Shown here: piece after piece, positions 1 through 64,000 of the stretch | Layout of the letters: the number at the start of each line of letters is the position of its first letter | How positions within the stretch are numbered: position 1 is the stretch's first letter | Origin: Oceanococcus sp. HetDA_MAG_MS8 | GTDB taxonomy: Bacteria; Pseudomonadota; Gammaproteobacteria; Nevskiales; Oceanococcaceae | Direction: 5' to 3' | Assembly (NCBI GenBank): GCA_019192445.1 | Contig: JAHCMK010000003.1 | Coordinates: forward strand, 496,001-560,000 | Length of the DNA stretch: 64,000 nt | Notes under the pieces: model-generated | Database searches by the model: none | The model's input: only the letters and a program-made list of their open reading frames with translations | Told to the model about the DNA's origin: nothing | Made by a program: the position numbers and the translations under genes

Positions 1-248
1 ATCGCCTGCGAGAGCACACCGTCGGTCACCACGCGTCCGGCCCAGACGGTGTCAAAAATTTCTTCCTTGGTAACTAGCTCCCCTTCTGCGCGCAGCAAGC
101 AGAGCAACACAGCCAGCGGCTTGGCCTCCAAGGCAACCGCCGCGCCATCCACAACCAGTTCATGGTTGCGTTCATCGAGTTCGGCGTTGGCGAAACGCCA
201 TCGCAGTGGTGGGCTGTCCTCGGTCGACGGGCGATCTGATGCTTGCAT
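1..248 (-). CDS. Winged-helix (OmpR/CadC-type) transcriptional regulator, N-terminal part
   Basis: The first 82 codons of a gene that runs off the left edge of the window. The start is the ATG at 248. After about 15 variable residues it reads WRFANAELDERNHEL, then a hydrophobic helix (LEAKPLAVLLCLLR) and LVTKEEIFDTVWAGRVVTDGVLSQA. This is the pattern of the OmpR/PhoB C-terminal winged-helix DNA-binding domain placed at the N-terminus, as in CadC/ToxR-like one-component regulators and TPR-linked regulators. The effector part is outside the window, so whether it is membrane-bound or TPR-linked cannot be told. It lies downstream of the small secreted protein on the same strand. Confidence 0.72.
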   Translation of the reverse strand, partial: MQASDRPSTEDSPPLRWRFANAELDERNHELVVDGAAVALEAKPLAVLLCLLRAEGELVTKEEIFDTVWAGRVVTDGVLSQA

Positions 249-397
249 CTCGGGTCCTTGGCCAAGCGCGGAGTCATTGGCGAGACTTCCGAGTGTAGCC
301 GAGGCCTTCCATCCAAGAGAAAAGTCGGAGTCTTTGTCGGTCACAGAGTTGACCATGGCGACCGGGTCTTTTCGTATGCGGTGGTGGCCAAGCCCTA

Positions 398-688
398 CTA
401 TTGCGCAGCACCAGCGCTGCTGAACGCCACCACAGCAGTGTGAGTTGGGCTGGCTCCGGTTGCGAGCCCCTGTGGGAGCGCTCTGTCCAGCATTTGACCC
501 ATGGACTTGGGAATATCCTGGGTCAAACTCTGGCGAATCTCGACCAAGGCGGCGTCACCCTGGAGCGCAATTGCCAGGCCCAGAGGGACCTCGGTCACGA
601 GGTTGTCGCGGTTATCCTGGGCCAGAGCAGTATTCGCGCAGCTCAGCAGAGTTAGGGAAGCGGCTATCATTTTGAGGGGGTGGTTCAT
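398..688 (-). CDS. Small secreted protein of unknown function
   Basis: A 96-residue protein. A typical signal peptide covers residues 1-23 (positive start MNHPLK, hydrophobic core, cleavage expected after TALA), leaving a mature part of about 73 residues. The mature part has no cysteine and no domain I recognise. A plausible ribosome binding site (AAAGGAC) lies about 7 bases before the ATG. It sits 150 bp upstream of the winged-helix regulator gene in the same direction, so the two may be co-transcribed. Function unknown; the signal peptide is the only firm assignment. Confidence 0.55.
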   Translation of the reverse strand: MNHPLKMIAASLTLLSCANTALAQDNRDNLVTEVPLGLAIALQGDAALVEIRQSLTQDIPKSMGQMLDRALPQGLATGASPTHTAVVAFSSAGAAQ

Positions 689-1048
689 GTTGAAAGTCCT
701 TTTTCGACATTGCGGGTGGCGTACCCATCGCAGCGGGTGAGGCTCGCCGATGAGCTGGACTCTAGATTGCCGGTAGGGGGGCGGAATCGCTTGAGAGATT
801 CCCTAAAGATTTCTGAAATTTTTCTGAAGCCAGATAATTCGCTGAATAAATGAGAAAAACGTCACTTTGTGGCGAGGTGATAGAGCGTTGAGGGGGAATG
901 CCGACGGCCCCTGATCTACCTGCTAGCCGTCGCGGCGCGAGCGCACGGGACGGCGTGTCGTTGCTGCTCGCCGCTGGGCCTTTGGATAGGTCGCCGCACA
1001 ACCGCCGTTGCTTCGGTTTGCCAGCACAGCGATTTATTCAGCCTTTCC
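689..1048. other. Intergenic region with AT-rich stretch and 11 bp direct repeats
   Basis: No convincing gene. The segment 795-865 is much richer in A+T than its surroundings and contains two TTCTGAA copies 11 bp apart (811-817 and 822-828), with a weaker third copy before them. It probably holds the promoter region of the small secreted protein that starts at 688 on the minus strand. The rest (870-1048) is ordinary GC-rich DNA with no readable signal. Confidence 0.4.
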
Positions 1049-1960
1049 TTAGGAGTTCAGAGCGAATTGCAGGCTCACATAGGTCGCGGCGGGGCCCAGT
1101 AGTAGTAGGCCGCGCGAGCACCAAGTCGCCCAGGCTAGGGCTTGGTCAAGAATCTGGGCCTGGCTGTGCGCTACAGATTGCCAGAGGGCCTGGTCTAGGC
1201 GACCGGCGGCTTCGGCCGTGAGGATCCATTGTTGTTGCGTGGCATCGACCAAGCTCAGCGCCGGAAGCATGTCGCCCAGGTTGGCTCCTGCCGCAAGGCC
1301 CGTAGACAGCCTTCGCCATTGTTCGGCCAGCTTGGGCTGCGGGCAGAGTTTGGCAGCGCTGGCGGCGGCTTCACTGATCGGGAGGCCAGCACTATAGGCC
1401 AAGGTGAATTGCTGCATGGCCTCTAATCGCAGCCGATGCTGCCATCCCAGACCCGTGCAGCGCCGCGAGGGGCATAGCGCGGCTAATCGAGCCCGCCAGC
1501 GACTAGCTGCAGGAGCCAGCCACACCCAACGCGTAAGACGAATGCCCACCAACAGGCTCACCCAAAGGCTGAAGGCGTGTTGACAGTAAGCCGTCCAGTT
1601 CGCCGGGCCGCCAAAGAGGGCCGGCAAGGGGGCAAGCAGGGTTGCGAGAAGCATGGCCGCCAGCGGAAGGCTGAGGCCACTACGCCAGCGGTATAGGATC
1701 TGAGCGCGGTCCCGCAGGCTTGTGGCCAGACTGCGGAGCAGAGCTTCCAACTGGCCGTGGTCCTGAGCCAGTCGCAACTGCTGGCTGAAGCGACGCGCCC
1801 AAAGCCCCTGCAGCTCTGCTTGTCGAATCCAATCACGGTCCGCTCTTGCGCATGCTTTTGGTAGCACTGCGCCTAGCGGCAGGCCAGCCTGTTGGGCGGC
1901 GAGCAAACCTTGGAAGAGGGCCGCGAGAGCGGCTGGAGAATCCCTCGGGGGCTGGCTCAT
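1049..1960 (-). CDS. GspF/PilC-type type II secretion system inner-membrane protein, stand-alone
   Basis: A 303-residue protein. The C-terminal half (about 178-303) fits the second GspF domain: a helical cytoplasmic bundle with the family pattern FTLAYSAGLPISEA, then GANLGDMLPAL and the TAEAAGRLDQAL motif, ending in a membrane segment near 284-301. The N-terminal half is a weaker copy of the same domain (QQAGLPLGAVL), followed by hydrophobic segments around 95-116 and 128-148. GspF/PilC proteins form the inner-membrane platform for type II secretion or type IV pili. This one is about 100 residues shorter than a usual GspF, and no ATPase, pseudopilin or secretin gene lies nearby, so its partners must be elsewhere. 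Confidence 0.75.
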   Translation of the reverse strand: MSQPPRDSPAALAALFQGLLAAQQAGLPLGAVLPKACARADRDWIRQAELQGLWARRFSQQLRLAQDHGQLEALLRSLATSLRDRAQILYRWRSGLSLPLAAMLLATLLAPLPALFGGPANWTAYCQHAFSLWVSLLVGIRLTRWVWLAPAASRWRARLAALCPSRRCTGLGWQHRLRLEAMQQFTLAYSAGLPISEAAASAAKLCPQPKLAEQWRRLSTGLAAGANLGDMLPALSLVDATQQQWILTAEAAGRLDQALWQSVAHSQAQILDQALAWATWCSRGLLLLGPAATYVSLQFALNS

Positions 1961-2190
1961 CGCTGCATCACATCGCAGTTAAGCAACCAGCAATGGCTGC
2001 GCTGCGGGCTGAGCCGTAGTGCAACCAATGAATGTAGCTTTTGCCCTTGGAAAGCGCTGAAGACATCCGCGAGCCAAGCTAGGTAGCCCGCCGCCGGAGC
2101 GCAGAAAACGCAGCACATAAACCATATGTGAGGCTTCCGAGCGCCGCCGGCGGGGCAGATTGCAAATGCAGCGATTGATTCCGTGTTTTC

Positions 2191-3378
2191 TTAGCTGTCC
2201 AGCCGTTCCACAGCCATGGCAACGGCTTCGCCGCCACCAATACACAGCGTAGCAATACCTTTTTGCAGGTCGCGCTGCTGCATGGCGTAGAGCAGGCTCA
2301 CCAAAATACGCGCCCCCGAGGCCCCGATGGGATGGCCTAAAGCGCAGGCACCGCCGTGCACATTGACTTTGGAATGGTCCAGCTCCAGCTCTTTCATGGC
2401 TGCCAGCGTGACCACGGCAAAGGCCTCATTGATCTCCCACAGGTCAACCTCTGCCGCAGTCCAACCTACGCGCTCCAAAAGCTTTCGGGTCGCACCGACT
2501 GGTGCGGTGGTAAACCATTGTGGCTCTTGGGCATGGCTGGCATGACCGACTATGCGTGCCAGTGGCTTCAGGCCTTGGTTGCGTGCATCGGTTTCGCGCA
2601 TGACCACCAGCGCCGCTGCTCCATCCGAGATCGAGCTGGCATTGGCTGCGGTTACGGTGCCGTCCTTGCCGAAAGCGGGTTTGAGTTGGGGGATCTTATC
2701 CGGACGAGCTTTACCCGGTTGCTCGTCCACTGTCACTTGGGTTTCGCCCTTACGCGAACGCAGCGTGACCGGTGCAATCTCGTCGCTGAACTGGCCCTGC
2801 TCAGTGGCTTCTTGAGCACGCCGCAGTGACTCAATAGCAAAGGCATCTTGTTGCTCGCGGGTGAAGTCATGTGCGCTGGCCGTGGCGTCGGCGAAGCAGC
2901 CCATGAGTTTGCCGCGGTCATAAGCATCCTCCAGGCCGTCCAAGAACATATGATCCATGACCTGCCCGTGGCCCAGGCGCATCCCCTGACGCCCTTTGGG
3001 CAGTAGGTAGGGTGCAGCGCTCATATTCTCCATACCGCCTGCAACCATCACCTCGCTACTTCCTGCGCGAATGAGGTCATGCGCCAGCATCACAGCCTTG
3101 AGGCCAGACCCGCACATTTTTGAGATGGTGGTGGCACCGGCTGATGTGGGCAGGCCAGCACCTAATGCTGCCTGGCGAGCCGGAGCCTGTCCTTGGCCGG
3201 CCATCAGGCAGTTGCCCATGATCACTTCGCTGACGGAGTCTGCGGCCAGCCCGGCGCGTTCGATCGCAGCGCGGATGGCGGTGGAGCCTAGTTCCGCAGC
3301 GGGGACATTGCTTAGGTCGCCCAGCATCCCACCCATGGGAGTGCGCGCTGCGCCAACAATGACAATGGAATCGCTCAT
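2191..3378 (-). CDS. Acetyl-CoA C-acyltransferase (thiolase)
   Basis: A 395-residue thiolase that makes or cleaves acetoacetyl-CoA/3-ketoacyl-CoA. All catalytic elements are visible: nucleophile Cys89 in SKMCGSG, the NEAF motif near 318-321, His349 in GHPIGASG and Cys379 in CIGGG. The ATG at 3378 is chosen because it puts these residues at the classical thiolase positions and has AAGGA about 11 bases upstream; the ATG at 3390 has no usable ribosome binding site. It follows the SDR gene on the same strand after a short gap, so the two enzymes should carry out consecutive steps of fatty-acid or branched-chain acyl-CoA degradation. Chain-length preference cannot be read from sequence. Confidence 0.93.
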   Translation of the reverse strand: MSDSIVIVGAARTPMGGMLGDLSNVPAAELGSTAIRAAIERAGLAADSVSEVIMGNCLMAGQGQAPARQAALGAGLPTSAGATTISKMCGSGLKAVMLAHDLIRAGSSEVMVAGGMENMSAAPYLLPKGRQGMRLGHGQVMDHMFLDGLEDAYDRGKLMGCFADATASAHDFTREQQDAFAIESLRRAQEATEQGQFSDEIAPVTLRSRKGETQVTVDEQPGKARPDKIPQLKPAFGKDGTVTAANASSISDGAAALVVMRETDARNQGLKPLARIVGHASHAQEPQWFTTAPVGATRKLLERVGWTAAEVDLWEINEAFAVVTLAAMKELELDHSKVNVHGGACALGHPIGASGARILVSLLYAMQQRDLQKGIATLCIGGGEAVAMAVERLDS

Positions 3379-3393
3379 GGTGGTGTTCATCCT

Positions 3394-4155
3394 TTATTTC
3401 GGAGCCATGCGTATAGCGCCATCAAGCCGGATGGTTTCGCCGTTGAGCATGGGGTTAGCAAAAATTTGTTCGGCCAATTGAGCGTACTCGGCCGGACGAC
3501 CAAGCCGCGAGGGGAAGGGGACCTGAGCACCCAAAGAGGCTTGAGCTTCCTCGGGCAGGCTGGCCATCATGGGGGTGTGGAACAAGCCCGGAGCAATGGT
3601 CATGACCCGAATGCCAAATTTGGCGAATTCGCGAGCAATAGGCAGGGTCATGCCCACGACGCCGCCTTTGGAGGCTGAGTAAGCTGCTTGGCCAATCTGG
3701 CCATCGAAGGCGGCGACCGAGGCCGTGTTGATGATGACCCCGCGCTCCCCTTCGGCATTGGCCTCGCCGTCTATCATGGCTGCAGCAGCCACGCGGATCA
3801 TGTTGAAGCTGCCGATGAGGTTCACTTCAATAATGCGGCTAAAGTTGTCCAGCGGCATGGGGCCGTCGCGGCCTACCGTGCGTTGAGGTGCACCAATGCC
3901 GGCGCAGTTCACCAGTCCGGTTAACTTGCCAAAGCGCTCCAGAGCAAGGTTCACTGCAGCCTGGGCATCCTCACTGGCGGCGACATTACAACGAATAAAT
4001 GCCCCGCCCAACTCGCTGGCAATAGCTTCGCCTTGGTCGCTATTGAGGTCGGCAATGATGACCTTGGCGCCGGAAGCGGCGAGTTGACGCGCTGTGGCTT
4101 CGCCCAAACCCGAGGCGCCGCCGGTAACAATGACAACGCTGTGATTTAAGTCCAT
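3394..4155 (-). CDS. SDR-family 3-hydroxyacyl-CoA dehydrogenase (type 2, HSD10-like)
   Basis: A 253-residue short-chain dehydrogenase/reductase. The NAD-binding TGGASGLG motif is at 11-18, with Asp36 after the second strand favouring NAD over NADP. NCAG follows at 83-86, and the active site is Ser146, Tyr159 and Lys163 (YSASK). The long insert with [17 protein letters not shown] and the end [17 protein letters not shown] match the bacterial homologues of 17-beta-HSD type 10, which oxidise 3-hydroxyacyl-CoA. The start at 4155 is preceded by AGGAG 12 bases away; a longer reading frame to 4209 adds nothing like the family. It is directly upstream of the thiolase. Confidence 0.9.
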
Positions 4156-4340
4156 AACTTGGCCTGTCTCCTGAAAAAAATCGACCCGATTGTAGCCTGA
4201 GCCCGCCATCTACAAGGGCAGAAAGGCTTAGCAGGAATAGGATATGTCGTGATTACAGGCCGCTACAGGATGGCCCGCGAAGATTCAGCGCGGTTCGACG
4301 TCTTGATGGCGACGGCTAGCGCCATGCGCCCACTCTTGGC

Positions 4341-5009
4341 TTAGAGGCCTCGTTCGCGCTGCGGCATGCGGCACAGATCGGCCACGATGCAGTCGGAGCA
4401 CAATGGTTTGCGGGCCTTGCAGACGTAGCGGCCGTGCAGGATTAACCAGTGGTGAGCATGCTGCAGGTACTCTTCCGGGATGCGGGCCAGTAAGCCTTGC
4501 TCGACGGCTAGCGTGGTTTTTCCTGGTGCAATTCGGGTGCGGTTAGAGACCCGGAAAATATGGGTGTCCACGGCCATGGTGGGCTCGCCAAAGGCCACAT
4601 TCAGCACCACATTGGCGGTTTTGCGGCCAACGCCAGGCAGGGCTTCTAGGGCAGCCCGATCACGCGGGACCTGGCCATCATGCTCGCGCAGCAAAATGGC
4701 ACACATCGCGATGATGTTGTCGGCCTTGGAGTTAAACAGCCCAATGGTCTTGATGTAACTCTTGAGGCCATCCACGCCTAAATCCAGGATGGCCCTCGGC
4801 GTGTTGGCCACTGGGAAGAGTTTGGCGGTGGCTTTGTTAACGCCAATATCTGTGGCCTGGGCCGACAGCGTCACTGCGACTAAGAGCTCAAAAGGGCTGT
4901 TGTACTGCAGCTCTGTCTCAGGGTGTGGGTCCTCAGCTTGCAACCGCCGGAAGAATTCGGCGATGTCCTTGCGCGGCATGGGGCGCGGAAGGCTAGTCTT
5001 TGCAGGCAT
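4341..5009 (-). CDS. nth: Endonuclease III (DNA glycosylase/AP lyase)
   Basis: A 222-residue base-excision repair enzyme that removes oxidised pyrimidines and nicks the abasic site. The helix-hairpin-helix LPGVGRKTA contains catalytic Lys130, and Asp148 is in the VDTH motif. The four cysteines of the [4Fe-4S] cluster are Cys197, Cys204, Cys207 and Cys213, with the exact C-x6-C-x2-C-x5-C spacing. Length is close to the E. coli enzyme (211). It lies 3 bp downstream of the esterase gene stop, on the same strand. No rsx/rnf genes, the usual gammaproteobacterial neighbours of nth, are present. Confidence 0.96.
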   Translation of the reverse strand: MPAKTSLPRPMPRKDIAEFFRRLQAEDPHPETELQYNSPFELLVAVTLSAQATDIGVNKATAKLFPVANTPRAILDLGVDGLKSYIKTIGLFNSKADNIIAMCAILLREHDGQVPRDRAALEALPGVGRKTANVVLNVAFGEPTMAVDTHIFRVSNRTRIAPGKTTLAVEQGLLARIPEEYLQHAHHWLILHGRYVCKARKPLCSDCIVADLCRMPQRERGL

Positions 5010-5012
5010 GGT

Positions 5013-5951
5013 TTAGGCGCAAACAGACTTGACCCAGGCGCCTGCAATGACCAGAGCGCGGCGGCCTTCTGGCACCCATTCCGGTACGGCCATGAAGTCG
5101 TGGAAAAGGTCGGCATACACGTCGAGTTTGGTGCTGACATTCGCGGCGCGTGCCGCCTTGGCAATTTCTCGGGCGTCATCCAAAAGCAAATCGTGCCCAG
5201 CGGCTTGCACATATATCGGAGGAAGGCCCTGGAAGTTGCCCAAAGCCGGCGATAGATGGGGCAGGCTCAGATCGGCTCCGGCCGCGTAATACTCTGCGAA
5301 CATGGCTAAACCATCTTTGCTGAGCATGGGTTCGTTGTCGCGATTGCGGGTCAGCGAGTCGTTTTGCAAACGCAGATCGCCCCAGGGGCATAACAACAGT
5401 ACGCCTGCCGGTGGGGTGTGTTGTTCCTGCTGGAGTTGCTGAGCCAGCGCCAGGGCGAGGCCACCCCCAGCAGAATCACCTGCGATAACAATTTGTTCAG
5501 GTGCAATTTCGGCACAGAGTTCGGCGTAGGCTTCGCGGGCATCCTCAAGCGCTGCGGGGGCTGGGTTTTCCGGTGCCAGCCTGTAGTCCACCGAGATGAC
5601 TCGGCAGCCAGCGCTTTGCGCAAGTTGGCCCGTCAGTGAGCGGTGGGTATGCGGGCTGCCAAATACGTAGGCGCCGCCGTGAAAATATAATATTGCGCGA
5701 TCTTTGCGTGCCTGACGCCCGTATTGGTGCAGGGCCGGGCGGCCACCAATTCTGAGGTCTTCACTCCTTAAGCCTGCGGGGAGCCGGGCAATGCGCGTAA
5801 AGTTCGCAACATGCCGACGAATGGCTTCTACCGGACGTGCGCCATCCAGGCCCGGCCGCAACAAATGCCGTATGGACCACGCTAATAAATGACTGCGCAA
5901 ACTCGTCAAGGCGAAGACTCTTATCCAGTTGAGGGCGCGATGGTAGCGCAA
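5013..5951 (-). CDS. Alpha/beta hydrolase, hormone-sensitive lipase (HSL) family esterase
   Basis: About 312 residues, counted from the most upstream in-frame start. The family oxyanion motif HGGAYVFGS is at 91-99, the nucleophile Ser160 is in GDSAGG, the likely acid is Asp254 in GHDLLLD, and His284 is in LFHDF. These define the HSL/GDSAG branch of carboxylesterases acting on short acyl esters. The start is uncertain: 5951 is a TTG that overlaps the divergent ABC transporter gene and has a ribosome binding site too close. Later TTG codons around 5860 are possible and would leave the family fold intact. It probably shares a transcript with nth. Confidence 0.88.
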   Translation of the reverse strand: MRYHRALNWIRVFALTSLRSHLLAWSIRHLLRPGLDGARPVEAIRRHVANFTRIARLPAGLRSEDLRIGGRPALHQYGRQARKDRAILYFHGGAYVFGSPHTHRSLTGQLAQSAGCRVISVDYRLAPENPAPAALEDAREAYAELCAEIAPEQIVIAGDSAGGGLALALAQQLQQEQHTPPAGVLLLCPWGDLRLQNDSLTRNRDNEPMLSKDGLAMFAEYYAAGADLSLPHLSPALGNFQGLPPIYVQAAGHDLLLDDAREIAKAARAANVSTKLDVYADLFHDFMAVPEWVPEGRRALVIAGAWVKSVCA

Positions 5952-6830
5952 ACCCCTCTATTGCAGGCACGCGGCTTACGCAAAAGCTATGCCGAAGTCG
6001 AGGCGGTACGTGGCGTAGACCTCGACCTGATGCCCGGCGTGTGTTTTGGCTTGCTGGGCCCGAATGGCGCTGGGAAGACAACCACCATCGAAATTCTAGA
6101 AAAGGTGCTGGAGCCCGATGCCGGTGAAGTGCTGTACAAGAACGCGCCGCGCGGCGCCCAGTTTGTGCAGAACGTGGGTATCGCCTTCCAGGCTACGGCG
6201 CTACAGGATTATTTGACGGTTAAGGACCAGCTCAATTTATTCCGCAGTCTGTATGCCAAGCCCTTGCCGCTGGAAGATCTGGTGGTTCTTTGTGACCTCA
6301 AGGACATTCTCAACCGCGACTCTCGCAAACTATCCGGAGGCCAGCGCCAACGCCTGTTACTGGCCCTGGCTTTGGTGAATGACCCAGACCTGGTGTTTCT
6401 GGATGAGCCTACAACGGGCTTGGACCCACAAGCCCGGCGTAAGGTCTGGGAACTGCTTGAGGGCATCAAAGCGCGCGGCAAGACCATTCTGCTATCCACG
6501 CATTACATGGAAGAGGCTTACCGGCTGTGTGACGAGGTCGCCATCATTGATCATGGCCGCATCATCACCCAGGGCTCGCCACAAGCTTTGCTCGCCAGCC
6601 ATTTCGACGAGACGGTGATTGCTTTGCCGGTTCCGGCCTCAGCATTACCGCTGGACTTGCCCTTGGATTACGTGGAAACCCCACAAGGGGTAGAAATCAT
6701 TACTCCGGATGTGGATTCGGCGGTGAAGGCCCTGGCATTCGCGGGCACGCCGCTGCATGGCTTGGAGCTGCGCAGCCGCACTTTGGAAGACCTTTTCATT
6801 GAGCTCACCGGCGAGGAGCTGCGCGGATGA
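5940..6830 (+). CDS. ABC-2 type transporter, ATP-binding subunit
   Basis: A 296-residue ATPase. Walker A GPNGAGKTT is at 40-48, the LSGGQ signature at 131-135, Walker B LVFLDE ends with Glu156, and the switch His188 is in STHYMEEA. The roughly 70-residue C-terminal extension is typical of CcmA/NatA/DrrA-like exporters of lipids, drugs or polysaccharide. The ATG at 5940 is preferred because GAGGG lies just before it; an ATG at 5889 would add 17 residues but has no ribosome binding site. The stop overlaps the permease start (ATGA), so the two subunits are translationally coupled. The cargo is unknown. Confidence 0.94.
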   Translation: MVAQTPLLQARGLRKSYAEVEAVRGVDLDLMPGVCFGLLGPNGAGKTTTIEILEKVLEPDAGEVLYKNAPRGAQFVQNVGIAFQATALQDYLTVKDQLNLFRSLYAKPLPLEDLVVLCDLKDILNRDSRKLSGGQRQRLLLALALVNDPDLVFLDEPTTGLDPQARRKVWELLEGIKARGKTILLSTHYMEEAYRLCDEVAIIDHGRIITQGSPQALLASHFDETVIALPVPASALPLDLPLDYVETPQGVEIITPDVDSAVKALAFAGTPLHGLELRSRTLEDLFIELTGEELRG

Positions 6831-7822
6831 TCAAGCGAATTGGTGCATTGATGTGGGCGCGCAACTTAGAGTTCATGCGCGACCGCTCTACCTTGGGCTG
6901 GAACATCCTGCTGCCGGTGCTGCTGGTACTGGGACTTTCGGCAGTGTTCGGGAACGGCGTGCGGCCCTTGCTGAAGGTGGCGGTACTGGGAGAGCTGCCA
7001 GTGGCCCAGGAGCAAACCCGCCTAGAGTTTACGCAGTACGTCGCCGTTGAGGACCGGCAGTCCTCTCTGGCTAAGGTTGGTCGGCACCAGCTGGATGCGC
7101 TGCTGATCCCGGCCGAGCAACGCTATTTTTATAACCCCAGCTCACCCAAAGGCGCGGTGATTCATCGCATGCTGCAAACGCTGCCCAACTGGACGGCTGA
7201 AGTCGAAGAAGGAGCAGGCCTACGCTACGTCGACTGGTTACTACCGGGCATTCTCGGCATGAACATCATGTTTTCCTGCCTCTTTGGTGTGGGTTACGTC
7301 ATTGTGCGTTACCGCAAGAATGGCTATCTCAAGCGTTTGTCGGCCACGCCAGTTTCGGCGCTAGATTTCATCATTGCGCAGGTCTTATCACGTCTGGTCC
7401 TCATCATGGTCATCACCGTGGCCGTGTTCGCGGGTGTGCATGCCGTGTTCGATTTCCCTGTGCAGGGGGCCTATTTGGACCTGTTTTTGGTTACCCTACT
7501 GGGCTGCGCGTCCATGGTGTCTATTGGGCTATTGGTGGCGTCTCGCCTCACTAGTGAAGAGCTGGCCGGGGGGCTGCTGAACTTTGTGGCCTGGCCCATG
7601 ATGGTGCTGTCGGGAGTGTGGTTCAGCTTGGATGGGGCGCCGCAGTGGGTGCAGCAGGCCTCGTTGCTGCTGCCACTGACCCATTTATTGCAGGCGGCTC
7701 GCGCCATCATGTTTGATGGTGCAGGCTTGGCCGAGCTGTCCCTTCAATTAGCTGCCCTTGGGGGCTTGACCGTGGTGTGCATCATGCTGGCGGCGGCCAG
7801 CTTTCGCTGGCGCCAGCAATGA
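6827..7822 (+). CDS. ABC-2 type transporter, permease subunit
   Basis: A 331-residue membrane protein with the ABC2_membrane layout. One transmembrane helix lies near the N-terminus (about 22-40), then a soluble loop of about 100 residues rich in charged positions, then five further hydrophobic segments from about 140 to the C-terminus. The segment RYRKNGYLKRLSATP between helices matches the coupling region seen in this family. It starts inside the stop codon of the ATPase gene (6827), so the pair works as one exporter. No substrate-specific neighbour is present. Confidence 0.9.
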   Translation: MIKRIGALMWARNLEFMRDRSTLGWNILLPVLLVLGLSAVFGNGVRPLLKVAVLGELPVAQEQTRLEFTQYVAVEDRQSSLAKVGRHQLDALLIPAEQRYFYNPSSPKGAVIHRMLQTLPNWTAEVEEGAGLRYVDWLLPGILGMNIMFSCLFGVGYVIVRYRKNGYLKRLSATPVSALDFIIAQVLSRLVLIMVITVAVFAGVHAVFDFPVQGAYLDLFLVTLLGCASMVSIGLLVASRLTSEELAGGLLNFVAWPMMVLSGVWFSLDGAPQWVQQASLLLPLTHLLQAARAIMFDGAGLAELSLQLAALGGLTVVCIMLAAASFRWRQQ

Positions 7823-7942
7823 TGAGTGAAGGCCCTGCATAGCCCGCTGTAAGCCCAACGTGGTCGGGGGCGATCGCCGATTGAGCTGCTGGTTGGTGGG
7901 GCGCGTACAATATGGGCCCCCTTGAAGCCCAAGCGCAGTGCG

Positions 7943-9112
7943 ATGACCCAATTCCAAGCTCCCGAACGCCACCTGATGGGCCCCGGCCCAGCCCCTGTTG
8001 CACCCCAGGTTTTGGCAGCCTCGGCTGAGCCCACCTTGGGGCACCTGGATCCGGTCTTCATCGACCTGATGAACACGGTGCAGCAGCAGCTGCGTGAGGT
8101 TTTTCTCACCAATAATCCCTTTACGGTGCCTATCTCAGCCCCGGCGACCGGGGCCATGGAAGCCTGCTTGGCCAATGTGCTGGAAGAGGGCGACCATGTG
8201 CTGGTTTGCGTGAATGGCGTGTTCGGCACGCGCTTGGCGGAAATGGCCCGGCGCTGCCGCGCAGAAGTGACTGAACTCCATTTCGACTGGGGACGTGCCG
8301 TGGAGCCCCAAGTCGTGGCGGAAGCTTTAGCGAAGGCACCTGCCAAGTTGGTGTGCTGGGTGCAGGCGGAAACGTCCACGGGCGTGCTGTCCGACTCTGA
8401 GTCTTTGGCCAAAATTGCCCGTGATGCCGGTGCCCTCACGCTGGTGGACTGTGTGACGGCCATTGCCGGCGTGCCCATCAAAGTGGACGAATGGGGCCTG
8501 GACATGGTGTATGCCGGCACCCAAAAGTGCTTGTCGGCACCGCCGGGGCTAGCCCCCATCACGGTGGGACCACGGGCTCTGGAGGCTATTGCTGCCCGCA
8601 AGACGCCGCCGCAAAGCTGGTTTATGGATTTCAGTCTGCTCGGTGGTTACTGGGCCGGCGGTGGCAAGCGCGCCTATCACCACACTGCGCCTGTGAACGC
8701 TGTGTACGGCTTGCATCAAGCTTTAAGCATGCTCCAAGAGGAAGGTTTAGAGGCGAGCTGGGCCCGCCATGCGGCGAATGCCGAAAAACTCTGGGCCGGC
8801 TTGGAAGCTCTGGGTATTGAACTCGTCGTTCCCAAGGGTGAACGTCTACCGCCCTTAACCCTGCTACGCATCCCGGCAGGTATTAATGACGCCGACTTCC
8901 GCAAATATCTGCTGGAATCCCATGCCCTGGAAATTGGGGCTGGATTGGGCAAGTTCGCTGGCGAGTGCTGGCGTATTGGCCTGATGGGCTACGGCTCGAA
9001 TGACGTGGCTATTGCGCGTTGCCTACGCGCCATTGCCGATGGCTTAAAACACTTTGGGCAAACGGTAGACGCCGCGGCAGCCTTGGAAGCCGCCGGTATT
9101 CAAGCGGCCTGA
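7943..9112 (+). CDS. PLP-dependent alanine/serine-glyoxylate aminotransferase family protein
   Basis: A 389-residue class V (fold type I) aminotransferase. The N-terminal HLMGPGPAPV and the LTNNPFTVPISAPATGAMEA region match alanine-glyoxylate and serine-glyoxylate aminotransferases. Asp169 (LVDCVTA) should contact the pyridine nitrogen, and Lys195 (AGTQKCLSAPPG) is the PLP lysine. The expected reaction transfers an amino group from alanine or serine to glyoxylate, giving glycine. The ATG at 7943 is taken rather than a TTG at 7922. A strong terminator follows the gene at 9281-9306. It stands alone as a transcription unit. Confidence 0.92.
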   Translation: MTQFQAPERHLMGPGPAPVAPQVLAASAEPTLGHLDPVFIDLMNTVQQQLREVFLTNNPFTVPISAPATGAMEACLANVLEEGDHVLVCVNGVFGTRLAEMARRCRAEVTELHFDWGRAVEPQVVAEALAKAPAKLVCWVQAETSTGVLSDSESLAKIARDAGALTLVDCVTAIAGVPIKVDEWGLDMVYAGTQKCLSAPPGLAPITVGPRALEAIAARKTPPQSWFMDFSLLGGYWAGGGKRAYHHTAPVNAVYGLHQALSMLQEEGLEASWARHAANAEKLWAGLEALGIELVVPKGERLPPLTLLRIPAGINDADFRKYLLESHALEIGAGLGKFAGECWRIGLMGYGSNDVAIARCLRAIADGLKHFGQTVDAAAALEAAGIQAA

Positions 9113-9274
9113 GGAAGCACTGATTTAATCGCTGCGCTTGTGATCCAGGCTGCCGGCGGTACTCGGAGTCCTCACATAGACCCGATATGCTGCGGCTCCT
9201 GCGTTCCGGCGGCAGCCCACCTAACTGTGCTCGCGGATGGCTTTAGCTGCGTTCTCAACTTGCTCTGATTGTCG

Positions 9275-9306
9275 AAAAAAGGCGCTGCCAGTGGTAGCGC
9301 CTTTTT
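9275..9306. terminator. Bidirectional Rho-independent terminator
   Basis: A 9 bp GC-rich stem (9281-9289 with 9293-9301, one G-U pair) and a 3-base loop are flanked by six A residues on the left and five T residues on the right. The structure can therefore end both the aminotransferase transcript (+) and the lipoprotein transcript (-). Confidence 0.9.
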
Positions 9307-10360
9307 AATGCGGTAATGACTCCGGGGGGGCAGAAGGGCTGATAGCCGTAGATGCCAATTGTCCCACCGCCAAATCCATGGGATTCATGCCATACCCCAC
9401 GAAATACATATTTTCCAAGGGGCCGCCGATACGATCCAGCGTCAGCGTATATCTGCCAGCGCCTTGCTCTACATTGATTGTGTCGGAGGTGCCCAGCTCG
9501 GCTAGGCCAGTCTCACCAGTAAGAACGCCTTGGGGGTGGTCAATGCGGAACTCGGAGAGATTGGCATTCATATTCGCAAAGTAAATGCCGGAGATAGGGC
9601 TATTGAGTAGCAGGCTGTACTGTCCGTCAATCGTAGCACTGGCAACCGTATTCCCGGCAGGGGCGACACGGGCGTAAGTTCCTTCGGTTTGACTGTGTGA
9701 AAGGACTCTCCCCTCGCTCCCAAGCGATGCCGAGCGAATAGTGAGCTCCGATTCGCACTCAATGGAAAGTGCGGTTCCAAAGCCAGTAGAGCTGTTTTCA
9801 GGCGTCGGCACAGATCCATTGCTGAAGAAGTTCACAGTCGTTACACCAATCGCCTTCTCGGAACTCACAGTGATCGTGTTGTACCACTCGTTATCCTGAA
9901 CTAAGAATGAGTCCTGGCTAATTAAGTTACTGCCAAAGGCAGCCTGAGAGCTGTATGACCAGGCACCATAAAAATGTGAGCCGTTTCCGAAGGTAACTTC
10001 GTAGTAGAAGATCGGCTCCGCACCTTGTGTTCGCATGTTATTTGCAATATTCAGTTCACAGTACTCAGGCTCGCTCGCTTCATAACTAATGCGCAGCCCA
10101 ATGAAGTCCATTTCTTCATAACTGGCCCAATGATACTCGCGCATGCTGGAACGCTCTGACGCGTCCAAAATTGTAGGTCCAGAGCGGGTCATTGGCTGAT
10201 TGATCTCATCTGAGCAAGACGAGGTGGTTACGACCACGACCATCACAGAAGTAAACCAGAGAGCATAATGCACCACAGCCATCGGGTTCTTGATCATTGT
10301 TATTAGCTGTATTGCCAACGGAAGTCGGCTGCACGGCCGTGCAAACATTGCTGCGGTCAT
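9305..10360 (-). CDS. Probable exported/lipoprotein of unknown function
   Basis: 351 residues from the ATG at 10360, which has GGTGGAG 10 bases upstream; another ATG at 10297 would give a more normal signal peptide. A hydrophobic segment (about 27-44) is followed by TTSSC, a possible but non-ideal lipobox with Cys49. The rest is rich in Ser, Thr, Gly, Asn and aromatic residues and looks like a secreted beta-rich protein. I recognise no domain. The start codon overlaps the stop of an upstream 62-72 codon reading frame as ATGA. Base composition is lower in G+C than in the neighbours, suggesting a transferred or weakly selected gene. Confidence 0.6.
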   Translation of the reverse strand: MTAAMFARPCSRLPLAIQLITMIKNPMAVVHYALWFTSVMVVVVTTSSCSDEINQPMTRSGPTILDASERSSMREYHWASYEEMDFIGLRISYEASEPEYCELNIANNMRTQGAEPIFYYEVTFGNGSHFYGAWSYSSQAAFGSNLISQDSFLVQDNEWYNTITVSSEKAIGVTTVNFFSNGSVPTPENSSTGFGTALSIECESELTIRSASLGSEGRVLSHSQTEGTYARVAPAGNTVASATIDGQYSLLLNSPISGIYFANMNANLSEFRIDHPQGVLTGETGLAELGTSDTINVEQGAGRYTLTLDRIGGPLENMYFVGYGMNPMDLAVGQLASTAISPSAPPESLPH

Positions 10361-10545
10361 ATTTGTCGTTCTCCACCCCTAGGTGTGCCTGCGCAACGTC
10401 GGCACATAAGGCCATCAGTCACTGCATTGGCAACCTTTGATTGATTGTGTGGGTCGCTACCGACCCAGGTTCTCCAGTCTGTCCTGTGTTTGGCAGGACG
10501 CTTGTAATCATTTTTATAAGCCTGATCTGGTGTCAAGTTTGGCAT
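10357..10545 (-). CDS. Possible small protein coupled to the exported protein
   Basis: A 62-codon reading frame starting at the ATG at 10545, with GAGGAAGG about 13 bases upstream; a GTG at 10575 would add ten residues. It encodes a hydrophilic, basic protein with one C-x2-C pair (MCRRC) near the end. Its TGA stop overlaps the next ATG as ATGA, which is the only positive sign of translation. No homology is recognised and no membrane segment is seen. It may equally be a leader peptide or a chance frame in the AT-richer gap. Confidence 0.25.
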   Translation of the reverse strand: MPNLTPDQAYKNDYKRPAKHRTDWRTWVGSDPHNQSKVANAVTDGLMCRRCAGTPRGGERQI

Positions 10546-10859
10546 CACGTGGGGCGCACCTTCCTCAAAAATCACGCCTTAAAACTTAGCTCCGCATGCC
10601 TATTTCCTGGCGTTTATGCACAGAGATCAGAAATTTATTGAGATGATTGGCAACTTTATTCACCATGCGGTTTTTGTTGTGTTTTTTCTTGCCGCGCTAA
10701 ATTCATGATGCCCGCAACTATGACTGCAAGCGTTCTGCTTAAGGTCGCCTACTGATTGAGGACGTTTTCAAACTCGCACGCTTATTGCTAATCTCGGGGT
10801 GGGAACCCGAGCACCGATCCGTCCGCCTGGACCGACTCGTTTTGCAATGGAGAATGCGA
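10546..10859. other. AT-rich intergenic region before the protease gene
   Basis: No gene is supported. The region has clearly lower G+C than the flanks, several T runs (around 10673-10690) and probably contains the divergent promoters for the exported protein (-) and the protease (+). I could not pick out a convincing -35/-10 pair. Confidence 0.35.
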
Positions 10860-12866
10860 ATGATGACTCCCCTGAGTCGACGGCTACGCGCCGTCATGAG
10901 TGGCGCCGTATTGGCGCTGAGCTTGGTTTCTATACACGCCCATGCGGTGGAGCCGCGCGGGCTGCAAGCGCTGCGCACCACCGTGGCCGCAGCGGATCAG
11001 GCCCTGGACTCCGTCCTGGGCGTGGTGATGCTCGATACCATTCCGGATCAGAGCCGCGTGCAGGCCTTGGAATCGCTGGGCATCACCGTTCAGCCCATGC
11101 GCCATCTGCCTATGGCCTTGGCCCGTGCGCCTTTGACGGCCTTTGTAGAGGCCGTGCGCACCGGTGTGGCGCGGGATGTGTATCCCAATCAGCCCTTGAA
11201 CTATCACTCGGTGGAGTCCAATGCCTCCATCGGTGCTGATCGCGTGCAGATGGAAGGCATTGATGGAGCTGGCGTGGGCATCGCCATCGTGGACTCCGGT
11301 ATCGACGGCTCGCATGCAGACCTTATTAACAATGTGGTGCGCAATGTGCGGGTTTACGGCCCGGAGTACCTGAGCGTGACCGGCATCGAGTCGCTGATTG
11401 GCCCTCTGCCGGCGCAGCCTTCACTGGTGGTGCCCTTTGATGACCTGCCCTACAACAACACCGATACCGTGGGCCACGGCACCCACGTCGCTGGTATTGC
11501 CGGAGCGGATGGTGCGGGTGACCCCAACCTGATTGGTGTGGCGCCCGCGGCGGACCTCGTTGGTTACTCCACCGGCGAAATCCTGTTCATCTTCACGGCG
11601 GTGGCCAGCTTTGATGACATCCTCGCCACCCACGAGGAGTACAACATCAAGGTGGTGAATAACTCCTGGGGGAGCTCCTTCTCCACCTTTGACCCGGAGT
11701 CGCCCATCAACGTGGCCAGCAAGGCCTTGCATGACGCGGGCATGGTGGTGGTGTTCTCGGCGGGCAATAGCAGCACCGAGATGAGCACCAACCCCAATTC
11801 CATGGCGCCTTGGGTTATCAACGTGGCCTCGGCGACCACCGGCAAAGAGCGTTCGGGTTTTAGCTCGGCCGGCCTGATGTATGACAACAGTCGCGGTGAG
11901 CCACTGAGTGCCGATGGTCATGTACGTTATGAAGGCAATGGTTTCGGCGCTACCTGGCCGGATGTGACCGGCCCAGGTTCAAACATTGTGGCGCCCGGGA
12001 CGCCGACCGGCGTGACGGTCACAACCGGCACCATGCCGGATGGTTCGGCCTCTTTGTCGGGCACTTCTATGTCGGCTCCGCATGTAGCAGGCGTAGCCGC
12101 CTTGATGTTCCAGGTGCGCCCAGAGCTCACCCCGGATGAAGTGCGGATGGTGCTGGAACTCACCTCCGGGCCCATGGCCGACGAGTCTGAGGTGTGGCAA
12201 ATCGGTTACGGCTACATCGACGCCGCCGCCGCTGTGGCCTATGTGCAAAACCCCGGCTACAGCGTCGAGGCGCTGCAGCGTGAACATGCGGCGCGTACCC
12301 AGCAATTGCTGGATCAGCGCCCCTTTGCTGTGGTGGCCTCCGATCACTGGCGCATCACCCCGCTGCCGGTGTCCGTACAGGGATTGGACAGCTATTCACT
12401 GCCTTTTGCTGTGGACGAGCCACTGGATGCCATCCGCGCCAGCGTGGCCTTCCCAGGTGATCTGGGCTTGCTTGGCATCAATCTGCTCTTTGGCTGGACG
12501 GCGAATCTGATTGATCCGGCTGGAACCGTTGTGGCCAGCTCAGAACTGTTGGGCTCCTCGCCGGTGGCGACCCTGCAAGCCGATTTCGAGACGCCGGCCA
12601 CCCCTGGTGAGTGGACGCTGGAACTGGTTGGCGACCTGCAACTCACCCAGCCCGCCTTCCTCTACGGCGGCTTTGTGAGTGCGTCTGCGGTGCAGCTCAA
12701 GTCGCAAACGCCGCAGGCTGCGGCTGCAGCTCCTGCGCGGGACTTGGGTACGGCCACCAGCGGTGGTGGTTCTGTCGATCCGCTGCTGCTGATGCTGCTG
12801 GGCTTGATGCTCGTAGCCCTGCGTCAACCGCAGTGGTTCAGGCTGGTCGTGCAACGCCGCGGCTAA
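10860..12866 (+). CDS. Secreted subtilisin-like (S8) serine protease with C-terminal sorting-type tail
   Basis: A 668-residue protein from the ATG at 10860 (GGAG 7 bases upstream; 10854 and 10863 also possible). The signal peptide ends near residue 30. An inhibitor-like propeptide region follows, then the S8 catalytic triad: Asp145 (VDSGIDG), His206 (GHGTHVAG) and Ser403 (GTSMSAPHVAG). After the catalytic domain comes a beta-rich region of about 190 residues. The end is a Gly-rich stretch (SGGGS), a hydrophobic helix and a basic tail, resembling GlyGly-CTERM or PEP-CTERM type signals that anchor a protein until processing. Likely an extracellular or surface endopeptidase. It overlaps the convergent methyltransferase gene by 29 bp. 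Confidence 0.93.
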   Translation: MMTPLSRRLRAVMSGAVLALSLVSIHAHAVEPRGLQALRTTVAAADQALDSVLGVVMLDTIPDQSRVQALESLGITVQPMRHLPMALARAPLTAFVEAVRTGVARDVYPNQPLNYHSVESNASIGADRVQMEGIDGAGVGIAIVDSGIDGSHADLINNVVRNVRVYGPEYLSVTGIESLIGPLPAQPSLVVPFDDLPYNNTDTVGHGTHVAGIAGADGAGDPNLIGVAPAADLVGYSTGEILFIFTAVASFDDILATHEEYNIKVVNNSWGSSFSTFDPESPINVASKALHDAGMVVVFSAGNSSTEMSTNPNSMAPWVINVASATTGKERSGFSSAGLMYDNSRGEPLSADGHVRYEGNGFGATWPDVTGPGSNIVAPGTPTGVTVTTGTMPDGSASLSGTSMSAPHVAGVAALMFQVRPELTPDEVRMVLELTSGPMADESEVWQIGYGYIDAAAAVAYVQNPGYSVEALQREHAARTQQLLDQRPFAVVASDHWRITPLPVSVQGLDSYSLPFAVDEPLDAIRASVAFPGDLGLLGINLLFGWTANLIDPAGTVVASSELLGSSPVATLQADFETPATPGEWTLELVGDLQLTQPAFLYGGFVSASAVQLKSQTPQAAAAAPARDLGTATSGGGSVDPLLLMLLGLMLVALRQPQWFRLVVQRRG

Positions 12867-13461
12867 TGTAAGTCCAGGGCTTCGGGCCTGGTAGATAGCG
12901 CTGACGGAGTTCGGTGATGTGAAAGCCGGACTTCGTCAGCCATGCCGGCCCATCACGGTCCAGCCGGCAGCCACCAGCCAGTGGCGACCACACTCGATTG
13001 ATCCGGCTCTGCCAGCGGGCGACGCCGGTGTCCGGCGCTAAACCATGCTCACAAAACAGCAGTTGGCCCTGAGGTTTGAGCACCCGCCGCATTTCGGCCA
13101 GGGCAGGAGCAGGGTCGGGAATGGTACACAGCGTAAAGGTGCACACAACGGTGTCGAAGCTATGGTCCGGCGCGGGAATGCGCTCGGCCCCGAGCTGCAG
13201 TATTTCCACCTCCAATCCGGCTTCCTGGGCGCGCGCCGCAGCTTTGCGGGTGAGACCAGCATGCGGGTCTAAGCCGCAGAGGCGCTCGATCTTATCGGCC
13301 TGGTAATGTGGCAGGTTCAGCCCGCTACCAATGCCAATTTCCAGCACGCTTCCATAGGCTGCCGGCAACAAGGCCGCGCGCTCCCGCGTGACAGCGGCCA
13401 GCGAACAGGCACAATCGAGTAACGGCGGCAATAAATGAGCTTCGTACCACTCACGCATCAT
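12838..13461 (-). CDS. Class I SAM-dependent methyltransferase (UbiE/Methyltransf_11 type)
   Basis: A 207-residue protein. The SAM-binding motif I VLEIGIGSGLNLPHY is at about 39-53, an acidic motif II follows (CGLDPHAG), and the later motifs TVVCTFTLCTIPD and MRRVLKPQGQLLFCEH are clear. This is the small-molecule methyltransferase fold related to UbiE and phosphatidylethanolamine N-methyltransferase; the substrate is not evident. The start overlaps the end of the HIT gene by 11 bp. The 3' end overlaps the protease gene on the other strand. It is the last gene of a three-gene unit. Confidence 0.85.
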   Translation of the reverse strand: MMREWYEAHLLPPLLDCACSLAAVTRERAALLPAAYGSVLEIGIGSGLNLPHYQADKIERLCGLDPHAGLTRKAAARAQEAGLEVEILQLGAERIPAPDHSFDTVVCTFTLCTIPDPAPALAEMRRVLKPQGQLLFCEHGLAPDTGVARWQSRINRVWSPLAGGCRLDRDGPAWLTKSGFHITELRQRYLPGPKPWTYISRGVARPA

Positions 13462-13897
13462 CTTTTACACCCTGGAGTAAGCCGAGGTCGTCAAAGGCTA
13501 GGCGAATATCTTGAATGCGCTGCTCCGCCTTTGCCCGGATGTAGCTTTGCGCCGGATGCAGGCCCCACACTGGCTTGGGCCAGGCGGGGTCATCGGAATA
13601 ACGGGCAATGTAATGCAGGTGCAGTTGGGGGACTTGGTTGCCCAGCGCCGCGACATTGATTTTGTGCGGGTTGAAGAGCTGCCTAATGACCCGCATCACG
13701 GCCAGCGTTTCCTGCAAGAAGAGCGCTTGATCAGCGGGTTCTAGTTCATCGATTTCACGCAGCTGTGGACGGCGCGGAATGCCAATGAGCCAGGGGTATT
13801 GGCTGTCGTTCATGAGCCGAAGGTGCAGTAAGGGCAGATCCAATACCGGCAGGCTGTCGGCTTCAAGCTGGGGATGCAGGGAAAAGTCATCGTTCAT
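13451..13897 (-). CDS. HIT family protein
   Basis: A 148-residue histidine-triad fold protein. The core motif region GNQVPQLHLHYIAR places Gln91, His93 and His95 where the classical HIT motif has three alternate histidines. Replacement of the first His by Gln, and the following DPAWPKPVWG, are typical of a common proteobacterial HIT-like subfamily, which may hydrolyse nucleotide conjugates. Its ATG overlaps the stop of the adenosyltransferase gene as ATGA, so translation is coupled. The actual substrate is unknown. Confidence 0.87.
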   Translation of the reverse strand: MNDDFSLHPQLEADSLPVLDLPLLHLRLMNDSQYPWLIGIPRRPQLREIDELEPADQALFLQETLAVMRVIRQLFNPHKINVAALGNQVPQLHLHYIARYSDDPAWPKPVWGLHPAQSYIRAKAEQRIQDIRLAFDDLGLLQGVKDDA

Positions 13898-14439
13898 GCT
13901 GGGTGCTCCCAGGGTGTTTCAGTTGCGCCACTCGCGGCAGCCAACACTCTGCCGAGGACGAAGCAGAGATCAGATAGGCGGTTGAGATACTGCGCCGGAG
14001 TGCTGCGTAGGACCTCGGTGTGATCGAGCTGCCACAGGCTGCGCTCGGCGCGCCGGCACACCGTGCGCGCCATATGCGCCCAGGCCACGGGCGGGGGTCC
14101 GCCCGGCAGGATGAACTCCTTCAACGGTGGCAGGGTGGCGTTCCACTCCGCGATGGCAGCATCCAGTTTTTCAAGGGCGGTCAGAGGCAGTAACTCCTCA
14201 CCGGGCATGGCGAGCTCACCGCCCAGGTTGAATAGGTCTTGGCTCACGACCTCGAGTAGGCTCTGTATCCGGGGGTCGATGACATGTCCGCGCCACACAC
14301 CGATGACGGCATTGAGTTCATCAATCTCACCCATGGCCACCACGCGGGGATGGGTTTTGTGGATGCGCTCACCCGTCGCCAAGCCAGTTTGGCCGGCATC
14401 ACCTGTCCGGGTGGTGATCTTGCTCAATCGGTGTCCCAT
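13894..14439 (-). CDS. Cob(I)alamin adenosyltransferase, PduO type
   Basis: A 181-residue enzyme that transfers the adenosyl group of ATP to cobalamin, giving coenzyme B12. The N-terminal TRTGDAGQTGLATGERI motif binds ATP, GEIDELNAVIG follows, and the conserved RTVCRRAERSL helix and YLNRLSD motif near the end form the active site shared with human MMAB. The ATG at 14439 has GAGG about 6 bases upstream and begins at the normal family N-terminus; a longer frame to 14499 is not supported. First gene of the adenosyltransferase/HIT/methyltransferase unit. Confidence 0.93.
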   Translation of the reverse strand: MGHRLSKITTRTGDAGQTGLATGERIHKTHPRVVAMGEIDELNAVIGVWRGHVIDPRIQSLLEVVSQDLFNLGGELAMPGEELLPLTALEKLDAAIAEWNATLPPLKEFILPGGPPPVAWAHMARTVCRRAERSLWQLDHTEVLRSTPAQYLNRLSDLCFVLGRVLAAASGATETPWEHPA

Positions 14440-14620
14440 GTGCCTCGCCTGTGGCTGATTCGTTGTAGGTGCACCAGCATAGTGGCCTAGGCTGATCACT
14501 GCTTTGGGGGCGATTGGCCGAACCTGCGACCGCGTTGCTTAGGCGCAACGGTAGCTGACGGTTTCATGGGGGGATGGAGTAAGCGATAATGCCGCGCTTG
14601 CCCCTGGGCCCTGGAGAAAA

Positions 14621-15727
14621 ATGATGCTGATTGGCGTCCCCAAAGAAATAAAAAATCACGAATACCGTGTTGGCCTCACTCCGGCCAGCGTTCGCGAAGC
14701 GGTTCTCGCCGGCCACACGGCGGTGGTCGAAACCGGTGCTGGCTTGGCGATTGGCTTGACCGACGAAGACTATATTGCGGCCGGAGCCGAGATCGCGGCT
14801 AATGCGGCTGAAGTATTTGCCCGCGCCGAGATGATTATCAAGGTCAAGGAGCCGCAAAAGGCGGAGTGGGAAATGCTCCGTGAGGATCAAATCCTCTTCA
14901 CCTATTTGCACTTGGCCCCCGACCCGGAGCAAGCCAAGGGTTTGATGGCGTCGGGTTGTACGGCCATTGCCTATGAAACGGTCACCGATAATTTTGGTGG
15001 TCTGCCTCTGCTCAGCCCCATGAGCGAGGTCGCAGGCCGCATGAGCATCCAGGCCGGTGCGCACTCGTTGGAGATGTACCAAGGAGGCCGCGGGATGTTG
15101 CTGGGCGGCGTTGCCGGGGTAGCAGCTGCCAAAGTGGTGATCATCGGTGGCGGTGTGGTGGGCACCAACGCTGCGCGGATGGCTATGGGAATGGAAGCAT
15201 CGGTGACCGTATTGGACCGCAGCTTGCGCCGGTTAAACGAGCTGGATATGCAGTTCGGCCCCATGCTCAACACCATTTACTCCACCACCGATGCCATCGA
15301 GCAATACGTCACTCAGGCCGATCTGGTGGTGGGCGCCGTGCTCGTGCCCGGCGCGGCTGCGCCGAAGCTTGTGACTCGTGAGTTGGTGTCCGCGATGAAG
15401 CCCGGCTCGGTTTTGGTCGACGTGGCCATCGACCAGGGCGGCTGCTTCGCTACCTCCAAGCCCACGACGCATGCTGACCCGGTGTATGTGGTGGACGATG
15501 TGGTGCATTACTGCGTGGCGAACATGCCAGGCGCTGTGGCGCGAACCTCGACTTTTGCGCTGAACAACGCCACCCTGCCATTCGTTTTGGCCTTGGCGAA
15601 CAAAGGCTGGCAACGGGCCATGGCCGATGACAAGCATTTGGCCCAGGGCCTCAATGTTCACGCTGGACACATTGCGAATGCGGTTGTGGCGCAGGCGCTG
15701 GATCAGCCACTCAAAGAGTTCGTGTAA
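14621..15727 (+). CDS. ald: Alanine dehydrogenase
   Basis: A 368-residue NAD-dependent L-alanine dehydrogenase (alanine + water + NAD gives pyruvate + ammonia + NADH). The start IGVPKEIKNHEYRVGLTP is the family signature. Lys75 and His97 (TYLHLAP) are the catalytic pair, and the Rossmann motif GGGVVG is at 176-181. Two adjacent ATG codons (14621 and 14624) are possible, with GGAG just upstream. The gene stands alone and could connect amino acid catabolism with the nearby aminotransferase, though they are not in one operon. Confidence 0.96.
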   Translation: MMLIGVPKEIKNHEYRVGLTPASVREAVLAGHTAVVETGAGLAIGLTDEDYIAAGAEIAANAAEVFARAEMIIKVKEPQKAEWEMLREDQILFTYLHLAPDPEQAKGLMASGCTAIAYETVTDNFGGLPLLSPMSEVAGRMSIQAGAHSLEMYQGGRGMLLGGVAGVAAAKVVIIGGGVVGTNAARMAMGMEASVTVLDRSLRRLNELDMQFGPMLNTIYSTTDAIEQYVTQADLVVGAVLVPGAAAPKLVTRELVSAMKPGSVLVDVAIDQGGCFATSKPTTHADPVYVVDDVVHYCVANMPGAVARTSTFALNNATLPFVLALANKGWQRAMADDKHLAQGLNVHAGHIANAVVAQALDQPLKEFV

Positions 15728-15906
15728 TTGATGGGGTTTTCAGTGCCGTCAAAACGCTGGCTTTAAGGCCTATGTGACGGTGTGCTGGCGGCGGGGGCAG
15801 AAAATTGCCACTGTTACCCAAGGCCGGCACGGTTTATGCTCCTGGGTTCGACATGCGGCCGCATGAGGCTGTCGCGTGTTCCCCCTTGGAGTGGAGTATT
15901 TACCAA

Positions 15907-18900
15907 ATGAAAACGCAAAGCCTAGTTGCCGTCACTGCACTGACGGCGACGGCGGCCGTGCTGGGTTGGCAGGCTTTTCAAGCCGAGCCAACCACCGTAG
16001 CGCAGCTGAGCGCGGAAGATTGTCCCCCCGGTTATCACTTGATGGACCCGGTGGCCTATGCCCGCGAATTTAACCCCAATCTTCCTGCAGCTCAGGTCGA
16101 GCGCATTCGCGCTGAGTATGGCGAGCAGGCCTGTGCCTACAACAGACTGCCCGAGTCTATGGCGGAGATCGACGAATCTCTGGCGGCACGCAATCAAGGG
16201 GTCGAGCAGATCCCGCCGGGTGCTCTCAAAGCGGCTGTGAAGCAAAAAGCGCAGATGAAGTCGCTGCAGAGCAAAGTCGCGAATGCGGATGGCGTCTGGA
16301 GCAACTACGGCAAAGGCCCGCAGATTTCCCTACAGGAGTTTGTTGACGGTTCCCGCGACGGGATTCCGTCGGTGGCGGGTCGTGTTGATGACTTTGCCTA
16401 CGATGAAGCCAACATGCGTCTGTTTGCGGCCGTGGGTACCGGTGGTATCTGGATGAGCGAAGCGGTCGACGGCGATGTGGGCACTCTGGCCGACTTCTGG
16501 GTGGATCTTGGCAAGAACATGCCCACCACCATTGCCTCGGCTGTGGCCTGGACCACCTGGCAAGGCGGCCGCCTGCTGGCGCTGACCGGCGAGATGGTGC
16601 AGGGCGGTAACACCTACGTGGGCTTGGGTGGCTACTGGTCGGATGATCTGGGCGCGACCTGGAATGAATCCGCCGGCCTGCCCGAAGGCGTTGGTGCCAG
16701 CACCCTCGCTGTGGACCAAGCCAACCCCAACATCGTTTACGCGGCCACGCACCGTGGCTTGTACCGTTCCATTGATGGCGGCGAGTCCTACGTCAATGTC
16801 AATTTGCCGGTCTCGGAAGAGTGCGCAGGCAATGAAGAGGCGAGCGGCCCCTGTCAGCTGGCCAATGTGATTTCCGATGTGGTTGTCCAAGAGCCTGGCG
16901 GCGTCAACACAGCCGGTCTGGGCTTCGTCGAGTGCGCGCCGGAGGGTTGTGCCGTGTTAGCCGCAGTGGGTTACCGCGGTGGTAATACAGCGACTTATGC
17001 CGACGGCACGCCACAAGCACCAGGTAATGGCCTGTATCGCTCGCAAACCGGGGAGCCTGGCACCTTTGTGCGTGTGGACAGCCCGGCTATTCCAGCATTG
17101 GGTGGTATTCCTCCTATCGGTTTTGCTCCGCAAGAACGTATTGGGCGCATCGAATTGGGGCCGGTTATTGGCCCTGAGCAGGATCACAACATCGTGTACG
17201 CCATCGTGCAGGATGCCGTGTTGCTGAATGGCGGCATTCCGGTTCTGGACATTCCGTTGGATGAAGAGTCTCCTTCACTGCCCCTGGAGTGCGAACAATT
17301 CCCAGATGGTGATCCGCGCTTTATCTGCGAGACATTGGCTGGCGGATTCAGCCCGACCTCCATTAACGGCGTGTACGTCTCAACCGACTTCGGTAGCTCC
17401 TGGACACGTCTGGCGGACGATATTCAGCTGGCCTATACCTCGGTGGTCAATGGGTCCTCGCTGTCGGCGGTGGTGGCATTGGGTATCAGCGCGGGTATCC
17501 AGGCCTGGTATGACCTTTGGATTCAGCCCGACCCCACGCAAACTGACCTGGTCCTGAACGCACCTACGCGGGTGGCCTTTGGGATGGAAGAGATCTGGAA
17601 AAATACGCTCTCTGGTCTGCCGCCAGCGCCTGTGGTCGATGATTTGGTGGACAGTATTGCGGACGAAGTTGGCTTAAACGCCGCGCTGAATGATTTGGCT
17701 GCAAGCAGCCTGGTGCCAGTGTTGGGTGTGGCTGAGCAGCTGCCGGCCTTCGACTTTGAAGTCTTTGGTACTTACTTCGCCGGAGAAACCTGTGCCTTCC
17801 TGATTGGGAACATCGGTCCTCCTGCGCCGGTTTGCCCCTTCTATGACGGCTTCATCAACGGCACCACCACTCACCCCGACCAGCATGACGGCATCTTCAT
17901 TCCGGATCCTCAGCGCGGTGGTGTATGGCTGATTGCCGGTGGTGATGGCGGTGTATACAAGCAGTACTCCGGCAACCCCATTACCGACGACTTCGATAAC
18001 TCCAAGTGGGGCGACGGCGCCAACCAAGGCTTTTACACGCTGATGAACTACGGCATCAGCGTGGCCAAGGACGGCAAGTTGTACTACGGCTTGCAGGACA
18101 ACGCCTCGGGCTTTATTGAGCCAGGCACCGGCCGCCAAATCCGTACCTACGTGGGTGACGGCGTCTGGACGGCGGTGGATCCGGACAACTCCGCGGTGGC
18201 CTATGTGCAAACGCCGGGTGTGAACATTAACCGGACTACTAACGGCGGGCGTTCGCATACCAACATCGCTCCGGATGCGGAAATCGGTTCGGGCCAGTTC
18301 CTGGGGCCCTTCATGATGGACCCTGAGGACGCCAATCACTTGGTGGCCGTGGGCTCCAAAGTGGCTTCGACCCTAGATGCATCCACCGGCGCCAGCTGGA
18401 TTGAGCTCTTCGACTTGGGCGTGGACGAAGCAACCGGCGCCGAGCATGTGGTGCGCTACCGGGCGATTGATGTCCAAGGTGCCAACATCTACACCGGCTG
18501 GTGTGGTCCTTGTTCCAACTTGGCTGGTAGCACGCCCTTCCAGCGTGGTTTGGCCACCAATGTTGGCGGCGATGCTGCTCCGCGTAAGGGCACCTCCGAA
18601 GGCTGGCACCAGGCCAGCATGGCGGGGCTACCGAATCGCTTCATCCACGGCATTGAAATGGACGCGCAAAACCCGGAAGAGGTGTATGTAACCCTGGGTG
18701 GCTACTCCACCGCACGCTGGATTCAACCCGGCGGCTATTTGGATGAAACCGAGAACCTCGGCGACGGGCACGTGTTCAAATCTCTGGATGCCGGTGAAAG
18801 CTTTGTCGATATTTCCGGCAACCTGCCCAACACACCGGTGACTACCATCGTCAAGCGTGGTAATCAGCTGATCGTGGGCACCGACCTGGGTGTGTTCATC

Positions 18901-19170
18901 TCGTCGGACCTGAACGGCAGCGAATGGGCTCCGTTAGGCGACCTGGAGAACGTGCCGGTGAACCAGTTGGTGATCCAACCTGGCGATGACCGCAAGCTTT
19001 TTGCCGGGACCTTCGGTCGTGGCGTCAAGTTGTACGAGTTTGCCGAGCGTGTAAGCACCGGCAGCGAGGCACCCGCACGGTCCCTGGGATCCAAGGGTGG
19101 CGCCCTGGGTGGTGGGGCATTGCTGATGCTGATTCTGCTTGGCTTACGCGCGCGTCGCACGCGGCACTAA
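15907..19170 (+). CDS. Large secreted Asp-box (sortilin/VPS10-like) beta-propeller protein, paralogue 1
   Basis: A 1087-residue protein from the ATG at 15907 (GGAG 10 bases upstream); an in-frame TTG at 15805 is not favoured. The signal peptide covers about the first 25 residues. The body carries repeated Asp-box motifs (S-x-D-x-G-x-x-W/F) near residues 245, 288, 491, 959 and 999, the hallmark of BNR/sortilin-type propellers, probably two domains. The end has SKGG, a hydrophobic helix and RARRTRH, a GlyGly-CTERM-like tail. Shared blocks such as FAYDEANMRLFAA, GGIWMSEA and QDNASGFIEPGTG link it to the two tandem paralogues at 40673-46688. Function unknown; a glycan- or protein-binding surface role is an inference. 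Confidence 0.85.
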   Translation: MKTQSLVAVTALTATAAVLGWQAFQAEPTTVAQLSAEDCPPGYHLMDPVAYAREFNPNLPAAQVERIRAEYGEQACAYNRLPESMAEIDESLAARNQGVEQIPPGALKAAVKQKAQMKSLQSKVANADGVWSNYGKGPQISLQEFVDGSRDGIPSVAGRVDDFAYDEANMRLFAAVGTGGIWMSEAVDGDVGTLADFWVDLGKNMPTTIASAVAWTTWQGGRLLALTGEMVQGGNTYVGLGGYWSDDLGATWNESAGLPEGVGASTLAVDQANPNIVYAATHRGLYRSIDGGESYVNVNLPVSEECAGNEEASGPCQLANVISDVVVQEPGGVNTAGLGFVECAPEGCAVLAAVGYRGGNTATYADGTPQAPGNGLYRSQTGEPGTFVRVDSPAIPALGGIPPIGFAPQERIGRIELGPVIGPEQDHNIVYAIVQDAVLLNGGIPVLDIPLDEESPSLPLECEQFPDGDPRFICETLAGGFSPTSINGVYVSTDFGSSWTRLADDIQLAYTSVVNGSSLSAVVALGISAGIQAWYDLWIQPDPTQTDLVLNAPTRVAFGMEEIWKNTLSGLPPAPVVDDLVDSIADEVGLNAALNDLAASSLVPVLGVAEQLPAFDFEVFGTYFAGETCAFLIGNIGPPAPVCPFYDGFINGTTTHPDQHDGIFIPDPQRGGVWLIAGGDGGVYKQYSGNPITDDFDNSKWGDGANQGFYTLMNYGISVAKDGKLYYGLQDNASGFIEPGTGRQIRTYVGDGVWTAVDPDNSAVAYVQTPGVNINRTTNGGRSHTNIAPDAEIGSGQFLGPFMMDPEDANHLVAVGSKVASTLDASTGASWIELFDLGVDEATGAEHVVRYRAIDVQGANIYTGWCGPCSNLAGSTPFQRGLATNVGGDAAPRKGTSEGWHQASMAGLPNRFIHGIEMDAQNPEEVYVTLGGYSTARWIQPGGYLDETENLGDGHVFKSLDAGESFVDISGNLPNTPVTTIVKRGNQLIVGTDLGVFISSDLNGSEWAPLGDLENVPVNQLVIQPGDDRKLFAGTFGRGVKLYEFAERVSTGSEAPARSLGSKGGALGGGALLMLILLGLRARRTRH

Positions 19171-19211
19171 GCCCTCAGTACGCAGCGTGACCGTAGAAGT
19201 CACGCCAGATG

Positions 19212-19243
19212 AAAACGGGAGCTTCGGCTCCCGTTTTTTTTTT
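19212..19243 (+). terminator. Rho-independent terminator
   Basis: An 11 bp perfect stem (19212-19222 with 19227-19237) closed by the very stable TTCG tetraloop and followed by a run of T to 19243. It ends the transcript of propeller paralogue 1. Confidence 0.95.
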
Positions 19244-19503
19244 GCTGCGCAGGGTTCCTGCGGCGCCTTACGCAAGATCTGGCCGGCGTGACACGATGGT
19301 CTTCCGCAGCGAGCCTCAGGCCAGCGAGCCTAGCGCCGAGGGTGCGTCCGTCAAGCCCGGTTGGCTTGAGTGCGACTTCTGCCGAGTGCGGGTGTGCACC
19401 CTCAAATAGACGACCCTGCCAAAGCTTCGGCTAGACCGCGACGAGCCTTTTTCGGGGAAGGGTTGTTGTGCGGCACTGCGGCTGCGCGGGCTAGAATCGC
19501 CGC
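19244..19503. other. Intergenic region before the lytic transglycosylase gene
   Basis: No gene, repeat or RNA that I can support. It presumably contains the mltD promoter, but I see no clear -35/-10 pair. Confidence 0.3.
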
Positions 19504-21369
19504 ATGAAAAACGCAGGACGATGGCTCAGATTTCTACTGGCCCTCATGGGTGGCTTGTTGATGTGGTCGGTTTGCGCTTCGGCGCAAGTTCCGGATGACC
19601 CCTTTCCCCGTCCTCCGCAGCTGCGCATTGCCGTGGATTTTTGGAAGTCCATCTACACCCGGTACAGCATTCACCAGGTGGTTTTTCATCATCCGGATCA
19701 CCTCAATGTGATCTACAAAGTACTGGACTTGAGTGACGCCGCAGCACAGTTCGACGACGAAGACCTGTACCGCGCCTTTAGGCGGCAGCAGGTGGAACAG
19801 GAGAAGGAACGGCTGCGAACAGCGCTATTGGAGCTTGCCAGCACGCTACCGGCTGCGGAGCGAAGCGCTGAGGCCCGTCGTCTGGCTTTATTGCTGAGGC
19901 CGTTGCCTGGCGATCTCACCGCCAAGGCTGAGCGTGCGGCCGAATGGGTGCGCGCCCAACGTGGACTCCGCGAGACCTTTGCTCAGGCGCTGCAGGATTC
20001 GGGGCAATTTCTGCCCTACATTGAGCAGGTCTTTGCCGAAAAAGGCTTGCCGCGCTTGCTGTCGCGACTGCCCTTTGTAGAGTCTAGTTTCAATCTGCAG
20101 GCGTACTCGCGCTCGGGGGCGGCGGGCATCTGGCAGTTCATGCCCGGTAGCGCCCGCATGTACATGCGTTACGACGAGGTTGCCGATCAACGCCGGGACC
20201 CGTGGTTTTCTACGCATGCCGCGGCTGGGCATCTGAGCGACGACTATGCCTTACTCCAAGATTGGCCTTTAGCGGTGACCGCTTATAACTATGGGCGGAA
20301 TGGTTTGGCGCGCGCGCGCGAGGAAACGGGTTTTCTGTCCTTGGTGGAATTCATCGACGAATGGGATGGGCCACGTTGGGGCTTTGCGGCCAAGAACTTC
20401 TACGTGTCGTTTTTGGCGGCGCTAGAGTCGGAGCAGGCTGCGACGCAGATCTTTGGACCCATTGCGCGAGCGGAGCCGATTCGCTTCGATGAAGTGACAA
20501 CGCCTGCGTTCATCGCCTGGTCTACTTTGGAGCGCATTTCTGGTCTGGATCAGCAGCAGTTCCGCTTCTACAACCCCTCCTTCTCCAGGGCTGTGCGCGA
20601 AGACGGCCTGTACGTGCCCGAAGGGCAGGTGATTCGTATGCCTGCCGGGCGTGGTGTTGCCATGGCACGCGCAATTAGCAATCTGCCATCTGGCTTGCGC
20701 CACAGTCGGCAACGCTCCTACTTCGCCACCTATAAAGTTCGTCGGGGCGATGCGCTGAGTGTGATTGCCCGCCGTTACGGAACCTCCACCGCCGCGATTA
20801 TGCGTGCCAACAATCTTCGTTCGGCCTCGTTTATTCGCGTCGGCCAATTGCTGCGCATTCCCACGGGCAGCCGAGAAGCTGCTGCGCCCCCGAGATATCA
20901 CCGGGTTCAGCGTGGGGAAACACTCTGGGAGATCGCGCGGCGCTATGGCACCAGCGTGAGCACCCTCATGGCCGACAACAACATTGGTAGCGCGAATCGA
21001 TTGCAGGCGGGCCAGCGCCTGCGAATTCAAAGCGGCTCGCGCACGCGGGTGGTGGACTACCGGGTGCGCTTGGGCGACACGCTTAGCGGCATTGCGCAGC
21101 GCTATGGCACGAGTGTGGCGCAGATCAAGCGTGACAATAATCTGCGCGATGCTGATCTGGTGCGCCTGGGGCAAAAACTGCGGATCGTGGCGGATGCCGA
21201 CGATGCTCAAGCCCTGGCCGCTACACGGCACCGGATTCGGCCTGGCCAAACCCTGGAGGGCATTGCCCGACAGTATGGTTTGAGCACTCGCAGCCTCGTG
21301 CGCCACAACAAGATTTCCAATCCCAATCAAATTCGCTCAGGGCAGTGGTTATCGATCCCCAGCCGCTAG
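19504..21369 (+). CDS. mltD: Membrane-bound lytic murein transglycosylase D with four LysM repeats
   Basis: A 621-residue cell-wall enzyme that cleaves the glycan strands of peptidoglycan with formation of 1,6-anhydro-MurNAc. The signal peptide is residues 1-28. The SLT domain has catalytic Glu193 (PFVESSFN), followed by SGAAGIWQFMP and TAYNYG. Four LysM peptidoglycan-binding repeats begin near 410, 465, 519 and 576; E. coli MltD has two. No lipobox is present (the signal ends ASAQ), so the protein is probably periplasmic and not a lipoprotein as in E. coli. A helical region at about 60-150 separates the signal peptide from the SLT domain. Confidence 0.94.
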   Translation: MKNAGRWLRFLLALMGGLLMWSVCASAQVPDDPFPRPPQLRIAVDFWKSIYTRYSIHQVVFHHPDHLNVIYKVLDLSDAAAQFDDEDLYRAFRRQQVEQEKERLRTALLELASTLPAAERSAEARRLALLLRPLPGDLTAKAERAAEWVRAQRGLRETFAQALQDSGQFLPYIEQVFAEKGLPRLLSRLPFVESSFNLQAYSRSGAAGIWQFMPGSARMYMRYDEVADQRRDPWFSTHAAAGHLSDDYALLQDWPLAVTAYNYGRNGLARAREETGFLSLVEFIDEWDGPRWGFAAKNFYVSFLAALESEQAATQIFGPIARAEPIRFDEVTTPAFIAWSTLERISGLDQQQFRFYNPSFSRAVREDGLYVPEGQVIRMPAGRGVAMARAISNLPSGLRHSRQRSYFATYKVRRGDALSVIARRYGTSTAAIMRANNLRSASFIRVGQLLRIPTGSREAAAPPRYHRVQRGETLWEIARRYGTSVSTLMADNNIGSANRLQAGQRLRIQSGSRTRVVDYRVRLGDTLSGIAQRYGTSVAQIKRDNNLRDADLVRLGQKLRIVADADDAQALAATRHRIRPGQTLEGIARQYGLSTRSLVRHNKISNPNQIRSGQWLSIPSR

Positions 21370-21502
21370 AGTTTTGCTCTTACAGCCTTCGACGTGGAGC
21401 CGTCCAGCTCTGCGGGAGGGCCCCATCGTCTCTTCGCTTCAGGCAGCGCTCGCGGCATTCGGTATGCTTGCAGGGGATAACTTCAGTAGCAAAAGACGCC
21501 AT

Positions 21503-23008
21503 ATGGCCCCTGGAAAACGGTTCAAACAACTCGAGCGAGACTGGCGCAACGCGTCTGACTACAAAACTTGGCTCGCCATAGGTGCAGAGCTCGATGAGCG
21601 TGATGGCATGGCCGATTGGCGCCATGACGACCGCTCCAGCGAATATGACTACCGGCTGATTCGGGCACGGCTGGAAGAATTACGCCGGCTACGCGAGGAA
21701 CATCGTGTTCGCGAGTTGGTTTACGTGCTTCACGAAGGGTTGCACGGGAACTTGGGCAACATCGCCAATCCGCGCCTGTACATGCATGCGCGTAGTGGCA
21801 CCAAAATCTTGCTCGAGAGCTACCTCCACGAAGTCGCGATTTGTCTGAACTATCTTTGCGACAACGATTTTGAGGACTTTTCCGAGCACGCTAAGGTCCT
21901 CTTCTTTAAGCGTACGGGTTCGGCATTTGGCCGTAGCGCCATGATGCTCTCTGGTGGCGCGACCCTGGGCATGTTCCACCTCGGCGTCATTAAGGCGCTG
22001 TGGGGGGAAAGCTTACTGCCCAGGGTGCTCACGGGATCCTCTGCTGGTTCCATTATTGCGGGGGCAATTGGGACTCGTACGGACGCCGAGCTTGATGAAG
22101 CCTTTGATCCCGGAGCCCTATTCCTAGAGGCGTGGCGATCGGTGGATTTGCGCACGGCCTGGAAACGCAAAGCATTTATGGACCCGGTGCAGCTGGAATC
22201 CTGTTTGGCAGCCAATATGGGCGAATACACCTTTGAAGAAGCCTTCGAGCGTACCCGCCGCATTGTGGGAATTACGGTCTCGCCGGTGGACTCCCACCAG
22301 CAAGGCCGCCTGCTGAACTACCTGACCGCGCCTAATGTATTGATGCGCCGCGCGTCTCTGGCGAGCTGTTCTATTCCCGGTGTTTTCCCTGCCGTGAGTC
22401 TGCTGGCGAAAAGTTACGCTGGCGACACGATTGGCTATATGCCCAGCCAGAAATGGCAGGACGGGTCATTGCGCGCTGACTTGCCCATGTTGCGTTTGGC
22501 CCGTTTACACAACGTCAACCACTACATCGTCAGCCAAACCAATCCTCATGTGGTTCCGTTCATGCGTTCCGAGCGTAAGCGGCATGCACGGGGGCGCGGA
22601 GTAGGGGCCTTCGCAGCAGAGCTGGCGCGCTCCAGCTTCCAGGTGTACAGCAAGCATGTGATGGAAACCGCGCGCGACCACATGGACCCAGAGGGCTTGG
22701 GCCGCGTTGTGGAAAAGCTGCATGCGATCACGAACCAGCGCTACAGCGGGGACATCACCATTTTCCCCAAGCAGCCGGCCAAGAAACTGCTCCAGGTTAT
22801 GGCTAACCCCTCAGATGCGGATATTCAGCGCTTCATTCGCGAGGGTGAGCGGCGTACCTGGCCATCGATTGAGCGCATTCGCAATACCACGGTGATTAGT
22901 CGCACTTTTGAGGCCTGCCTGCAACGCCTCAAAGACCGCGGTGTGACCCGTCCAGGGCAGGGTAGGAATGTGATTCCGATGGTCCAAGCCGGCGGGCGGC
23001 GCGGCTAA
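21503..23008 (+). CDS. Patatin-like phospholipase with DUF3336 N-terminal domain
   Basis: About 501 residues from the ATG at 21503; an ATG at 21464 would add 13 and neither has a clear ribosome binding site. The N-terminal part (RFKQLERDWRNASDYKTW) is the DUF3336 region found before the patatin domain in yeast TGL3/4/5 and bacterial homologues. The patatin domain has the glycine-rich oxyanion loop SGGATLGMFH, nucleophile Ser180 in GSSAG and catalytic Asp320 in QDGS. It should hydrolyse acyl esters of phospholipids or triacylglycerol in the cytoplasm. The acyl-CoA ligase gene 55 bp downstream could reactivate the released fatty acids. Confidence 0.92.
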   Translation: MAPGKRFKQLERDWRNASDYKTWLAIGAELDERDGMADWRHDDRSSEYDYRLIRARLEELRRLREEHRVRELVYVLHEGLHGNLGNIANPRLYMHARSGTKILLESYLHEVAICLNYLCDNDFEDFSEHAKVLFFKRTGSAFGRSAMMLSGGATLGMFHLGVIKALWGESLLPRVLTGSSAGSIIAGAIGTRTDAELDEAFDPGALFLEAWRSVDLRTAWKRKAFMDPVQLESCLAANMGEYTFEEAFERTRRIVGITVSPVDSHQQGRLLNYLTAPNVLMRRASLASCSIPGVFPAVSLLAKSYAGDTIGYMPSQKWQDGSLRADLPMLRLARLHNVNHYIVSQTNPHVVPFMRSERKRHARGRGVGAFAAELARSSFQVYSKHVMETARDHMDPEGLGRVVEKLHAITNQRYSGDITIFPKQPAKKLLQVMANPSDADIQRFIREGERRTWPSIERIRNTTVISRTFEACLQRLKDRGVTRPGQGRNVIPMVQAGGRRG

Positions 23009-23063
23009 AAAGCTACGCATTGGGTATTCTTGGCCGCCGAAGACCCTTGGGGAGAGGAATATC

Positions 23064-24737
23064 GTGAGCAATGCGCAACTGAGCACACCAACAGAACGCT
23101 TTTATCATTGGGAGCGGACGGCACCCACAAAGGTATACCTACGCCAACCCCAAGGGCCGGGCGAGTACCGTGACTACACTTGGGCTGAGGTCGGCGACCA
23201 GGTTCGGCGTATGGCAGCGGCACTGCAAGCTCTGGGCCTGCAGGCTGGGGATAAAGTTGCCATTGCGGCGCGTAACTCTGCGCATTGGGTCATGGCCGAT
23301 CAGGCGATTACGGCGGCGGGTTTAGTCAGCGTGGGGATTTATCCCAAGCAAGCAACGGATGCCGTACGGTATGTGTTGGAGCACTCCGAAGCCAAAGCTA
23401 TCTTCCTGGGGCCCATCCTCGGCCAAGACGGGATTGTGGCCGGGATTCCGGAGGGGCTCATCACAATCAGCTTGCCCTATGCCGACGCGCCAGCGGCGCA
23501 ACATGCCTGGGCTGAGCTGCTGGCCGCGCACGAGCCTTTGCAAGGCGAGCCCAAGCCGGCTTTGGACGAGTTGTGGACTTTGGTGTACACCTCTGGCACC
23601 ACGGGCAAGCCCAAGGGCGTTGCCCTGAGTCACGGCGCCTCGGCGTTTGCGGCGAGCAACGCCGTTGCAGCCTTTAACATGCAGCCGGACGAGGTCTTCT
23701 TTTCGTATTTGCCCCTGGCCCATATTGCCGAGCGCGGCATTGTGGAAGGAATGAGTTTGTATAGCGGTGGGTCAATCAGCTTTATAGAAAGCATTGACCG
23801 CTTTGCCGAACAGCTACAAGAAGTGGCGCCAACCCGTTTCTTTGCTGTTCCCGTGGTGTGGAACAAGCTGCGTGCGGGTGTGCTGGCGAAAATGCCTCAA
23901 CATAAGCTGGATCGCCTGTTGTCCATTCCGCTTCTGGGCGGCCTGATCAAGCGTAAAATTCGCAAGGCCTTGGGGATGCACCGGGTTCGGCAGGCCATTT
24001 CTGGAGCGGCCCCTTTACCCCTAGAGGTGCAGAACTGGTTCTCGCGGCTGGGAATTCCCATCCTCCAGGGCTATGGCATGAGCGAGAATTTGGCCTACGC
24101 TACCGCGACTCGCCCAGGGCGCTTGAAGCCCGGCTCGGTGGGCGAGGCCATGCCCGGATGTGAGATTCGCATCGACGACAGCGGTGAAATCCTCACCCGC
24201 GGTCCGGCGACCATGATGGGTTATTACAAAAACCCCGAAAAAACCGCCGAAACCCTCGACGATGGCTGGCTGCGCACCGGCGACAAGGGGCATGTAGATG
24301 CCGACGGTCACCTCTACATCACCGGGCGGGTGAAGGAAATCTTCAAAACGCTCAAGGGCAAATATGTGGCTCCGGCACCTATTGAAGGTGCCTTTGGCCG
24401 GAACAGCAGCATCGATTTGATCTGCGTGATGGGGTCGGGGATGAAACAGCCCATCGCAGTGTTGGTGCTGAGCCCCGAGGCGGCAGCGCGGCCCTGGGAG
24501 GAAACACGCGCCGACCTTGTGCAAACCCTGGAAGAGATCAACCCAGAACTGGAAGCACATGAGCGTGTTGCGCATCTCTTTGTCTGCGCCGACGAGTGGA
24601 CACCTGACAACGGCATGGTCACGCCCACGCTGAAAGTGCGCCGGGATAAGGTGGAAGAGGTGTACTTGCCCCTTATCGAGGCGCGCCAAGCTCAGACCGA
24701 GGCCGTTCAACGCCTCGACCCTACGCTGGGTGAATAA
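23064..24737 (+). CDS. AMP-dependent long-chain acyl-CoA synthetase
   Basis: A 557-residue ANL-family enzyme that activates fatty acids to acyl-CoA through an acyl-adenylate. The start is GTG at 23064 with GAGAGG upstream. The P-loop YTSGTTGKPKG is at 175-185, GYGMSEN gives the adenine-binding motif, and the hinge region has TGDKGHVDADGHLYITGR. The long insert and the ending are like eukaryotic-type ACSL/FadD15 proteins more than E. coli FadD. It overlaps the rsmG start by 8 bases, suggesting one transcript from the patatin gene through the par genes. Confidence 0.93.
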   Translation: MSNAQLSTPTERFYHWERTAPTKVYLRQPQGPGEYRDYTWAEVGDQVRRMAAALQALGLQAGDKVAIAARNSAHWVMADQAITAAGLVSVGIYPKQATDAVRYVLEHSEAKAIFLGPILGQDGIVAGIPEGLITISLPYADAPAAQHAWAELLAAHEPLQGEPKPALDELWTLVYTSGTTGKPKGVALSHGASAFAASNAVAAFNMQPDEVFFSYLPLAHIAERGIVEGMSLYSGGSISFIESIDRFAEQLQEVAPTRFFAVPVVWNKLRAGVLAKMPQHKLDRLLSIPLLGGLIKRKIRKALGMHRVRQAISGAAPLPLEVQNWFSRLGIPILQGYGMSENLAYATATRPGRLKPGSVGEAMPGCEIRIDDSGEILTRGPATMMGYYKNPEKTAETLDDGWLRTGDKGHVDADGHLYITGRVKEIFKTLKGKYVAPAPIEGAFGRNSSIDLICVMGSGMKQPIAVLVLSPEAAARPWEETRADLVQTLEEINPELEAHERVAHLFVCADEWTPDNGMVTPTLKVRRDKVEEVYLPLIEARQAQTEAVQRLDPTLGE

Positions 24738-25395
24738 TGCTGCCTTGCAAGCCCTCAAGGAGGGTTTGCTACAGCTGCAACGTCCTGCTGAGCCATGGCA
24801 CCTGCAGGCTCTACAGACTTATGTAGAGGAGCTGCTGCGCTGGAACCGGCAAACTAATCTCACGGCGATCACCGCGCCGGAGGAGGTGGTGCCCAAGCAT
24901 ATTCTGGATAGCTTGGCGGCTCTGCCACGCCAGCCTCTGGGCGCGGTGTGTGATATCGGTAGTGGAGCCGGTTTGCCGGGCCTGATTTGGGCTTTGTTCG
25001 ATCCTCAGCTGGAGGTCACCAGTGTGGATGCCCGCACGCGCAAAGTGGCCTTCCAAAACCATGTGGCTCGATTGCTGGGCTTGCGCAATTTTCGCGCTAT
25101 CCATGCCCGAATTGAGGATGTACCGCAGCAATTTCCCTACCTCACATGCCGGGCCTTCGCTGGCCTTACCTGCATGCTGGAGCTGGTTGAGGCGCGTTTG
25201 GCGCCGGGTGGACGGATGCTGGCGCTGAAGGGGCCCGGGGTCGAAGAGGAGCTGAGTGCGCTCGACGAGAGCATGTGGCGCTATACAATTTGCCCCTTGC
25301 AAGTACCGGGTCTGTCTGCACAGCGCTCGGTTGTTGTCTTGCAGCGGGCGGCAGAGTCGCCTGCTAAGCCTCTACAGATGGAACCGGCTGCATGA
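24730..25395 (+). CDS. rsmG: 16S rRNA (guanine527-N7)-methyltransferase
   Basis: A 221-residue methyltransferase that modifies G527 of 16S rRNA. It has the family N-terminus YVEELLRWNRQTNLTAI and HILDSLAAL, the SAM motif DIGSGAGLPGL near residues 75-85, VTSVDARTRKVAFQ, and SCRAFAGL-type motif (TCRAFAGL). The start is GTG at 24730, inside the end of the acyl-CoA ligase gene. Its stop overlaps the parA start as ATGA. In most gammaproteobacteria this gene follows mnmG near the origin; mnmG is absent here. Confidence 0.95.
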   Translation: MNNAALQALKEGLLQLQRPAEPWHLQALQTYVEELLRWNRQTNLTAITAPEEVVPKHILDSLAALPRQPLGAVCDIGSGAGLPGLIWALFDPQLEVTSVDARTRKVAFQNHVARLLGLRNFRAIHARIEDVPQQFPYLTCRAFAGLTCMLELVEARLAPGGRMLALKGPGVEEELSALDESMWRYTICPLQVPGLSAQRSVVVLQRAAESPAKPLQMEPAA

Positions 25396-26162
25396 AGATT
25401 TATGCCATTGCCAACCAAAAAGGTGGCGTGGGCAAAACCACCACGAGTGTTAATTTGGCTGCCGCCCTTGCTGCGATGCGCCGACGCGTGCTGTTGATCG
25501 ACCTTGACGCCCAAGGCAATGCCACGATGGGTGTGGGTGTGGATAAGCACGCATTGGAGAATGGAGCTTGCGAGGTCCTGAGCGACGAATGCGCCATGGC
25601 TGATGCTGTCCAGGCCAGTGAAACCCAGTCTCTGTGGGTGCTCGGTGCTAACGACACCCTGACCGCAGCCGAAGTGCACCTGAAGCAGCAAGATCAGGCG
25701 AGTGGTGTACTCGCCCGGCAGCTCAACAGTGTGCGCGAGGACTACGACGTGGTCGTATTGGACTGTCCTCCTTCGCTGTCTATGCTCACCGTGAATGCAT
25801 TGGCAGCGGCCGATGGTGTGCTGATTCCAATGCAGTGCGAGTATTACGCACTGGAGGGTCTATCCAGTTTGGTGCGGACGATTGGCCAGATTCGACAAAG
25901 TGTGAATCCGCGCTTGCAGATCGCTGGCATTCTTCGCACGATGTATGACCCCCGCAGCAATCTATCGCGGCAAGTGTCCTTGGAATTAAGCAAGCATTTT
26001 GATGATGCATTGCTGCGTACGGTAATCCCACGGAATGTGCGCTTGGCGGAAGCGCCTAGTCATGGCGAGCCGGTGTTGGCCTATGACCCGCGCTCGACCG
26101 GCGCTAAAGCCTACATTGCCCTGGCCGGTGAGCTGTCTAGACGAGAAGCAAAACAAGCATGA
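25392..26162 (+). CDS. parA: Chromosome partitioning ATPase ParA (Soj)
   Basis: A 256-residue deviant-Walker ATPase. The motif KGGVGKTT is at 10-17, with the signature lysine near its start; switch I/II motifs DLDAQGNATMGVG and VLDCPPSL follow, then RNVRLAEAPSHG near the C-terminus. It forms ATP-dependent patches on the nucleoid and moves ParB-parS complexes. The short N-terminus without an HTH is typical of chromosomal (type Ib-like, Soj) rather than P1-type plasmid ParA. Coupled to rsmG and parB by ATGA overlaps on both sides. Confidence 0.96.
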   Translation: MKIYAIANQKGGVGKTTTSVNLAAALAAMRRRVLLIDLDAQGNATMGVGVDKHALENGACEVLSDECAMADAVQASETQSLWVLGANDTLTAAEVHLKQQDQASGVLARQLNSVREDYDVVVLDCPPSLSMLTVNALAAADGVLIPMQCEYYALEGLSSLVRTIGQIRQSVNPRLQIAGILRTMYDPRSNLSRQVSLELSKHFDDALLRTVIPRNVRLAEAPSHGEPVLAYDPRSTGAKAYIALAGELSRREAKQA

Positions 26163-27073
26163 GTAAGAGTCGCAAAGGCTTAGGTAAGGGCCTGGATGCC
26201 CTGCTGGGAGACAGCCTCAATTTGGTGAAACCGCAGGCTGAAGACAGCAGCGCACCTAAAACCGACCTGGCGGCCACCGAAGAAGTGGTAGAGCTAGAGT
26301 TGGATCAGTTACAGCCAGGAGCACTGCAGCCGCGTAAGGTGATGGACAGCGGTGCCCTGGAGGAACTGGCAGCGTCGATCAAAGCTCAAGGTGTGGTGCA
26401 GCCCATCGTGGCGCGCCCGCTGCCAACACGCGCGAACCGCTTCGAGATTATCGCCGGCGAGCGGCGCTGGCGGGCGGCTCGCTTGGCGGGGCTCAAAACC
26501 ATCCCCGCTCTGGTGCGTTCGCTCGAGGATCGAGCCGTACTGGCCATTGGCCTCATTGAGAACATTCAGCGTGAGGGGCTTAACCCCATCGACGAAGCCA
26601 ATGCCCTGGCGCGGTTGATTTCCGAAGTGGGTCTTACCCATGAGCAATGTGCAGAAGCCGTGGGGCGTTCCCGAGCGTCGGTCAGCAACATGCTGCGCTT
26701 ACTGAACTTGGCCGAGCCGGTGCAAGACCTATTGCGTCATGGGTTGATTGAAATGGGTCATGGCCGAGCCCTGCTGGCATTGGATGCGGCTGATCAAGAA
26801 GCGCTTGCGGCGCAGATTCAACAAGACCGCTTGTCGGTGCGCGAGACAGAAGGGCTGGTGAGGCGACTGTCCCAGCCGGCTCTCCCGACTCCTGGGCGGC
26901 CGGCTCCGGCCAAGCTCGATGACCGCAGTCTAGTGCAGCGTGATCGGCTTGCAGAGCGTCTGCGCGCCAAGGTGGCATTGAAGCCTGTGGCGAATGGCGG
27001 CGGGAAAATCGTCATTGATTATTCTTCGGACGATCAGTTAGACACCATCTTCGCGCGCTTGCTGGGCTCTTGA
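26159..27073 (+). CDS. parB: Chromosome partitioning protein ParB (Spo0J), CTPase
   Basis: A 304-residue centromere-binding protein. It begins with the chromosomal ParB signature RKGLGKGLDALLG, followed by the CTP-binding region with GERRWRAAR at 100-108 and ENIQREGLNPI. A helix-turn-helix is near 154-180 (THEQCAEAVGRSRASVSNMLRLL), and a C-terminal dimerisation segment ends IDYSSDDQLDTIFARLLG. The ATG overlaps the parA stop. I find no perfect parS palindrome in this window. Confidence 0.96.
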   Translation: MSKSRKGLGKGLDALLGDSLNLVKPQAEDSSAPKTDLAATEEVVELELDQLQPGALQPRKVMDSGALEELAASIKAQGVVQPIVARPLPTRANRFEIIAGERRWRAARLAGLKTIPALVRSLEDRAVLAIGLIENIQREGLNPIDEANALARLISEVGLTHEQCAEAVGRSRASVSNMLRLLNLAEPVQDLLRHGLIEMGHGRALLALDAADQEALAAQIQQDRLSVRETEGLVRRLSQPALPTPGRPAPAKLDDRSLVQRDRLAERLRAKVALKPVANGGGKIVIDYSSDDQLDTIFARLLGS

Positions 27074-27079
27074 GCCGCG

Positions 27080-28138
27080 ATGTCTGCTAGACCTGGAATA
27101 GCCATTGAGGCTGGGGCGTTGTTGCGCGCTCATCCGGCGGGTGTCGCGCGCTACATAGAATGTTTGGGAACCTCGATCGGCGAGCTGAACAGCAATGAGG
27201 AAGCAGCGTTCTGGTATCCGTTGCGTCGCAGTTATCGGTGGTATCTTCGTTCGCCGCACCTTAAGGGGCACTGGTACGGCGCCTCAGCGCCGCGGCAGCC
27301 GCCGTTGTTATGGCATACAACGAATTGCATTTTCCCGCGTTGGCGATCTCAATATGAGGTGGCGACCGTGCATGACCTGTACGCCCTAAGGGATCATGAG
27401 AACCTTGCCGCAGCGGAAAAGGCGGCGAGGCTGGAGTATGTCACTCGATCCGATCACGTCATTTGTGTCAGCCATTTCACGCACCGCCATCTGTGTGATC
27501 TAGTGCCAGGCGCGCAAGATCGCAGTAGTGTCATACCCCTGGCAGTGGATCCCGAGTTTCAGCCTGCGTCTGAGGAAGCGGTGTTTGAAGTCCGTCGAAA
27601 GTATGGTCTTCCCGAGCAATTTTTGCTTTTTATGGGGCAGGGGCGCCCGAACAAAAACCTGCACCGACTCCTGCAGGCGCATGCCGAGGCTGACGCTTCC
27701 ATGCCCTTGGTGATTGCTGGGAAGCAAAAGCCGGATCAACTGCGAGTACTGCGTCAGCTGATCGCGGAACTAGGCTCCTCTGAGCAAGTGCGCTTCCTAA
27801 ACTATGTACCCCAGCGGCTTTTGCCGGCGCTATTAACGGCCGCGCAGGGTTTTTGCTTCCCCTCAACCTTCGAAGGTTATGGGTTGCCAGTCAGAGAGGC
27901 TTTGGCATGTGGCACGCCAGTTCTCACAAGTCGAGGTGTGGCGACTGAAGAGGCGGCTGCGGGCCACGCGATTCTTGCAGATCCGTACGACATATCAAGC
28001 TTGGCGAGTGGAATTAGGGCATTGATGGCTACTGAAGGACGGGTGTCGGAATCGGCCCAAGCAGACATTCGGAGCCGGACATGGAGAGATGTTGCTCGAG
28101 AAACTCTTGAGACTTACGCGCATGTAATGTCACGGTAA
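27080..28138 (+). CDS. Glycosyltransferase, GT4 family (GT-B fold)
   Basis: A 352-residue enzyme starting 6 bp after parB. The N-terminal Rossmann half lacks signal or membrane segments (VATVHDLYALRDH). The C-terminal half has the GT4 hallmarks: LLFMGQGRPNKNLHRLL for the nucleotide-sugar site and STFEGYGLPVREALACGTPVLTS, containing the E-x7-E-like motif. It should transfer a sugar from a nucleotide donor, most likely to a surface polysaccharide or lipid. No other polysaccharide genes are nearby. Its codon use seems less GC-rich than parAB, so it may be a later arrival in the operon. Confidence 0.87.
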   Translation: MSARPGIAIEAGALLRAHPAGVARYIECLGTSIGELNSNEEAAFWYPLRRSYRWYLRSPHLKGHWYGASAPRQPPLLWHTTNCIFPRWRSQYEVATVHDLYALRDHENLAAAEKAARLEYVTRSDHVICVSHFTHRHLCDLVPGAQDRSSVIPLAVDPEFQPASEEAVFEVRRKYGLPEQFLLFMGQGRPNKNLHRLLQAHAEADASMPLVIAGKQKPDQLRVLRQLIAELGSSEQVRFLNYVPQRLLPALLTAAQGFCFPSTFEGYGLPVREALACGTPVLTSRGVATEEAAAGHAILADPYDISSLASGIRALMATEGRVSESAQADIRSRTWRDVARETLETYAHVMSR

Positions 28139-28150
28139 CCCTCGATCCGT

Positions 28151-28786
28151 TCAGGGCTGCACCGAGGCAGCGATAATGAACTGCGAGGCAAAATACAAGG
28201 GCAGGCCCCAGAGACGGTTGATGGGGGTGGCACGTACAAAGTTATGCCGCGCAACGGAAATGTCGGACAGGGCAAAGGCCAATGCGCCCAGCAGTATGAG
28301 TGGGTTGGCGCCGGCCCATACTGCGGCTACGGCCACCACGACCATGGCACTAATGATGAGCAGATAAACCACTACAGGCAGGCGAAAATCCGGCCCCACA
28401 TGAGGCATCAGCCAGCGCAGTACACCCGCTGCAAATAAGGCCATACCAAGGGTGGCCGCGAGCATCACCTCAAGATTGAGTGGCCACTGCGCGAATCCCA
28501 CCACATAGAGGCCGTGGCCCAAGGCGAAGGCGAGCATGCCGCCGAGGAAGGCTTTGCCGGTACCTGGTGGAATCAGCAGCACGTCGCCTACAGCTCCCAG
28601 AATCAGTCCGCCAAGAATCCATTGCCCGTAATGGCTGTCCAAGGCTCCGAAATGCAGCCCGGCGAAAATAAAGCTGAGCGCAGCCATGGGCTTTCCCAAC
28701 CACTCCCAGTGCTTGCGTTGGTAATGGTCTGCGGCCAATGTCAGCAGGGTGCCCATGGCGCAAATACTGATCAAAATTCCAGTCAC
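28151..28786 (-). CDS. YhhN/TMEM86 family membrane protein (lysoplasmalogenase-like)
   Basis: A 211-residue protein with about eight hydrophobic segments. The family motifs GAVGDVLL (near 64-71) and ALSDISVARHNF (near 173-184) supply the conserved aspartates of TMEM86/YhhN proteins, some of which hydrolyse the vinyl-ether bond of lysoplasmalogens. Whether this bacterial member has that activity is not known. The GTG start at 28786 has GGAGAG 3 bases upstream. It is convergent with the glycosyltransferase, 12 bp apart. Confidence 0.82.
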   Translation of the reverse strand: MTGILISICAMGTLLTLAADHYQRKHWEWLGKPMAALSFIFAGLHFGALDSHYGQWILGGLILGAVGDVLLIPPGTGKAFLGGMLAFALGHGLYVVGFAQWPLNLEVMLAATLGMALFAAGVLRWLMPHVGPDFRLPVVVYLLIISAMVVVAVAAVWAGANPLILLGALAFALSDISVARHNFVRATPINRLWGLPLYFASQFIIAASVQP

Positions 28787-28967
28787 GTACTCTCCCCGCG
28801 CGGTCCCCAGATCTGTTTATCCGGTGATGGCGCATTCCATCATGGATTCGCGCGCCCAATGATACCTAGCGGCGAAGACTAGCAGTTCCCTAAGGCCCAA
28901 GGCGCTTTAGCATCCAAGTATGCGCCAAAGCCCGTAAGATGGGGCTACACACTTGAGGAACGAGCCT

Positions 28968-29456
28968 ATGAGCATTTACGAGCACGCGGTGACCACCATT
29001 GACGGCCGGGACACCACGCTTGAGGAATTTCGCGGCCAAGTGCTGCTCATCGTGAACGTCGCCAGTAAGTGCGGCTTTACTCCGCAGTACAAAGGCTTGG
29101 AAGAACTGCACAAAAAATATGCAGATCAGGGCCTAGCGGTGCTTGGTTTTCCTTGCAACCAATTCGGCAGCCAAGAGCCGGGCAGTGAAGAAGAAATTCA
29201 ATCGTTCTGCAGCCTGACTTATGACGTGAGTTTTCCCATGTTCAGCAAAGTCAAAGTCAACGGGCCGGAAGCACACCCGCTCTATCAGGAGCTCAAGTCC
29301 AGCCAAAAGGGCTTGCTTGGAAGCGAGGGCATCAAATGGAATTTCACCAAGTTTTTGGTCAACCGCAATGGAGAAGTTGTAGGCCGTTACGGCTCTGTGG
29401 ACAAGCCCGAAAGCCTGGCCAAGGATATCGAGCCCTTGTTGGCTGAAAAGGCCTGA
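28968..29456 (+). CDS. Glutathione peroxidase-type thiol peroxidase
   Basis: A 162-residue GPx/BsaA family enzyme that reduces hydrogen peroxide and lipid peroxides. The catalytic set is Cys35 (VASKCGFT; cysteine, not selenocysteine), Gln65 (FPCNQFG) and Trp124-Asn125 (KWNFTKFL). Such Cys-type bacterial enzymes usually take electrons from thioredoxin more than glutathione. No signal peptide, so cytoplasmic. The ATG at 28968 has GAGGA 9 bases upstream. Stands alone. Confidence 0.95.
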   Translation: MSIYEHAVTTIDGRDTTLEEFRGQVLLIVNVASKCGFTPQYKGLEELHKKYADQGLAVLGFPCNQFGSQEPGSEEEIQSFCSLTYDVSFPMFSKVKVNGPEAHPLYQELKSSQKGLLGSEGIKWNFTKFLVNRNGEVVGRYGSVDKPESLAKDIEPLLAEKA

Positions 29457-29677
29457 GTTCAGGCTTGACGCTGGGCAGTGCCCATTGGGGAAAAGTTGAG
29501 ACCGAATTGCCCCATGAATGCGCTGTGTGAAGGCTCAAGGTCGCATTGCCGAATAGCTCAATCAACTTGGCTTGGTCACGATCTGGTTCGAAGTCCTCAT
29601 GGCGACTCTATTTAGGCGCCCTGCTGAACGCTGAGCGCCTCAATGCATGACGAGTCCGTCAAGGCTGGTGGGGCTCG

Positions 29678-30250
29678 CTAGGCTCCAGCTTCGTCCAATT
29701 CTTTAATCGGGAATTCTTTGGCGAAGTTGATGACGGTGTCACCATCAACATCGTCTGACTCGAAGCTTAGCGAGCCGCCACTGTTCATATTGATGAACAA
29801 GTTGGTATTCCCGCCGTCTTCAACTAGCGTGCCCTTACGGCCATCGACGCGTACGGGACGCCCTCCGCCCATGGCGCCCATTTGCGCCAGCATGCCCAAG
29901 CCCGCCATGGCGCCCTGAGCAGATCCAGCCATACGTGTGACGGTAATGGTGTTGCCGTCCTTGGTGTAGCTACGTTCGGTAATACGCATACCCATCGCGT
30001 TGTTTTTATCGAGATCGCCGCCTGCGTATCCCATGACCTCATCTTTGAAGTGCGCGGTCTCCAAATCTTGACTGGCAGCTTCCAGCTGCTGCACGCCGAA
30101 GCGGGCTTCGTCCAAGGCCCCAGGCAGATCTCCAGCATCCAGTAGCTCAATCACTTGCTTAAAGGTCTGTGCCGCCTCATCTTTTGGCGCGGCGTCTGCG
30201 ATGCCGGTGGCCATCAAGGCGATCGCGATTAATGGGCTGAAAAATCTCAT
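29678..30250 (-). CDS. Exported protein of unknown function
   Basis: A 190-residue protein with a signal peptide of about 21 residues (cleavage after IADA). The mature part has a helical N-terminal half (TFKQVIELLDAGDLPGALDEARFGVQQLEAA), then a Gly/Met-rich centre (about 115-135) and a beta-rich end. Similar uncharacterised periplasmic proteins exist in proteobacteria, but I assign no function. The ATG at 30250 is preceded by GGGGA; a GTG directly before it is less likely. Confidence 0.65.
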   Translation of the reverse strand: MRFFSPLIAIALMATGIADAAPKDEAAQTFKQVIELLDAGDLPGALDEARFGVQQLEAASQDLETAHFKDEVMGYAGGDLDKNNAMGMRITERSYTKDGNTITVTRMAGSAQGAMAGLGMLAQMGAMGGGRPVRVDGRKGTLVEDGGNTNLFINMNSGGSLSFESDDVDGDTVINFAKEFPIKELDEAGA

Positions 30251-30253
30251 CAC

Positions 30254-30632
30254 TATGGTCCCCGTTCTTGCAAAGTGACTGCGCTTTAGGCACCTAAGAA
30301 TGGCCTAAGGCTTTGCAGCATACGCTTCGGATTCACAGATGCAAGGTCTGAAGGGCCACGCGTGAAACTGCGCACTTTACATTCAGCCCTCACAGTAAAT
30401 GCCTTTTAGGTCATAGAACTCTTTGTACCTACTGCGTGCAAGTTCCTGTGCTCGCGAGTCGCTCAACAGCTTCCGGCTCCACCGGTCGGCTTTTGAGCGC
30501 ACGCCTATCTCATCTCACGAGTCGCCGACTGCGCATTGCTGGTCGGTGCTAGCACTGGTTTTGATGAGGTATGGACTTGAGCATTTTGTGTCTAATCTGG
30601 TGACCTAAGCCGATCTCTGGAGGGCCTTCATC
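30254..30632. other. Intergenic region between divergent genes
   Basis: About 380 bp with no supported gene. It separates the exported protein (-) and the membrane protein (+), so it should contain both promoters. A short inverted repeat TTAGGC ... GCCTAA near 30290-30310 is the only structure I notice and may be chance. Confidence 0.3.
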
Positions 30633-31121
30633 ATGTCTACAAGCTTGTTAAAACCAGCACAGGAAGGCCCATGGCTCTGCATAGGCAAGGTGCTTGCACT
30701 AGGCCTATTACTCACCTTCGTCATTCCGCTCTTAAGTTTCTTTGTTTGCGGTGTGCGCAATGGAATGGGTTTAGGAGAATCCGCACAAGCGTTGGCAGTG
30801 CAACTCACCCAGCCCCGGCATAACCCCGCCCTCAGCGCCATTCCAGCTCTTTTGCCCTTGCTGGCCCTGGGTATTGTTTTGTGGGTCTTGAGCCGGTACC
30901 GACCTGCGGCCAATCTGTTTCACTATGGCGTGGCTGCTCTGGGAGGGCTGGCACTCATACAACTGTGGGTGAACTGGAGCTTCTGGGATATCTATTTGCC
31001 GCAGCGCGTCTACCCGGGCTTCCCACACGGTCTGGAGTTCATTATTGGCCCAATCTTCTTTAGTCCGCTTGCAATGGTGTTATGCCTGGTGGGCGTGGCT
31101 TTGGTTGCCCGCAAACGTTGA
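30633..31121 (+). CDS. Small multi-pass membrane protein of unknown function
   Basis: A 162-residue protein with about four hydrophobic segments (near 18-40, 69-86, 97-113 and 136-158) and a basic end (ARKR). An excellent ribosome binding site (GGAGG) lies 10 bases upstream of the ATG. No conserved motif is recognised. Confidence 0.6.
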   Translation: MSTSLLKPAQEGPWLCIGKVLALGLLLTFVIPLLSFFVCGVRNGMGLGESAQALAVQLTQPRHNPALSAIPALLPLLALGIVLWVLSRYRPAANLFHYGVAALGGLALIQLWVNWSFWDIYLPQRVYPGFPHGLEFIIGPIFFSPLAMVLCLVGVALVARKR

Positions 31122-31488
31122 CGCTGCGACTCAATGCGGGGCTCGATTCTCGGCGTAACTGTGATGCCCCTGGCTTAGACGCCGCGCCAAGCCTGCCGCT
31201 GTGCTCAGAAAGGTTCGGCGGAGTATTTCGAGGATGCGGAAGCAATAGCTTTGGCGGGCTGTATCCCGATCAGGCTGGGCACTTTTTCCCCATCCTGAGC
31301 TGCTTCAGGGGCGATGGACTAATTGTGACTCGCGCACGGGATGGTCTGATCTGGCTGCCACCAGCTGCGGTCTTCCGCGTTGGCCGTGAGGGAACCGAGC
31401 CGCAGGTGGCGGGGTCGGATTGGGATTCGGTCTGGGCTGCCGGCGCACAGCCCACCGCGTGTTTTTATTCCCGTGGCTGCTGAGTCAA
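31122..31488. other. Intergenic region, no supported gene
   Basis: About 370 bp between the membrane protein gene (+) and the terminator of the acyl-CoA dehydrogenase gene (-). Open frames exist but show no domain, ribosome binding site or sensible composition. No repeat or RNA seen. Confidence 0.3.
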
Positions 31489-31524
31489 GAAAAAAGCCCC
31501 CGCCGGTGTTCATCCGACGGGGGC
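31489..31524 (-). terminator. Rho-independent terminator of the acyl-CoA dehydrogenase gene
   Basis: An 11 bp stem with one mismatch (31496-31506 with 31514-31524), a 7-base loop and, on the minus strand, a run of six T. It lies about 55 bp after the stop codon of the minus-strand gene. Confidence 0.9.
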
Positions 31525-31578
31525 AAAGCTGATGCATAGACTCCAGCACATCTGTGTGGGCCGTTGTTGCCAGCAGAC

Positions 31579-33402
31579 TTAATCGAAGACGAAGTGATCC
31601 TTGTCCAGGCTCATGGTCGAGCGAGGGCCAGCAGAAATAGCTTCGGCATGGGCTTCGTTGCGCGGCAGAATGCGCTCCAGATAGAACTCGGCGGTGCGAA
31701 TCTTGGCCTTGTAGAACTCGGCGGGCTCATTGCCGCCTTGCTCCAGCTTCTCGTAGGCCTTTTCCAAGATCTGGGCCCAGAAGTAGCCCATCGTCACGTA
31801 ACCCGAGAACATTAGGAAGTCGTAGGCAGCGGCGCCGACGGCATCGCGATCGTTACGCGCGTTGAGTAGCACGCGGCCTGTGAGCCAGTTCCACTTCACT
31901 GCCAGCGACGACAGCGCCGTCACATAGCGGCGCAGAACGCGGCGCCGCCGCGAGCCGGTAACTGGGTTATGCGCAGCACAGAACTTCAGAATTTCGCCGG
32001 TGAACTCAGGCACGGCCTTGCCGCGGGACATGATGATGACCTTGCGGCCCAGCAGGTCCAGAGCCTGGATGCCGGTGGTGCCTTCGTACAGGGTGGCAAT
32101 ACGCGCATCACGCACGATTTGCTCCATGCCCCATTCGTGAATGTAGCCATGGCCACCGAAGACCTGCATGCCGTGGTTCGCCGCTTCATAGCCCAGCTCG
32201 GTCAAGAAGCCTTTGATGATTGGGGTCAAGAAGCCCAGCTTGTCATCGAAGATTTTCCAGGCTTCTTCGTCGCCACTGACCATTTTGTCGGCGTATTTGG
32301 CAGCGAAGTAGAGCATGGCCCGGCCACCTTCGGCGATGGCTTTTTGGGTGAGCAGCATGCGCCGTACATCGGCGTGGTAAATCAATGCATCGGCTGGTTT
32401 TTCGGGCTCTTTTTTGCCAGAGAGAGAGCGCATGGAGCGACGATCTTTGGCATAGGCCAAAGCACCCTGGAAGGAGAGCTCGGTATGTGCAATGCCCTGG
32501 ATGCCGGTGCCGATGCGGGCCGTGTTCATGAAGGTGAACATGGCTTCCATGCCCTTGTTGGGCTTGCCCAGCATGTAGGCGGTAGCGCCATCAAAGTTCA
32601 TTACGCAGGTGGCGGACGCTTTGATGCCCATTTTCTTTTCTAGGGAGCCCACGCTGACGTTGTTGGGCTCGCCCAGGCTGCCGTCGGCATTCACATGCAC
32701 TTTGGGCACGATGAACAGGCTAATGCCCTTGATGCCTGGAGGGGCATCGGGGAGGCGCGCCAGCACGATATGCACGATGTTGTCGGTCATGTCGTGGTCA
32801 CCGGAGGAGATAAAAATCTTGGTTCCGGTCAGTTTGTAGGTGCCGTCAGCCTGTGGTTCGGCGCGGGTTTTCATTTGCCCCAGGTCGGTGCCGCAGTGCG
32901 ATTCGGTCAGGCACATGGTGCCCATCCATTCGCCGCTCACCAGTGGTTTCAGGTAAAGGTCTTTTTGCTCCTCGGTGCCATGCAAGAACAAGGTGTTCAT
33001 GGCGCCGATGGACAGGCCTGGGTACATGCTCCACGACCAGTTCGCGGTGGCAATGATCTCGTGCTTGATCAGGCCCAAAGACATGGGCATGCCCTGGCCA
33101 CCGTATTCGGGTGGGTGGGACAATGATGGCCAACCGGCCTCTTTGAACTCTTGGTAAGCCTCTTTAAAGCCTTTAGGCGTAGTGACTTTGCCGTCTTCGA
33201 GTTTGCAGCCTTCTTCGTCACCGCTTTGGTTCAGCGGGGCGATCTCAGACTCGCAAAAGCGCGCCATTTCTTCCAGCACGGCATCGACGATGTCGGGGGT
33301 GAATTCTTCACCGCCAGGCAGCTCCGCGTAGTGCTTGTCGTAGTCAAAAACCTCGTGCAAGAGGAATTTCATGTCGCGCAAAGGCGCTTTGTATTGATGC
33401 AT
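31579..33402 (-). CDS. Acyl-CoA dehydrogenase, long (about 600-residue) family
   Basis: A 607-residue FAD-dependent dehydrogenase. It has the CoA/FAD-binding motifs CLTESHCGTDLG, TYKLTGTKIFISSGDHD and the catalytic Glu440 in LYEGTTGIQ, followed by a 150-residue C-terminal extension. Length and extension match the acyl-CoA dehydrogenases related to DmdC (3-methylmercaptopropionyl-CoA dehydrogenase) and FadE-like long forms; the substrate cannot be decided. ATG at 33402. It is a single gene with its own terminator. It adds to the beta-oxidation genes spread through the window. Confidence 0.93.
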   Translation of the reverse strand: MHQYKAPLRDMKFLLHEVFDYDKHYAELPGGEEFTPDIVDAVLEEMARFCESEIAPLNQSGDEEGCKLEDGKVTTPKGFKEAYQEFKEAGWPSLSHPPEYGGQGMPMSLGLIKHEIIATANWSWSMYPGLSIGAMNTLFLHGTEEQKDLYLKPLVSGEWMGTMCLTESHCGTDLGQMKTRAEPQADGTYKLTGTKIFISSGDHDMTDNIVHIVLARLPDAPPGIKGISLFIVPKVHVNADGSLGEPNNVSVGSLEKKMGIKASATCVMNFDGATAYMLGKPNKGMEAMFTFMNTARIGTGIQGIAHTELSFQGALAYAKDRRSMRSLSGKKEPEKPADALIYHADVRRMLLTQKAIAEGGRAMLYFAAKYADKMVSGDEEAWKIFDDKLGFLTPIIKGFLTELGYEAANHGMQVFGGHGYIHEWGMEQIVRDARIATLYEGTTGIQALDLLGRKVIIMSRGKAVPEFTGEILKFCAAHNPVTGSRRRRVLRRYVTALSSLAVKWNWLTGRVLLNARNDRDAVGAAAYDFLMFSGYVTMGYFWAQILEKAYEKLEQGGNEPAEFYKAKIRTAEFYLERILPRNEAHAEAISAGPRSTMSLDKDHFVFD

Positions 33403-33562
33403 GGGTGTTGTCCCTTCAAAGCAAATCCCAACGTCGCCGGTGGGGCATGACGTCGCGAATGGTCACCCTCAAGGAGGTGGCCTCAATGTGAACAGGTGTT
33501 CAACAGGAACTGCATCGTACCTCTTTTGCGCGAGGAAGGGCAGACCTCCCCGCTAAGTAGAA

Positions 33563-33982
33563 CTATTCATCAACATCGTCAGCGTCCACCTGGCCACTCA
33601 GCCGGCGACGGACATGCGACCAGCTCATGCCGACGGCCATGAGGGTTGCGACACCAATTTCCGCCACCCAGGCGATGGCTTGGACCGAGTCACGTTTAAG
33701 CCAGCCTAAGTCGAAGAGTAGCCACACCAAGCAACCAAACAGGGCCGCAACCAAAAAGACACCAATCGGGCCAAGCGAGCGCCAGGTCGCCCTCAGGTAA
33801 ATGGTCCAGCCTGCAATGAGAGCAACGCCAGTTAGTGCCTTAACGGCATCAAAGTTGCGCAGTTCGCCCAGAGCCCAGTGCGTCCAAGAGGGCCCGGTGG
33901 GGTTCCAGGTGAGTACCACGAGCAGTACGGCAAAAATCCAGCGTGCGCCAAAACTACTCCAACCAAAGCCTTTTTGTGCCAT
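33563..33982 (-). CDS. DUF6524-type four-helix membrane protein
   Basis: A 139-residue inner-membrane protein with four hydrophobic segments. The start FGARWIFAVLLVVLTWNPTGPSWTHW is characteristic of a family of uncharacterised proteobacterial membrane proteins (I believe DUF6524). The ATG at 33982 has AGGAG 8 bases upstream; a longer frame to 34102 is not supported. The C-terminal tail is acidic and cytoplasmic. Function unknown. Divergent from the PhoX-like gene. Confidence 0.7.
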   Translation of the reverse strand: MAQKGFGWSSFGARWIFAVLLVVLTWNPTGPSWTHWALGELRNFDAVKALTGVALIAGWTIYLRATWRSLGPIGVFLVAALFGCLVWLLFDLGWLKRDSVQAIAWVAEIGVATLMAVGMSWSHVRRRLSGQVDADDVDE

Positions 33983-34141
33983 CTGTGTGGCTCCTGTGTC
34001 CAAATCTGTTGGGATGAAGTTTGGCAGACTTCGTCCGGGGGCTGGGCTGGGCTGGGTTGGCTGCCACGCCATTCTCTGACACAGGCTTGTCATACCGGTC
34101 ATTTAATCTGCTCGGTTGAGAACCGCTGCGAGATTTCCCCC

Positions 34142-35656
34142 ATGCAACGCCGTCAATTTATGCAAGCCGGCTTGGCCACTGCCGGCACCTTTGCTCTGGG
34201 CCAAGACTTTTGGAAGCACGCCTACGCGGCGCCCAGTCAGCCCGGCCCCAATCCTTTCGGTGAGCTCGTCGGGCCGGATGAAAACGGCCTGTACCTGCCG
34301 CCAGGCTTTACCGCTCGGCGCATCGCCAAAGCCTACGACCGCGTGCCACTGGCCAATGGCGGGGAGTCCAGTTATGTCTGGCATCGGGCGCCGGATGGGG
34401 GCGCCGTGTTTCCACAGCCCGACGGGGGCTGGATTTACGCCAGCAACTCCGAAATTCCCATTGTGGCCGACGAATGCCAAGACGGCCTGGATAACCCTTT
34501 CTGCGGCGAGCAGGGCGGTGTAGGCGCGGTGCGCTTCAATGCCCAGGGCGAAGTCATCGACGCTTATTCGGTGCTGCAAGGCACCAACAACAACTGTGCC
34601 GGTGGAGCCACGCCCTGGGGGACCTGGTTGTCCTGCGAGGAAAACTTCCTGGGTTTTGTTTACGAGTGCGACCCCACGGGATCGAATCCACCGCTGCGCT
34701 TGCCGGCCATGGGGCAGTTTTCTCATGAGGCAGCGGCTGTGGATCCTGTTGGCAAGGCCATTTATCTCACCGAAGATACCGGCGACGGTGCCTTCTTTCG
34801 CTTTATTCCAGCGGTATGGCCCGAAGGCGGTCGGCCGGATTTGACCGTGGGCGAATTGCAAGTGGCTGTGGTGGGGGATAACCCCGAAGTTCGCGTGCCC
34901 TACTCAGACACCATTCGCGAGATTCTGGAGCAGGTGCCCATCATCGACCCGCATGATTTCCCCTGGGATCAGGTCACCGGCAGCGTAGAAGAAACCCAGC
35001 CCGGCACGGTGCGCTGGATGACGGTGCCTAACCCGCTGGGTCTGCCCCTGGAGTGTCGTTATCAAATCCCCACGGCGGCGGTCTTTAAAGGCGGGGAAGG
35101 CTGCTGGTATGACAGCGGAATCGTGTATTTCACCACCAAGGGCACCAACCGGGTCTGGGCTTATGACACCCGCGCCGAGCGTGTCGACATCATCTACGAC
35201 GCTGCCGAACTGGGCGAAAGCGCCCCGCTCACCGGAGTGGACAACATCACCGTGCACCCCTTCAGTCATGACCTCTTCGTGGCCGAAGATGGAGGCAATA
35301 TGGAGCTGGTGATGATCACTCGTGATCGCACGGTGGCTCCCTTCCTGCGTTACCCCGTGCCGCACTCCGAGCTGGCTGGCCCGGCTTTTGACCCTTCTGG
35401 CACTCGCCTCTACATCGCCAGCCAGGCGAAACGCCATCGTGAAGACGAGAATGGTAACGAAGTTCGCGGTGAAATCTTTGAAATCACCGGGCCTTTCAAC
35501 CAGCGCGCGCTGGATGGCGACGACAGCGCCAGTAGTCGATTGGCTTCCACGGCGGCCGGTGGCAGTACCGCCTTATTGACCTTGGGAGGGCTCACCCTGG
35601 CGGGCTTAGCCAGCCGGATCGCGGCGAGTCCAGACGACGAAGCGGATGCTGGCTAA
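34142..35656 (+). CDS. PhoX-like (DUF839) protein exported by the Tat pathway
   Basis: A 504-residue protein starting at the ATG at 34142. The N-terminus MQRRQFMQAG is a twin-arginine signal, with cleavage expected after YAA near residue 30. The body is the DUF839/PhoX beta-propeller fold (WGTWLSCEENF, FSHEAAAVDP, YLTEDTGDGAFFRF, GVDNITVHP, AEDGGNMELV). PhoX enzymes are calcium/iron-dependent alkaline phosphatases. This shorter branch is annotated as PhoX family but phosphatase activity is not proven for it. A hydrophobic helix near 470-490 before the acidic end is unusual and could anchor the protein. Confidence 0.88.
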   Translation: MQRRQFMQAGLATAGTFALGQDFWKHAYAAPSQPGPNPFGELVGPDENGLYLPPGFTARRIAKAYDRVPLANGGESSYVWHRAPDGGAVFPQPDGGWIYASNSEIPIVADECQDGLDNPFCGEQGGVGAVRFNAQGEVIDAYSVLQGTNNNCAGGATPWGTWLSCEENFLGFVYECDPTGSNPPLRLPAMGQFSHEAAAVDPVGKAIYLTEDTGDGAFFRFIPAVWPEGGRPDLTVGELQVAVVGDNPEVRVPYSDTIREILEQVPIIDPHDFPWDQVTGSVEETQPGTVRWMTVPNPLGLPLECRYQIPTAAVFKGGEGCWYDSGIVYFTTKGTNRVWAYDTRAERVDIIYDAAELGESAPLTGVDNITVHPFSHDLFVAEDGGNMELVMITRDRTVAPFLRYPVPHSELAGPAFDPSGTRLYIASQAKRHREDENGNEVRGEIFEITGPFNQRALDGDDSASSRLASTAAGGSTALLTLGGLTLAGLASRIAASPDDEADAG

Positions 35657-35718
35657 CGCGGCTCTGAATCTGAACCCGGGAGACCATCCCGCCTGAATGG
35701 CGTGGTTTGCGAGCGTGT

Positions 35719-36852
35719 TTAGGGAGCCACCGGCAGTGTCAGCACGGGAACATGCTGCGCCCCACTGGCGGAGAGGTTGAGTCGCATCAAGGCAATCATC
35801 AGCGACAGAGTTTCTCGGCTGCTGCGATCTTTGCTGTGTACGCTGTACCAGTCACCGCCATAGGGGACGCTGATGGACGCGTCAGGGAGCTGCCGGGCCG
35901 AGCGTGTGATATTCAATAAGGGCGGCGAGCCAGAACCCTCAAGCGGCTGGTCAGTGGGCACCGATTGCGCCAAGTAGCGCATGGCTCCAAGCACAGATCG
36001 AGTGCGTACTCGCAAGGCGGGAGAGGGGCGGCTAAAGCGCTCTCCCGTTGGATCGATCTCATACTCGGTGAGGCCCTGCGGTAGCCCGAGGCTGACCAGA
36101 AGGTTCTGCAAGGTGGCATTACTTCGGGCTTCTGGGTGAATGTCGAGGAAATAATGTTGCACCGGCCGCATGATGCGAAACGCGTCGCTTCGGTCGTTGT
36201 AATGAAGCTGATAGCCAGCTTCGAGCGCGGCAAGATGGTCCGACAGCCCCAGGCTCGACCGCGGAAGCTCGGTGGACACGGGCTCCAGCCTTTGCTCCAC
36301 GGCGATATCTAGTACACCTTGCTGTTGCCAGTGCTCCAGTGCCTGGCTCACTGCGCCGAACGGCGTCTGGGCGCTGGAGCTGGCATCGGCGGGGTTGGGC
36401 AACTGGTTGAGCTGCTCCACCACGAGCTGCAGCACGGTCGACAGCCTCCAGCCCTCGCGATGGGCCAAATACATCACATCAATGGCGATGGGGGCCAACA
36501 GCTGACGCGTGAATTCCTGGTCTCGCTGGGGTGTCAGGGTGATTGTGGGGGACTCGGAATAGCGCAGCTGCACGCCAGGAGAATACAGCGTGGGTTCATC
36601 CGATAGCTCCGCCCCAGTGCCCATGCTGGCCTCAAACTGCATTTGCGTGGAGATGCCGCTGACGGCCAAAAACTCGGGCTCTTCGGCATGCCGCAAGCGC
36701 ACCAAGTTCAGCAAGAGTTCGCGCTGTTCACTCTGCTGGATGGCGCTGTTGTAGGCCAGCCTGGAGCCTTGCAGATTATCCGGCCCCTGGATGGCGCATG
36801 CGTTAAGAAGGAGCCCGCAGAGCAGGCTTCCATGGCTGAATAACGGCCTCAT
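35719..36852 (-). CDS. Lipoprotein of unknown function
   Basis: A 377-residue protein with a lipoprotein signal: basic start, hydrophobic core and LLLNAC with the lipidated cysteine at 19. The mature protein starts with a helical region (SEQRELLLNLVRLRHAEEPEFL) and mixes helical and beta stretches. It resembles uncharacterised proteobacterial lipoproteins of similar length, but I cannot name a domain. It follows the amidohydrolase gene by 12 bp on the same strand, so they are probably co-transcribed. Confidence 0.78.
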   Translation of the reverse strand: MRPLFSHGSLLCGLLLNACAIQGPDNLQGSRLAYNSAIQQSEQRELLLNLVRLRHAEEPEFLAVSGISTQMQFEASMGTGAELSDEPTLYSPGVQLRYSESPTITLTPQRDQEFTRQLLAPIAIDVMYLAHREGWRLSTVLQLVVEQLNQLPNPADASSSAQTPFGAVSQALEHWQQQGVLDIAVEQRLEPVSTELPRSSLGLSDHLAALEAGYQLHYNDRSDAFRIMRPVQHYFLDIHPEARSNATLQNLLVSLGLPQGLTEYEIDPTGERFSRPSPALRVRTRSVLGAMRYLAQSVPTDQPLEGSGSPPLLNITRSARQLPDASISVPYGGDWYSVHSKDRSSRETLSLMIALMRLNLSASGAQHVPVLTLPVAP

Positions 36853-36864
36853 GCGCGTGCTCGA

Positions 36865-38682
36865 TCAGGGGGCGTAATGGCCACCGAAGTGACGCACGGG
36901 TGACCACTCCGGCACAGCTTCGAGCTTGGGCGGTGCCAGCTGTTGGTAGGCATCGGTGGCATGCACCACCCGGCCGCCCACGACCGTGAGAACCGATTCG
37001 ATACCTGTGATCTCGGATTCGGGCACGTCAAAGTAGTCTTTGGATAGCAGGGCAAAGTCGGCAAATTGACCGGGCGCCAAACGGCCTTTTTGGTCCTCTT
37101 CGCTGGAAAACCAGGCGCTGCCTACGGTGTAGAGATACAAGGCCTCGGCGCGACTGAGTTGGTTTTTCTCGTTCAGCAGCGGCGTGCCGCCCATGCTTTG
37201 GCCGGTAATCAGCCAGGCCAATGCTGTCCAAGGGTTGTAATTGGAAACCCGCGTGGCATCGGAGCCCGCTCCCACCGGCAGACCCACATCGAGCATGGCA
37301 CGCAACGGGGGGGCGTTACCCGTTTTCCGCTCCCCGTAGCGCTCCTGAAAGTACTCCCCGGCAAAGGCCATGCGGCTTTGGATGGCGATGCCGCCGCCGA
37401 GCTTATGGATTCGCTGGATGTTCTTCTTGGAGATGGTTTCTGCATGGTCGATGGCCCAGCGCAGGCCCGCTAGAGGGGTGCGCTGGTTGACCTTCTCCAG
37501 TACCACCAGAATGCGCGATACCGATTCGTTATATGTGGCATGGATGCGGAAGGGCCAGCGGTTCTTGACCAGGTCGCTCATGATCTCTTCCAGATCACGC
37601 TCCATGGCCTGGGTTTGTTCGGGGCGATCGGCCATAAAGTTTTCAAAGTCGCCTGCCGACCAAGCCAAAAACTCGCCGCCGCCCTCCATCTCAAAGCCGT
37701 GATGAAGAGCGTCATGATCGTCCATGCCGGGAACGGTAATGGTCATCCAGTCGCGAAAGTCCTGAGCTTCGCGTCCCGGCTTTTGCGGGAAGAGGTAATA
37801 GGACACGCGCAGCGGCAGTTCACCGAGTTCAGCCAGAGCAAAACTGCCGGTGTAATTTTTGGGAAAGACATGGCCGCCACCGCCAGCGTCAATAGCAGAG
37901 GTCATGCCAAAACGGCTGAGCTCTGCATAAAACTGCCGGGTGGAGTTGATTTGTTCCTCGGCCGTTAAATGCGGCAGCTGGGCAATGGTGGAGTACAGGA
38001 TGGTGGGGTTGGGGTCGGCAATGAGCACGCCGGTGGGGTTGCCTTCGGCATCGCGCTCATAGCGTGCTCCGGCGGGGTCCGGCGTGTTGGCGTCGATGCC
38101 CAGGGCATCCATGCCGGCCTGGTTTAAAAACCCGCGGCTGTAGAGGTAGAGCACAAAAACCGGGGTCTCTGGGGCGGCTGCATTGAGTTCGGCAATGCTG
38201 GGGAAGCGCCGCTCCTCAAATTGAAAAGGGGACCAGCCGCCAATCACGCGCACCCACTGTCCTTCGGGGGTGCGCTGGGCTTGCTCGCGGATCATCTCCA
38301 AGCCCAGCTTGAGCGAGGGGACTCCCTCCCAGCGCAGCTCCAGGTTGTAAAAGCGGCCCCCGCGAACAGCGTGAATATGGGAATCATTCAGGCCCGGAAT
38401 GACCCGGCGTTGCTCTGCGTCGATGACGCGGGTGCTTTCCTTGGCCAAACCCAGGATGAGCTTGTTATCGCCGACCCGGGTGATCACACCATCACGTACA
38501 GCAAAGGCTTGAGCGCTGGGTTGGGCCGGATTCTGGGTGGTGACCTTGGCGTTGTGAATGATCAGCTCAGGAGCGGGGATGGCGACCCCGTCCAGTACTG
38601 AGCCATTTGCGATTGTGCTGCCAGCGAGGGTGCCAAGTGCGATGCCCGAAAGCAGCCGTAGCCATGGAGATAGGTGGCGCAT
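36865..38682 (-). CDS. Exported metal-dependent amidohydrolase (YtcJ-like)
   Basis: A 605-residue protein with a signal peptide (residues 1-26), followed by the amidohydrolase-3 fold. The metal ligands are His102 and His104 in NDSHIHA; further conserved regions are RWAIDHAET and GSDATRVSNYNPW. The YtcJ group hydrolyses C-N bonds in cyclic or amide substrates; the true substrate is unknown. The ATG at 38682 has AGGAG 8 bases upstream. The gene lies between the isochorismatase-like gene and the lipoprotein gene on the same strand, and all three products carry export signals. Confidence 0.9.
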   Translation of the reverse strand: MRHLSPWLRLLSGIALGTLAGSTIANGSVLDGVAIPAPELIIHNAKVTTQNPAQPSAQAFAVRDGVITRVGDNKLILGLAKESTRVIDAEQRRVIPGLNDSHIHAVRGGRFYNLELRWEGVPSLKLGLEMIREQAQRTPEGQWVRVIGGWSPFQFEERRFPSIAELNAAAPETPVFVLYLYSRGFLNQAGMDALGIDANTPDPAGARYERDAEGNPTGVLIADPNPTILYSTIAQLPHLTAEEQINSTRQFYAELSRFGMTSAIDAGGGGHVFPKNYTGSFALAELGELPLRVSYYLFPQKPGREAQDFRDWMTITVPGMDDHDALHHGFEMEGGGEFLAWSAGDFENFMADRPEQTQAMERDLEEIMSDLVKNRWPFRIHATYNESVSRILVVLEKVNQRTPLAGLRWAIDHAETISKKNIQRIHKLGGGIAIQSRMAFAGEYFQERYGERKTGNAPPLRAMLDVGLPVGAGSDATRVSNYNPWTALAWLITGQSMGGTPLLNEKNQLSRAEALYLYTVGSAWFSSEEDQKGRLAPGQFADFALLSKDYFDVPESEITGIESVLTVVGGRVVHATDAYQQLAPPKLEAVPEWSPVRHFGGHYAP

Positions 38683-38713
38683 GCGGAAGACTCCTGGGGG
38701 TGAAGTAGTGGAG

Positions 38714-38739
38714 ACGGAGTGCGCTTTGGCGCACTCCGT
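38714..38739. other. Perfect 11 bp intergenic hairpin
   Basis: Stem 38714-38724 with 38729-38739 and a TTTG loop, located between the isochorismatase-like gene and the amidohydrolase gene. There is no T run on either strand, so it is not a classical terminator; it may stabilise or process the mRNA between the two genes. Confidence 0.6.
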
Positions 38740-38755
38740 CGTAGTCGTCAACGTA

Positions 38756-39481
38756 CTACTGGCCTTCTTTGGCGCCAAACATTTCTTTGGCGTAGATGAT
38801 GCCCAGGCCATAGCCGCCGCCGTGCTCTTTGGCAATGCCGGTCACGACGTCATAGGTGTCGGTACGGGCCCAATCCCGCTGCAGCTCCAGCAGGTACTGC
38901 AACCAGGTGATGGGCACAGCTCCGGCTTGGACCATGCGCTGGACGGCCATGTTGTGTGCATCATCACTGACTCCGCCCGAGGCGTCGGTGACAAAGTACA
39001 CCTCGTAGCCTTGATCCAGCGCGGAGAGCACCGGCCCGACTCCGCAGACTTCGGTCCAGAGTGCGGCAATGACCACCTTCTTACGACCAATCCTGTTCAC
39101 TTCCTTTGTAATCCGGGGGTCTTCCCAGGTGTTCATGGTGGTGCGATCGATGGGGGTTTGCTCCGGAAAGACCGCCTTAAGCTCCGGAAACAACGGGCCG
39201 GAGAAGGAATCTTCAGCCACCGTGGTCAAAATCGTGGGCACGTTAAAAGCCTTGGCTGACTTCGCCAGCCCGGTGACGTTGTTGCGCAATTCCACAATAT
39301 CGATGGACTTGGTGGCAAAGGCCATTTGCGGCTGATGGTCGATCAGAATCAGGGAGTGGTTGTCTGGGCTAAGAAGATCGTTCGAGGGAACGGGCTTGGC
39401 TTTGGCGGCATGAGTGGGAGCGCTGAGGGAGGCGACGAGGACGGCCGCGAGCAGCGTGTGTGGCAGAGAGAGTTTCAACAT
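38756..39481 (-). CDS. Exported isochorismatase-like (YcaC-type) hydrolase
   Basis: A 241-residue cysteine hydrolase. The catalytic Asp48 is in LILIDHQPQM and the nucleophile Cys146 in TEVCG; the lysine expected between them lies in the PEQTPIDRTTMN region or near it and is not obvious. A signal peptide (about residues 1-26, THAAKA) precedes the domain, which is unusual because YcaC proteins are cytoplasmic. The second of two adjacent ATG codons (39481) has GGAG at the better distance. Divergent from a LysR regulator 120 bp away. Confidence 0.88.
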   Translation of the reverse strand: MLKLSLPHTLLAAVLVASLSAPTHAAKAKPVPSNDLLSPDNHSLILIDHQPQMAFATKSIDIVELRNNVTGLAKSAKAFNVPTILTTVAEDSFSGPLFPELKAVFPEQTPIDRTTMNTWEDPRITKEVNRIGRKKVVIAALWTEVCGVGPVLSALDQGYEVYFVTDASGGVSDDAHNMAVQRMVQAGAVPITWLQYLLELQRDWARTDTYDVVTGIAKEHGGGYGLGIIYAKEMFGAKEGQ

Positions 39482-39531
39482 CATGTACTCCGGTGAAGGG
39501 CTGAGTTCAGGGGGGCTGAACGACGTCACAT

Positions 39532-39604
39532 GATTGTGTATATAGTCTTAATCAAAGACAATCCGGCAAAATAAAAACATTATGTATCCATTTCGGAGAC
39601 AATC
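39532..39604. promoter_or_regulatory. Divergent promoter region with LysR-type operator candidate
   Basis: The AT-rich gap between the isochorismatase-like gene (-) and the LysR gene (+). The dyad GTCTT-N5-AAGAC at 39545-39559 contains the T-N11-A pattern of LysR boxes. It lies inside a wider dyad GATTGT (39532) / GACAATC (39557). A second GACAATC sits at 39598-39604, against the LysR start codon. Confidence 0.55.
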
Positions 39605-40516
39605 ATGGATCGAATTGACAGCCTGCGGGCCTTTGTCCAGGTGGTTGATCGCGGCGGCTTCGCAGCGGCGGCTCGAGAAATGGGGCTGTCGCGTTCGGCG
39701 GTCAACAAAGCGGTGGTGGCCCTGGAAGAGGAGCTTGGTACGCAGCTGCTCACCCGGAGTACCCGGCGGGTTGTCCCTACGGACGTTGGTTTGGCTTTTT
39801 ATGATCGCGCACAGGTGCTCTTGAACGATTTCGATGAGTCTTTTGCGTCCATCCGGGAGCGCTCTTCCACGCCGCAGGGCACCTTACGCATTAATGCCCC
39901 CATGTCATTTTCAACCTCCCATCTCTCCGGAATCGTGGTCGAGTTCATGGAGAGGTATCCCCAGGTTCACGTGGAACTCAGCCTGAATGACCGCTTCGTG
40001 GACCCTATCGAAGAAGGTTTTGATGTCACGGTGCGGGTTGGGGCTCCACGCGTGAGCACCAGTTTAATTTCGCGCGATGTGGCTCTCGCCAAGCGAATCT
40101 TGTGTGCCGCTCCGGGGTATCTACAGCGATATGGGGCACCGACCACTCCCGCTGAGCTTAAACATCATCGGTGCCTGCACTATGGCTATCAGGCCAGTGG
40201 TAGCCAATGGCGCTTGTACCGCGCCGGAGAGGAGCGGGTGGCCACCATTTCGTGTGTGATGTGGGCCAATAACGGCGAAATGCTTAGGGACGCCGCCATT
40301 GGCGAGCAAGGAATTGTCCTGCTGCCAACTTTCGTGGTCAGCAAGGCCCTGGCGCAAGGAGAGTTGGTACGTCTTATGCCGGACTATGAGGCCAGTGCAT
40401 TGACGGTCAGCGCTTTGTATCCCCGGCATCGACACTTATCGCCCAAAGTCCGTTTGTTCGTGGATTTGCTTGCGCAGCGCTTAGCCAAGCACGCAGGAGG
40501 GGCTTTCGAGGTCTAG
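39605..40516 (+). CDS. LysR family transcriptional regulator
   Basis: A 303-residue regulator. The winged HTH is at the N-terminus (IDSLRAFVQVVDRGGFAAAAREMGLSRSAVNKAVVALEEELG...), then a linker helix and the two-lobed effector domain (about 90-300) with the DVTVRVG segment. It belongs to the large DsdC/CrgA-like branch close to general LysR regulators. Divergent orientation and the operator candidate in the gap suggest that it controls the isochorismatase-like gene, and perhaps the amidohydrolase and lipoprotein behind it. The inducer is unknown. Confidence 0.93.
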   Translation: MDRIDSLRAFVQVVDRGGFAAAAREMGLSRSAVNKAVVALEEELGTQLLTRSTRRVVPTDVGLAFYDRAQVLLNDFDESFASIRERSSTPQGTLRINAPMSFSTSHLSGIVVEFMERYPQVHVELSLNDRFVDPIEEGFDVTVRVGAPRVSTSLISRDVALAKRILCAAPGYLQRYGAPTTPAELKHHRCLHYGYQASGSQWRLYRAGEERVATISCVMWANNGEMLRDAAIGEQGIVLLPTFVVSKALAQGELVRLMPDYEASALTVSALYPRHRHLSPKVRLFVDLLAQRLAKHAGGAFEV

Positions 40517-40615
40517 CTGGGATGGGCCAGACATAAAATCGCCACGGACGCTCTCCCGGCGCAATCCTGCTGGGCCCTCGGCGTTTGGACGGCGGCCCTG
40601 GGAATGGAGTCTGCA

Positions 40616-40647
40616 AAGAAAAAGCCGGCGGATGATCCGCCGGCTTT
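40616..40647 (-). terminator. Rho-independent terminator of propeller paralogue 2
   Basis: A 12-13 bp stem (40621-40632 with 40636-40647) with a T run on the minus strand (TTTTTC). It lies 26 bp downstream of the stop of the minus-strand gene and could also act on the LysR transcript. Confidence 0.9.
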
Positions 40648-40672
40648 GGACTGTGTGTGCTTGGGACCGCGA

Positions 40673-43591
40673 CTAACGGCGCGCGCGCCGCCGCAATCCG
40701 AATAGGGCCAGCAGGGCCAAGCCAGCAAAGCCAATCGCGCCACCCTTTGCGGAGCGGGCGAGTCGGTTGGCTTGACGGGCCTCTTCCAGTGGGTCGCGCA
40801 GCATACGGGCATCGGCCGGGAACTCGTAGGTCCAGATGTGGCGGCCATACAGTGACGCGAAGAGCTTGTTGGGGTTGCCAGGTTGCAGTTTGATCTGGCT
40901 CACCGGCGCCTTGGGCAAACCTTCGCCGAGCGGGGCCCAGTTGCTGCCCTGAAGATCGCTGCTGATGAATACGCCAAAGTCCGTGGCGACCAGCAACTGC
41001 TGGTCACGCTGCAGGATGTAGTTCACCGGCACCTTGGGCAAATTGCCTTGGATGCTCACAAAGCTTTCGCCGGCGTCGGTGGACATGAAGAGATTGCCGG
41101 CATCTACTTGCGGATCTTCTGGGTTTTGGTCGCCAAACACGCCGGGCCCCCGCATTTCCGAGTCGTAGCCATGCAGGCCGATATAGACCGTGAAGGGGTC
41201 ATCATGGTTGATCTCCACGGCTCCGATGAAACGGTTGGGTAGACCCGCCGCGGTGGCATCGTGCCAGCCGTTAGGAGTTCCGGCCTGCGGCGGCTGACGA
41301 CCGCCCACATTGGTGGCGATCTTGTTCTGGAAGCCCGTGTCATTGGTGGTGACCCCGCAGTCACCACAGGCGCCCACATAGATGGCATCGCCATGTACGT
41401 CGCCGAAACGGGCGGTAAACAGCACTTCGGTGCGTGGGTTCACACCCAGCCTGTATACCTCGTTCCAGGTTCCACTGGTCACGTTGGGGGCATCCAAGGT
41501 TTCAAACACTTGGTTGGCCAAGGTAATCATGTGGTTGGAGTCCAGCGGGTCCATGGAGAACCAGTTGGCGAAGTTCACCCGGGCATAGGGTGGGTCGATG
41601 AAGGTGGCGCTGGCGCCGCGATCGGTGGTGCGGCGCAGGCCACCGTTCTGGGTTTCCGTGTAAGCAATATCGGAATTGTCCGGGTCCACTTCGGCGTAAA
41701 AGCCGTCGGCACCAAAATCCATAAAGGAGAAGCCGGTGTCGGGCTCGATGTGACCGGAGCCGTTGTCCTGAAGGCCAAACCAAACGGTGCCATCTTTGGC
41801 CACAGCGTGCCCGTAAGGCAGCAGCGTGTAAAAGCCGTCATTGGCACCGAGGCCCCAGCCTTGTTGGTTCAGCGGGGCGCCAGGCAGGGCGCACTGCCGG
41901 TTGACACCGCCGTCATGACCGACGAACAGGCAGACACCGCCGTCGCCAGTGGGCACCCAAACGCCGTCATGCTGGTCGGGATGAACGGTGAGATCTGCCC
42001 CCGTGGCTGAGAAGTAGTAGGAAATATTTTGGAAGTCCTGCGGGGACTGAGCCTGCAAGATACCGTTCAAAGGCTGCTCAACAAGGTTTTGGAACAGCTC
42101 CTCGAAGCCGTAAACCATCCGTGTAGGAATGCCCAATACCGGTACCGCGCGAGTGGGGTCTGGGCGAACCCACATGTTGAACCAGGCCTGTAGGCCGGGT
42201 GGAATCAGAGCCGTGAAGGGGCCTGGTACTGAAGAAAGCTCCAACTGATCGGCCATGCGAATCCAATTACTGCCGAAGTCTGAGCTGACGTAGATACCGT
42301 TTGATAGACCGCCTAGGGGCGATTCGGGCAGGATCAGGCTGATCGGAGCGTCGAGAGGATAGCTCTCCCCCTGCAGGAGCTTGGCGTCCTGCACGATGGC
42401 GTAAACGTAATCATGGTCCTGCAAGGGGCCACTCGCTACGCCCATTTCAATCCGGCCAATGCGTTCTTGCTCGGCAAAGCCCATACCGGTGAGCGGGTCC
42501 ACCGTAGGCAGGTCCAGCCGCTCAAAGCTGCCCACTTGGCCGGTTCCGGAGCGGTACAAACCGTTGGAGGGCGATTTCGGGGTGACGCCATCGGGGTAGA
42601 ACTGGCTCCCGGCACGCCAGCCCACAGCGGCCAAGACCGGGCAGCCGGTATTCCGGCAAACGAAATCGTTCACACCTCCCGGTGCTTTTACCACTACGTC
42701 GGAAACCACATTGGCCAGGGCGCAGGGGGTGCTGCGGTCGATATTGCCGGCGCACTCTGGCGTCGTGGGTAAGGCCACATTGGTGAAGCTGCGGCCGGCA
42801 TCTTCGGAGCGATAGAGGCCCACGCTTGAGGCAATGTACAAAATGTTGGGGTTGCCAGGGTCGGTGGCCGTATTGAACACCAGTACGTCATCCGGGAAGC
42901 CCTCAGAGCGGGTCCAGGTGAGGCCCAGATCATTACTCCAGAAAGCGCCGAGGCCGGCGAAAGCACCGGTGCTCATGGTGGAATCACCACCGGCGGAGAC
43001 GATGGTGCCGCCGCCTGCGGGGGTCCAGATCACGCCGCCATTGGTTTGCGTAGGCAGGTTGTCGCCGATGCTCACCCAGTAATCGCCCAGCGTGCGAACA
43101 TCGCCATCGCGGGCTTCGCTCATCCAGATGCCGCCGCTGCCGGGGGCAGCAAACAAGCGCTTAGCAACTGGGTCATAGGCCAGTTCGTCCACGCGACCGG
43201 CGTATTTGAGTAGGTTGGTGTCTGGCAGTGGAGCGGCGCCCAGGGTTTGTGCCAAGCCGCTGGCAATCAAAGGGCCCACGCCATACTGCTGCCAACGTCC
43301 ACCCGTGCCTCTCACCAGCGATTTTTGCGCTTCCAGGGCTTGGGTTTGCTCGTAGGCTTTGAGCTTGGCTCCGGGCGGCGGGAAGTTGGCTTCGCCAGCG
43401 CGGGCATCAAACCGCTGCATTTTTTCGAGCGGGTTTTCTGCCTCGCCCTCCATTTCATATTCGGAGTAGCTTGCGCCCTCGCAGAGGCGGCCGCCGCCGC
43501 TGCAGTCTAGCGTTTGCTGGTGCCAGTAGAGGATGCTGCCAACTACAGACAGCACGCCGAAGCCAGCCAAGCTGGCAATGGATGTTTTCAC
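40673..43591 (-). CDS. Large secreted Asp-box beta-propeller protein, paralogue 2
   Basis: A 972-residue protein from the GTG at 43591 (GGAG 7 bases upstream). A signal-anchor segment (about 4-24) is followed by the short motif LDCSGGGRLC with two cysteines. Asp-box motifs include SNDLGLTW, SEDAGRSF, SSDFGSNW, STDAGESF and SSDLQGSNW; HDGGVNRQ and FGLQDNGSGHIEPDTG are conserved family blocks. The tail SAKGGAI, hydrophobic helix, LRRRARR resembles GlyGly-CTERM. It is clearly a tandem duplicate of paralogue 3: the C-terminal halves are nearly identical in protein sequence. Function unknown. Confidence 0.85.
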   Translation of the reverse strand: MKTSIASLAGFGVLSVVGSILYWHQQTLDCSGGGRLCEGASYSEYEMEGEAENPLEKMQRFDARAGEANFPPPGAKLKAYEQTQALEAQKSLVRGTGGRWQQYGVGPLIASGLAQTLGAAPLPDTNLLKYAGRVDELAYDPVAKRLFAAPGSGGIWMSEARDGDVRTLGDYWVSIGDNLPTQTNGGVIWTPAGGGTIVSAGGDSTMSTGAFAGLGAFWSNDLGLTWTRSEGFPDDVLVFNTATDPGNPNILYIASSVGLYRSEDAGRSFTNVALPTTPECAGNIDRSTPCALANVVSDVVVKAPGGVNDFVCRNTGCPVLAAVGWRAGSQFYPDGVTPKSPSNGLYRSGTGQVGSFERLDLPTVDPLTGMGFAEQERIGRIEMGVASGPLQDHDYVYAIVQDAKLLQGESYPLDAPISLILPESPLGGLSNGIYVSSDFGSNWIRMADQLELSSVPGPFTALIPPGLQAWFNMWVRPDPTRAVPVLGIPTRMVYGFEELFQNLVEQPLNGILQAQSPQDFQNISYYFSATGADLTVHPDQHDGVWVPTGDGGVCLFVGHDGGVNRQCALPGAPLNQQGWGLGANDGFYTLLPYGHAVAKDGTVWFGLQDNGSGHIEPDTGFSFMDFGADGFYAEVDPDNSDIAYTETQNGGLRRTTDRGASATFIDPPYARVNFANWFSMDPLDSNHMITLANQVFETLDAPNVTSGTWNEVYRLGVNPRTEVLFTARFGDVHGDAIYVGACGDCGVTTNDTGFQNKIATNVGGRQPPQAGTPNGWHDATAAGLPNRFIGAVEINHDDPFTVYIGLHGYDSEMRGPGVFGDQNPEDPQVDAGNLFMSTDAGESFVSIQGNLPKVPVNYILQRDQQLLVATDFGVFISSDLQGSNWAPLGEGLPKAPVSQIKLQPGNPNKLFASLYGRHIWTYEFPADARMLRDPLEEARQANRLARSAKGGAIGFAGLALLALFGLRRRARR

Positions 43592-43716
43592 GGGGGATCT
43601 CCATCACGGCGTAATGCCGCGGGTCAAGGTTCTCCCTTAAAGCCTACTTTCAGTGGGCTCATGCTGGCCAGCTATCTAAGCCGCATTAAGCGTCGAAAAA
43701 TCTTTGTGCTTTAGTC

Positions 43717-43748
43717 AAAAAAAACCGGCGACACAGGGTCGCCGGTTT
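43717..43748 (-). terminator. Rho-independent terminator of propeller paralogue 3
   Basis: An 11 bp perfect stem (43722-43732 with 43738-43748), 5-base loop and a run of eight T on the minus strand. Lies between the two tandem propeller genes, so they are separate transcription units. Confidence 0.93.
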
Positions 43749-43793
43749 GAGAGGAATGACGATGGACGCCGCCGGGGCGGGCGTCATCGACGA

Positions 43794-46688
43794 TTAGGCA
43801 GAGCGTCGACGTCCGCCTAGAATCATGAGCACTAGGAGACCCATGAGGCTCAAGGCGCCGCCTTTGGCGGAGCCCAAGGCCCGGGACTGGCGAGCCTGCT
43901 CGAGCGGGTCAACGCTCAGACGCGCCTCTGCGGGGAACTCATAGGTCCACACATGGCGGCCGAAAGTCGACGCAAACAGCATGTTGGGGTTGCCCGGCTG
44001 CTGCTTGATTTGGGTAACCGGCACGTTGGGTAGACCACTGCCCAGAGGAGCCCAGCTGGAGCCATCCAAATCGCTGCTGATGTAGGCGCCGAAGTCGGTG
44101 GCGGCAATGAGCTGCCCATCACGCTGCAAGATGTAGTTCACGGGCACCTTCGGCAGATTGCCTTGAATGCTCACGAAGGTTTCGCCGGCGTCGATGGATT
44201 TAAAGATGTTGCCGGCATCTACCTGTGGGTCTTCCGGGTTTTGGTCGCCGAAGGTGTTCGGGCCACGCAAGCCGGAGGAGTAACCATGCAGACCCACGTA
44301 CACGGTGTTGGGATCGTTGTGGTCAATCTCCAAGGCGCCAATGAAGCGGTTCGGAAGACCGGCAGCACTGGCGTCGTGCCAGCCTTGGGTGGTGCCGGCC
44401 TTGGGGGGCTGACGACCGCCCACATTGGTGGCGAGTTTGTTTTGGAAGCCGGTGTCATTACTGGTAACACCACAGTCACCGCAAGCCCCCACGTAAATGG
44501 CATCGCCGTGCACATCGCCTACATTGGCGGTGAACAACACTTCGGTGCGTGGGTTCACACCAAGTCGATAGACCTCATTCCAGGTGCCACTGGTCACATT
44601 GGGCGCATCCAGGGTTTCGAACACCTGGTTGGCCGTGGTGATCATGTGCTTGGAGTCCAGTGGGTCCATGGAGAACCAGTTGGCGAAGTTCACCCGTGCA
44701 TAGGGCGGGGCGATGGTCGTTGCACTGGCGCCGCGATTGGTGGTGCGACGCAGGCCGCCGTTCTGTGACTCGGTGTAAGCGATATCGGAGTTGTCCGGGT
44801 CGACTTCGGCATAGAAACCGTCAGCGCCAAAATCCATGAAGGACACGCCGGTGTCGGGCTCAATATGGCCGGAGCCATTGTCTTGCAGACCGAACCAAAC
44901 GGTACCGTCTTTGGCCACAGCCAGGCCGTAGGGCAGCAGGGTGTAGAAGCCATCATTGGCGCCACGTCCCCAGCCGAGCTGGGTGAGGGGCTGGCCTGGC
45001 AGAGCGCATTGGCGGTTCACGCCGCCATCATGCCCCACAAACAAGCAAACGCCGCCATCACCGGTAGGAATCCACAAGCCCGCGTGCTGATCCGGGTGCA
45101 CAGTACGATCAGCGCCGGTGGCCGAGAAGTAGTACGCCATGTTTTGGAAGTCTTGCGGGTTCGCCGCCTGCAGCGTGCCATTCAGCGGCACGTCAACCGG
45201 GTTCTGGAAGAGCTCTTCCAGGCCGAAGGCTAAGCGGGTGGGAATGCCAAGGCCAGGAACGGCGCGGGTGGGGTCCGGCTTGATCCATTGGTTGTACCAA
45301 GATTGCCCACCCGGTGCGATCAGGGCCGCAAAGGGGCCAGGAATGGTGCCTAGTTCAACTTGATCGGCCATGCGGATCCAGCTGTCGCCAAAATCCGGGC
45401 TCATGTACATGCCGTTGATGTTGGTGGAGACCGGCGAGTCACCCAGGATAATGTCCAAGGGCGGATCGAGCGGGTAGCTGCCGCCATTGAGGAGCACCGC
45501 ATCCTGAACCATCAAGTACACATAGTTATGGTCTTGCAGCGGGCCATTTGCCACGCCCATTTCGATGCGGCCAATTCGGTCTTGTGGGGCAAAGCCTGCG
45601 CCGGTAATGGGGTCGACATCCGGTGGGGTGAGCTTTTCAAAGCTGCCGACCGCGCCAGTCTCTGAGCGATACAGCCCATTGTTGGGCGACTGCGGCGTGA
45701 CGCCATCGGGGTAGGGGCCGTTGCCACCACGCCAGCCCACAGCGGCAATCACGGGGCAACCTGTATTTCGGCAAACAAAGTTATCGACGCCACCCGGAGC
45801 TTTGACGATGACATCGGAAACAACATTAGCCAGGTTGCAAGCACTGCTGCGGTCGATATTGCCGGCGCATTCAGGCGTAGTGGGCAAAGCGACATTGCGG
45901 AAGCTGCGCCCGGCATCGTCTGAGCGGTACAGCCCCAGGCTGGAGGCGATGTAAAGAATGTTGGGGTTGCCAGGATCGGCTTCGGTATTGAAGACCAAAG
46001 CGTCGTCCGGGAAGCCCTTGGAGCGTGTCCAGGTGAGGCCCAGGTCGGTGGTGTAGTACGCGCCGATGCCATGGTAGGCACCGGTGCTCATGACCGAGTC
46101 GCCACCTGCACTAATCAGGGTGCCACCGCCGCCAGAGGTCCAGAGAACACCGCCGTTGGCTTGGGAGGGAAGGCTGTCACCCACGCTCACCCAGTAGTCA
46201 CCAATGGTGCGTACGTCACCATTCACGGCTTCGCTCATCCAGATGCCGCCGGTGCCGGGAGCAGCAAAGAGGCGTTTGTTGGTGGCGTCGTAGGCGAAAT
46301 CGTCAACCCGGCCGGCGTAGGCCAGCAGGTTGGTGTCGGGCAAGGGGGCCAGCCCGATGGTTTGGGCTAGGCCGCTGGCAATGAGCGGACCCACGCCATA
46401 TTGCTGCCATTGTCCATCCGCGCCGCGCACGATCGCTTTGGCGGGCTGCAGGGCTTGCTTGGCTTCAAAAGCGTTGCGCAGTGCGCCGGGCGGTGGAAAG
46501 TTATGGGCTTTGGCGCGGTCATCAATCAGCGCCATTTTTTCTTCGGGCGTGCGCTCGTCTTGCACCTGTGTGGTGCACAGCCGGCCGCCGCCGCTGCAAT
46601 CTAAGGGGGATTCAGTTGTGATCAGCCAGGCCGCAGACGCGACCAATGCCGCACTGCCGACCGCGAGGCCGAGTACGGTACGTTGCAT
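43794..46688 (-). CDS. Large secreted Asp-box beta-propeller protein, paralogue 3
   Basis: A 964-residue protein from the ATG at 46688 (GGAG 8 bases upstream; an in-frame TTG at 46700 is less likely). The signal segment is followed by LDCSGGGRLC, as in paralogue 2. Asp-box motifs include TTDLGLTW, SDDAGRSF, SPDFGDSW, SIDAGETF and SSDLDGSSW. The tail SAKGGALSLMG, hydrophobic, GGRRRSA is the GlyGly-CTERM-like form. It lies 200 bp from gyrA in divergent orientation. The propeller fold suggests binding or hydrolysis of extracellular polymers, but the sialidase active-site arginines cannot be placed and no enzyme activity is claimed. Confidence 0.85.
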   Translation of the reverse strand: MQRTVLGLAVGSAALVASAAWLITTESPLDCSGGGRLCTTQVQDERTPEEKMALIDDRAKAHNFPPPGALRNAFEAKQALQPAKAIVRGADGQWQQYGVGPLIASGLAQTIGLAPLPDTNLLAYAGRVDDFAYDATNKRLFAAPGTGGIWMSEAVNGDVRTIGDYWVSVGDSLPSQANGGVLWTSGGGGTLISAGGDSVMSTGAYHGIGAYYTTDLGLTWTRSKGFPDDALVFNTEADPGNPNILYIASSLGLYRSDDAGRSFRNVALPTTPECAGNIDRSSACNLANVVSDVIVKAPGGVDNFVCRNTGCPVIAAVGWRGGNGPYPDGVTPQSPNNGLYRSETGAVGSFEKLTPPDVDPITGAGFAPQDRIGRIEMGVANGPLQDHNYVYLMVQDAVLLNGGSYPLDPPLDIILGDSPVSTNINGMYMSPDFGDSWIRMADQVELGTIPGPFAALIAPGGQSWYNQWIKPDPTRAVPGLGIPTRLAFGLEELFQNPVDVPLNGTLQAANPQDFQNMAYYFSATGADRTVHPDQHAGLWIPTGDGGVCLFVGHDGGVNRQCALPGQPLTQLGWGRGANDGFYTLLPYGLAVAKDGTVWFGLQDNGSGHIEPDTGVSFMDFGADGFYAEVDPDNSDIAYTESQNGGLRRTTNRGASATTIAPPYARVNFANWFSMDPLDSKHMITTANQVFETLDAPNVTSGTWNEVYRLGVNPRTEVLFTANVGDVHGDAIYVGACGDCGVTSNDTGFQNKLATNVGGRQPPKAGTTQGWHDASAAGLPNRFIGALEIDHNDPNTVYVGLHGYSSGLRGPNTFGDQNPEDPQVDAGNIFKSIDAGETFVSIQGNLPKVPVNYILQRDGQLIAATDFGAYISSDLDGSSWAPLGSGLPNVPVTQIKQQPGNPNMLFASTFGRHVWTYEFPAEARLSVDPLEQARQSRALGSAKGGALSLMGLLVLMILGGRRRSA

Positions 46689-46905
46689 GTTGTTCTCCAA
46701 TCGTTGGCGTAAAGCCAGGTTCCAAGGCGGTGGAGCTTAGCCGCTCTTATTACGGAGGGCTAGGCAGTGCGACATATTTGCTAATGACGCCGCGTTGCAG
46801 GCAGCGTGTCGCAGGCGTCGATCGCGAAGCAATATCTAGGCCGATTCTGGTCGAGGCTAAGTGCTACTATTCGACTCTTATATTTGTTGCAAAAAAGTCT
46901 GCCTG

Positions 46906-49503
46906 ATGAGCGATTTCGCCAAGGAAGTGTTGCCGATCAATCTCGAAGACGAGATGCGGCGCTCCTACCTGGATTACGCCATGAGCGTAATTGTTGGTCG
47001 CGCCCTGCCGGATGTGCGCGATGGACTCAAACCCGTACACCGCCGTGTGCTGTACGCCATGCGCGAGTTGGGCAACGACTACAACAAGGCCTACAAGAAG
47101 TCGGCCCGTATCGTGGGTGACGTGATCGGTAAGTACCACCCGCATGGTGACTCTGCGGTGTACGACACCATTGTGCGTATGGCGCAGGATTTCTCCCTGC
47201 GTTACATGTTGGTCGACGGCCAAGGTAACTTCGGCTCCGTCGATGGCGACTCTGCCGCAGCGATGCGTTACACCGAAGTGCGCATGAGCAAGCTCGCCCA
47301 TGAGCTGCTAGCGGACATTGATAAGAGCACGGTTAATTTCATCCCCAACTACGATGAAACCGAGTCCGAACCAGAGGTGCTACCGACGCGGGTGCCGAAC
47401 CTGTTGGTGAATGGCTCCGCCGGGATTGCGGTGGGCATGGCAACCAACATTCCTCCGCATAATTTGGGTGAGGTGGTCGATGCTCTGCTGTACCTGCAAG
47501 CGCATCCGCAGGCCAGCATTGACGAGCTCATGGAATGCCTGCCCGCTCCAGATTTTCCGACGGGTGCCATCATTAATGGCACCTCCGGCATTGTTCAGGC
47601 CTACCGCACCGGGCGTGGCCGGGTAAAGCTGCGCGCACGCACCGAAATTGAGGAGCACGCCAACGGGCGCGAATCCATTTTGGTGACGGAGCTGCCTTAT
47701 CAGGTGAATAAAGCCAAGTTGGTCAAAGACATTGCCACCTTGGCTAAAGACAAGAAGATTGAGGGCATCTCCGAAGTTCGCGATGAGTCCGACAAAGATG
47801 GCTACCGAGTCGTTGTCGACCTGAAGCGGGGCGAGAATGCCGAGGTTGTGCTGAATAACCTCTTCCAGCAAACCCAAATGCAAACGGTATTTGGGATCAA
47901 CATGGTGGCTCTGGACCGGGGTCAGCCGCGGCAGATGAACCTGAAAGACATGCTTGAGGCCTTCCTCATGCACCGTCGCGAGGTTGTCACTCGGCGCACA
48001 CGGTATTTGCTGGCCAAGGCTCGTGATCGGGCGCATGTTTTGGAGGGTCTCACGGTCGCTCTGGCGAACATCGACCCCATTATCGCTTTGATCAAGCAGT
48101 CGCCTAGCCCCGCAGAGGCTAAGGCAGCTCTGTGCGCCCAGCGCTGGGCGCCAGGCTCGGTGATGGACCTGATTGAGCGGGCCCGCGCCCAGGCTGAAGA
48201 CAACGACCAAGAGCGGATCACCGACGAGGGCTATTTGCTCTCGGAGGTTCAAGCGCAAGCTATTTTGGATTTGCGTCTGCACCGCCTGACCGGCTTAGAG
48301 CAAGACAAGATCAAAGAGGAATTCAACGAGCTGCTGGATCAGATCGGTGAGTATCTGGACATCTTGAATCGTCGCGAGCGTTTGTTGGAGGTTATCCACG
48401 AAGAGCTGGTCGAGCTTAAAGAGGCCTTTAACGACCCTCGCCGCTCCGAAATTACCGCGGCGGTCGATGACTTTGAAGACGAGGACCTCATTCCGCCTCA
48501 GGACATGGTGGTTACCATGTCCCACAAAGGCTATGTTAAAGCGCAGCCTTTAGATGTGTACCAAGCCCAGCGTCGGGGCGGGGTGGGTCGCTCTGCGGCG
48601 AAGACCCGCGACGAAGATTTTGTGGATAAGTTTTGGGTCACCCACACGCACCACTGGTTGTTGTGCTTCTCCTCTCTGGGCAAGGTGTACTGGCTGCGGG
48701 TATTTAAGCTGCCCACGGGGGGGCGCGACTCCAAGGGGCGCCCCATCGTGAATCTGCTGCCCCTAGCAGACGAAGAGCGAATCACCCAGGTCTTGCCGGT
48801 CAAAGACTTTGATGCTGGCGATTTCGTCGTCATGTGCACTCGCTTGGGTACCATCAAGAAGGTGCCTTTGGAGCAGTTCTCCCGGCCGCGGAGTGTGGGG
48901 CTGATCGCTTTGGACCTGCGCGTGGACGACGAGCTGGTGTCGGTGGATCTCACCAACGGGGACCGCAACATCATGCTGTTCACCCATGAAGGGCGGGTTG
49001 TGCGTTTCCATGAGGCCGCCGTTCGGGCGATGGGACGCACGGCCTTTGGTGTGCGCGGCATTAAACTGGCCGAAGGCGACCGTGTGATTTCGTTGGTGGT
49101 GGATCATGGCGAACCCATCCTCACGGTCAGTGAGAACGGCTACGGTAAGCGCACCCCCATTGATGACTACCCGCTGAAGAGCCGCGGTACCATGGGCGTG
49201 CTGTCGATGAAGCGTACTGAGCGCACCGGCAAAGTTGTTGCCGCCATTCCTGTGGAAGACGGCGACCATGTGATGCTCATCGCGGCTGCGGGCCAGTTGG
49301 TGCGTACCGAAGTCAGCCAAATTTCTACTTTGAGCCGGAATACTCAAGGTGTGCGGCTGATTAACTTGCGGGATACGCACTTGGTGGCAGTGGACCGCAT
49401 CCGTGCCGAGCTTATTACTGAAGATGATCAGGCAGCTGCAGAGGTGCCGGTCGACACCGCAACTGATACCGAGCAGACCCCCGATAAGGACGAGGACGCA
49501 TGA
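46906..49503 (+). CDS. gyrA: DNA gyrase subunit A
   Basis: An 865-residue type IIA topoisomerase subunit that introduces negative supercoils with GyrB. The ATG at 46906 aligns the protein exactly with E. coli numbering: Ser83 and Asp87 of the quinolone-resistance region are both wild type (GDSAVYD), and the DNA-cleaving Tyr122 is in AMRYTE. The GyrA box QRRGGVG, which is needed for DNA wrapping, is present in the C-terminal domain. The tail is acidic (ending DKDEDA), like the regulatory tail of the E. coli protein. No strong ribosome binding site is seen. The stop overlaps the serC start as ATGA. Confidence 0.98.
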
Positions 49504-50582
49504 CACAGCCAATCTACAATTTCAGCGCCGGGCCAGCCATGCTGCCGGCTGCCGTGCTTAAAGAGGTTCAGGAGGAATTGCTGGACTGGCAGGGTAGCCA
49601 TATGTCGGTGATGGAAATGAGCCATCGCGGCAAGCAATTCATGTCTATTGCAGAACAGGCTGAAGCTGATCTGCGCAGCTTGCTCAAGGTGCCTGACAAC
49701 TACAAGGTGCTTTTCCTGCAAGGGGGAGCAACCGGCCAGTTTTCCGCTATTCCCATGAACCTCATGCCAGAGGGTGGCTCTGCCGACTATGTGGTGACTG
49801 GCTCCTGGGGGAAAAAGGCCATCAAGGAGGCCGGCAAGTACGGCACTGGCCGCTTGGCTGCGCAGGCCGAGGGCGGGTTTACCCATATCCCCGACCCGAG
49901 CGCTTGGGATCTCGATGCCAATGCAGCCTATGTGCACATCACTCCAAATGAAACCATTGAGGGTGTGGAGTACCACCAGATTCCAGACGTGGGCGACGTG
50001 CCTTTGGTGGGCGATTTCAGCTCCACCTTGATGTCTAGGCCGGTGGATGTGTCGAAGTACGGCGTGATCTATGCGGGCGCACAAAAGAACATCGGCCCTG
50101 CCGGGCTTGTGATCCTGATCGTGCGAGAGGATCTTTTGGGGCGGGCGCGCAGCACTTGCCCTAGCGTATTGAACTGGCAGGGCCAGGCCGAGGCCGGCTC
50201 CATGCTCAATACCCCTTCCTGCTTCCCTTGGTATGTGGCTGGCAAGGTATTCAGCTGGTTGCTGGACCGCGGTGGTCTGGAATCGATGGCCGAAATCAAT
50301 CAGCGTAAAGCCGAGGCTTTATACGCGGCGATTGATAACAGCGATTTTTACGCTAACCCCGTCGACCCAGCAGCGCGCAGCTGGATGAATGTGCCCTTCA
50401 CCTTGGCCGATGCCGAGCTGGATGCCACCTTCCTCAAAGAATCGGCTGATGCGGGCCTGCTCACTCTCAAGGGGCACCGCTCCGTGGGTGGTATGCGCGC
50501 CAGCATCTACAACGCCATGCCCGAAGAGGGCGTCAATGCTTTGATCGACTTCATGGCGGACTTCGAGCGCCGTAAGGGCTGA
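49500..50582 (+). CDS. serC: Phosphoserine aminotransferase
   Basis: A 360-residue class V PLP aminotransferase, second step of serine synthesis and also active in pyridoxal phosphate synthesis. It opens with the family signature [11 protein letters not shown]; the PLP lysine is Lys196 in [10 protein letters not shown]. The ATG overlaps the gyrA stop. In many gammaproteobacteria pheA follows directly; here a non-coding repeat block, a thioesterase gene and serA intervene. A strong terminator lies 20 bp after the stop. Confidence 0.97.
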
Positions 50583-50601
50583 GTCAGAGTCGGATCTCGC
50601 G

Positions 50602-50635
50602 AGGCTCTGCCGGGCTTTCCGGCAGAGCCTTTTTT
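50602..50635 (+). terminator. Rho-independent terminator of gyrA-serC
   Basis: A 12 bp perfect stem (50602-50613 with 50619-50630), 5-base loop and T run to 50635. Confidence 0.94.
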
Positions 50636-50651
50636 GTGCCTGCTGGTTTTT

Positions 50652-50875
50652 CCACAGATGAACGCAGATTTTCGCAGATGGGGTGGGTGAGTCCCCCGGG
50701 GGCACTGCGCTCACCATTCCGTACTGCGGTCAAGGACTAGCCAATGTGTTCTGCAGTGACGGGTGGCCCGGAGCCGCTCGCTCCGCCAGACGCCATGCGG
50801 TGCAGCGTCGCTAATTGCGAAGCGCCCCCCGCCATAACGCCCCAGTAATCTGCGTTTATCTGCGTAAATCTGTGG
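50652..50875. repeat. Element with terminal inverted repeats, copy A
   Basis: A 224 bp unit. The left end begins CCACAGAT and continues with two CGCAGAT copies; the right end is its inverted counterpart, two ATCTGCG copies then ATCTGTGG. The sub-repeats at each end are spaced exactly 10 bp, about one helical turn. No reading frame of note lies inside. It looks like a small non-autonomous mobile element or a REP/BIME-like unit. Confidence 0.75.
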
Positions 50876-50913
50876 CCAAAAACAGCCTTTGGATTAGGCG
50901 GAGTGGGTTGTTT

Positions 50914-51134
50914 CCACAGATGGCCACAGATATTCGCAGATGGGGTCGGTGAGTCCCCATGCGGCGCTGCGCGTGCTGTTCCTTGCTGCGGTCACGGAGC
51001 AGGCAATGTGTTCCGCAGTGACGGTTTGCCGTAGACGCCTGTTGACCCAAAGGGCTACCTCGCAGCGTCGGTGCTCGCGAAGAGCCCCCGCCAAAACGCC
51101 CCAACAATCTGCGTACATCTGCGCCAATCTGCGG
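50914..51134. repeat. Element with terminal inverted repeats, copy B
   Basis: A 221 bp unit in the same orientation as copy A, 38 bp after it. Ends are CCACAGATGG... and ...ATCTGCGG. The interior keeps recognisable blocks of copy A (GGTGAGTCCCC near the left end, CAATGTGTTC-GCAGTGACGG in the middle, CGCCCCA before the right end) but has diverged considerably, so the duplication is not recent. Confidence 0.75.
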
Positions 51135-51197
51135 CCAAAACATCCCCAATCCCATCGCTGAACCCGCAGTCGTTTGAGCTTGGCAGTAGGCGCCACC

Positions 51198-51270
51198 ATG
51201 AATGCCCCAATAATCCGCGTTTATCTGCGCCAATCTGCGGCCAAAACATGCCCCAATCCCGGCGCTGAAC
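51198..51270. repeat. Right-end fragment of the same element, copy C
   Basis: Only the right terminal repeat (51205-51240, AATCCGCG-TTTATCTGCG-CCAATCTGCGG) and about 30 bp of following sequence are present. The following sequence (CCAAAACAT ... CCCCAATCCC ... CGCTGAAC) also follows copy B, so copies B and C arose by a duplication that included flanking DNA. Confidence 0.7.
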
Positions 51271-51323
51271 TTAATTTTGGGCACGAGGCTCGCAAGCGCG
51301 ATGCGGCTGCGTTTCTGGTATCA

Positions 51324-51845
51324 ATGCCTCCCATGAGTACAAGCACACACACATCATCCGACGAAGCGGCCTTGGCCGAGCAGGTTTACATGGTCTTCCC
51401 CAATGACCTCAACGCCCACGGCACGGTCTTCGGCGGCCTAATCATGGCGCAGATGGATCGCTACGCTGCCGTATTGGCGGATAGGCATGCGCAAAGCACC
51501 TGTGTCACCGCCAGCGTGGATGAGCTTCATTTCATAGAGCCTGCAACCCGGGGCGATATTCTCATTTTTTCCTTGGCGATCAACCGCGCCTGGTCCAGCT
51601 CCATGGAGATTGGCGTGAAGGTTGAGGCGCGTGCGCATGACTCTGTGCAGCGGCGACATATCGTGAGTGCCTATTTCACCTTTGTGGCTTTGGATGAGGC
51701 CGGAGCTCCGCGCAGGGTCCCACCGCTGCGGCCTGCGGACGGCGCTGCACAACGACGCTATGCCGAGGCCCAACTGCGTCGCGAAAACCGTCTGCGACAT
51801 GCCTCTGAACTGAAAACGCTGCGTGCACAAACGGCTGCCGACTAA
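51324..51845 (+). CDS. Acyl-CoA thioesterase, hotdog fold (YciA/BFIT-like)
   Basis: About 173 residues from the ATG at 51324; another ATG at 51333 is equally possible and neither has a strong ribosome binding site. The hotdog signature MVFPNDLNAHGTVFGGLIMAQMDRYAA carries the conserved Asn-His-Gly-Gly region, and the catalytic acid is the Asp in QMDR. It hydrolyses acyl-CoA to free acid and CoA. The C-terminal 40 residues are charged and helical. An in-frame extension upstream would run into the repeat copies and is rejected. It sits between serC and serA with no obvious link to amino acid synthesis. Confidence 0.88.
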   Translation: MPPMSTSTHTSSDEAALAEQVYMVFPNDLNAHGTVFGGLIMAQMDRYAAVLADRHAQSTCVTASVDELHFIEPATRGDILIFSLAINRAWSSSMEIGVKVEARAHDSVQRRHIVSAYFTFVALDEAGAPRRVPPLRPADGAAQRRYAEAQLRRENRLRHASELKTLRAQTAAD

Positions 51846-52206
51846 TCAGGGGCAGAGCCTCAGTAGGTGACTAAGCCTGCGGGGCAGGGCAGTCACCTGC
51901 CCACCGCAGGTGCCGATGGAAGCATGCCCTGGACATAGCAGGTCGTTACTGGCGTTGGCGGCGAGCATTCTCAGGTCAATGAGTTATAGCGCCCATGGAG
52001 CTGGGGCAGTCAATATTCTTGAGCCTTTGTCTTGAGCTCTCATGGGTATGGTTTTGGGTTGCAAGGGTTGATTTTCAGGGGGGTTATAGGCCGAATAGAG
52101 TCAACACCCACATGCTCTGTGGATATCTGGGACAATCGCAACCCCGAGAGGCCGGGGAGGCGGTCTCCAATGTCATGGTCATTAGTCAGCAGGAAGCGAG
52201 CACCAC
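51846..52206. other. Intergenic region with hairpin, before serA
   Basis: No gene supported. At 51876-51910 a strong imperfect hairpin (CCTGCGG-GGCAGG pairing with CCTGCC-CCGCAGG) may end the thioesterase transcript, although no T run follows. The right half (51990-52200) is lower in G+C and must hold the promoter of the serA-pheA operon; no clear -35/-10 pair could be chosen. Confidence 0.4.
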
Positions 52207-53391
52207 ATGTATAAGGTTCTGACACTTAACAATATTTCCACGCTGGGCTTAGAGCGCTTGCCGCGCGATGCCTATGAAGTGGCTTCGGATTTTTCTAAGC
52301 CGGATGCCATTTTGTTGCGCTCCTTCAAAATGCACGACATGGAGATTCCATCGTCCCTGCAGGCAGTTGGACGAGCAGGTGCTGGCACCAACAATATTCC
52401 TGTAGACAAAATGTCCGGTTTGGGCATTCCGGTGTTCAATGCGCCTGGTGCGAACGCCAATGCAGTAAAGGAGCTAGTGTTGGCTGGCCTGTTTTTGGCC
52501 GCTCGCAACATCTGCCAAGCCTACAGCTATGTGCTTGGCCTAGAAGGCTCTGATGCCGAGGTGGAAAAGCAGGTCGAGGCGGGTAAGAAGGCTTATGCGG
52601 GGGGCGAGCTGCCCGGCCGAACTCTAGGCGTGATTGGACTTGGTGCTATTGGCATCAAAGTCGCCAATGCAGCCAAAGCTCTGGGCATGAAGGTGGTGGG
52701 CTTCGATCCGAGTCTGACGGTGCGCAATGCACTTTTACTAGATGCCGGTGTGGAGCAGGCTGTCTCCGTGGATGATCTGATGTCTCGCTGTGACTTCGTC
52801 ACGGTGCATGTGCCGCTCATCGATGCCACCAAAAACCTGATCAACGCTGAGCGGATCAAGCTCATGCCCAAAGGGGCCGTGGTGCTTAATTTTGCGCGTG
52901 CCGGCGTCGTCGATGAGCCCGCTGTGCTCGCCGCCTTGGATTCAGGCCATTTGGCCAGCTTTGTCACCGACTTCCCAACCAACCAAGGCCGGCATCACGA
53001 CAAAGTGATTGCCCTGCCGCATCTGGGCGCATCGACCAAAGAGGCCGAAGACAACTGTGCGGTGATGGTGGCCGATCAGCTCCGTGATTATTTGGAAACC
53101 GGAAATATCCGCAACTCGGTGAATTTCCCAGAGGCCATTCTTCCGGATGATGGTCAGCACTGGCGGATTGCTGTCGCGAACGCCAACCGGCCCAACATGG
53201 TGGGCCAAATTTCCACCATTTTGGGTGAGCATGATTTGAACATTCATGACTTGCTCAACAAATCGCGTGGTGACCTGGCCTACACCTTGGTGGATGTTGA
53301 TTCTGAGCCTGGCGCCGATGTGATGGCGGCCCTGGGGCAGATTGACGGTGTATTGAAGGTGCGGCTTATTGCGCCGCGGGATGCCGCATGA
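52207..53391 (+). CDS. serA: D-3-phosphoglycerate dehydrogenase with ACT domain
   Basis: A 394-residue enzyme for the first step of serine synthesis. The NAD-binding motif GVIGLGAIG is at 141-149, catalytic Arg231 in NFARAGVVDE and His272 in LPHLGAST. A C-terminal ACT domain (about 318-390, with NRPNMVGQIS) gives the usual place for serine feedback. The position of the relay glutamate (FPTEP in E. coli SerA) reads FPTNQ, so that residue is not conserved here, as in some relatives. The stop overlaps the pheA start as ATGA, which couples serine and aromatic amino acid genes. Confidence 0.95.
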   Translation: MYKVLTLNNISTLGLERLPRDAYEVASDFSKPDAILLRSFKMHDMEIPSSLQAVGRAGAGTNNIPVDKMSGLGIPVFNAPGANANAVKELVLAGLFLAARNICQAYSYVLGLEGSDAEVEKQVEAGKKAYAGGELPGRTLGVIGLGAIGIKVANAAKALGMKVVGFDPSLTVRNALLLDAGVEQAVSVDDLMSRCDFVTVHVPLIDATKNLINAERIKLMPKGAVVLNFARAGVVDEPAVLAALDSGHLASFVTDFPTNQGRHHDKVIALPHLGASTKEAEDNCAVMVADQLRDYLETGNIRNSVNFPEAILPDDGQHWRIAVANANRPNMVGQISTILGEHDLNIHDLLNKSRGDLAYTLVDVDSEPGADVMAALGQIDGVLKVRLIAPRDAA

Positions 53392-54482
53392 CCAAGCCGA
53401 CCTCGCTAGACGAGGCGCGGAGTCGGATTGATGTACTCGATGAGCAGCTGCAATCGCTGATTAGCGAACGCGCGGCCATTGCTCAGCAAGTGGCGCGCAT
53501 CAAGGCTGCGGCGGGTGAGGGCAAAGACTGCTACCGCCCCTCGCGTGAGGCTGAGGTGTTGCGACGGGTGCGTGATCGCAATAGTGGTCCGTTGACTGCC
53601 GACGAAATGGTGCGCGTGATGCGTGAAATCATGTCGGCTTGTTTGTCTTTGGAGTCGCCCTTAGAGGTGGCTTATCTGGGACCCGAAGGGACATTCACCC
53701 AGGCTGCTGTACTCAAGCACTTTGGTAAGGCCGTGCATCCGCGGCCTTTGGCCGCCATCAATGAGATTTTCCGCGATGTAGAGGCGGGTAACGCCGACTA
53801 TGGCGTGGTGCCGGTGGAAAACTCCACCGAGGGCGTGGTGAACCACACCCTGGACATGTTCACCACCTCATCTCTTCTGATTTGCGGTGAGGTGAGCTTG
53901 CCGGTTCATCACCATCTGCTGTCAGCGGGTGAGGACCTGAGCGCGGTGAAGGAAGTGTTTGCGCACTCGCAGTCTTTTGCGCAGTGTAGGCAATGGCTGG
54001 ACCGCAAATTGCCACATGCCATCCGAAACATCGTATCCAGTAATGGAGAGGGCGCTCGTTTGGCTGCCGAGCACGGAGTGGGCACTGCCGCCATCGCTGG
54101 CAAACCCGCAGCCGAATGCTATGGCTTGAAAATTCTGAACGCCAATATTGAGGACGAGCCGGACAACACCACTCGCTTCCTCGTGATCGGACGTCAGTTG
54201 GTGCCACCCACCGGCAACGATATGACGACGATTCTGTTACGTCTGACTTTCGATAATCGTCCAGGCGCCCTGTTTGAGCTCCTGCGGCCGTTTTCTGAAG
54301 CGGGCGTCAACCTCACTCGGATTGAGTCTCGGCCCTCGCGTTTGGCGAACTGGGATTACAACTTCTTCATTGACTTGGCAGGCCACGCGGAAGATCCGCC
54401 CATTAAGCAGGTGTTGGCAGATATGCAGTCCACGGCAGCCTTTTACAAATTCCTAGGGAGCTACCCCCGCGCAGTAACATGA
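53388..54482 (+). CDS. pheA: Chorismate mutase/prephenate dehydratase (P-protein)
   Basis: A 364-residue bifunctional enzyme making phenylpyruvate from chorismate. Residues 1-90 form the AroQ chorismate mutase helices (RSRIDVLDEQLQSLISER ... RVMREIMS). Residues 95-275 are the prephenate dehydratase domain, starting YLGPEGTFTQAA and with the catalytic TTRF motif in DNTTRFLVIG. The end is an ACT regulatory domain with GALFELL and the phenylalanine-binding ESRPS motif. Coupled by ATGA to serA before and hisC after. Confidence 0.97.
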   Translation: MTKPTSLDEARSRIDVLDEQLQSLISERAAIAQQVARIKAAAGEGKDCYRPSREAEVLRRVRDRNSGPLTADEMVRVMREIMSACLSLESPLEVAYLGPEGTFTQAAVLKHFGKAVHPRPLAAINEIFRDVEAGNADYGVVPVENSTEGVVNHTLDMFTTSSLLICGEVSLPVHHHLLSAGEDLSAVKEVFAHSQSFAQCRQWLDRKLPHAIRNIVSSNGEGARLAAEHGVGTAAIAGKPAAECYGLKILNANIEDEPDNTTRFLVIGRQLVPPTGNDMTTILLRLTFDNRPGALFELLRPFSEAGVNLTRIESRPSRLANWDYNFFIDLAGHAEDPPIKQVLADMQSTAAFYKFLGSYPRAVT

Positions 54483-55597
54483 GCACTATTCAGCAATATG
54501 CCCTGCCAGGTGTGCAAACCATGGTGGCCTACGAGGCTGGTAAGCCCGTAGAAGATATCGCCCGCGAATTCGGCCTAAGCCGGATTAGCAAGCTGGCCAG
54601 TAACGAAAACCCTTTAGGATGTAGCCCGCGCGCACAGGCGGCCATGGGCCAGGGTGTGGAGTGGGCACGCTATCCGGATGGTGCTGGCTACGCTTTGAAA
54701 TCCGCTCTGTCGGAGCGCTTTGGAGTGGGCCGCGAGCAGATCACTTTGGGCAACGGCTCTAATGATGTGCTCGAGCTGCTGGCTCGCAGTTTTCTGTGTT
54801 CTGGCAGAAACGCCGTGGCCAGCGCACATGCTTTTGCGGTTTACGGCCTGGCCACCAAGGCCTGCAGCGCAGAGCTACGCGAGGTGCCTGCGCTGGCAGC
54901 CGACCACCCCCAACAACCTTATGGTCATGATCTGCCAGCCTTTGTGCAGCATGTGGATGACGACACGCGCTTAGTGTTCGTGGCTAACCCGAATAACCCC
55001 ACGGGGACTTGGGTGGAGGTGCAGCAGATTGAAGATTTGTTGCAGAGCTTGCCTGAGCATTGCTTGCTGGTACTCGATGAGGCGTATCTGGAGTACCAAC
55101 CCGAACAGGCCCAGCCTCCAGTACAGGAATGGTTGCGTAAGTACCCCAATTTGGTTGTAACCCGCACCTTCTCCAAAGCCTATGGCTTGGCCAGTCTGCG
55201 CATTGGTTATGCGTTGTCTTCGCCAGAGGTGGCGGATTTGCTGAACCGGGTGCGCCAGCCCTTCAACAATAATCAGCTGGCCTTGGTGGCCGCTGAAGCC
55301 TCGCTGGGCGATGCGGACTTCATCCGTGAGTCGGTGGCCGTCAATGCGCACGGCATGACCCAGCTGCAAGAGGGTTTGGCGAAGCTGGGGCTGCATTGCC
55401 TGCCCAGCCGGGCCAACTTCCTCTGCGTAGACATGGGGCAGCCGGGGCGCCCACTGTTTGAAAAGCTATTGCGGGAAGGGGTAATCGTGCGCCCGGTTGG
55501 CGGTTACGGATTGCCCAACTTCTTGCGGATTAGCATTGGTACAGAATCTGAAAACGCCCATTGCCTGGAAGCGCTGACGCGTGTGCTGGCGGCTTAG
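54479..55597 (+). CDS. hisC: Histidinol-phosphate/aromatic aminotransferase
   Basis: A 372-residue fold-type I PLP aminotransferase. LASNENPLGCSP marks the N-terminus, NPNNPTGT and DEAYLEY the substrate pocket, and Lys233 in TFSKAYGLASLRIGY is the PLP lysine. HisC-like enzymes next to pheA and tyrA usually also transaminate phenylpyruvate and hydroxyphenylpyruvate; this location supports an aromatic role in addition to, or instead of, histidine synthesis. The start overlaps the pheA stop. Confidence 0.95.
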   Translation: MSTIQQYALPGVQTMVAYEAGKPVEDIAREFGLSRISKLASNENPLGCSPRAQAAMGQGVEWARYPDGAGYALKSALSERFGVGREQITLGNGSNDVLELLARSFLCSGRNAVASAHAFAVYGLATKACSAELREVPALAADHPQQPYGHDLPAFVQHVDDDTRLVFVANPNNPTGTWVEVQQIEDLLQSLPEHCLLVLDEAYLEYQPEQAQPPVQEWLRKYPNLVVTRTFSKAYGLASLRIGYALSSPEVADLLNRVRQPFNNNQLALVAAEASLGDADFIRESVAVNAHGMTQLQEGLAKLGLHCLPSRANFLCVDMGQPGRPLFEKLLREGVIVRPVGGYGLPNFLRISIGTESENAHCLEALTRVLAA

Positions 55598-55612
55598 CTT
55601 GGAGAGCTGCTG

Positions 55613-56485
55613 GTGATCAATCGGCTATGCGTTATTGGAGTCGGGCTGATCGGCGGCTCGTTGATTGCTGGCCTGCGGGAACGTGGTTTGGTTCGCGAGG
55701 TGGTGGGCTGTGCTCGCCGCGAGGAGACCTTGGCTACCGCCCAGTATCTACAACTCATCGACGCTGGTACGACGAACCCCCTTGAAGCGGTCGCAGGCGC
55801 CGATATGGTGGTGATCGCCGTGCCCATGGGGCAATACGCGGCTTTGTTTCAGACTTTGGCGCAGGCGTGGCCCGCGCAAGCCGTAGTGACCGACTGTGGC
55901 AGTACCAAAGCCAGTGTGCATGAGGACTTGCGCCAAGCTCTGGGGCAAATTCCAGCCAACTTCGTCGCCGGCCATCCTGTGGCGGGTACGGAGCGGAGTG
56001 GGCCCGCGGCGGCCAAGCCTGACCTTTATCGACATCGCCGGGTCATTTTGACCCCGCACGAGCAGGCCCACAGCGCTGCAGTTGACCGCGTGCGCGCGAT
56101 GTGGGAAGGGGTTGGCGCCAGTGTGGCGCAGATGCAGGATACGCATCATGACGAAGTCTTGGCTCTGACCAGCCATCTGCCCCATGTGATCGCTTATCAG
56201 CTCATCGGCACCTTGGCCGCGGTTGCGGATGAGCGTGAAGTCTTTGCTTACGCTGCAGGCGGTTTGCGTGACCTCACCAGAATTGCCTCCAGCGATGCGG
56301 GAATGTGGCGCGATATTGTCAGCGCTAACCGGGTGGCTGTGCTCGCCGCACTGGATCGCTACATGGCCGATCTGAAACAGGCTCGACAGGAGCTGGCCAA
56401 CGGTGACGATGCTGCCCTGGAGCAGCGCTTTGGGCGGGCTAAACAGACCCGCGACCAATGGATACGAACGGCGGAGGCCGATTAA
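55613..56485 (+). CDS. tyrA: Prephenate dehydrogenase
   Basis: A 290-residue enzyme for tyrosine synthesis, oxidising prephenate with NAD(P). The Rossmann motif GVGLIGGSL is at 7-15, followed by DCGSTKASVHE, and the catalytic histidine region HPVAGTERSGP. It has no chorismate mutase domain and no ACT domain, so it is the short monofunctional form. GTG start at 55613 with GGAG 9 bases upstream. Lies 15 bp after hisC and 2 bp before aroA. Confidence 0.95.
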   Translation: MINRLCVIGVGLIGGSLIAGLRERGLVREVVGCARREETLATAQYLQLIDAGTTNPLEAVAGADMVVIAVPMGQYAALFQTLAQAWPAQAVVTDCGSTKASVHEDLRQALGQIPANFVAGHPVAGTERSGPAAAKPDLYRHRRVILTPHEQAHSAAVDRVRAMWEGVGASVAQMQDTHHDEVLALTSHLPHVIAYQLIGTLAAVADEREVFAYAAGGLRDLTRIASSDAGMWRDIVSANRVAVLAALDRYMADLKQARQELANGDDAALEQRFGRAKQTRDQWIRTAEAD

Positions 56486-56487
56486 CA

Positions 56488-57804
56488 ATGAGCCGACTAG
56501 ATTGGCGCGTAGAAGCCCCCCGACCTTTGCGTGGTGACATCCGGGTTCCCGGTGATAAGTCCATCTCCCACCGCGCGGTGATGTTCGCCGCCCTGGCTGA
56601 TGGGGTGTCCGACGTTGAGGGTTTTCTGAACGGCGATGATTGTTTGGCCACCATGCGCGCTGTCGAAGCCCTGGGGGCGGAGGTGGAACATCTGGGGCCA
56701 ACCCGACTGCGCATTCGCGGTTTGGGCGGTCGGCCGATGCAAACCCCGGCGGCCCCCTTGGATTTGGGGAACTCAGGGACATCCATGCGGCTGTTCTGCG
56801 GCCTGTTGGCGGGGCGCGGTGTGGCCGTCACCCTGGAAGGTGACGAGAGCCTCAGTCGGCGCCCTATGCGTCGAGTCCTCAACCCCTTGGCGCAGATGGG
56901 AGCGCAAATTGACTCCACCGATGCAGGGACAGCGCCACTGCATATTCATCCCGTCAGCAGCATGCAGGGCATGGAGTACGCGCTACCCATGGCCAGTGCC
57001 CAGGTGAAGTCAGCCGTCTTGTTGGCCGGCCTCAGTGCCGAGGGGCAAACCACCACTATTGAACCCGCGCCCACCCGTGATCACACGGAGCGCATGCTGC
57101 AGACCTTTGGGGTCGAGGTCAGTATGGACGGGGCAAAGGCTAGTTTGCAGGGCGGGCAGATGCTACATGCCGCGCGTGTGGAGGTGCCCTCTGATCTCAG
57201 CTCGGCAGCATTCTTTTTAGTCGCCGCGGCCATTTCCCCGGAGAGCGAATTGATCCTTAGGCAGGTGGGGACAAACCCCACGCGGGACGGCGTTCTGCGC
57301 GTACTCAAAGCTATGGGCGCACGCATCGACTATCTGGAACCGCGCCTCGTTGGGGGTGAGCCGGTCGCCGATTTGCGGGTCACTGGTGGAGATTTACAAG
57401 GGGTGGAGATCGGCGCCGAGTGGGTGGCTTTAGGCATCGACGAAATTCCTGCCTTGTGTATTGCCGCCGCCGCCGCCAAAGGCACGACGACCATTTCCGG
57501 CGCGGAAGAGCTGAAGGTCAAAGAGTCCGACCGGCTGGGTGCCATGGTGCGCGGTTTGCGGGCGCTGGGTGTGTCCGTAGAAGAGCGCCCGGACGGGATG
57601 GTGATTGAAGGCCAGGAGCAATGGTCCGGTGGTGATATCGATGCCGATGGCGATCACCGCATTGCGATGGCGTTTGCGGTCGCTGCTCTGCGTGCTACAG
57701 CGCCCATTCACATCGCCGACTGCGCCAACGTGAATACGAGTTTTCCGGGCTTTGCCGAATTAGTGCGGCGTCTGGGCTTTGAGTTGACCGAGCAGTGGGC
57801 ATGA
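56488..57804 (+). CDS. aroA: 5-enolpyruvylshikimate-3-phosphate synthase
   Basis: A 438-residue enzyme of the shikimate pathway, joining PEP and shikimate 3-phosphate. The start region PGDKSISHRAV has Lys24; LDLGNSGTSMRL and SLSRRPM are the PEP-binding segments, and DEIPALCIAAA and KESDRL complete the site. The ATG at 56488 with GGAGG 10 bases upstream is used. An earlier in-frame ATG at 56458 lies inside tyrA; tyrA and aroA are fused in some gammaproteobacteria, but here they are separate. The stop overlaps cmk as ATGA. Confidence 0.96.
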   Translation: MSRLDWRVEAPRPLRGDIRVPGDKSISHRAVMFAALADGVSDVEGFLNGDDCLATMRAVEALGAEVEHLGPTRLRIRGLGGRPMQTPAAPLDLGNSGTSMRLFCGLLAGRGVAVTLEGDESLSRRPMRRVLNPLAQMGAQIDSTDAGTAPLHIHPVSSMQGMEYALPMASAQVKSAVLLAGLSAEGQTTTIEPAPTRDHTERMLQTFGVEVSMDGAKASLQGGQMLHAARVEVPSDLSSAAFFLVAAAISPESELILRQVGTNPTRDGVLRVLKAMGARIDYLEPRLVGGEPVADLRVTGGDLQGVEIGAEWVALGIDEIPALCIAAAAAKGTTTISGAEELKVKESDRLGAMVRGLRALGVSVEERPDGMVIEGQEQWSGGDIDADGDHRIAMAFAVAALRATAPIHIADCANVNTSFPGFAELVRRLGFELTEQWA

Positions 57805-58463
57805 GCCAGCGTTCAGTGGTGTGTATTGACGGGCCTAGCGGCGCCGGCAAGGGCACCTTGGCCCGTGCTCTGGCGCGCGAGTTGGGTTGGGCTTACCTGG
57901 ACAGCGGCGCTGTTTACAGGGTGTTAGCGCTGCGTGTTATGCGGCGAGGTTTAGCTGACGATGAAGCTGCCGCCGCAGCAACAGATATGCAGCTGCGCTT
58001 CGACCTGGACAGCAACGAGGTTTGGCTAGACGGCGAGGCCGTAGCCAGCGAAATCCGCAATGAAGACGTTGGTGGTATTGCCTCGCGTTTGGCGGCCAGG
58101 CCCGAGGTGCGCGAGGCCTTGCTGGCGTTTCAGCGCCGTTTCGCCGAGCCAGAGCCTTTGGTGGCGGATGGCCGAGACATGGGAACGGTGGTATTCCCCG
58201 AGGCTCCCTGCAAGATCTTTTTGGATGCTAGCGCTGAAGTTCGCGCGCAAAGGCGCTATCTAGAATTGCGGGATGCAGGGAAAGATGCTAACTTTGAGCA
58301 GATTTTCCGCGAGATTAGTGCGCGCGATGCCAGAGATCGCGGGCGAGCGACGGCGCCTTTGCAGGCAGCCGGCGACGCCTTGACGCTGGATTGCACACAA
58401 CTAACCGTGGCGGAGGTCCAAAAGGCTGCACGTGCGCACTTGAGTCGCGCCGGCATTCTTTAA
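57801..58463 (+). CDS. cmk: Cytidylate kinase
   Basis: A 220-residue nucleotide kinase, CMP/dCMP + ATP to CDP/dCDP. The P-loop GPSGAGKGT is at 11-19, then LDSGAVYRVLA for CMP binding; DGRDMGTVVFP is the family signature. The ATG at 57801 overlaps the aroA stop; a GTG two codons earlier is less likely. Last gene of the amino acid run before a terminator-like hairpin. Confidence 0.96.
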   Translation: MSQRSVVCIDGPSGAGKGTLARALARELGWAYLDSGAVYRVLALRVMRRGLADDEAAAAATDMQLRFDLDSNEVWLDGEAVASEIRNEDVGGIASRLAARPEVREALLAFQRRFAEPEPLVADGRDMGTVVFPEAPCKIFLDASAEVRAQRRYLELRDAGKDANFEQIFREISARDARDRGRATAPLQAAGDALTLDCTQLTVAEVQKAARAHLSRAGIL

Positions 58464-58495
58464 AACCTCTGATTAAGAACATCACGGAAAGTTCT

Positions 58496-58522
58496 CGCTA
58501 GCCGATGGCTGGCGTTTTTTTT
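58496..58522 (+). terminator. Terminator/attenuator between cmk and rpsA
   Basis: An 8 bp stem with one wobble pair (58496-58503 with 58507-58514), 3-base loop and eight T. It separates the serA-cmk operon from rpsA; read-through would allow partial co-expression, as in the conserved cmk-rpsA arrangement. Confidence 0.85.
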
Positions 58523-58621
58523 CTGTTTTTGGTGTGCCGGCAAGGACGCTAGCACTCATCTTGAACCCACGCGCAGCACGGATGCAGCACGTGACAATTC
58601 GCGAATTTTTTTACAACCCAC

Positions 58622-60304
58622 ATGACTGAAAGTTTTGCCGAGCTCTTTGAAGAAAGCCTGAAATCTGGCCAGAGCATGCAACCGGGCGACATCGTTGAAG
58701 CCCGCGTGATCACCATCAAACCCGACGTGGTGATCGTCGACGCCGGACTCAAATCCGAGGGTGTGATCCCTCTGGAAGAGTTCAAGAACTCCGAAGGCGA
58801 GTTAACCATTACCGAAGGCGACGCTGTTGAGGTTGCCCTCGAAGCTCTGGAGGACGGGTTCGGTGAAACGCGTCTGTCCAAAGACAAAGCCGAGCGCATC
58901 CGCACTTGGGATCGTCTGGGCACGGCCTTTGAAGCTGGCGAAATTATTACCGGCACCATCAGCGGCAAGGTTAAAGGTGGCTTCACGGTCGACGTCGATC
59001 GTATCCGCGCCTTCTTGCCTGGCTCCTTGGTCGACATTCGCCCGGTTCGCGACACCGCTTACCTCGAAGGCAAGCCGCTTGAGTTCAAAGTCATCAAGCT
59101 GGACCGCCTGCGTAACAACGTGGTTCTGTCGCGCCGCGAAGTGCTCGAAGCCGAATACAGCCAAGAGCGCGAAATGCTGCTCGAAACCTTGCAAGAGGGT
59201 GTGGTGCTGCACGGTGTGGTGAAGAATCTGGTCGACTACGGTGCCTTCGTGGACCTGGGCGGCATTGACGGTCTGCTGCACATCACCGACATGGCCTGGA
59301 AGCGGGTCAAAGATCCGGCCGAAGTGGTCGAGGTTGGCCAAGAGCTGGATGTCAAGGTGCTCAAGTTCGATCGCGAGCGTATGCGCGTGAGCTTGGGGCT
59401 GAAGCAGCTGGGCGAAGATCCTTGGGTCGAAATCGCACGCCGCTATCCCGAGAACACCCGTTTGTTCGGCAAGGTCACCAACATCACTGACTACGGTTGC
59501 TTCGTGGAAATCGAAGACGGTGTTGAAGGTCTGGTTCACGTCTCCGAAATGGATTGGACCAACAAGAACGTCAACCCTGCCAAGGTGGTGCACGTCGGCC
59601 AGGAGGTCGAAGTGATGATCCTGGACATCGACGAAGAGCGTCGTCGGATCTCCTTGGGCATGAAGCAATGTGTGCCGAACCCCTGGGAAGAGTTCGCGCA
59701 AAACCATGCCAAGGGCGACCGCGTCAAAGGCACCGTCAAGTCCATCACCGATTTCGGTGTGTTCATTGGCTTGGACGGCGGCATCGACGGTCTGGTTCAC
59801 GCCTCAGACGTGGCCTGGGATCTGGACGGCGAAGACGCTCTGCGTGCCTTCCAGAAGGGCGAAGAAGTCGAAGCTGTGGTTCTCACCATCGAAGCCGGTC
59901 GCGAGCGCATCTCCTTGGGTATCAAGCAGATGCAAACCGACCCGCTCACCGCCTACATGGCCGAGCATCCTAAGGGCTCCATCGTCACCGGTAAGGTGAC
60001 CTCGGTTGAGCAACGTGTGATTCACGTGGAGCTGGCTGAAGGCGTCGAAGGCTTCATCCGGGCCGCTGACATCAAGCGCGAGCGCGTGGAAGATGCCCGT
60101 CATGAGGTGAATGAAGGCGACGAAATCGAAGCCCGCTTCATCTCTGTAGATCGCAAGAGCCGTGTACTGGGCTTGTCCATCAAGGCCAAGGAACAATACG
60201 AAGAAGATCAAGCCATGCGTGAGTACGGCCGTCAGGACGAAGAGCCTGTTGGTGCGACCACCATGGGTGATCTGCTCAAGCAGATCCGCAGCGCGGACGA
60301 ATAA
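58622..60304 (+). CDS. rpsA: 30S ribosomal protein S1
   Basis: A 560-residue protein, close to the E. coli length (557), that binds mRNA and brings it to the 30S subunit. Six S1 (OB-fold) repeats start near residues 20, 105, 191, 276, 363 and 450, with typical motifs such as [34 protein letters not shown] and [18 protein letters not shown]. Codon use is strongly biased, as expected for a highly expressed gene. No strong Shine-Dalgarno precedes the ATG, which is normal because S1 regulates its own translation. Confidence 0.98.
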
Positions 60305-60316
60305 ACAGCGGCTGTG

Positions 60317-60344
60317 GCCGGCAGCTTAGGCTGCCGGCGTCTTT
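60317..60344 (+). terminator. Hairpin after rpsA
   Basis: A 9 bp perfect GC-rich stem (60317-60325 with 60330-60338) and TTAG loop, followed by a weak T-rich stretch (GTCTTTAT). Likely the rpsA terminator. Confidence 0.75.
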
Positions 60345-60419
60345 ATCGGAATTAAGAGATGGATCAGTGCCTTAGCCATTGATTCATACACTCAAGCCGA
60401 AGAAATCAAGCTAAACTAC

Positions 60420-60450
60420 AAAGCCCGTTGGTCAGCCAGCGGGCTTTTTC
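60420..60450 (+). terminator. Terminator directly upstream of ihfB
   Basis: An 11 bp stem with one wobble pair (60421-60431 with 60436-60446), 4-base loop and a TTTTT run. It ends only about 10 bases before the ihfB ribosome binding site (GGAGAGG), so either ihfB transcription starts within a few bases of it or it acts as a 5' leader structure. Confidence 0.85.
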
Positions 60451-60466
60451 TTTTGTTGGAGAGGGC

Positions 60467-60763
60467 ATGACCAAGTCGGAACTTATCGACAGCCTGTCTT
60501 TGCATCATGGCCAGCTGTCCCTGCGCGACGTAGAGCTGGGCGTAAAGATTGTGTTGGACTGTATTAGCGATGCCTTGGCAGACAACGAGCGCATCGAGAT
60601 TCGCGGCTTCGGCAGTTTCAAGTTGCATGAGCGTCCACCACGCAGCGGACGCAATCCGCGTACCGGTGACTTGGTGGAGATACCCGCGAAACGGGTGCCA
60701 CACTTCAAGCCGGGTAAGGAACTGCGTGAGCGGGTTGATCAGTCCGCCAAGGCCGAATCATGA
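60467..60763 (+). CDS. ihfB: Integration host factor subunit beta
   Basis: A 98-residue DNA-bending protein that pairs with IhfA. The N-terminus TKSELIDSL, the [23 protein letters not shown] arm with the intercalating proline region, and [14 protein letters not shown] are family hallmarks. The ATG at 60467 has GGAGAGGG just upstream. It follows rpsA as in other gammaproteobacteria. The stop overlaps the lapA start. Confidence 0.97.
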
Positions 60764-61059
60764 ATGTCCTCGGGCGTGTGCTATTCATTGCATTGGCCCT
60801 GGCAGCGCTGGCTATAGGTGCAACCTTTAGTTACTTCAACCCTCAAGACGTGAGTGTGGATTGGCTGTATTCCCAGGGAAGCGCTCCGCTGGGTTTGCTG
60901 CTCCTTGGGGCAATGCTCGCCGGCTTCGTGTTAGCGATGGTGCTACTCATTCCGCTGTGGTGGATGCAGCGCATTCGAGTGCATCGTTTGCAACGGACCG
61001 TGCTGCGTCAGTCTGGTGAGCTAGACAGCTTGCGTGGCCTGCAAATCGAGCAGAGCTAA
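60760..61059 (+). CDS. lapA: Lipopolysaccharide assembly protein A
   Basis: A 99-residue inner-membrane protein (DUF1049) with two transmembrane helices (about 6-24 and 45-67) and a short basic cytoplasmic tail. The sequence [12 protein letters not shown] in the loop is typical. LapA works with LapB and FtsH to control LpxC and hence LPS synthesis. ATGA overlap with ihfB; lapB follows after 6 bp. Confidence 0.93.
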
Positions 61060-61065
61060 CAGGTC

Positions 61066-62268
61066 ATGCCGGATCCCAGCGGGCTTTTGCTGATTCTGCT
61101 GCCGCTGGCTGCGGCGAGCGGCTGGTTCTTGGCCCGTATGCGCCCGGCGGAAGAACAAGAGCCAGGACTGGACCCCCGCCTGACGGAGGGCTTGGGCCTG
61201 TTGGTGAATAACCAAACCGACGCGGCCATAGATCTATTCATGAATATCGCCGAGGCCGAGCCGGAAACGGCGGAGCTGCAGCTGACTTTGGGCAACTTAT
61301 TCCGTCGGCGGGGTGAAATTGATCGGGCTTTAAGGGTGCACCATCAGCTCAGCCAAAACCTGTCCTTGCCGCCGCTACAACGGAACCGGGCACGCTTTGA
61401 GTTGGCCGGTGACTACTTGCGGGCCGGCATCCTGGACCGGGCCCAAAGTTTGTTTCAAGAGTTGGCCGATCAAGGGGTCTTCTTAGAGGCGAGCTTGCGT
61501 GCATTAGCTAGAATTCATGAGCAGCAGCGGGACTGGGAGAAGGCGATTGATACCTTGCGCTGGCTGGCCAGTGCCAAGGGCAAAGACCAAGGGACGACGA
61601 TCGCCCATTACCATTGCGAGCTGGCTCAGCTTGCGCTGCGCGAGGGCGAGAGCAAAGAGTTCCAGCGGCAGCTCAAAAAGGCGCGTGCGGCCGATGCAAA
61701 GAATGTTCGGGCTAGCTTCCTGTCTGTAGAGGCGGCTCGCGCCGCGGGTGATCCCAAGGCGGCGTTGCAGTCCTTGCTACTCATTCCCGAACAAGATCGG
61801 CGCTTCATTCCAGAAATTTTGCAGTCTTTAGCCGAGCTCAGTGAAGAGCTCGGCAATCCCGAGCAGTACGTTCAGGTCTTGCAGAGTCTGGCTCAATATA
61901 AGGAGGGTGTGACTGCTGCCATTGCCTTGGCCCAATGGCGGCAGGCGCGTGGTGAGCAAGGCCTAGAGACGCTGCTTGCAGAAATTCGCCAATTTCCAAA
62001 TTGGTTAGCCTTGCAAGCCGCCTTGGACCTGCCTTGGCCCGAGGCGGATGGCGAGGCGCGGGTGCAAGACCTTTTGCAAGGCTTTAAAGCGGCGCTTGAG
62101 CCCTTGTTGGCGAGGCGCATTCGCTACTTGTGCGAGCAATGCGGCTACGGCTCAGGGATGTTGAACTGGCAGTGTCCCAGTTGTAAGAGTTGGGGTTCGC
62201 AATCTCCAGTGCTGGACCTGCGTTTGGCGCAGATGGCGGCGCCACGGCCGGGTATCCAACTCGGCTAA
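61066..62268 (+). CDS. lapB: Lipopolysaccharide assembly protein B
   Basis: A 400-residue protein. It has an N-terminal membrane helix (LLLILLPLAAASGWFLA), TPR repeats over about 40-330 and a C-terminal rubredoxin-type zinc ribbon with Cys356, Cys359, Cys370 and Cys373. LapB acts as an adaptor that presents LpxC to the FtsH protease, balancing LPS and phospholipid. Length is close to the E. coli protein (389). Confidence 0.95.
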   Translation: MPDPSGLLLILLPLAAASGWFLARMRPAEEQEPGLDPRLTEGLGLLVNNQTDAAIDLFMNIAEAEPETAELQLTLGNLFRRRGEIDRALRVHHQLSQNLSLPPLQRNRARFELAGDYLRAGILDRAQSLFQELADQGVFLEASLRALARIHEQQRDWEKAIDTLRWLASAKGKDQGTTIAHYHCELAQLALREGESKEFQRQLKKARAADAKNVRASFLSVEAARAAGDPKAALQSLLLIPEQDRRFIPEILQSLAELSEELGNPEQYVQVLQSLAQYKEGVTAAIALAQWRQARGEQGLETLLAEIRQFPNWLALQAALDLPWPEADGEARVQDLLQGFKAALEPLLARRIRYLCEQCGYGSGMLNWQCPSCKSWGSQSPVLDLRLAQMAAPRPGIQLG

Positions 62269-62284
62269 GCCGGTAGGTGCCAAG

Positions 62285-63772
62285 CTATGGGCCGCCAGGG
62301 CCCCGCTGAGGACGCCGCAGTTCATCGCGTACGCTTTGCGGAGCGTTGGCCACCAAAACTTCTAGGCGGCCCTCCAGACGAGCGCGAGAGTACTCATCCC
62401 ACTCTTCCCTGACCAAGGCATTTTGCAGCTGCCGAATGGCCGCTGCCCAGTCGCCTCGAGCTCGCTGATAATTGGCCAGTTGAAACTGGGCCTCGGCTGG
62501 CTGGTCCATTTGCGCCGCGGCTTGCGACAGTAATCGAAACACCTCAGGAACTTCCGCCGTGTAGGCCTGGGATTCGAGCAGCAGCTGGCGCACATCCTCG
62601 GGGTCGCCAGCCCGCAGTCGCCATTGGGCCAGAGTCAGCGTGACGGCATGGTTGTTGGGTTGGTCTTTGTGCAGCTTGCGCAGGGATTCCGTGGCGGCCT
62701 CGCGCTGGCCCGCAGCAAATTGGGTGCGGGCTAGCTCCAGCAGGATCGTGGGTTTTTGCTCAGGAATTTTGACCGTATTCCAGGCGGAGACTGCGGCCGC
62801 CAGGGCGGCGTCGTGCTGTCCTACCGCCCTCAGAGCATTTGCTCGTCCATATTGACCCACCAAGGGATCACCCTCCCAAGAGCTGGGGAAGCGGGCTAAT
62901 TTTTCGCTGGACAGGTCGTAAGCGGCCAGTTCAGCGCGTGCCTGCATCAATCCAAATATGAGGCTGCGTTCCGCCGCGCCATCCGGTAGATCCTGCTCCC
63001 GGCTGCGTGCCTCCGCTAAGCGTGTGGTGCTGACCGGGTGTGTGCGCAGAATTTCGGGAATGCCCTCGCCGTAAAGTCTGGACTGCGCTGCAATGCGTTT
63101 AAAGAAGCCCGCCATGCCTTCCGGAGCGTAGCCGGCGGCAGAGAGCATTTGAATGCCGAGGCGATCGGCTTCGAGCTCATGTGCCCGGGTGTAATTCACT
63201 TGCTGCTGATAGGAAATACCCATTCCCAAGCCCAGCGCCGCTTGAACTAGGGCCGGATCAGCGCCCCCCGCGGCAATAGCCGCGAGTAGCAGAGCTGCGC
63301 TCGCGAGATCCCATCCCTTGGTGTTATCAATGCGCCGGGCAATGTGCCGCTGGGTGACATGGGCAATTTCGTGGGCCATCACACCGGCGAGCTCGGCCTC
63401 GGTAGTTGCTGCCCGGATCAGGCCGGTATGAATGCCGATATAACCACCAGGTACCGCAAAAGCATTGATGCTGGGGTCGTTGACCACAAAGAACCGGAAA
63501 TGCCCGCCGCGTGCGGCGGGGTTCGCCTCCACGAGTAAAGCGCCCAAGTCTGCAATGTAGCTTTGCAGCTCTTGGTCGGGAGAGAGCAAGCCGTAGCGCT
63601 TGAACTGCCTGAACACTTCAGCGCCGAGCTCCCGTTCTTCAAACAAAGGCAGGCTGCGGTCTGCAGGCTCGCCAAACTCGGGTAGGTTGAAGTCGTTGGC
63701 GTGGACAACACCGCCTAGCCCGGCACAAATGGCCAAACCGACACCAACACTACACAAGAGGGCACGTATCAT
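62285..63772 (-). CDS. bepA: BepA-like periplasmic M48 metalloprotease with TPR domain
   Basis: A 495-residue protein. A signal peptide ends near residue 25. The M48 zinc site is HEIAH at 134-138 with third ligand Glu201 in ELEAD. TPR repeats follow from about 310 to the end. BepA assists or degrades outer-membrane proteins such as LptD at the BAM complex. The ATG at 63772 is preferred to a GTG at 63823 because it gives a normal signal peptide. The divergent PerM-like gene next to it repeats the perM-bepA pairing known from E. coli. Confidence 0.92.
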   Translation of the reverse strand: MIRALLCSVGVGLAICAGLGGVVHANDFNLPEFGEPADRSLPLFEERELGAEVFRQFKRYGLLSPDQELQSYIADLGALLVEANPAARGGHFRFFVVNDPSINAFAVPGGYIGIHTGLIRAATTEAELAGVMAHEIAHVTQRHIARRIDNTKGWDLASAALLLAAIAAGGADPALVQAALGLGMGISYQQQVNYTRAHELEADRLGIQMLSAAGYAPEGMAGFFKRIAAQSRLYGEGIPEILRTHPVSTTRLAEARSREQDLPDGAAERSLIFGLMQARAELAAYDLSSEKLARFPSSWEGDPLVGQYGRANALRAVGQHDAALAAAVSAWNTVKIPEQKPTILLELARTQFAAGQREAATESLRKLHKDQPNNHAVTLTLAQWRLRAGDPEDVRQLLLESQAYTAEVPEVFRLLSQAAAQMDQPAEAQFQLANYQRARGDWAAAIRQLQNALVREEWDEYSRARLEGRLEVLVANAPQSVRDELRRPQRGPGGP

Positions 63773-63828
63773 GGGGGACAGATTCAACAACTGACGAAGA
63801 TGCGCAGTAGCACTAAGGACCACATTAC

Positions 63829-64000
63829 ATGAACATGGTTCAAGGGTGGATTAAGCGCCACCTGTCCAACCCGCAAGTCGTGAGCCTGGCCCTGCTGTTG
63901 GCGGGTGTCCTGCTTCTGATCACGTATTTTGGCGGAACCTTGGCGCCTTTGTTTTGGGCCATTGTTTTCGCCTATCTGCTCGAGGGGCCGGTCGCTGGCC
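63829..64000 (+). CDS. perM: AI-2E/PerM family transporter, N-terminal part
   Basis: The first 57 codons of a gene cut by the right edge. After a short basic start (WIKRHLSNPQ) there is a hydrophobic stretch with FGGTLAPLFWAIVFAYLLEG, the typical N-terminus of the AI-2E/PerM transporter family. The role of PerM is not established; the neighbour BepA supports the assignment. Confidence 0.8.
   Translation, partial: MNMVQGWIKRHLSNPQVVSLALLLAGVLLLITYFGGTLAPLFWAIVFAYLLEGPVAG

Follow-up and report, generated by a model that had tools for sequence, protein, structure and literature searches.

The two array units that stand between serC and a thioesterase gene in the 64-kb stretch of DNA analyzed here (the window) are probably gene-less members of a repeat system resembling REPIN-RAYT, in which a gene of the GxxExxY family takes the transposase's place; we put the probability of this reading at about 0.6. 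An earlier note had described two units with inverted ends at this position, and we confirmed both, with three CRCAGAT sites per end (Table 1).

Table 1. Repeat units, arrays, and neighboring genes in the window
Feature	Position	Strand	Remarks
Unit 1, gene-less, inverted three-site arrays	50649..50881	.	direct-repeat families D1 and D2, inverted pair I1
Unit 1 left array, CACAGAT-GAA-CGCAGAT-TTT-CGCAGAT, 10-bp steps	50653..50679	-	
Unit 1 right array, ATCTGCG-TTT-ATCTGCG-TAA-ATCTGTG	50848..50874	+	
Unit 2, second copy, 29 bp past unit 1	50911..51140	.	77% identity to unit 1
Unit 2 left array, three sites	50915..50941	-	
Unit 2 right array, three sites	51107..51133	+	
Third right end, locally duplicated	51191..51270	+	D2 (79%, 56 nt), D4 (90%, 20 nt), offset 106-107 bp
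Array of third right end, first site ATCCGCG (one mismatch)	51213..51239	+	
serC, aminotransferase class V, upstream neighbor	49500..50582	+	ORF; PF00266
Thioesterase gene, 4HBT family	51339..51845	+	PF03061; elsewhere in three relatives

The identity between the two units extends over query bases 1-233 of 237 in blastn, and the arms of each unit are separated by a spacer of about 170 bp, in which the list of open reading frames holds mechanical ORFs only and no gene is evident. The right ends that start at 50826, 51085, and 51191 are 79%-86% alike across 56 bases, and 51144-51163 matches 51251-51270 at 90%, so a piece of flank was copied along with the right end of unit 2. The third right-end fragment that had been described is therefore real as an array, but it is a local duplicate of the unit 2 right end and its flank, not an independent end. 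Neighboring exact CRCAGAT sites at this locus are spaced 10 bp from start to start in 9/9 cases, and a search for close pairs of such sites in the rest of the 64-kb window found none. When up to three mismatches were allowed, ATCTGCGNNNATCTGYG matched the window 27 times, compared with a mean of 12.7 and a maximum of 21 in 100 shuffles; the 10 matches with 0 or 1 mismatch all fall inside the stretch formed by the two units and the third end. Folded as RNA, the two units are more stable than their shuffles (z of -6.1 and -2.9), and Rfam gave no match up to E 1 in 50400-52300.

Arrays of this kind are found throughout the genome (G000 in our numbering; 3.53 Mb, 20 contigs). Three-site arrays with at most two mismatches occur 45 times, 23 of them exact, and the backwards pattern does not occur. 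By our own grouping of array positions, the 45 form about 17 clusters, with many inverted pairs and several tandem ones. The BLASTN search of the genome that the note had proposed did find further copies, although almost only the array ends match: outside its own locus, every match of unit 1 at E < 0.01 lies on query bases 1-45 or 191-236, so the DNA between the arrays is not common to the clusters found. Tandem neighbors such as the two window units do have intervening DNA in common. The features expected of a protein-binding array, namely ends in inverted orientation, an interior without a gene, and dispersed copies, are thus supported at the level of sequence. The exact 10-bp phasing claimed for the sites holds in the window but not everywhere: 66/77 spacings in 13 stretches of this genome are 10 bp (6 are 9, 2 are 11, and 3 are 15), and next to the GxxExxY genes found in other bacteria most are 9 bp (125/165), with 38/165 at 10 bp.

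GxxExxY genes occur as neighbors of such arrays, and this lead was tested here. The sole PF13366 gene of this genome (C2:486375-486713) is flanked by exact, mutually inverted arrays at 486274-486298 and 486866-486890, and its neighbors, identified with Pfam, are the homocysteine part and the pterin/B12 part of metH, present as separate genes. Its product scores 134.8 bits against TIGR04256 (cut-off 35) and 125.8 bits against PF13366 (cut-off 22). Residues G, E, Y, E80, K82, and Q94 are kept in 40 relatives, with E80 and K82 invariant and D70 present in at least 90%. The structural model (pLDDT 93.1) has a PD-(D/E)XK core. Its best match among solved folds is SSO0001 (4ic1), which we take to be a Cas4 (Foldseek E 1.5e-4, Z 9.8, rmsd 3.1, 98 residues aligned), followed by BpuSI and another nuclease-like fold at Z 8.1. 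By its modeled fold, with D...ExK, GxxExxY is a member of the PD-(D/E)XK superfamily with predicted nuclease activity. Transposases and TnsA are not among the fold matches listed, which is no argument against kinship.

The gene appears to be maintained: dN/dS is 0.06-0.15 in 8/10 gene pairs of the set from the carA-carB gap, where dS exceeds 1.3, so that only the direction (purifying) counts. One CGCAGAT-clade protein matched 8 of 72,556 plasmid records and none of 50,697 phage records, and the CGCAGAT-clade alignment found one relative on viral contigs; two plasmid matches that we examined, and a search of plasmids with serC, yielded nothing informative or relevant. The protein has no match in PADLOC or PHROGs, and none in the PDB by sequence up to E 1. 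In the literature searched, which lay outside subscription journals and preprints, we found no function for GxxExxY and no association of it with arrays; one paper labels a neighbor of an RT as GxxExxY (PMC8934634).

Inverted arrays frame GxxExxY genes in many other bacteria. PF13366 is present in 28/85 genomes of the order, and with a strict statistic for inverted 10-bp triplets 12/29 testable loci exceeded the largest value of 580 shuffles (33) and 17 did not; several of the loci below this cut have arrays that are shorter or whose sites lie 8-9 bp apart (CGCAAAG type), to which a 10-bp statistic is unsuited. A 30-base inverted pair with at least 24 matches was present in 28 of 38 further loci, a count made without shuffles (L071, with a short flank, was dropped from both counts). 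We also used the CGCAGAT-clade alignment to fetch loci from named genomes; 80 were obtained among the matches listed, and 75 were usable after 5 with a flank shorter than 100 bases were dropped. The inverted-repeat score of the flanks averaged 24.6 for these 75 loci among the matches listed, compared with a mean of 17.9 and a maximum of 23 in 375 shuffles; 50/75 loci scored above every shuffle and 25/75 did not. For the same loci among the matches listed, control windows 1.2 kb further out gave a mean of 18.2 and a maximum of 22 (n=58), and flanks swapped between loci gave a mean of 20.9 and a maximum of 28 (n=75), a fairly high score because the motif is common to the loci. The 50 loci above all shuffles come from 13 of the 18 named phyla tested among the matches listed, which bears out the remark in the earlier note that similar arrays exist in unrelated genomes. 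The motif in the 80-locus set is mostly CGCAGAT, as a result of the choice of query clade. Among the loci read here, the sole protein-coding gene that we saw framed by these arrays was GxxExxY.

The motif of the arrays follows the clade of the protein. Motif classes were assigned by regular expressions drawn up after the motifs had been seen, which gave 62 GAT, 35 RAG, 5 AAT, and 37 with none (37/140 proteins in the motif-less class). Duplicates (L127, L129, L193), broken genes (L062, L070), genes with stops (L180, L202), and a short one (L069) were left out of the tree set, and the 37 proteins without a motif class and one with a short flank were then removed as well, leaving a tree of 102 proteins that has few columns and many open forks. 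On this tree the motif class changes 4 times, where the least possible is 2 and the shuffled mean is 33.6 (0/200 shuffles as low); host phylum requires 23 changes, counted over the classed genome_contigs loci with a named phylum. Paralogs within one genome can differ in motif, as in G080 (L060 CGCAAAT, L083 CGCAGAT), G076 (L049, L087), G071 (L051, L084), and G072 (L055, L085). Because the motif tracks the protein clade, we infer from the sequences that GxxExxY proteins may recognize the arrays; a gene and its ends moving together as one unit would also make the motif follow the protein, without recognition.

Arrays away from the gene also co-occur with the matching clade. Exact CGCAGAT arrays are present in 14/85 genomes and CGCAAAT arrays in 15/85, with one control match overall (G019). 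After arrays at the gene itself were set aside (G078 and G041 had only those), CGCAGAT arrays were found in 9/13 genomes with a CGCAGAT-type gene versus 4/72 others (p 1e-6), and CGCAAAT arrays in 6/7 genomes with the matching gene versus 8/78 others (p 4e-5); both p values overstate the significance because the 85 genomes are mutually related. With Salinisphaera excluded and arrays at the gene included, the counts are 4/5 versus 2/66 for CGCAGAT and 2/2 versus 4/69 for CGCAAAT, and CGCAGAT arrays occur in 0/15 genomes that have other GxxExxY clades only. The CGCAGAT and CGCAAAT clades are each single groups on a 36-protein tree (support 88 and 89). Arrays in genomes without GxxExxY at E 1e-5 were found in 7/85 cases (G012, G019, G046, G054, G056, G081, G083), and the CGCAAAT arrays without a GxxExxY match number 102 in G054 and 22 in G019.

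The genes occupy fixed places. The CGCAGAT-type gene is single copy in 12/13 genomes, the exception being G079 with two that are 62% identical, and it lies between both halves of metH in 10/13; the two genes of G079 are at contig ends, with one metH half beside each. The CGCAAAT-type gene has one copy in 7/7 genomes and adjoins carA in 7/7, with carB directly across from it in 6 and about 0.75 kb off in G029. These neighbors are presumed to be metH, carA, and carB from short signatures, and Pfam backs the assignments in G000 and G080. A split metH with a GxxExxY unit between its homocysteine and pterin parts can be seen in L034 (1-4001), L044, L065, L066, L068, L072, L083, L084, L085, and L087.

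Filled and empty versions of a site could be compared at two places in Salinisphaera, which favors a mobile or at least insertable unit. Of 14 Salinisphaera genomes compared, 5 have a GxxExxY unit in the carA-carB gap and 8 have a plain gap of 115-138 bp there; in the remaining one, G083, the gap contains a degraded gene for an S23 four-helix bundle flanked by inverted GGGACTC arrays. The plain gaps do not align with the filled ones, which leaves replacement and insertion indistinguishable here. Loss is no less possible than gain, especially since two other families have the gene at this place. An array cluster of G080 is common to G071 and is absent, with both flanks kept, from G081, G072, G084, and G073; the contig of G074 ends at this site. 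Beside the G080 cluster lies a stretch of about 940 bp (L092, 2060-3001) that recurs at six further places in G080 at 100% identity and is probably an active insertion sequence.

At the window site itself, serA follows serC in three relatives, and the thioesterase gene is elsewhere in their genomes. The relative in the same genus (G001) has one different array pair in the serC-serA gap, and the two of a sister genus (G002, G003) have a short gap without arrays. Both species of the genus thus carry arrays in the gap; the thioesterase gene came in beside them in G000 only. The proposal that the usual serC neighborhood is interrupted here is accordingly right for the thioesterase gene, a newcomer, but not for serA, which directly follows serC in the three relatives. 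Local duplication had been named as the conclusion to draw if neither another copy nor an empty site turned up; 45 arrays were found, but no clean empty allele or boundary at the window site was present among the three relatives searched, where the gap is unalignable or holds the other array pair.

Compact copies of array pairs were compared in two genomes. From the pattern list for G029 and G054 we picked 40 places, pairs first and hence non-randomly, and dropped 8 that lacked two parsed arms; the remaining 32/40 each consist of two three-site CGCAAAT arms that end in GTC / GAC (in most cases CAGTC and GACTG). The arms are 0.92-0.94 identical in G029 and 0.86-0.89 in G054. In G054 the loops bear no relation to one another (alignment score 0.117 against 0.104 when shuffled); those of G029 show only a slight likeness (0.436, shuffled 0.331), and many of them start A-rich and finish T-rich. 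In the two sets, loops measure 19-22 in 16/17 copies and 12-15 in 11/15. When arms were permuted between pairs, within-pair likeness was equaled or exceeded in 107/2000 permutations for G029 and in 1906/2000 for G054, where within-pair identity is 0.864 and permuted identity 0.884. These comparisons speak for compact arms that may be selected as a site rather than as a stem, weakly in G029. Nearly constant loop length with unrelated loops suggests either that new DNA is taken up between remade arms or that in old copies the arms alone are kept under selection. Three compact copies of relatives fold into near-perfect DNA hairpins (z of -8.8 to -13.3).

The target-site duplications that the note had suggested looking for did not appear: direct repeats at the outer ends were not in excess in 46 GxxExxY elements and 34 compact copies, although the ends assigned to some elements may be off by a few bases. 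L220, an insertion nested within another element in G080, offered a candidate direct repeat, which was dropped because by eye it is usual inner sequence. In L094 and L251-L252, different motif classes are nested or adjacent, with CGCAAAT or CGCAAAG type around CGCAGAT type. The proposed non-autonomous mobile element therefore stands as far as dispersal and the filled and empty versions at the two Salinisphaera sites go, but not as a simple transposon copy, given that almost only the ends match, that no target-site duplication was found, and that the units and the third end partly reflect local duplication.

REPINs are described as REP doublets that form hairpins, with inverted ends and a short, highly diverse spacer, and singlets as their remnants (PMC8049555, PMC3116915). 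According to the same papers, the RAYT gene is single copy, vertically kept, not self-copying, and not seen on plasmids, and REPs persist in genomes without it (PMC8049555, PMC3116915); REP palindromes bear, on one side, a tag of the GTAG or CGTC type (PMC3733652). The inverted pairs with diverse spacers in G029 and G054 (32/40 parsed) are like these, and the window units have the same layout with their longer spacer. Also alike are the dispersal of gene-less pairs, arrays that outlive the gene, and a low-copy, array-framed GxxExxY gene at fixed, vertically inherited places that is nearly absent from plasmids. In contrast to REPIN-RAYT, the partner is a predicted PD-(D/E)XK protein and not a Y1/HUH tyrosine transposase, the ends are arrays of 7-base sites (CRCAGAT/CGCAAAT) at 9-10 bp rather than tagged single palindromes (a GTAG tag is absent by eye from the four window arms), and the arms look conserved as a motif rather than as a stem. 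By this analogy the array system would work like REPIN-RAYT yet is not a member of it, having another fold and arrays as ends. We found no report of GxxExxY in literature on REPIN/RAYT with a nuclease, subscription journals and preprints lying outside the scope of the search.

Other known elements share some features with the system. The units are like MITEs in size (60-500 bp), inverted ends, lack of a gene, intergenic position, and dispersal, and unlike them in that no target-site duplication was found, the loops of compact copies are not shared, and no known transposase with these ends was seen; the gene that the same ends frame encodes a predicted nuclease, which is not known as a transposase. 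The partner gene is a member of the GxxExxY family (TIGR04256, PF13366) by curated models, a family named after a motif and, in the literature searched, without a described function or array link. Intervening sequences of 23S rRNA with an S23 gene (PF05635) likewise have a short reading frame enclosed by inverted repeats. Inverted short-tandem arrays flank S23 genes in this order as well, and the degraded unit in one Salinisphaera carA-carB gap occupies the place that GxxExxY has in others; these systems differ in their unrelated protein and in an array period of about 7 rather than 9-10, and the classical intervening sequence sits in 23S rRNA. Among S23 loci (L269, L292, L278-L299), 14/21 have a 30-base inverted pair with at least 22 matches and a period of about 7 bp, in a count made without shuffles. 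The C. burnetii intervening sequence has GACAGAT heptamer repeats ahead of its S23 gene (PMC4990558).

In the reading that we prefer, GxxExxY, probably as a multimer, would bind the phased sites and bring two ends together, and would cut or trim DNA at the array ends; this would copy or maintain array pairs, much as REPINs depend on RAYT. The GxxExxY gene would be retained by the host, and gene-less pairs, the window units included, would be non-autonomous clients or relics, with unit 2 and the third end deriving partly from local duplication. In this reading it is GxxExxY that would bind the arrays and spread them. The gene stays at low copy in fixed, lineage-specific places (metH, carA-carB), while gene-less pairs reach 102 arrays per genome. 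Against a partnership count the seven array-bearing genomes without GxxExxY, among them G054 with its 102 arrays, the absent target-site duplication, and the nearest solved folds, which are processing nucleases and restriction enzymes, not transposases.

The most serious alternative, which we consider improbable, is that a host protein of another kind, nucleoid or regulatory, binds the arrays and that GxxExxY is a passenger or is simply regulated by arrays at its own promoter and terminator. The unpartnered CGCAAAT arrays of G054 and G019 would follow from it, arms kept in G054 as motifs rather than paired stems fit a double-stranded binding site, and spacing classes of 9 or 10 bp fit binding to one face of the helix. 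A single factor, however, leaves unexplained why the motif tracks the protein clade and differs between paralogs in one genome, and the clade-matched co-occurrence of arrays and gene also argues against it. RNA or single-strand hairpins (terminators or mRNA stabilizers) that need no DNA-binding partner are a good deal less likely still: the folding scores of the window units as RNA and of the three compact copies as DNA favor them, but complementarity within a pair does not clearly exceed that between arms of different pairs, the same short motif is found in many phyla, and no Rfam family matches.

MITEs of the ordinary kind, derived from an insertion sequence (DDE or other transposase) but having unusual ends, would account for short, gene-less, dispersed, intergenic units with inverted ends that are polymorphic between species, and dispersed copies in Salinisphaera do have longer internal stretches in common. 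We nevertheless regard this origin as very unlikely, since target-site duplications are absent from both aligned sets (46 and 34), the internal sequences of compact copies in G029 and G054 are unrelated even though the arms are 86%-94% alike, and the only protein-coding gene seen inside these arrays in the loci read is GxxExxY. Least probable of all is that nothing beyond local duplication took place in the serC-thioesterase gap. The internal sequence common to units 1 and 2 and the third end duplicated with its flank suit that explanation, but as a full account it is contradicted by the 45 arrays genome-wide, the arrays at GxxExxY genes of many phyla, and the other array pair, found between serC and serA in the same-genus relative.

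If GxxExxY is the partner of the arrays, a wider proposal can be made, which we hold only tentatively and think somewhat less likely to be right than wrong: GxxExxY and its phased arrays may be a separately evolved, multi-phylum counterpart of REPIN-RAYT, in which a domesticated PD-(D/E)XK nuclease recognizes its own clade-specific array and multiplies pairs by remaking arms around a fresh loop of near-fixed length. Remaking of this kind would account for the likeness of arms next to unlike loops. A second system built on the same plan could be that of the S23 four-helix-bundle genes and their 7-bp arrays.

Array DNA may also have been read as protein. The antimicrobial peptide predicted most often in one recent paper contains PQITQITQI (PMC13321764), and CCGCAGATTACGCAGATTACGCAGATT translates literally to PQITQITQI; that peptide is probably an array translated as if it were a gene.

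GxxExxY is an annotated family without a function that is present in many phyla, and its linkage to arrays gives it a concrete, testable candidate DNA target, with a specificity predicted from sequence. If the partnership is true, it would add a nuclease-based case to the very short list of long-lived partnerships between a repeat and a domesticated gene, and it would explain a type of repeat that is now mis-annotated as genes.
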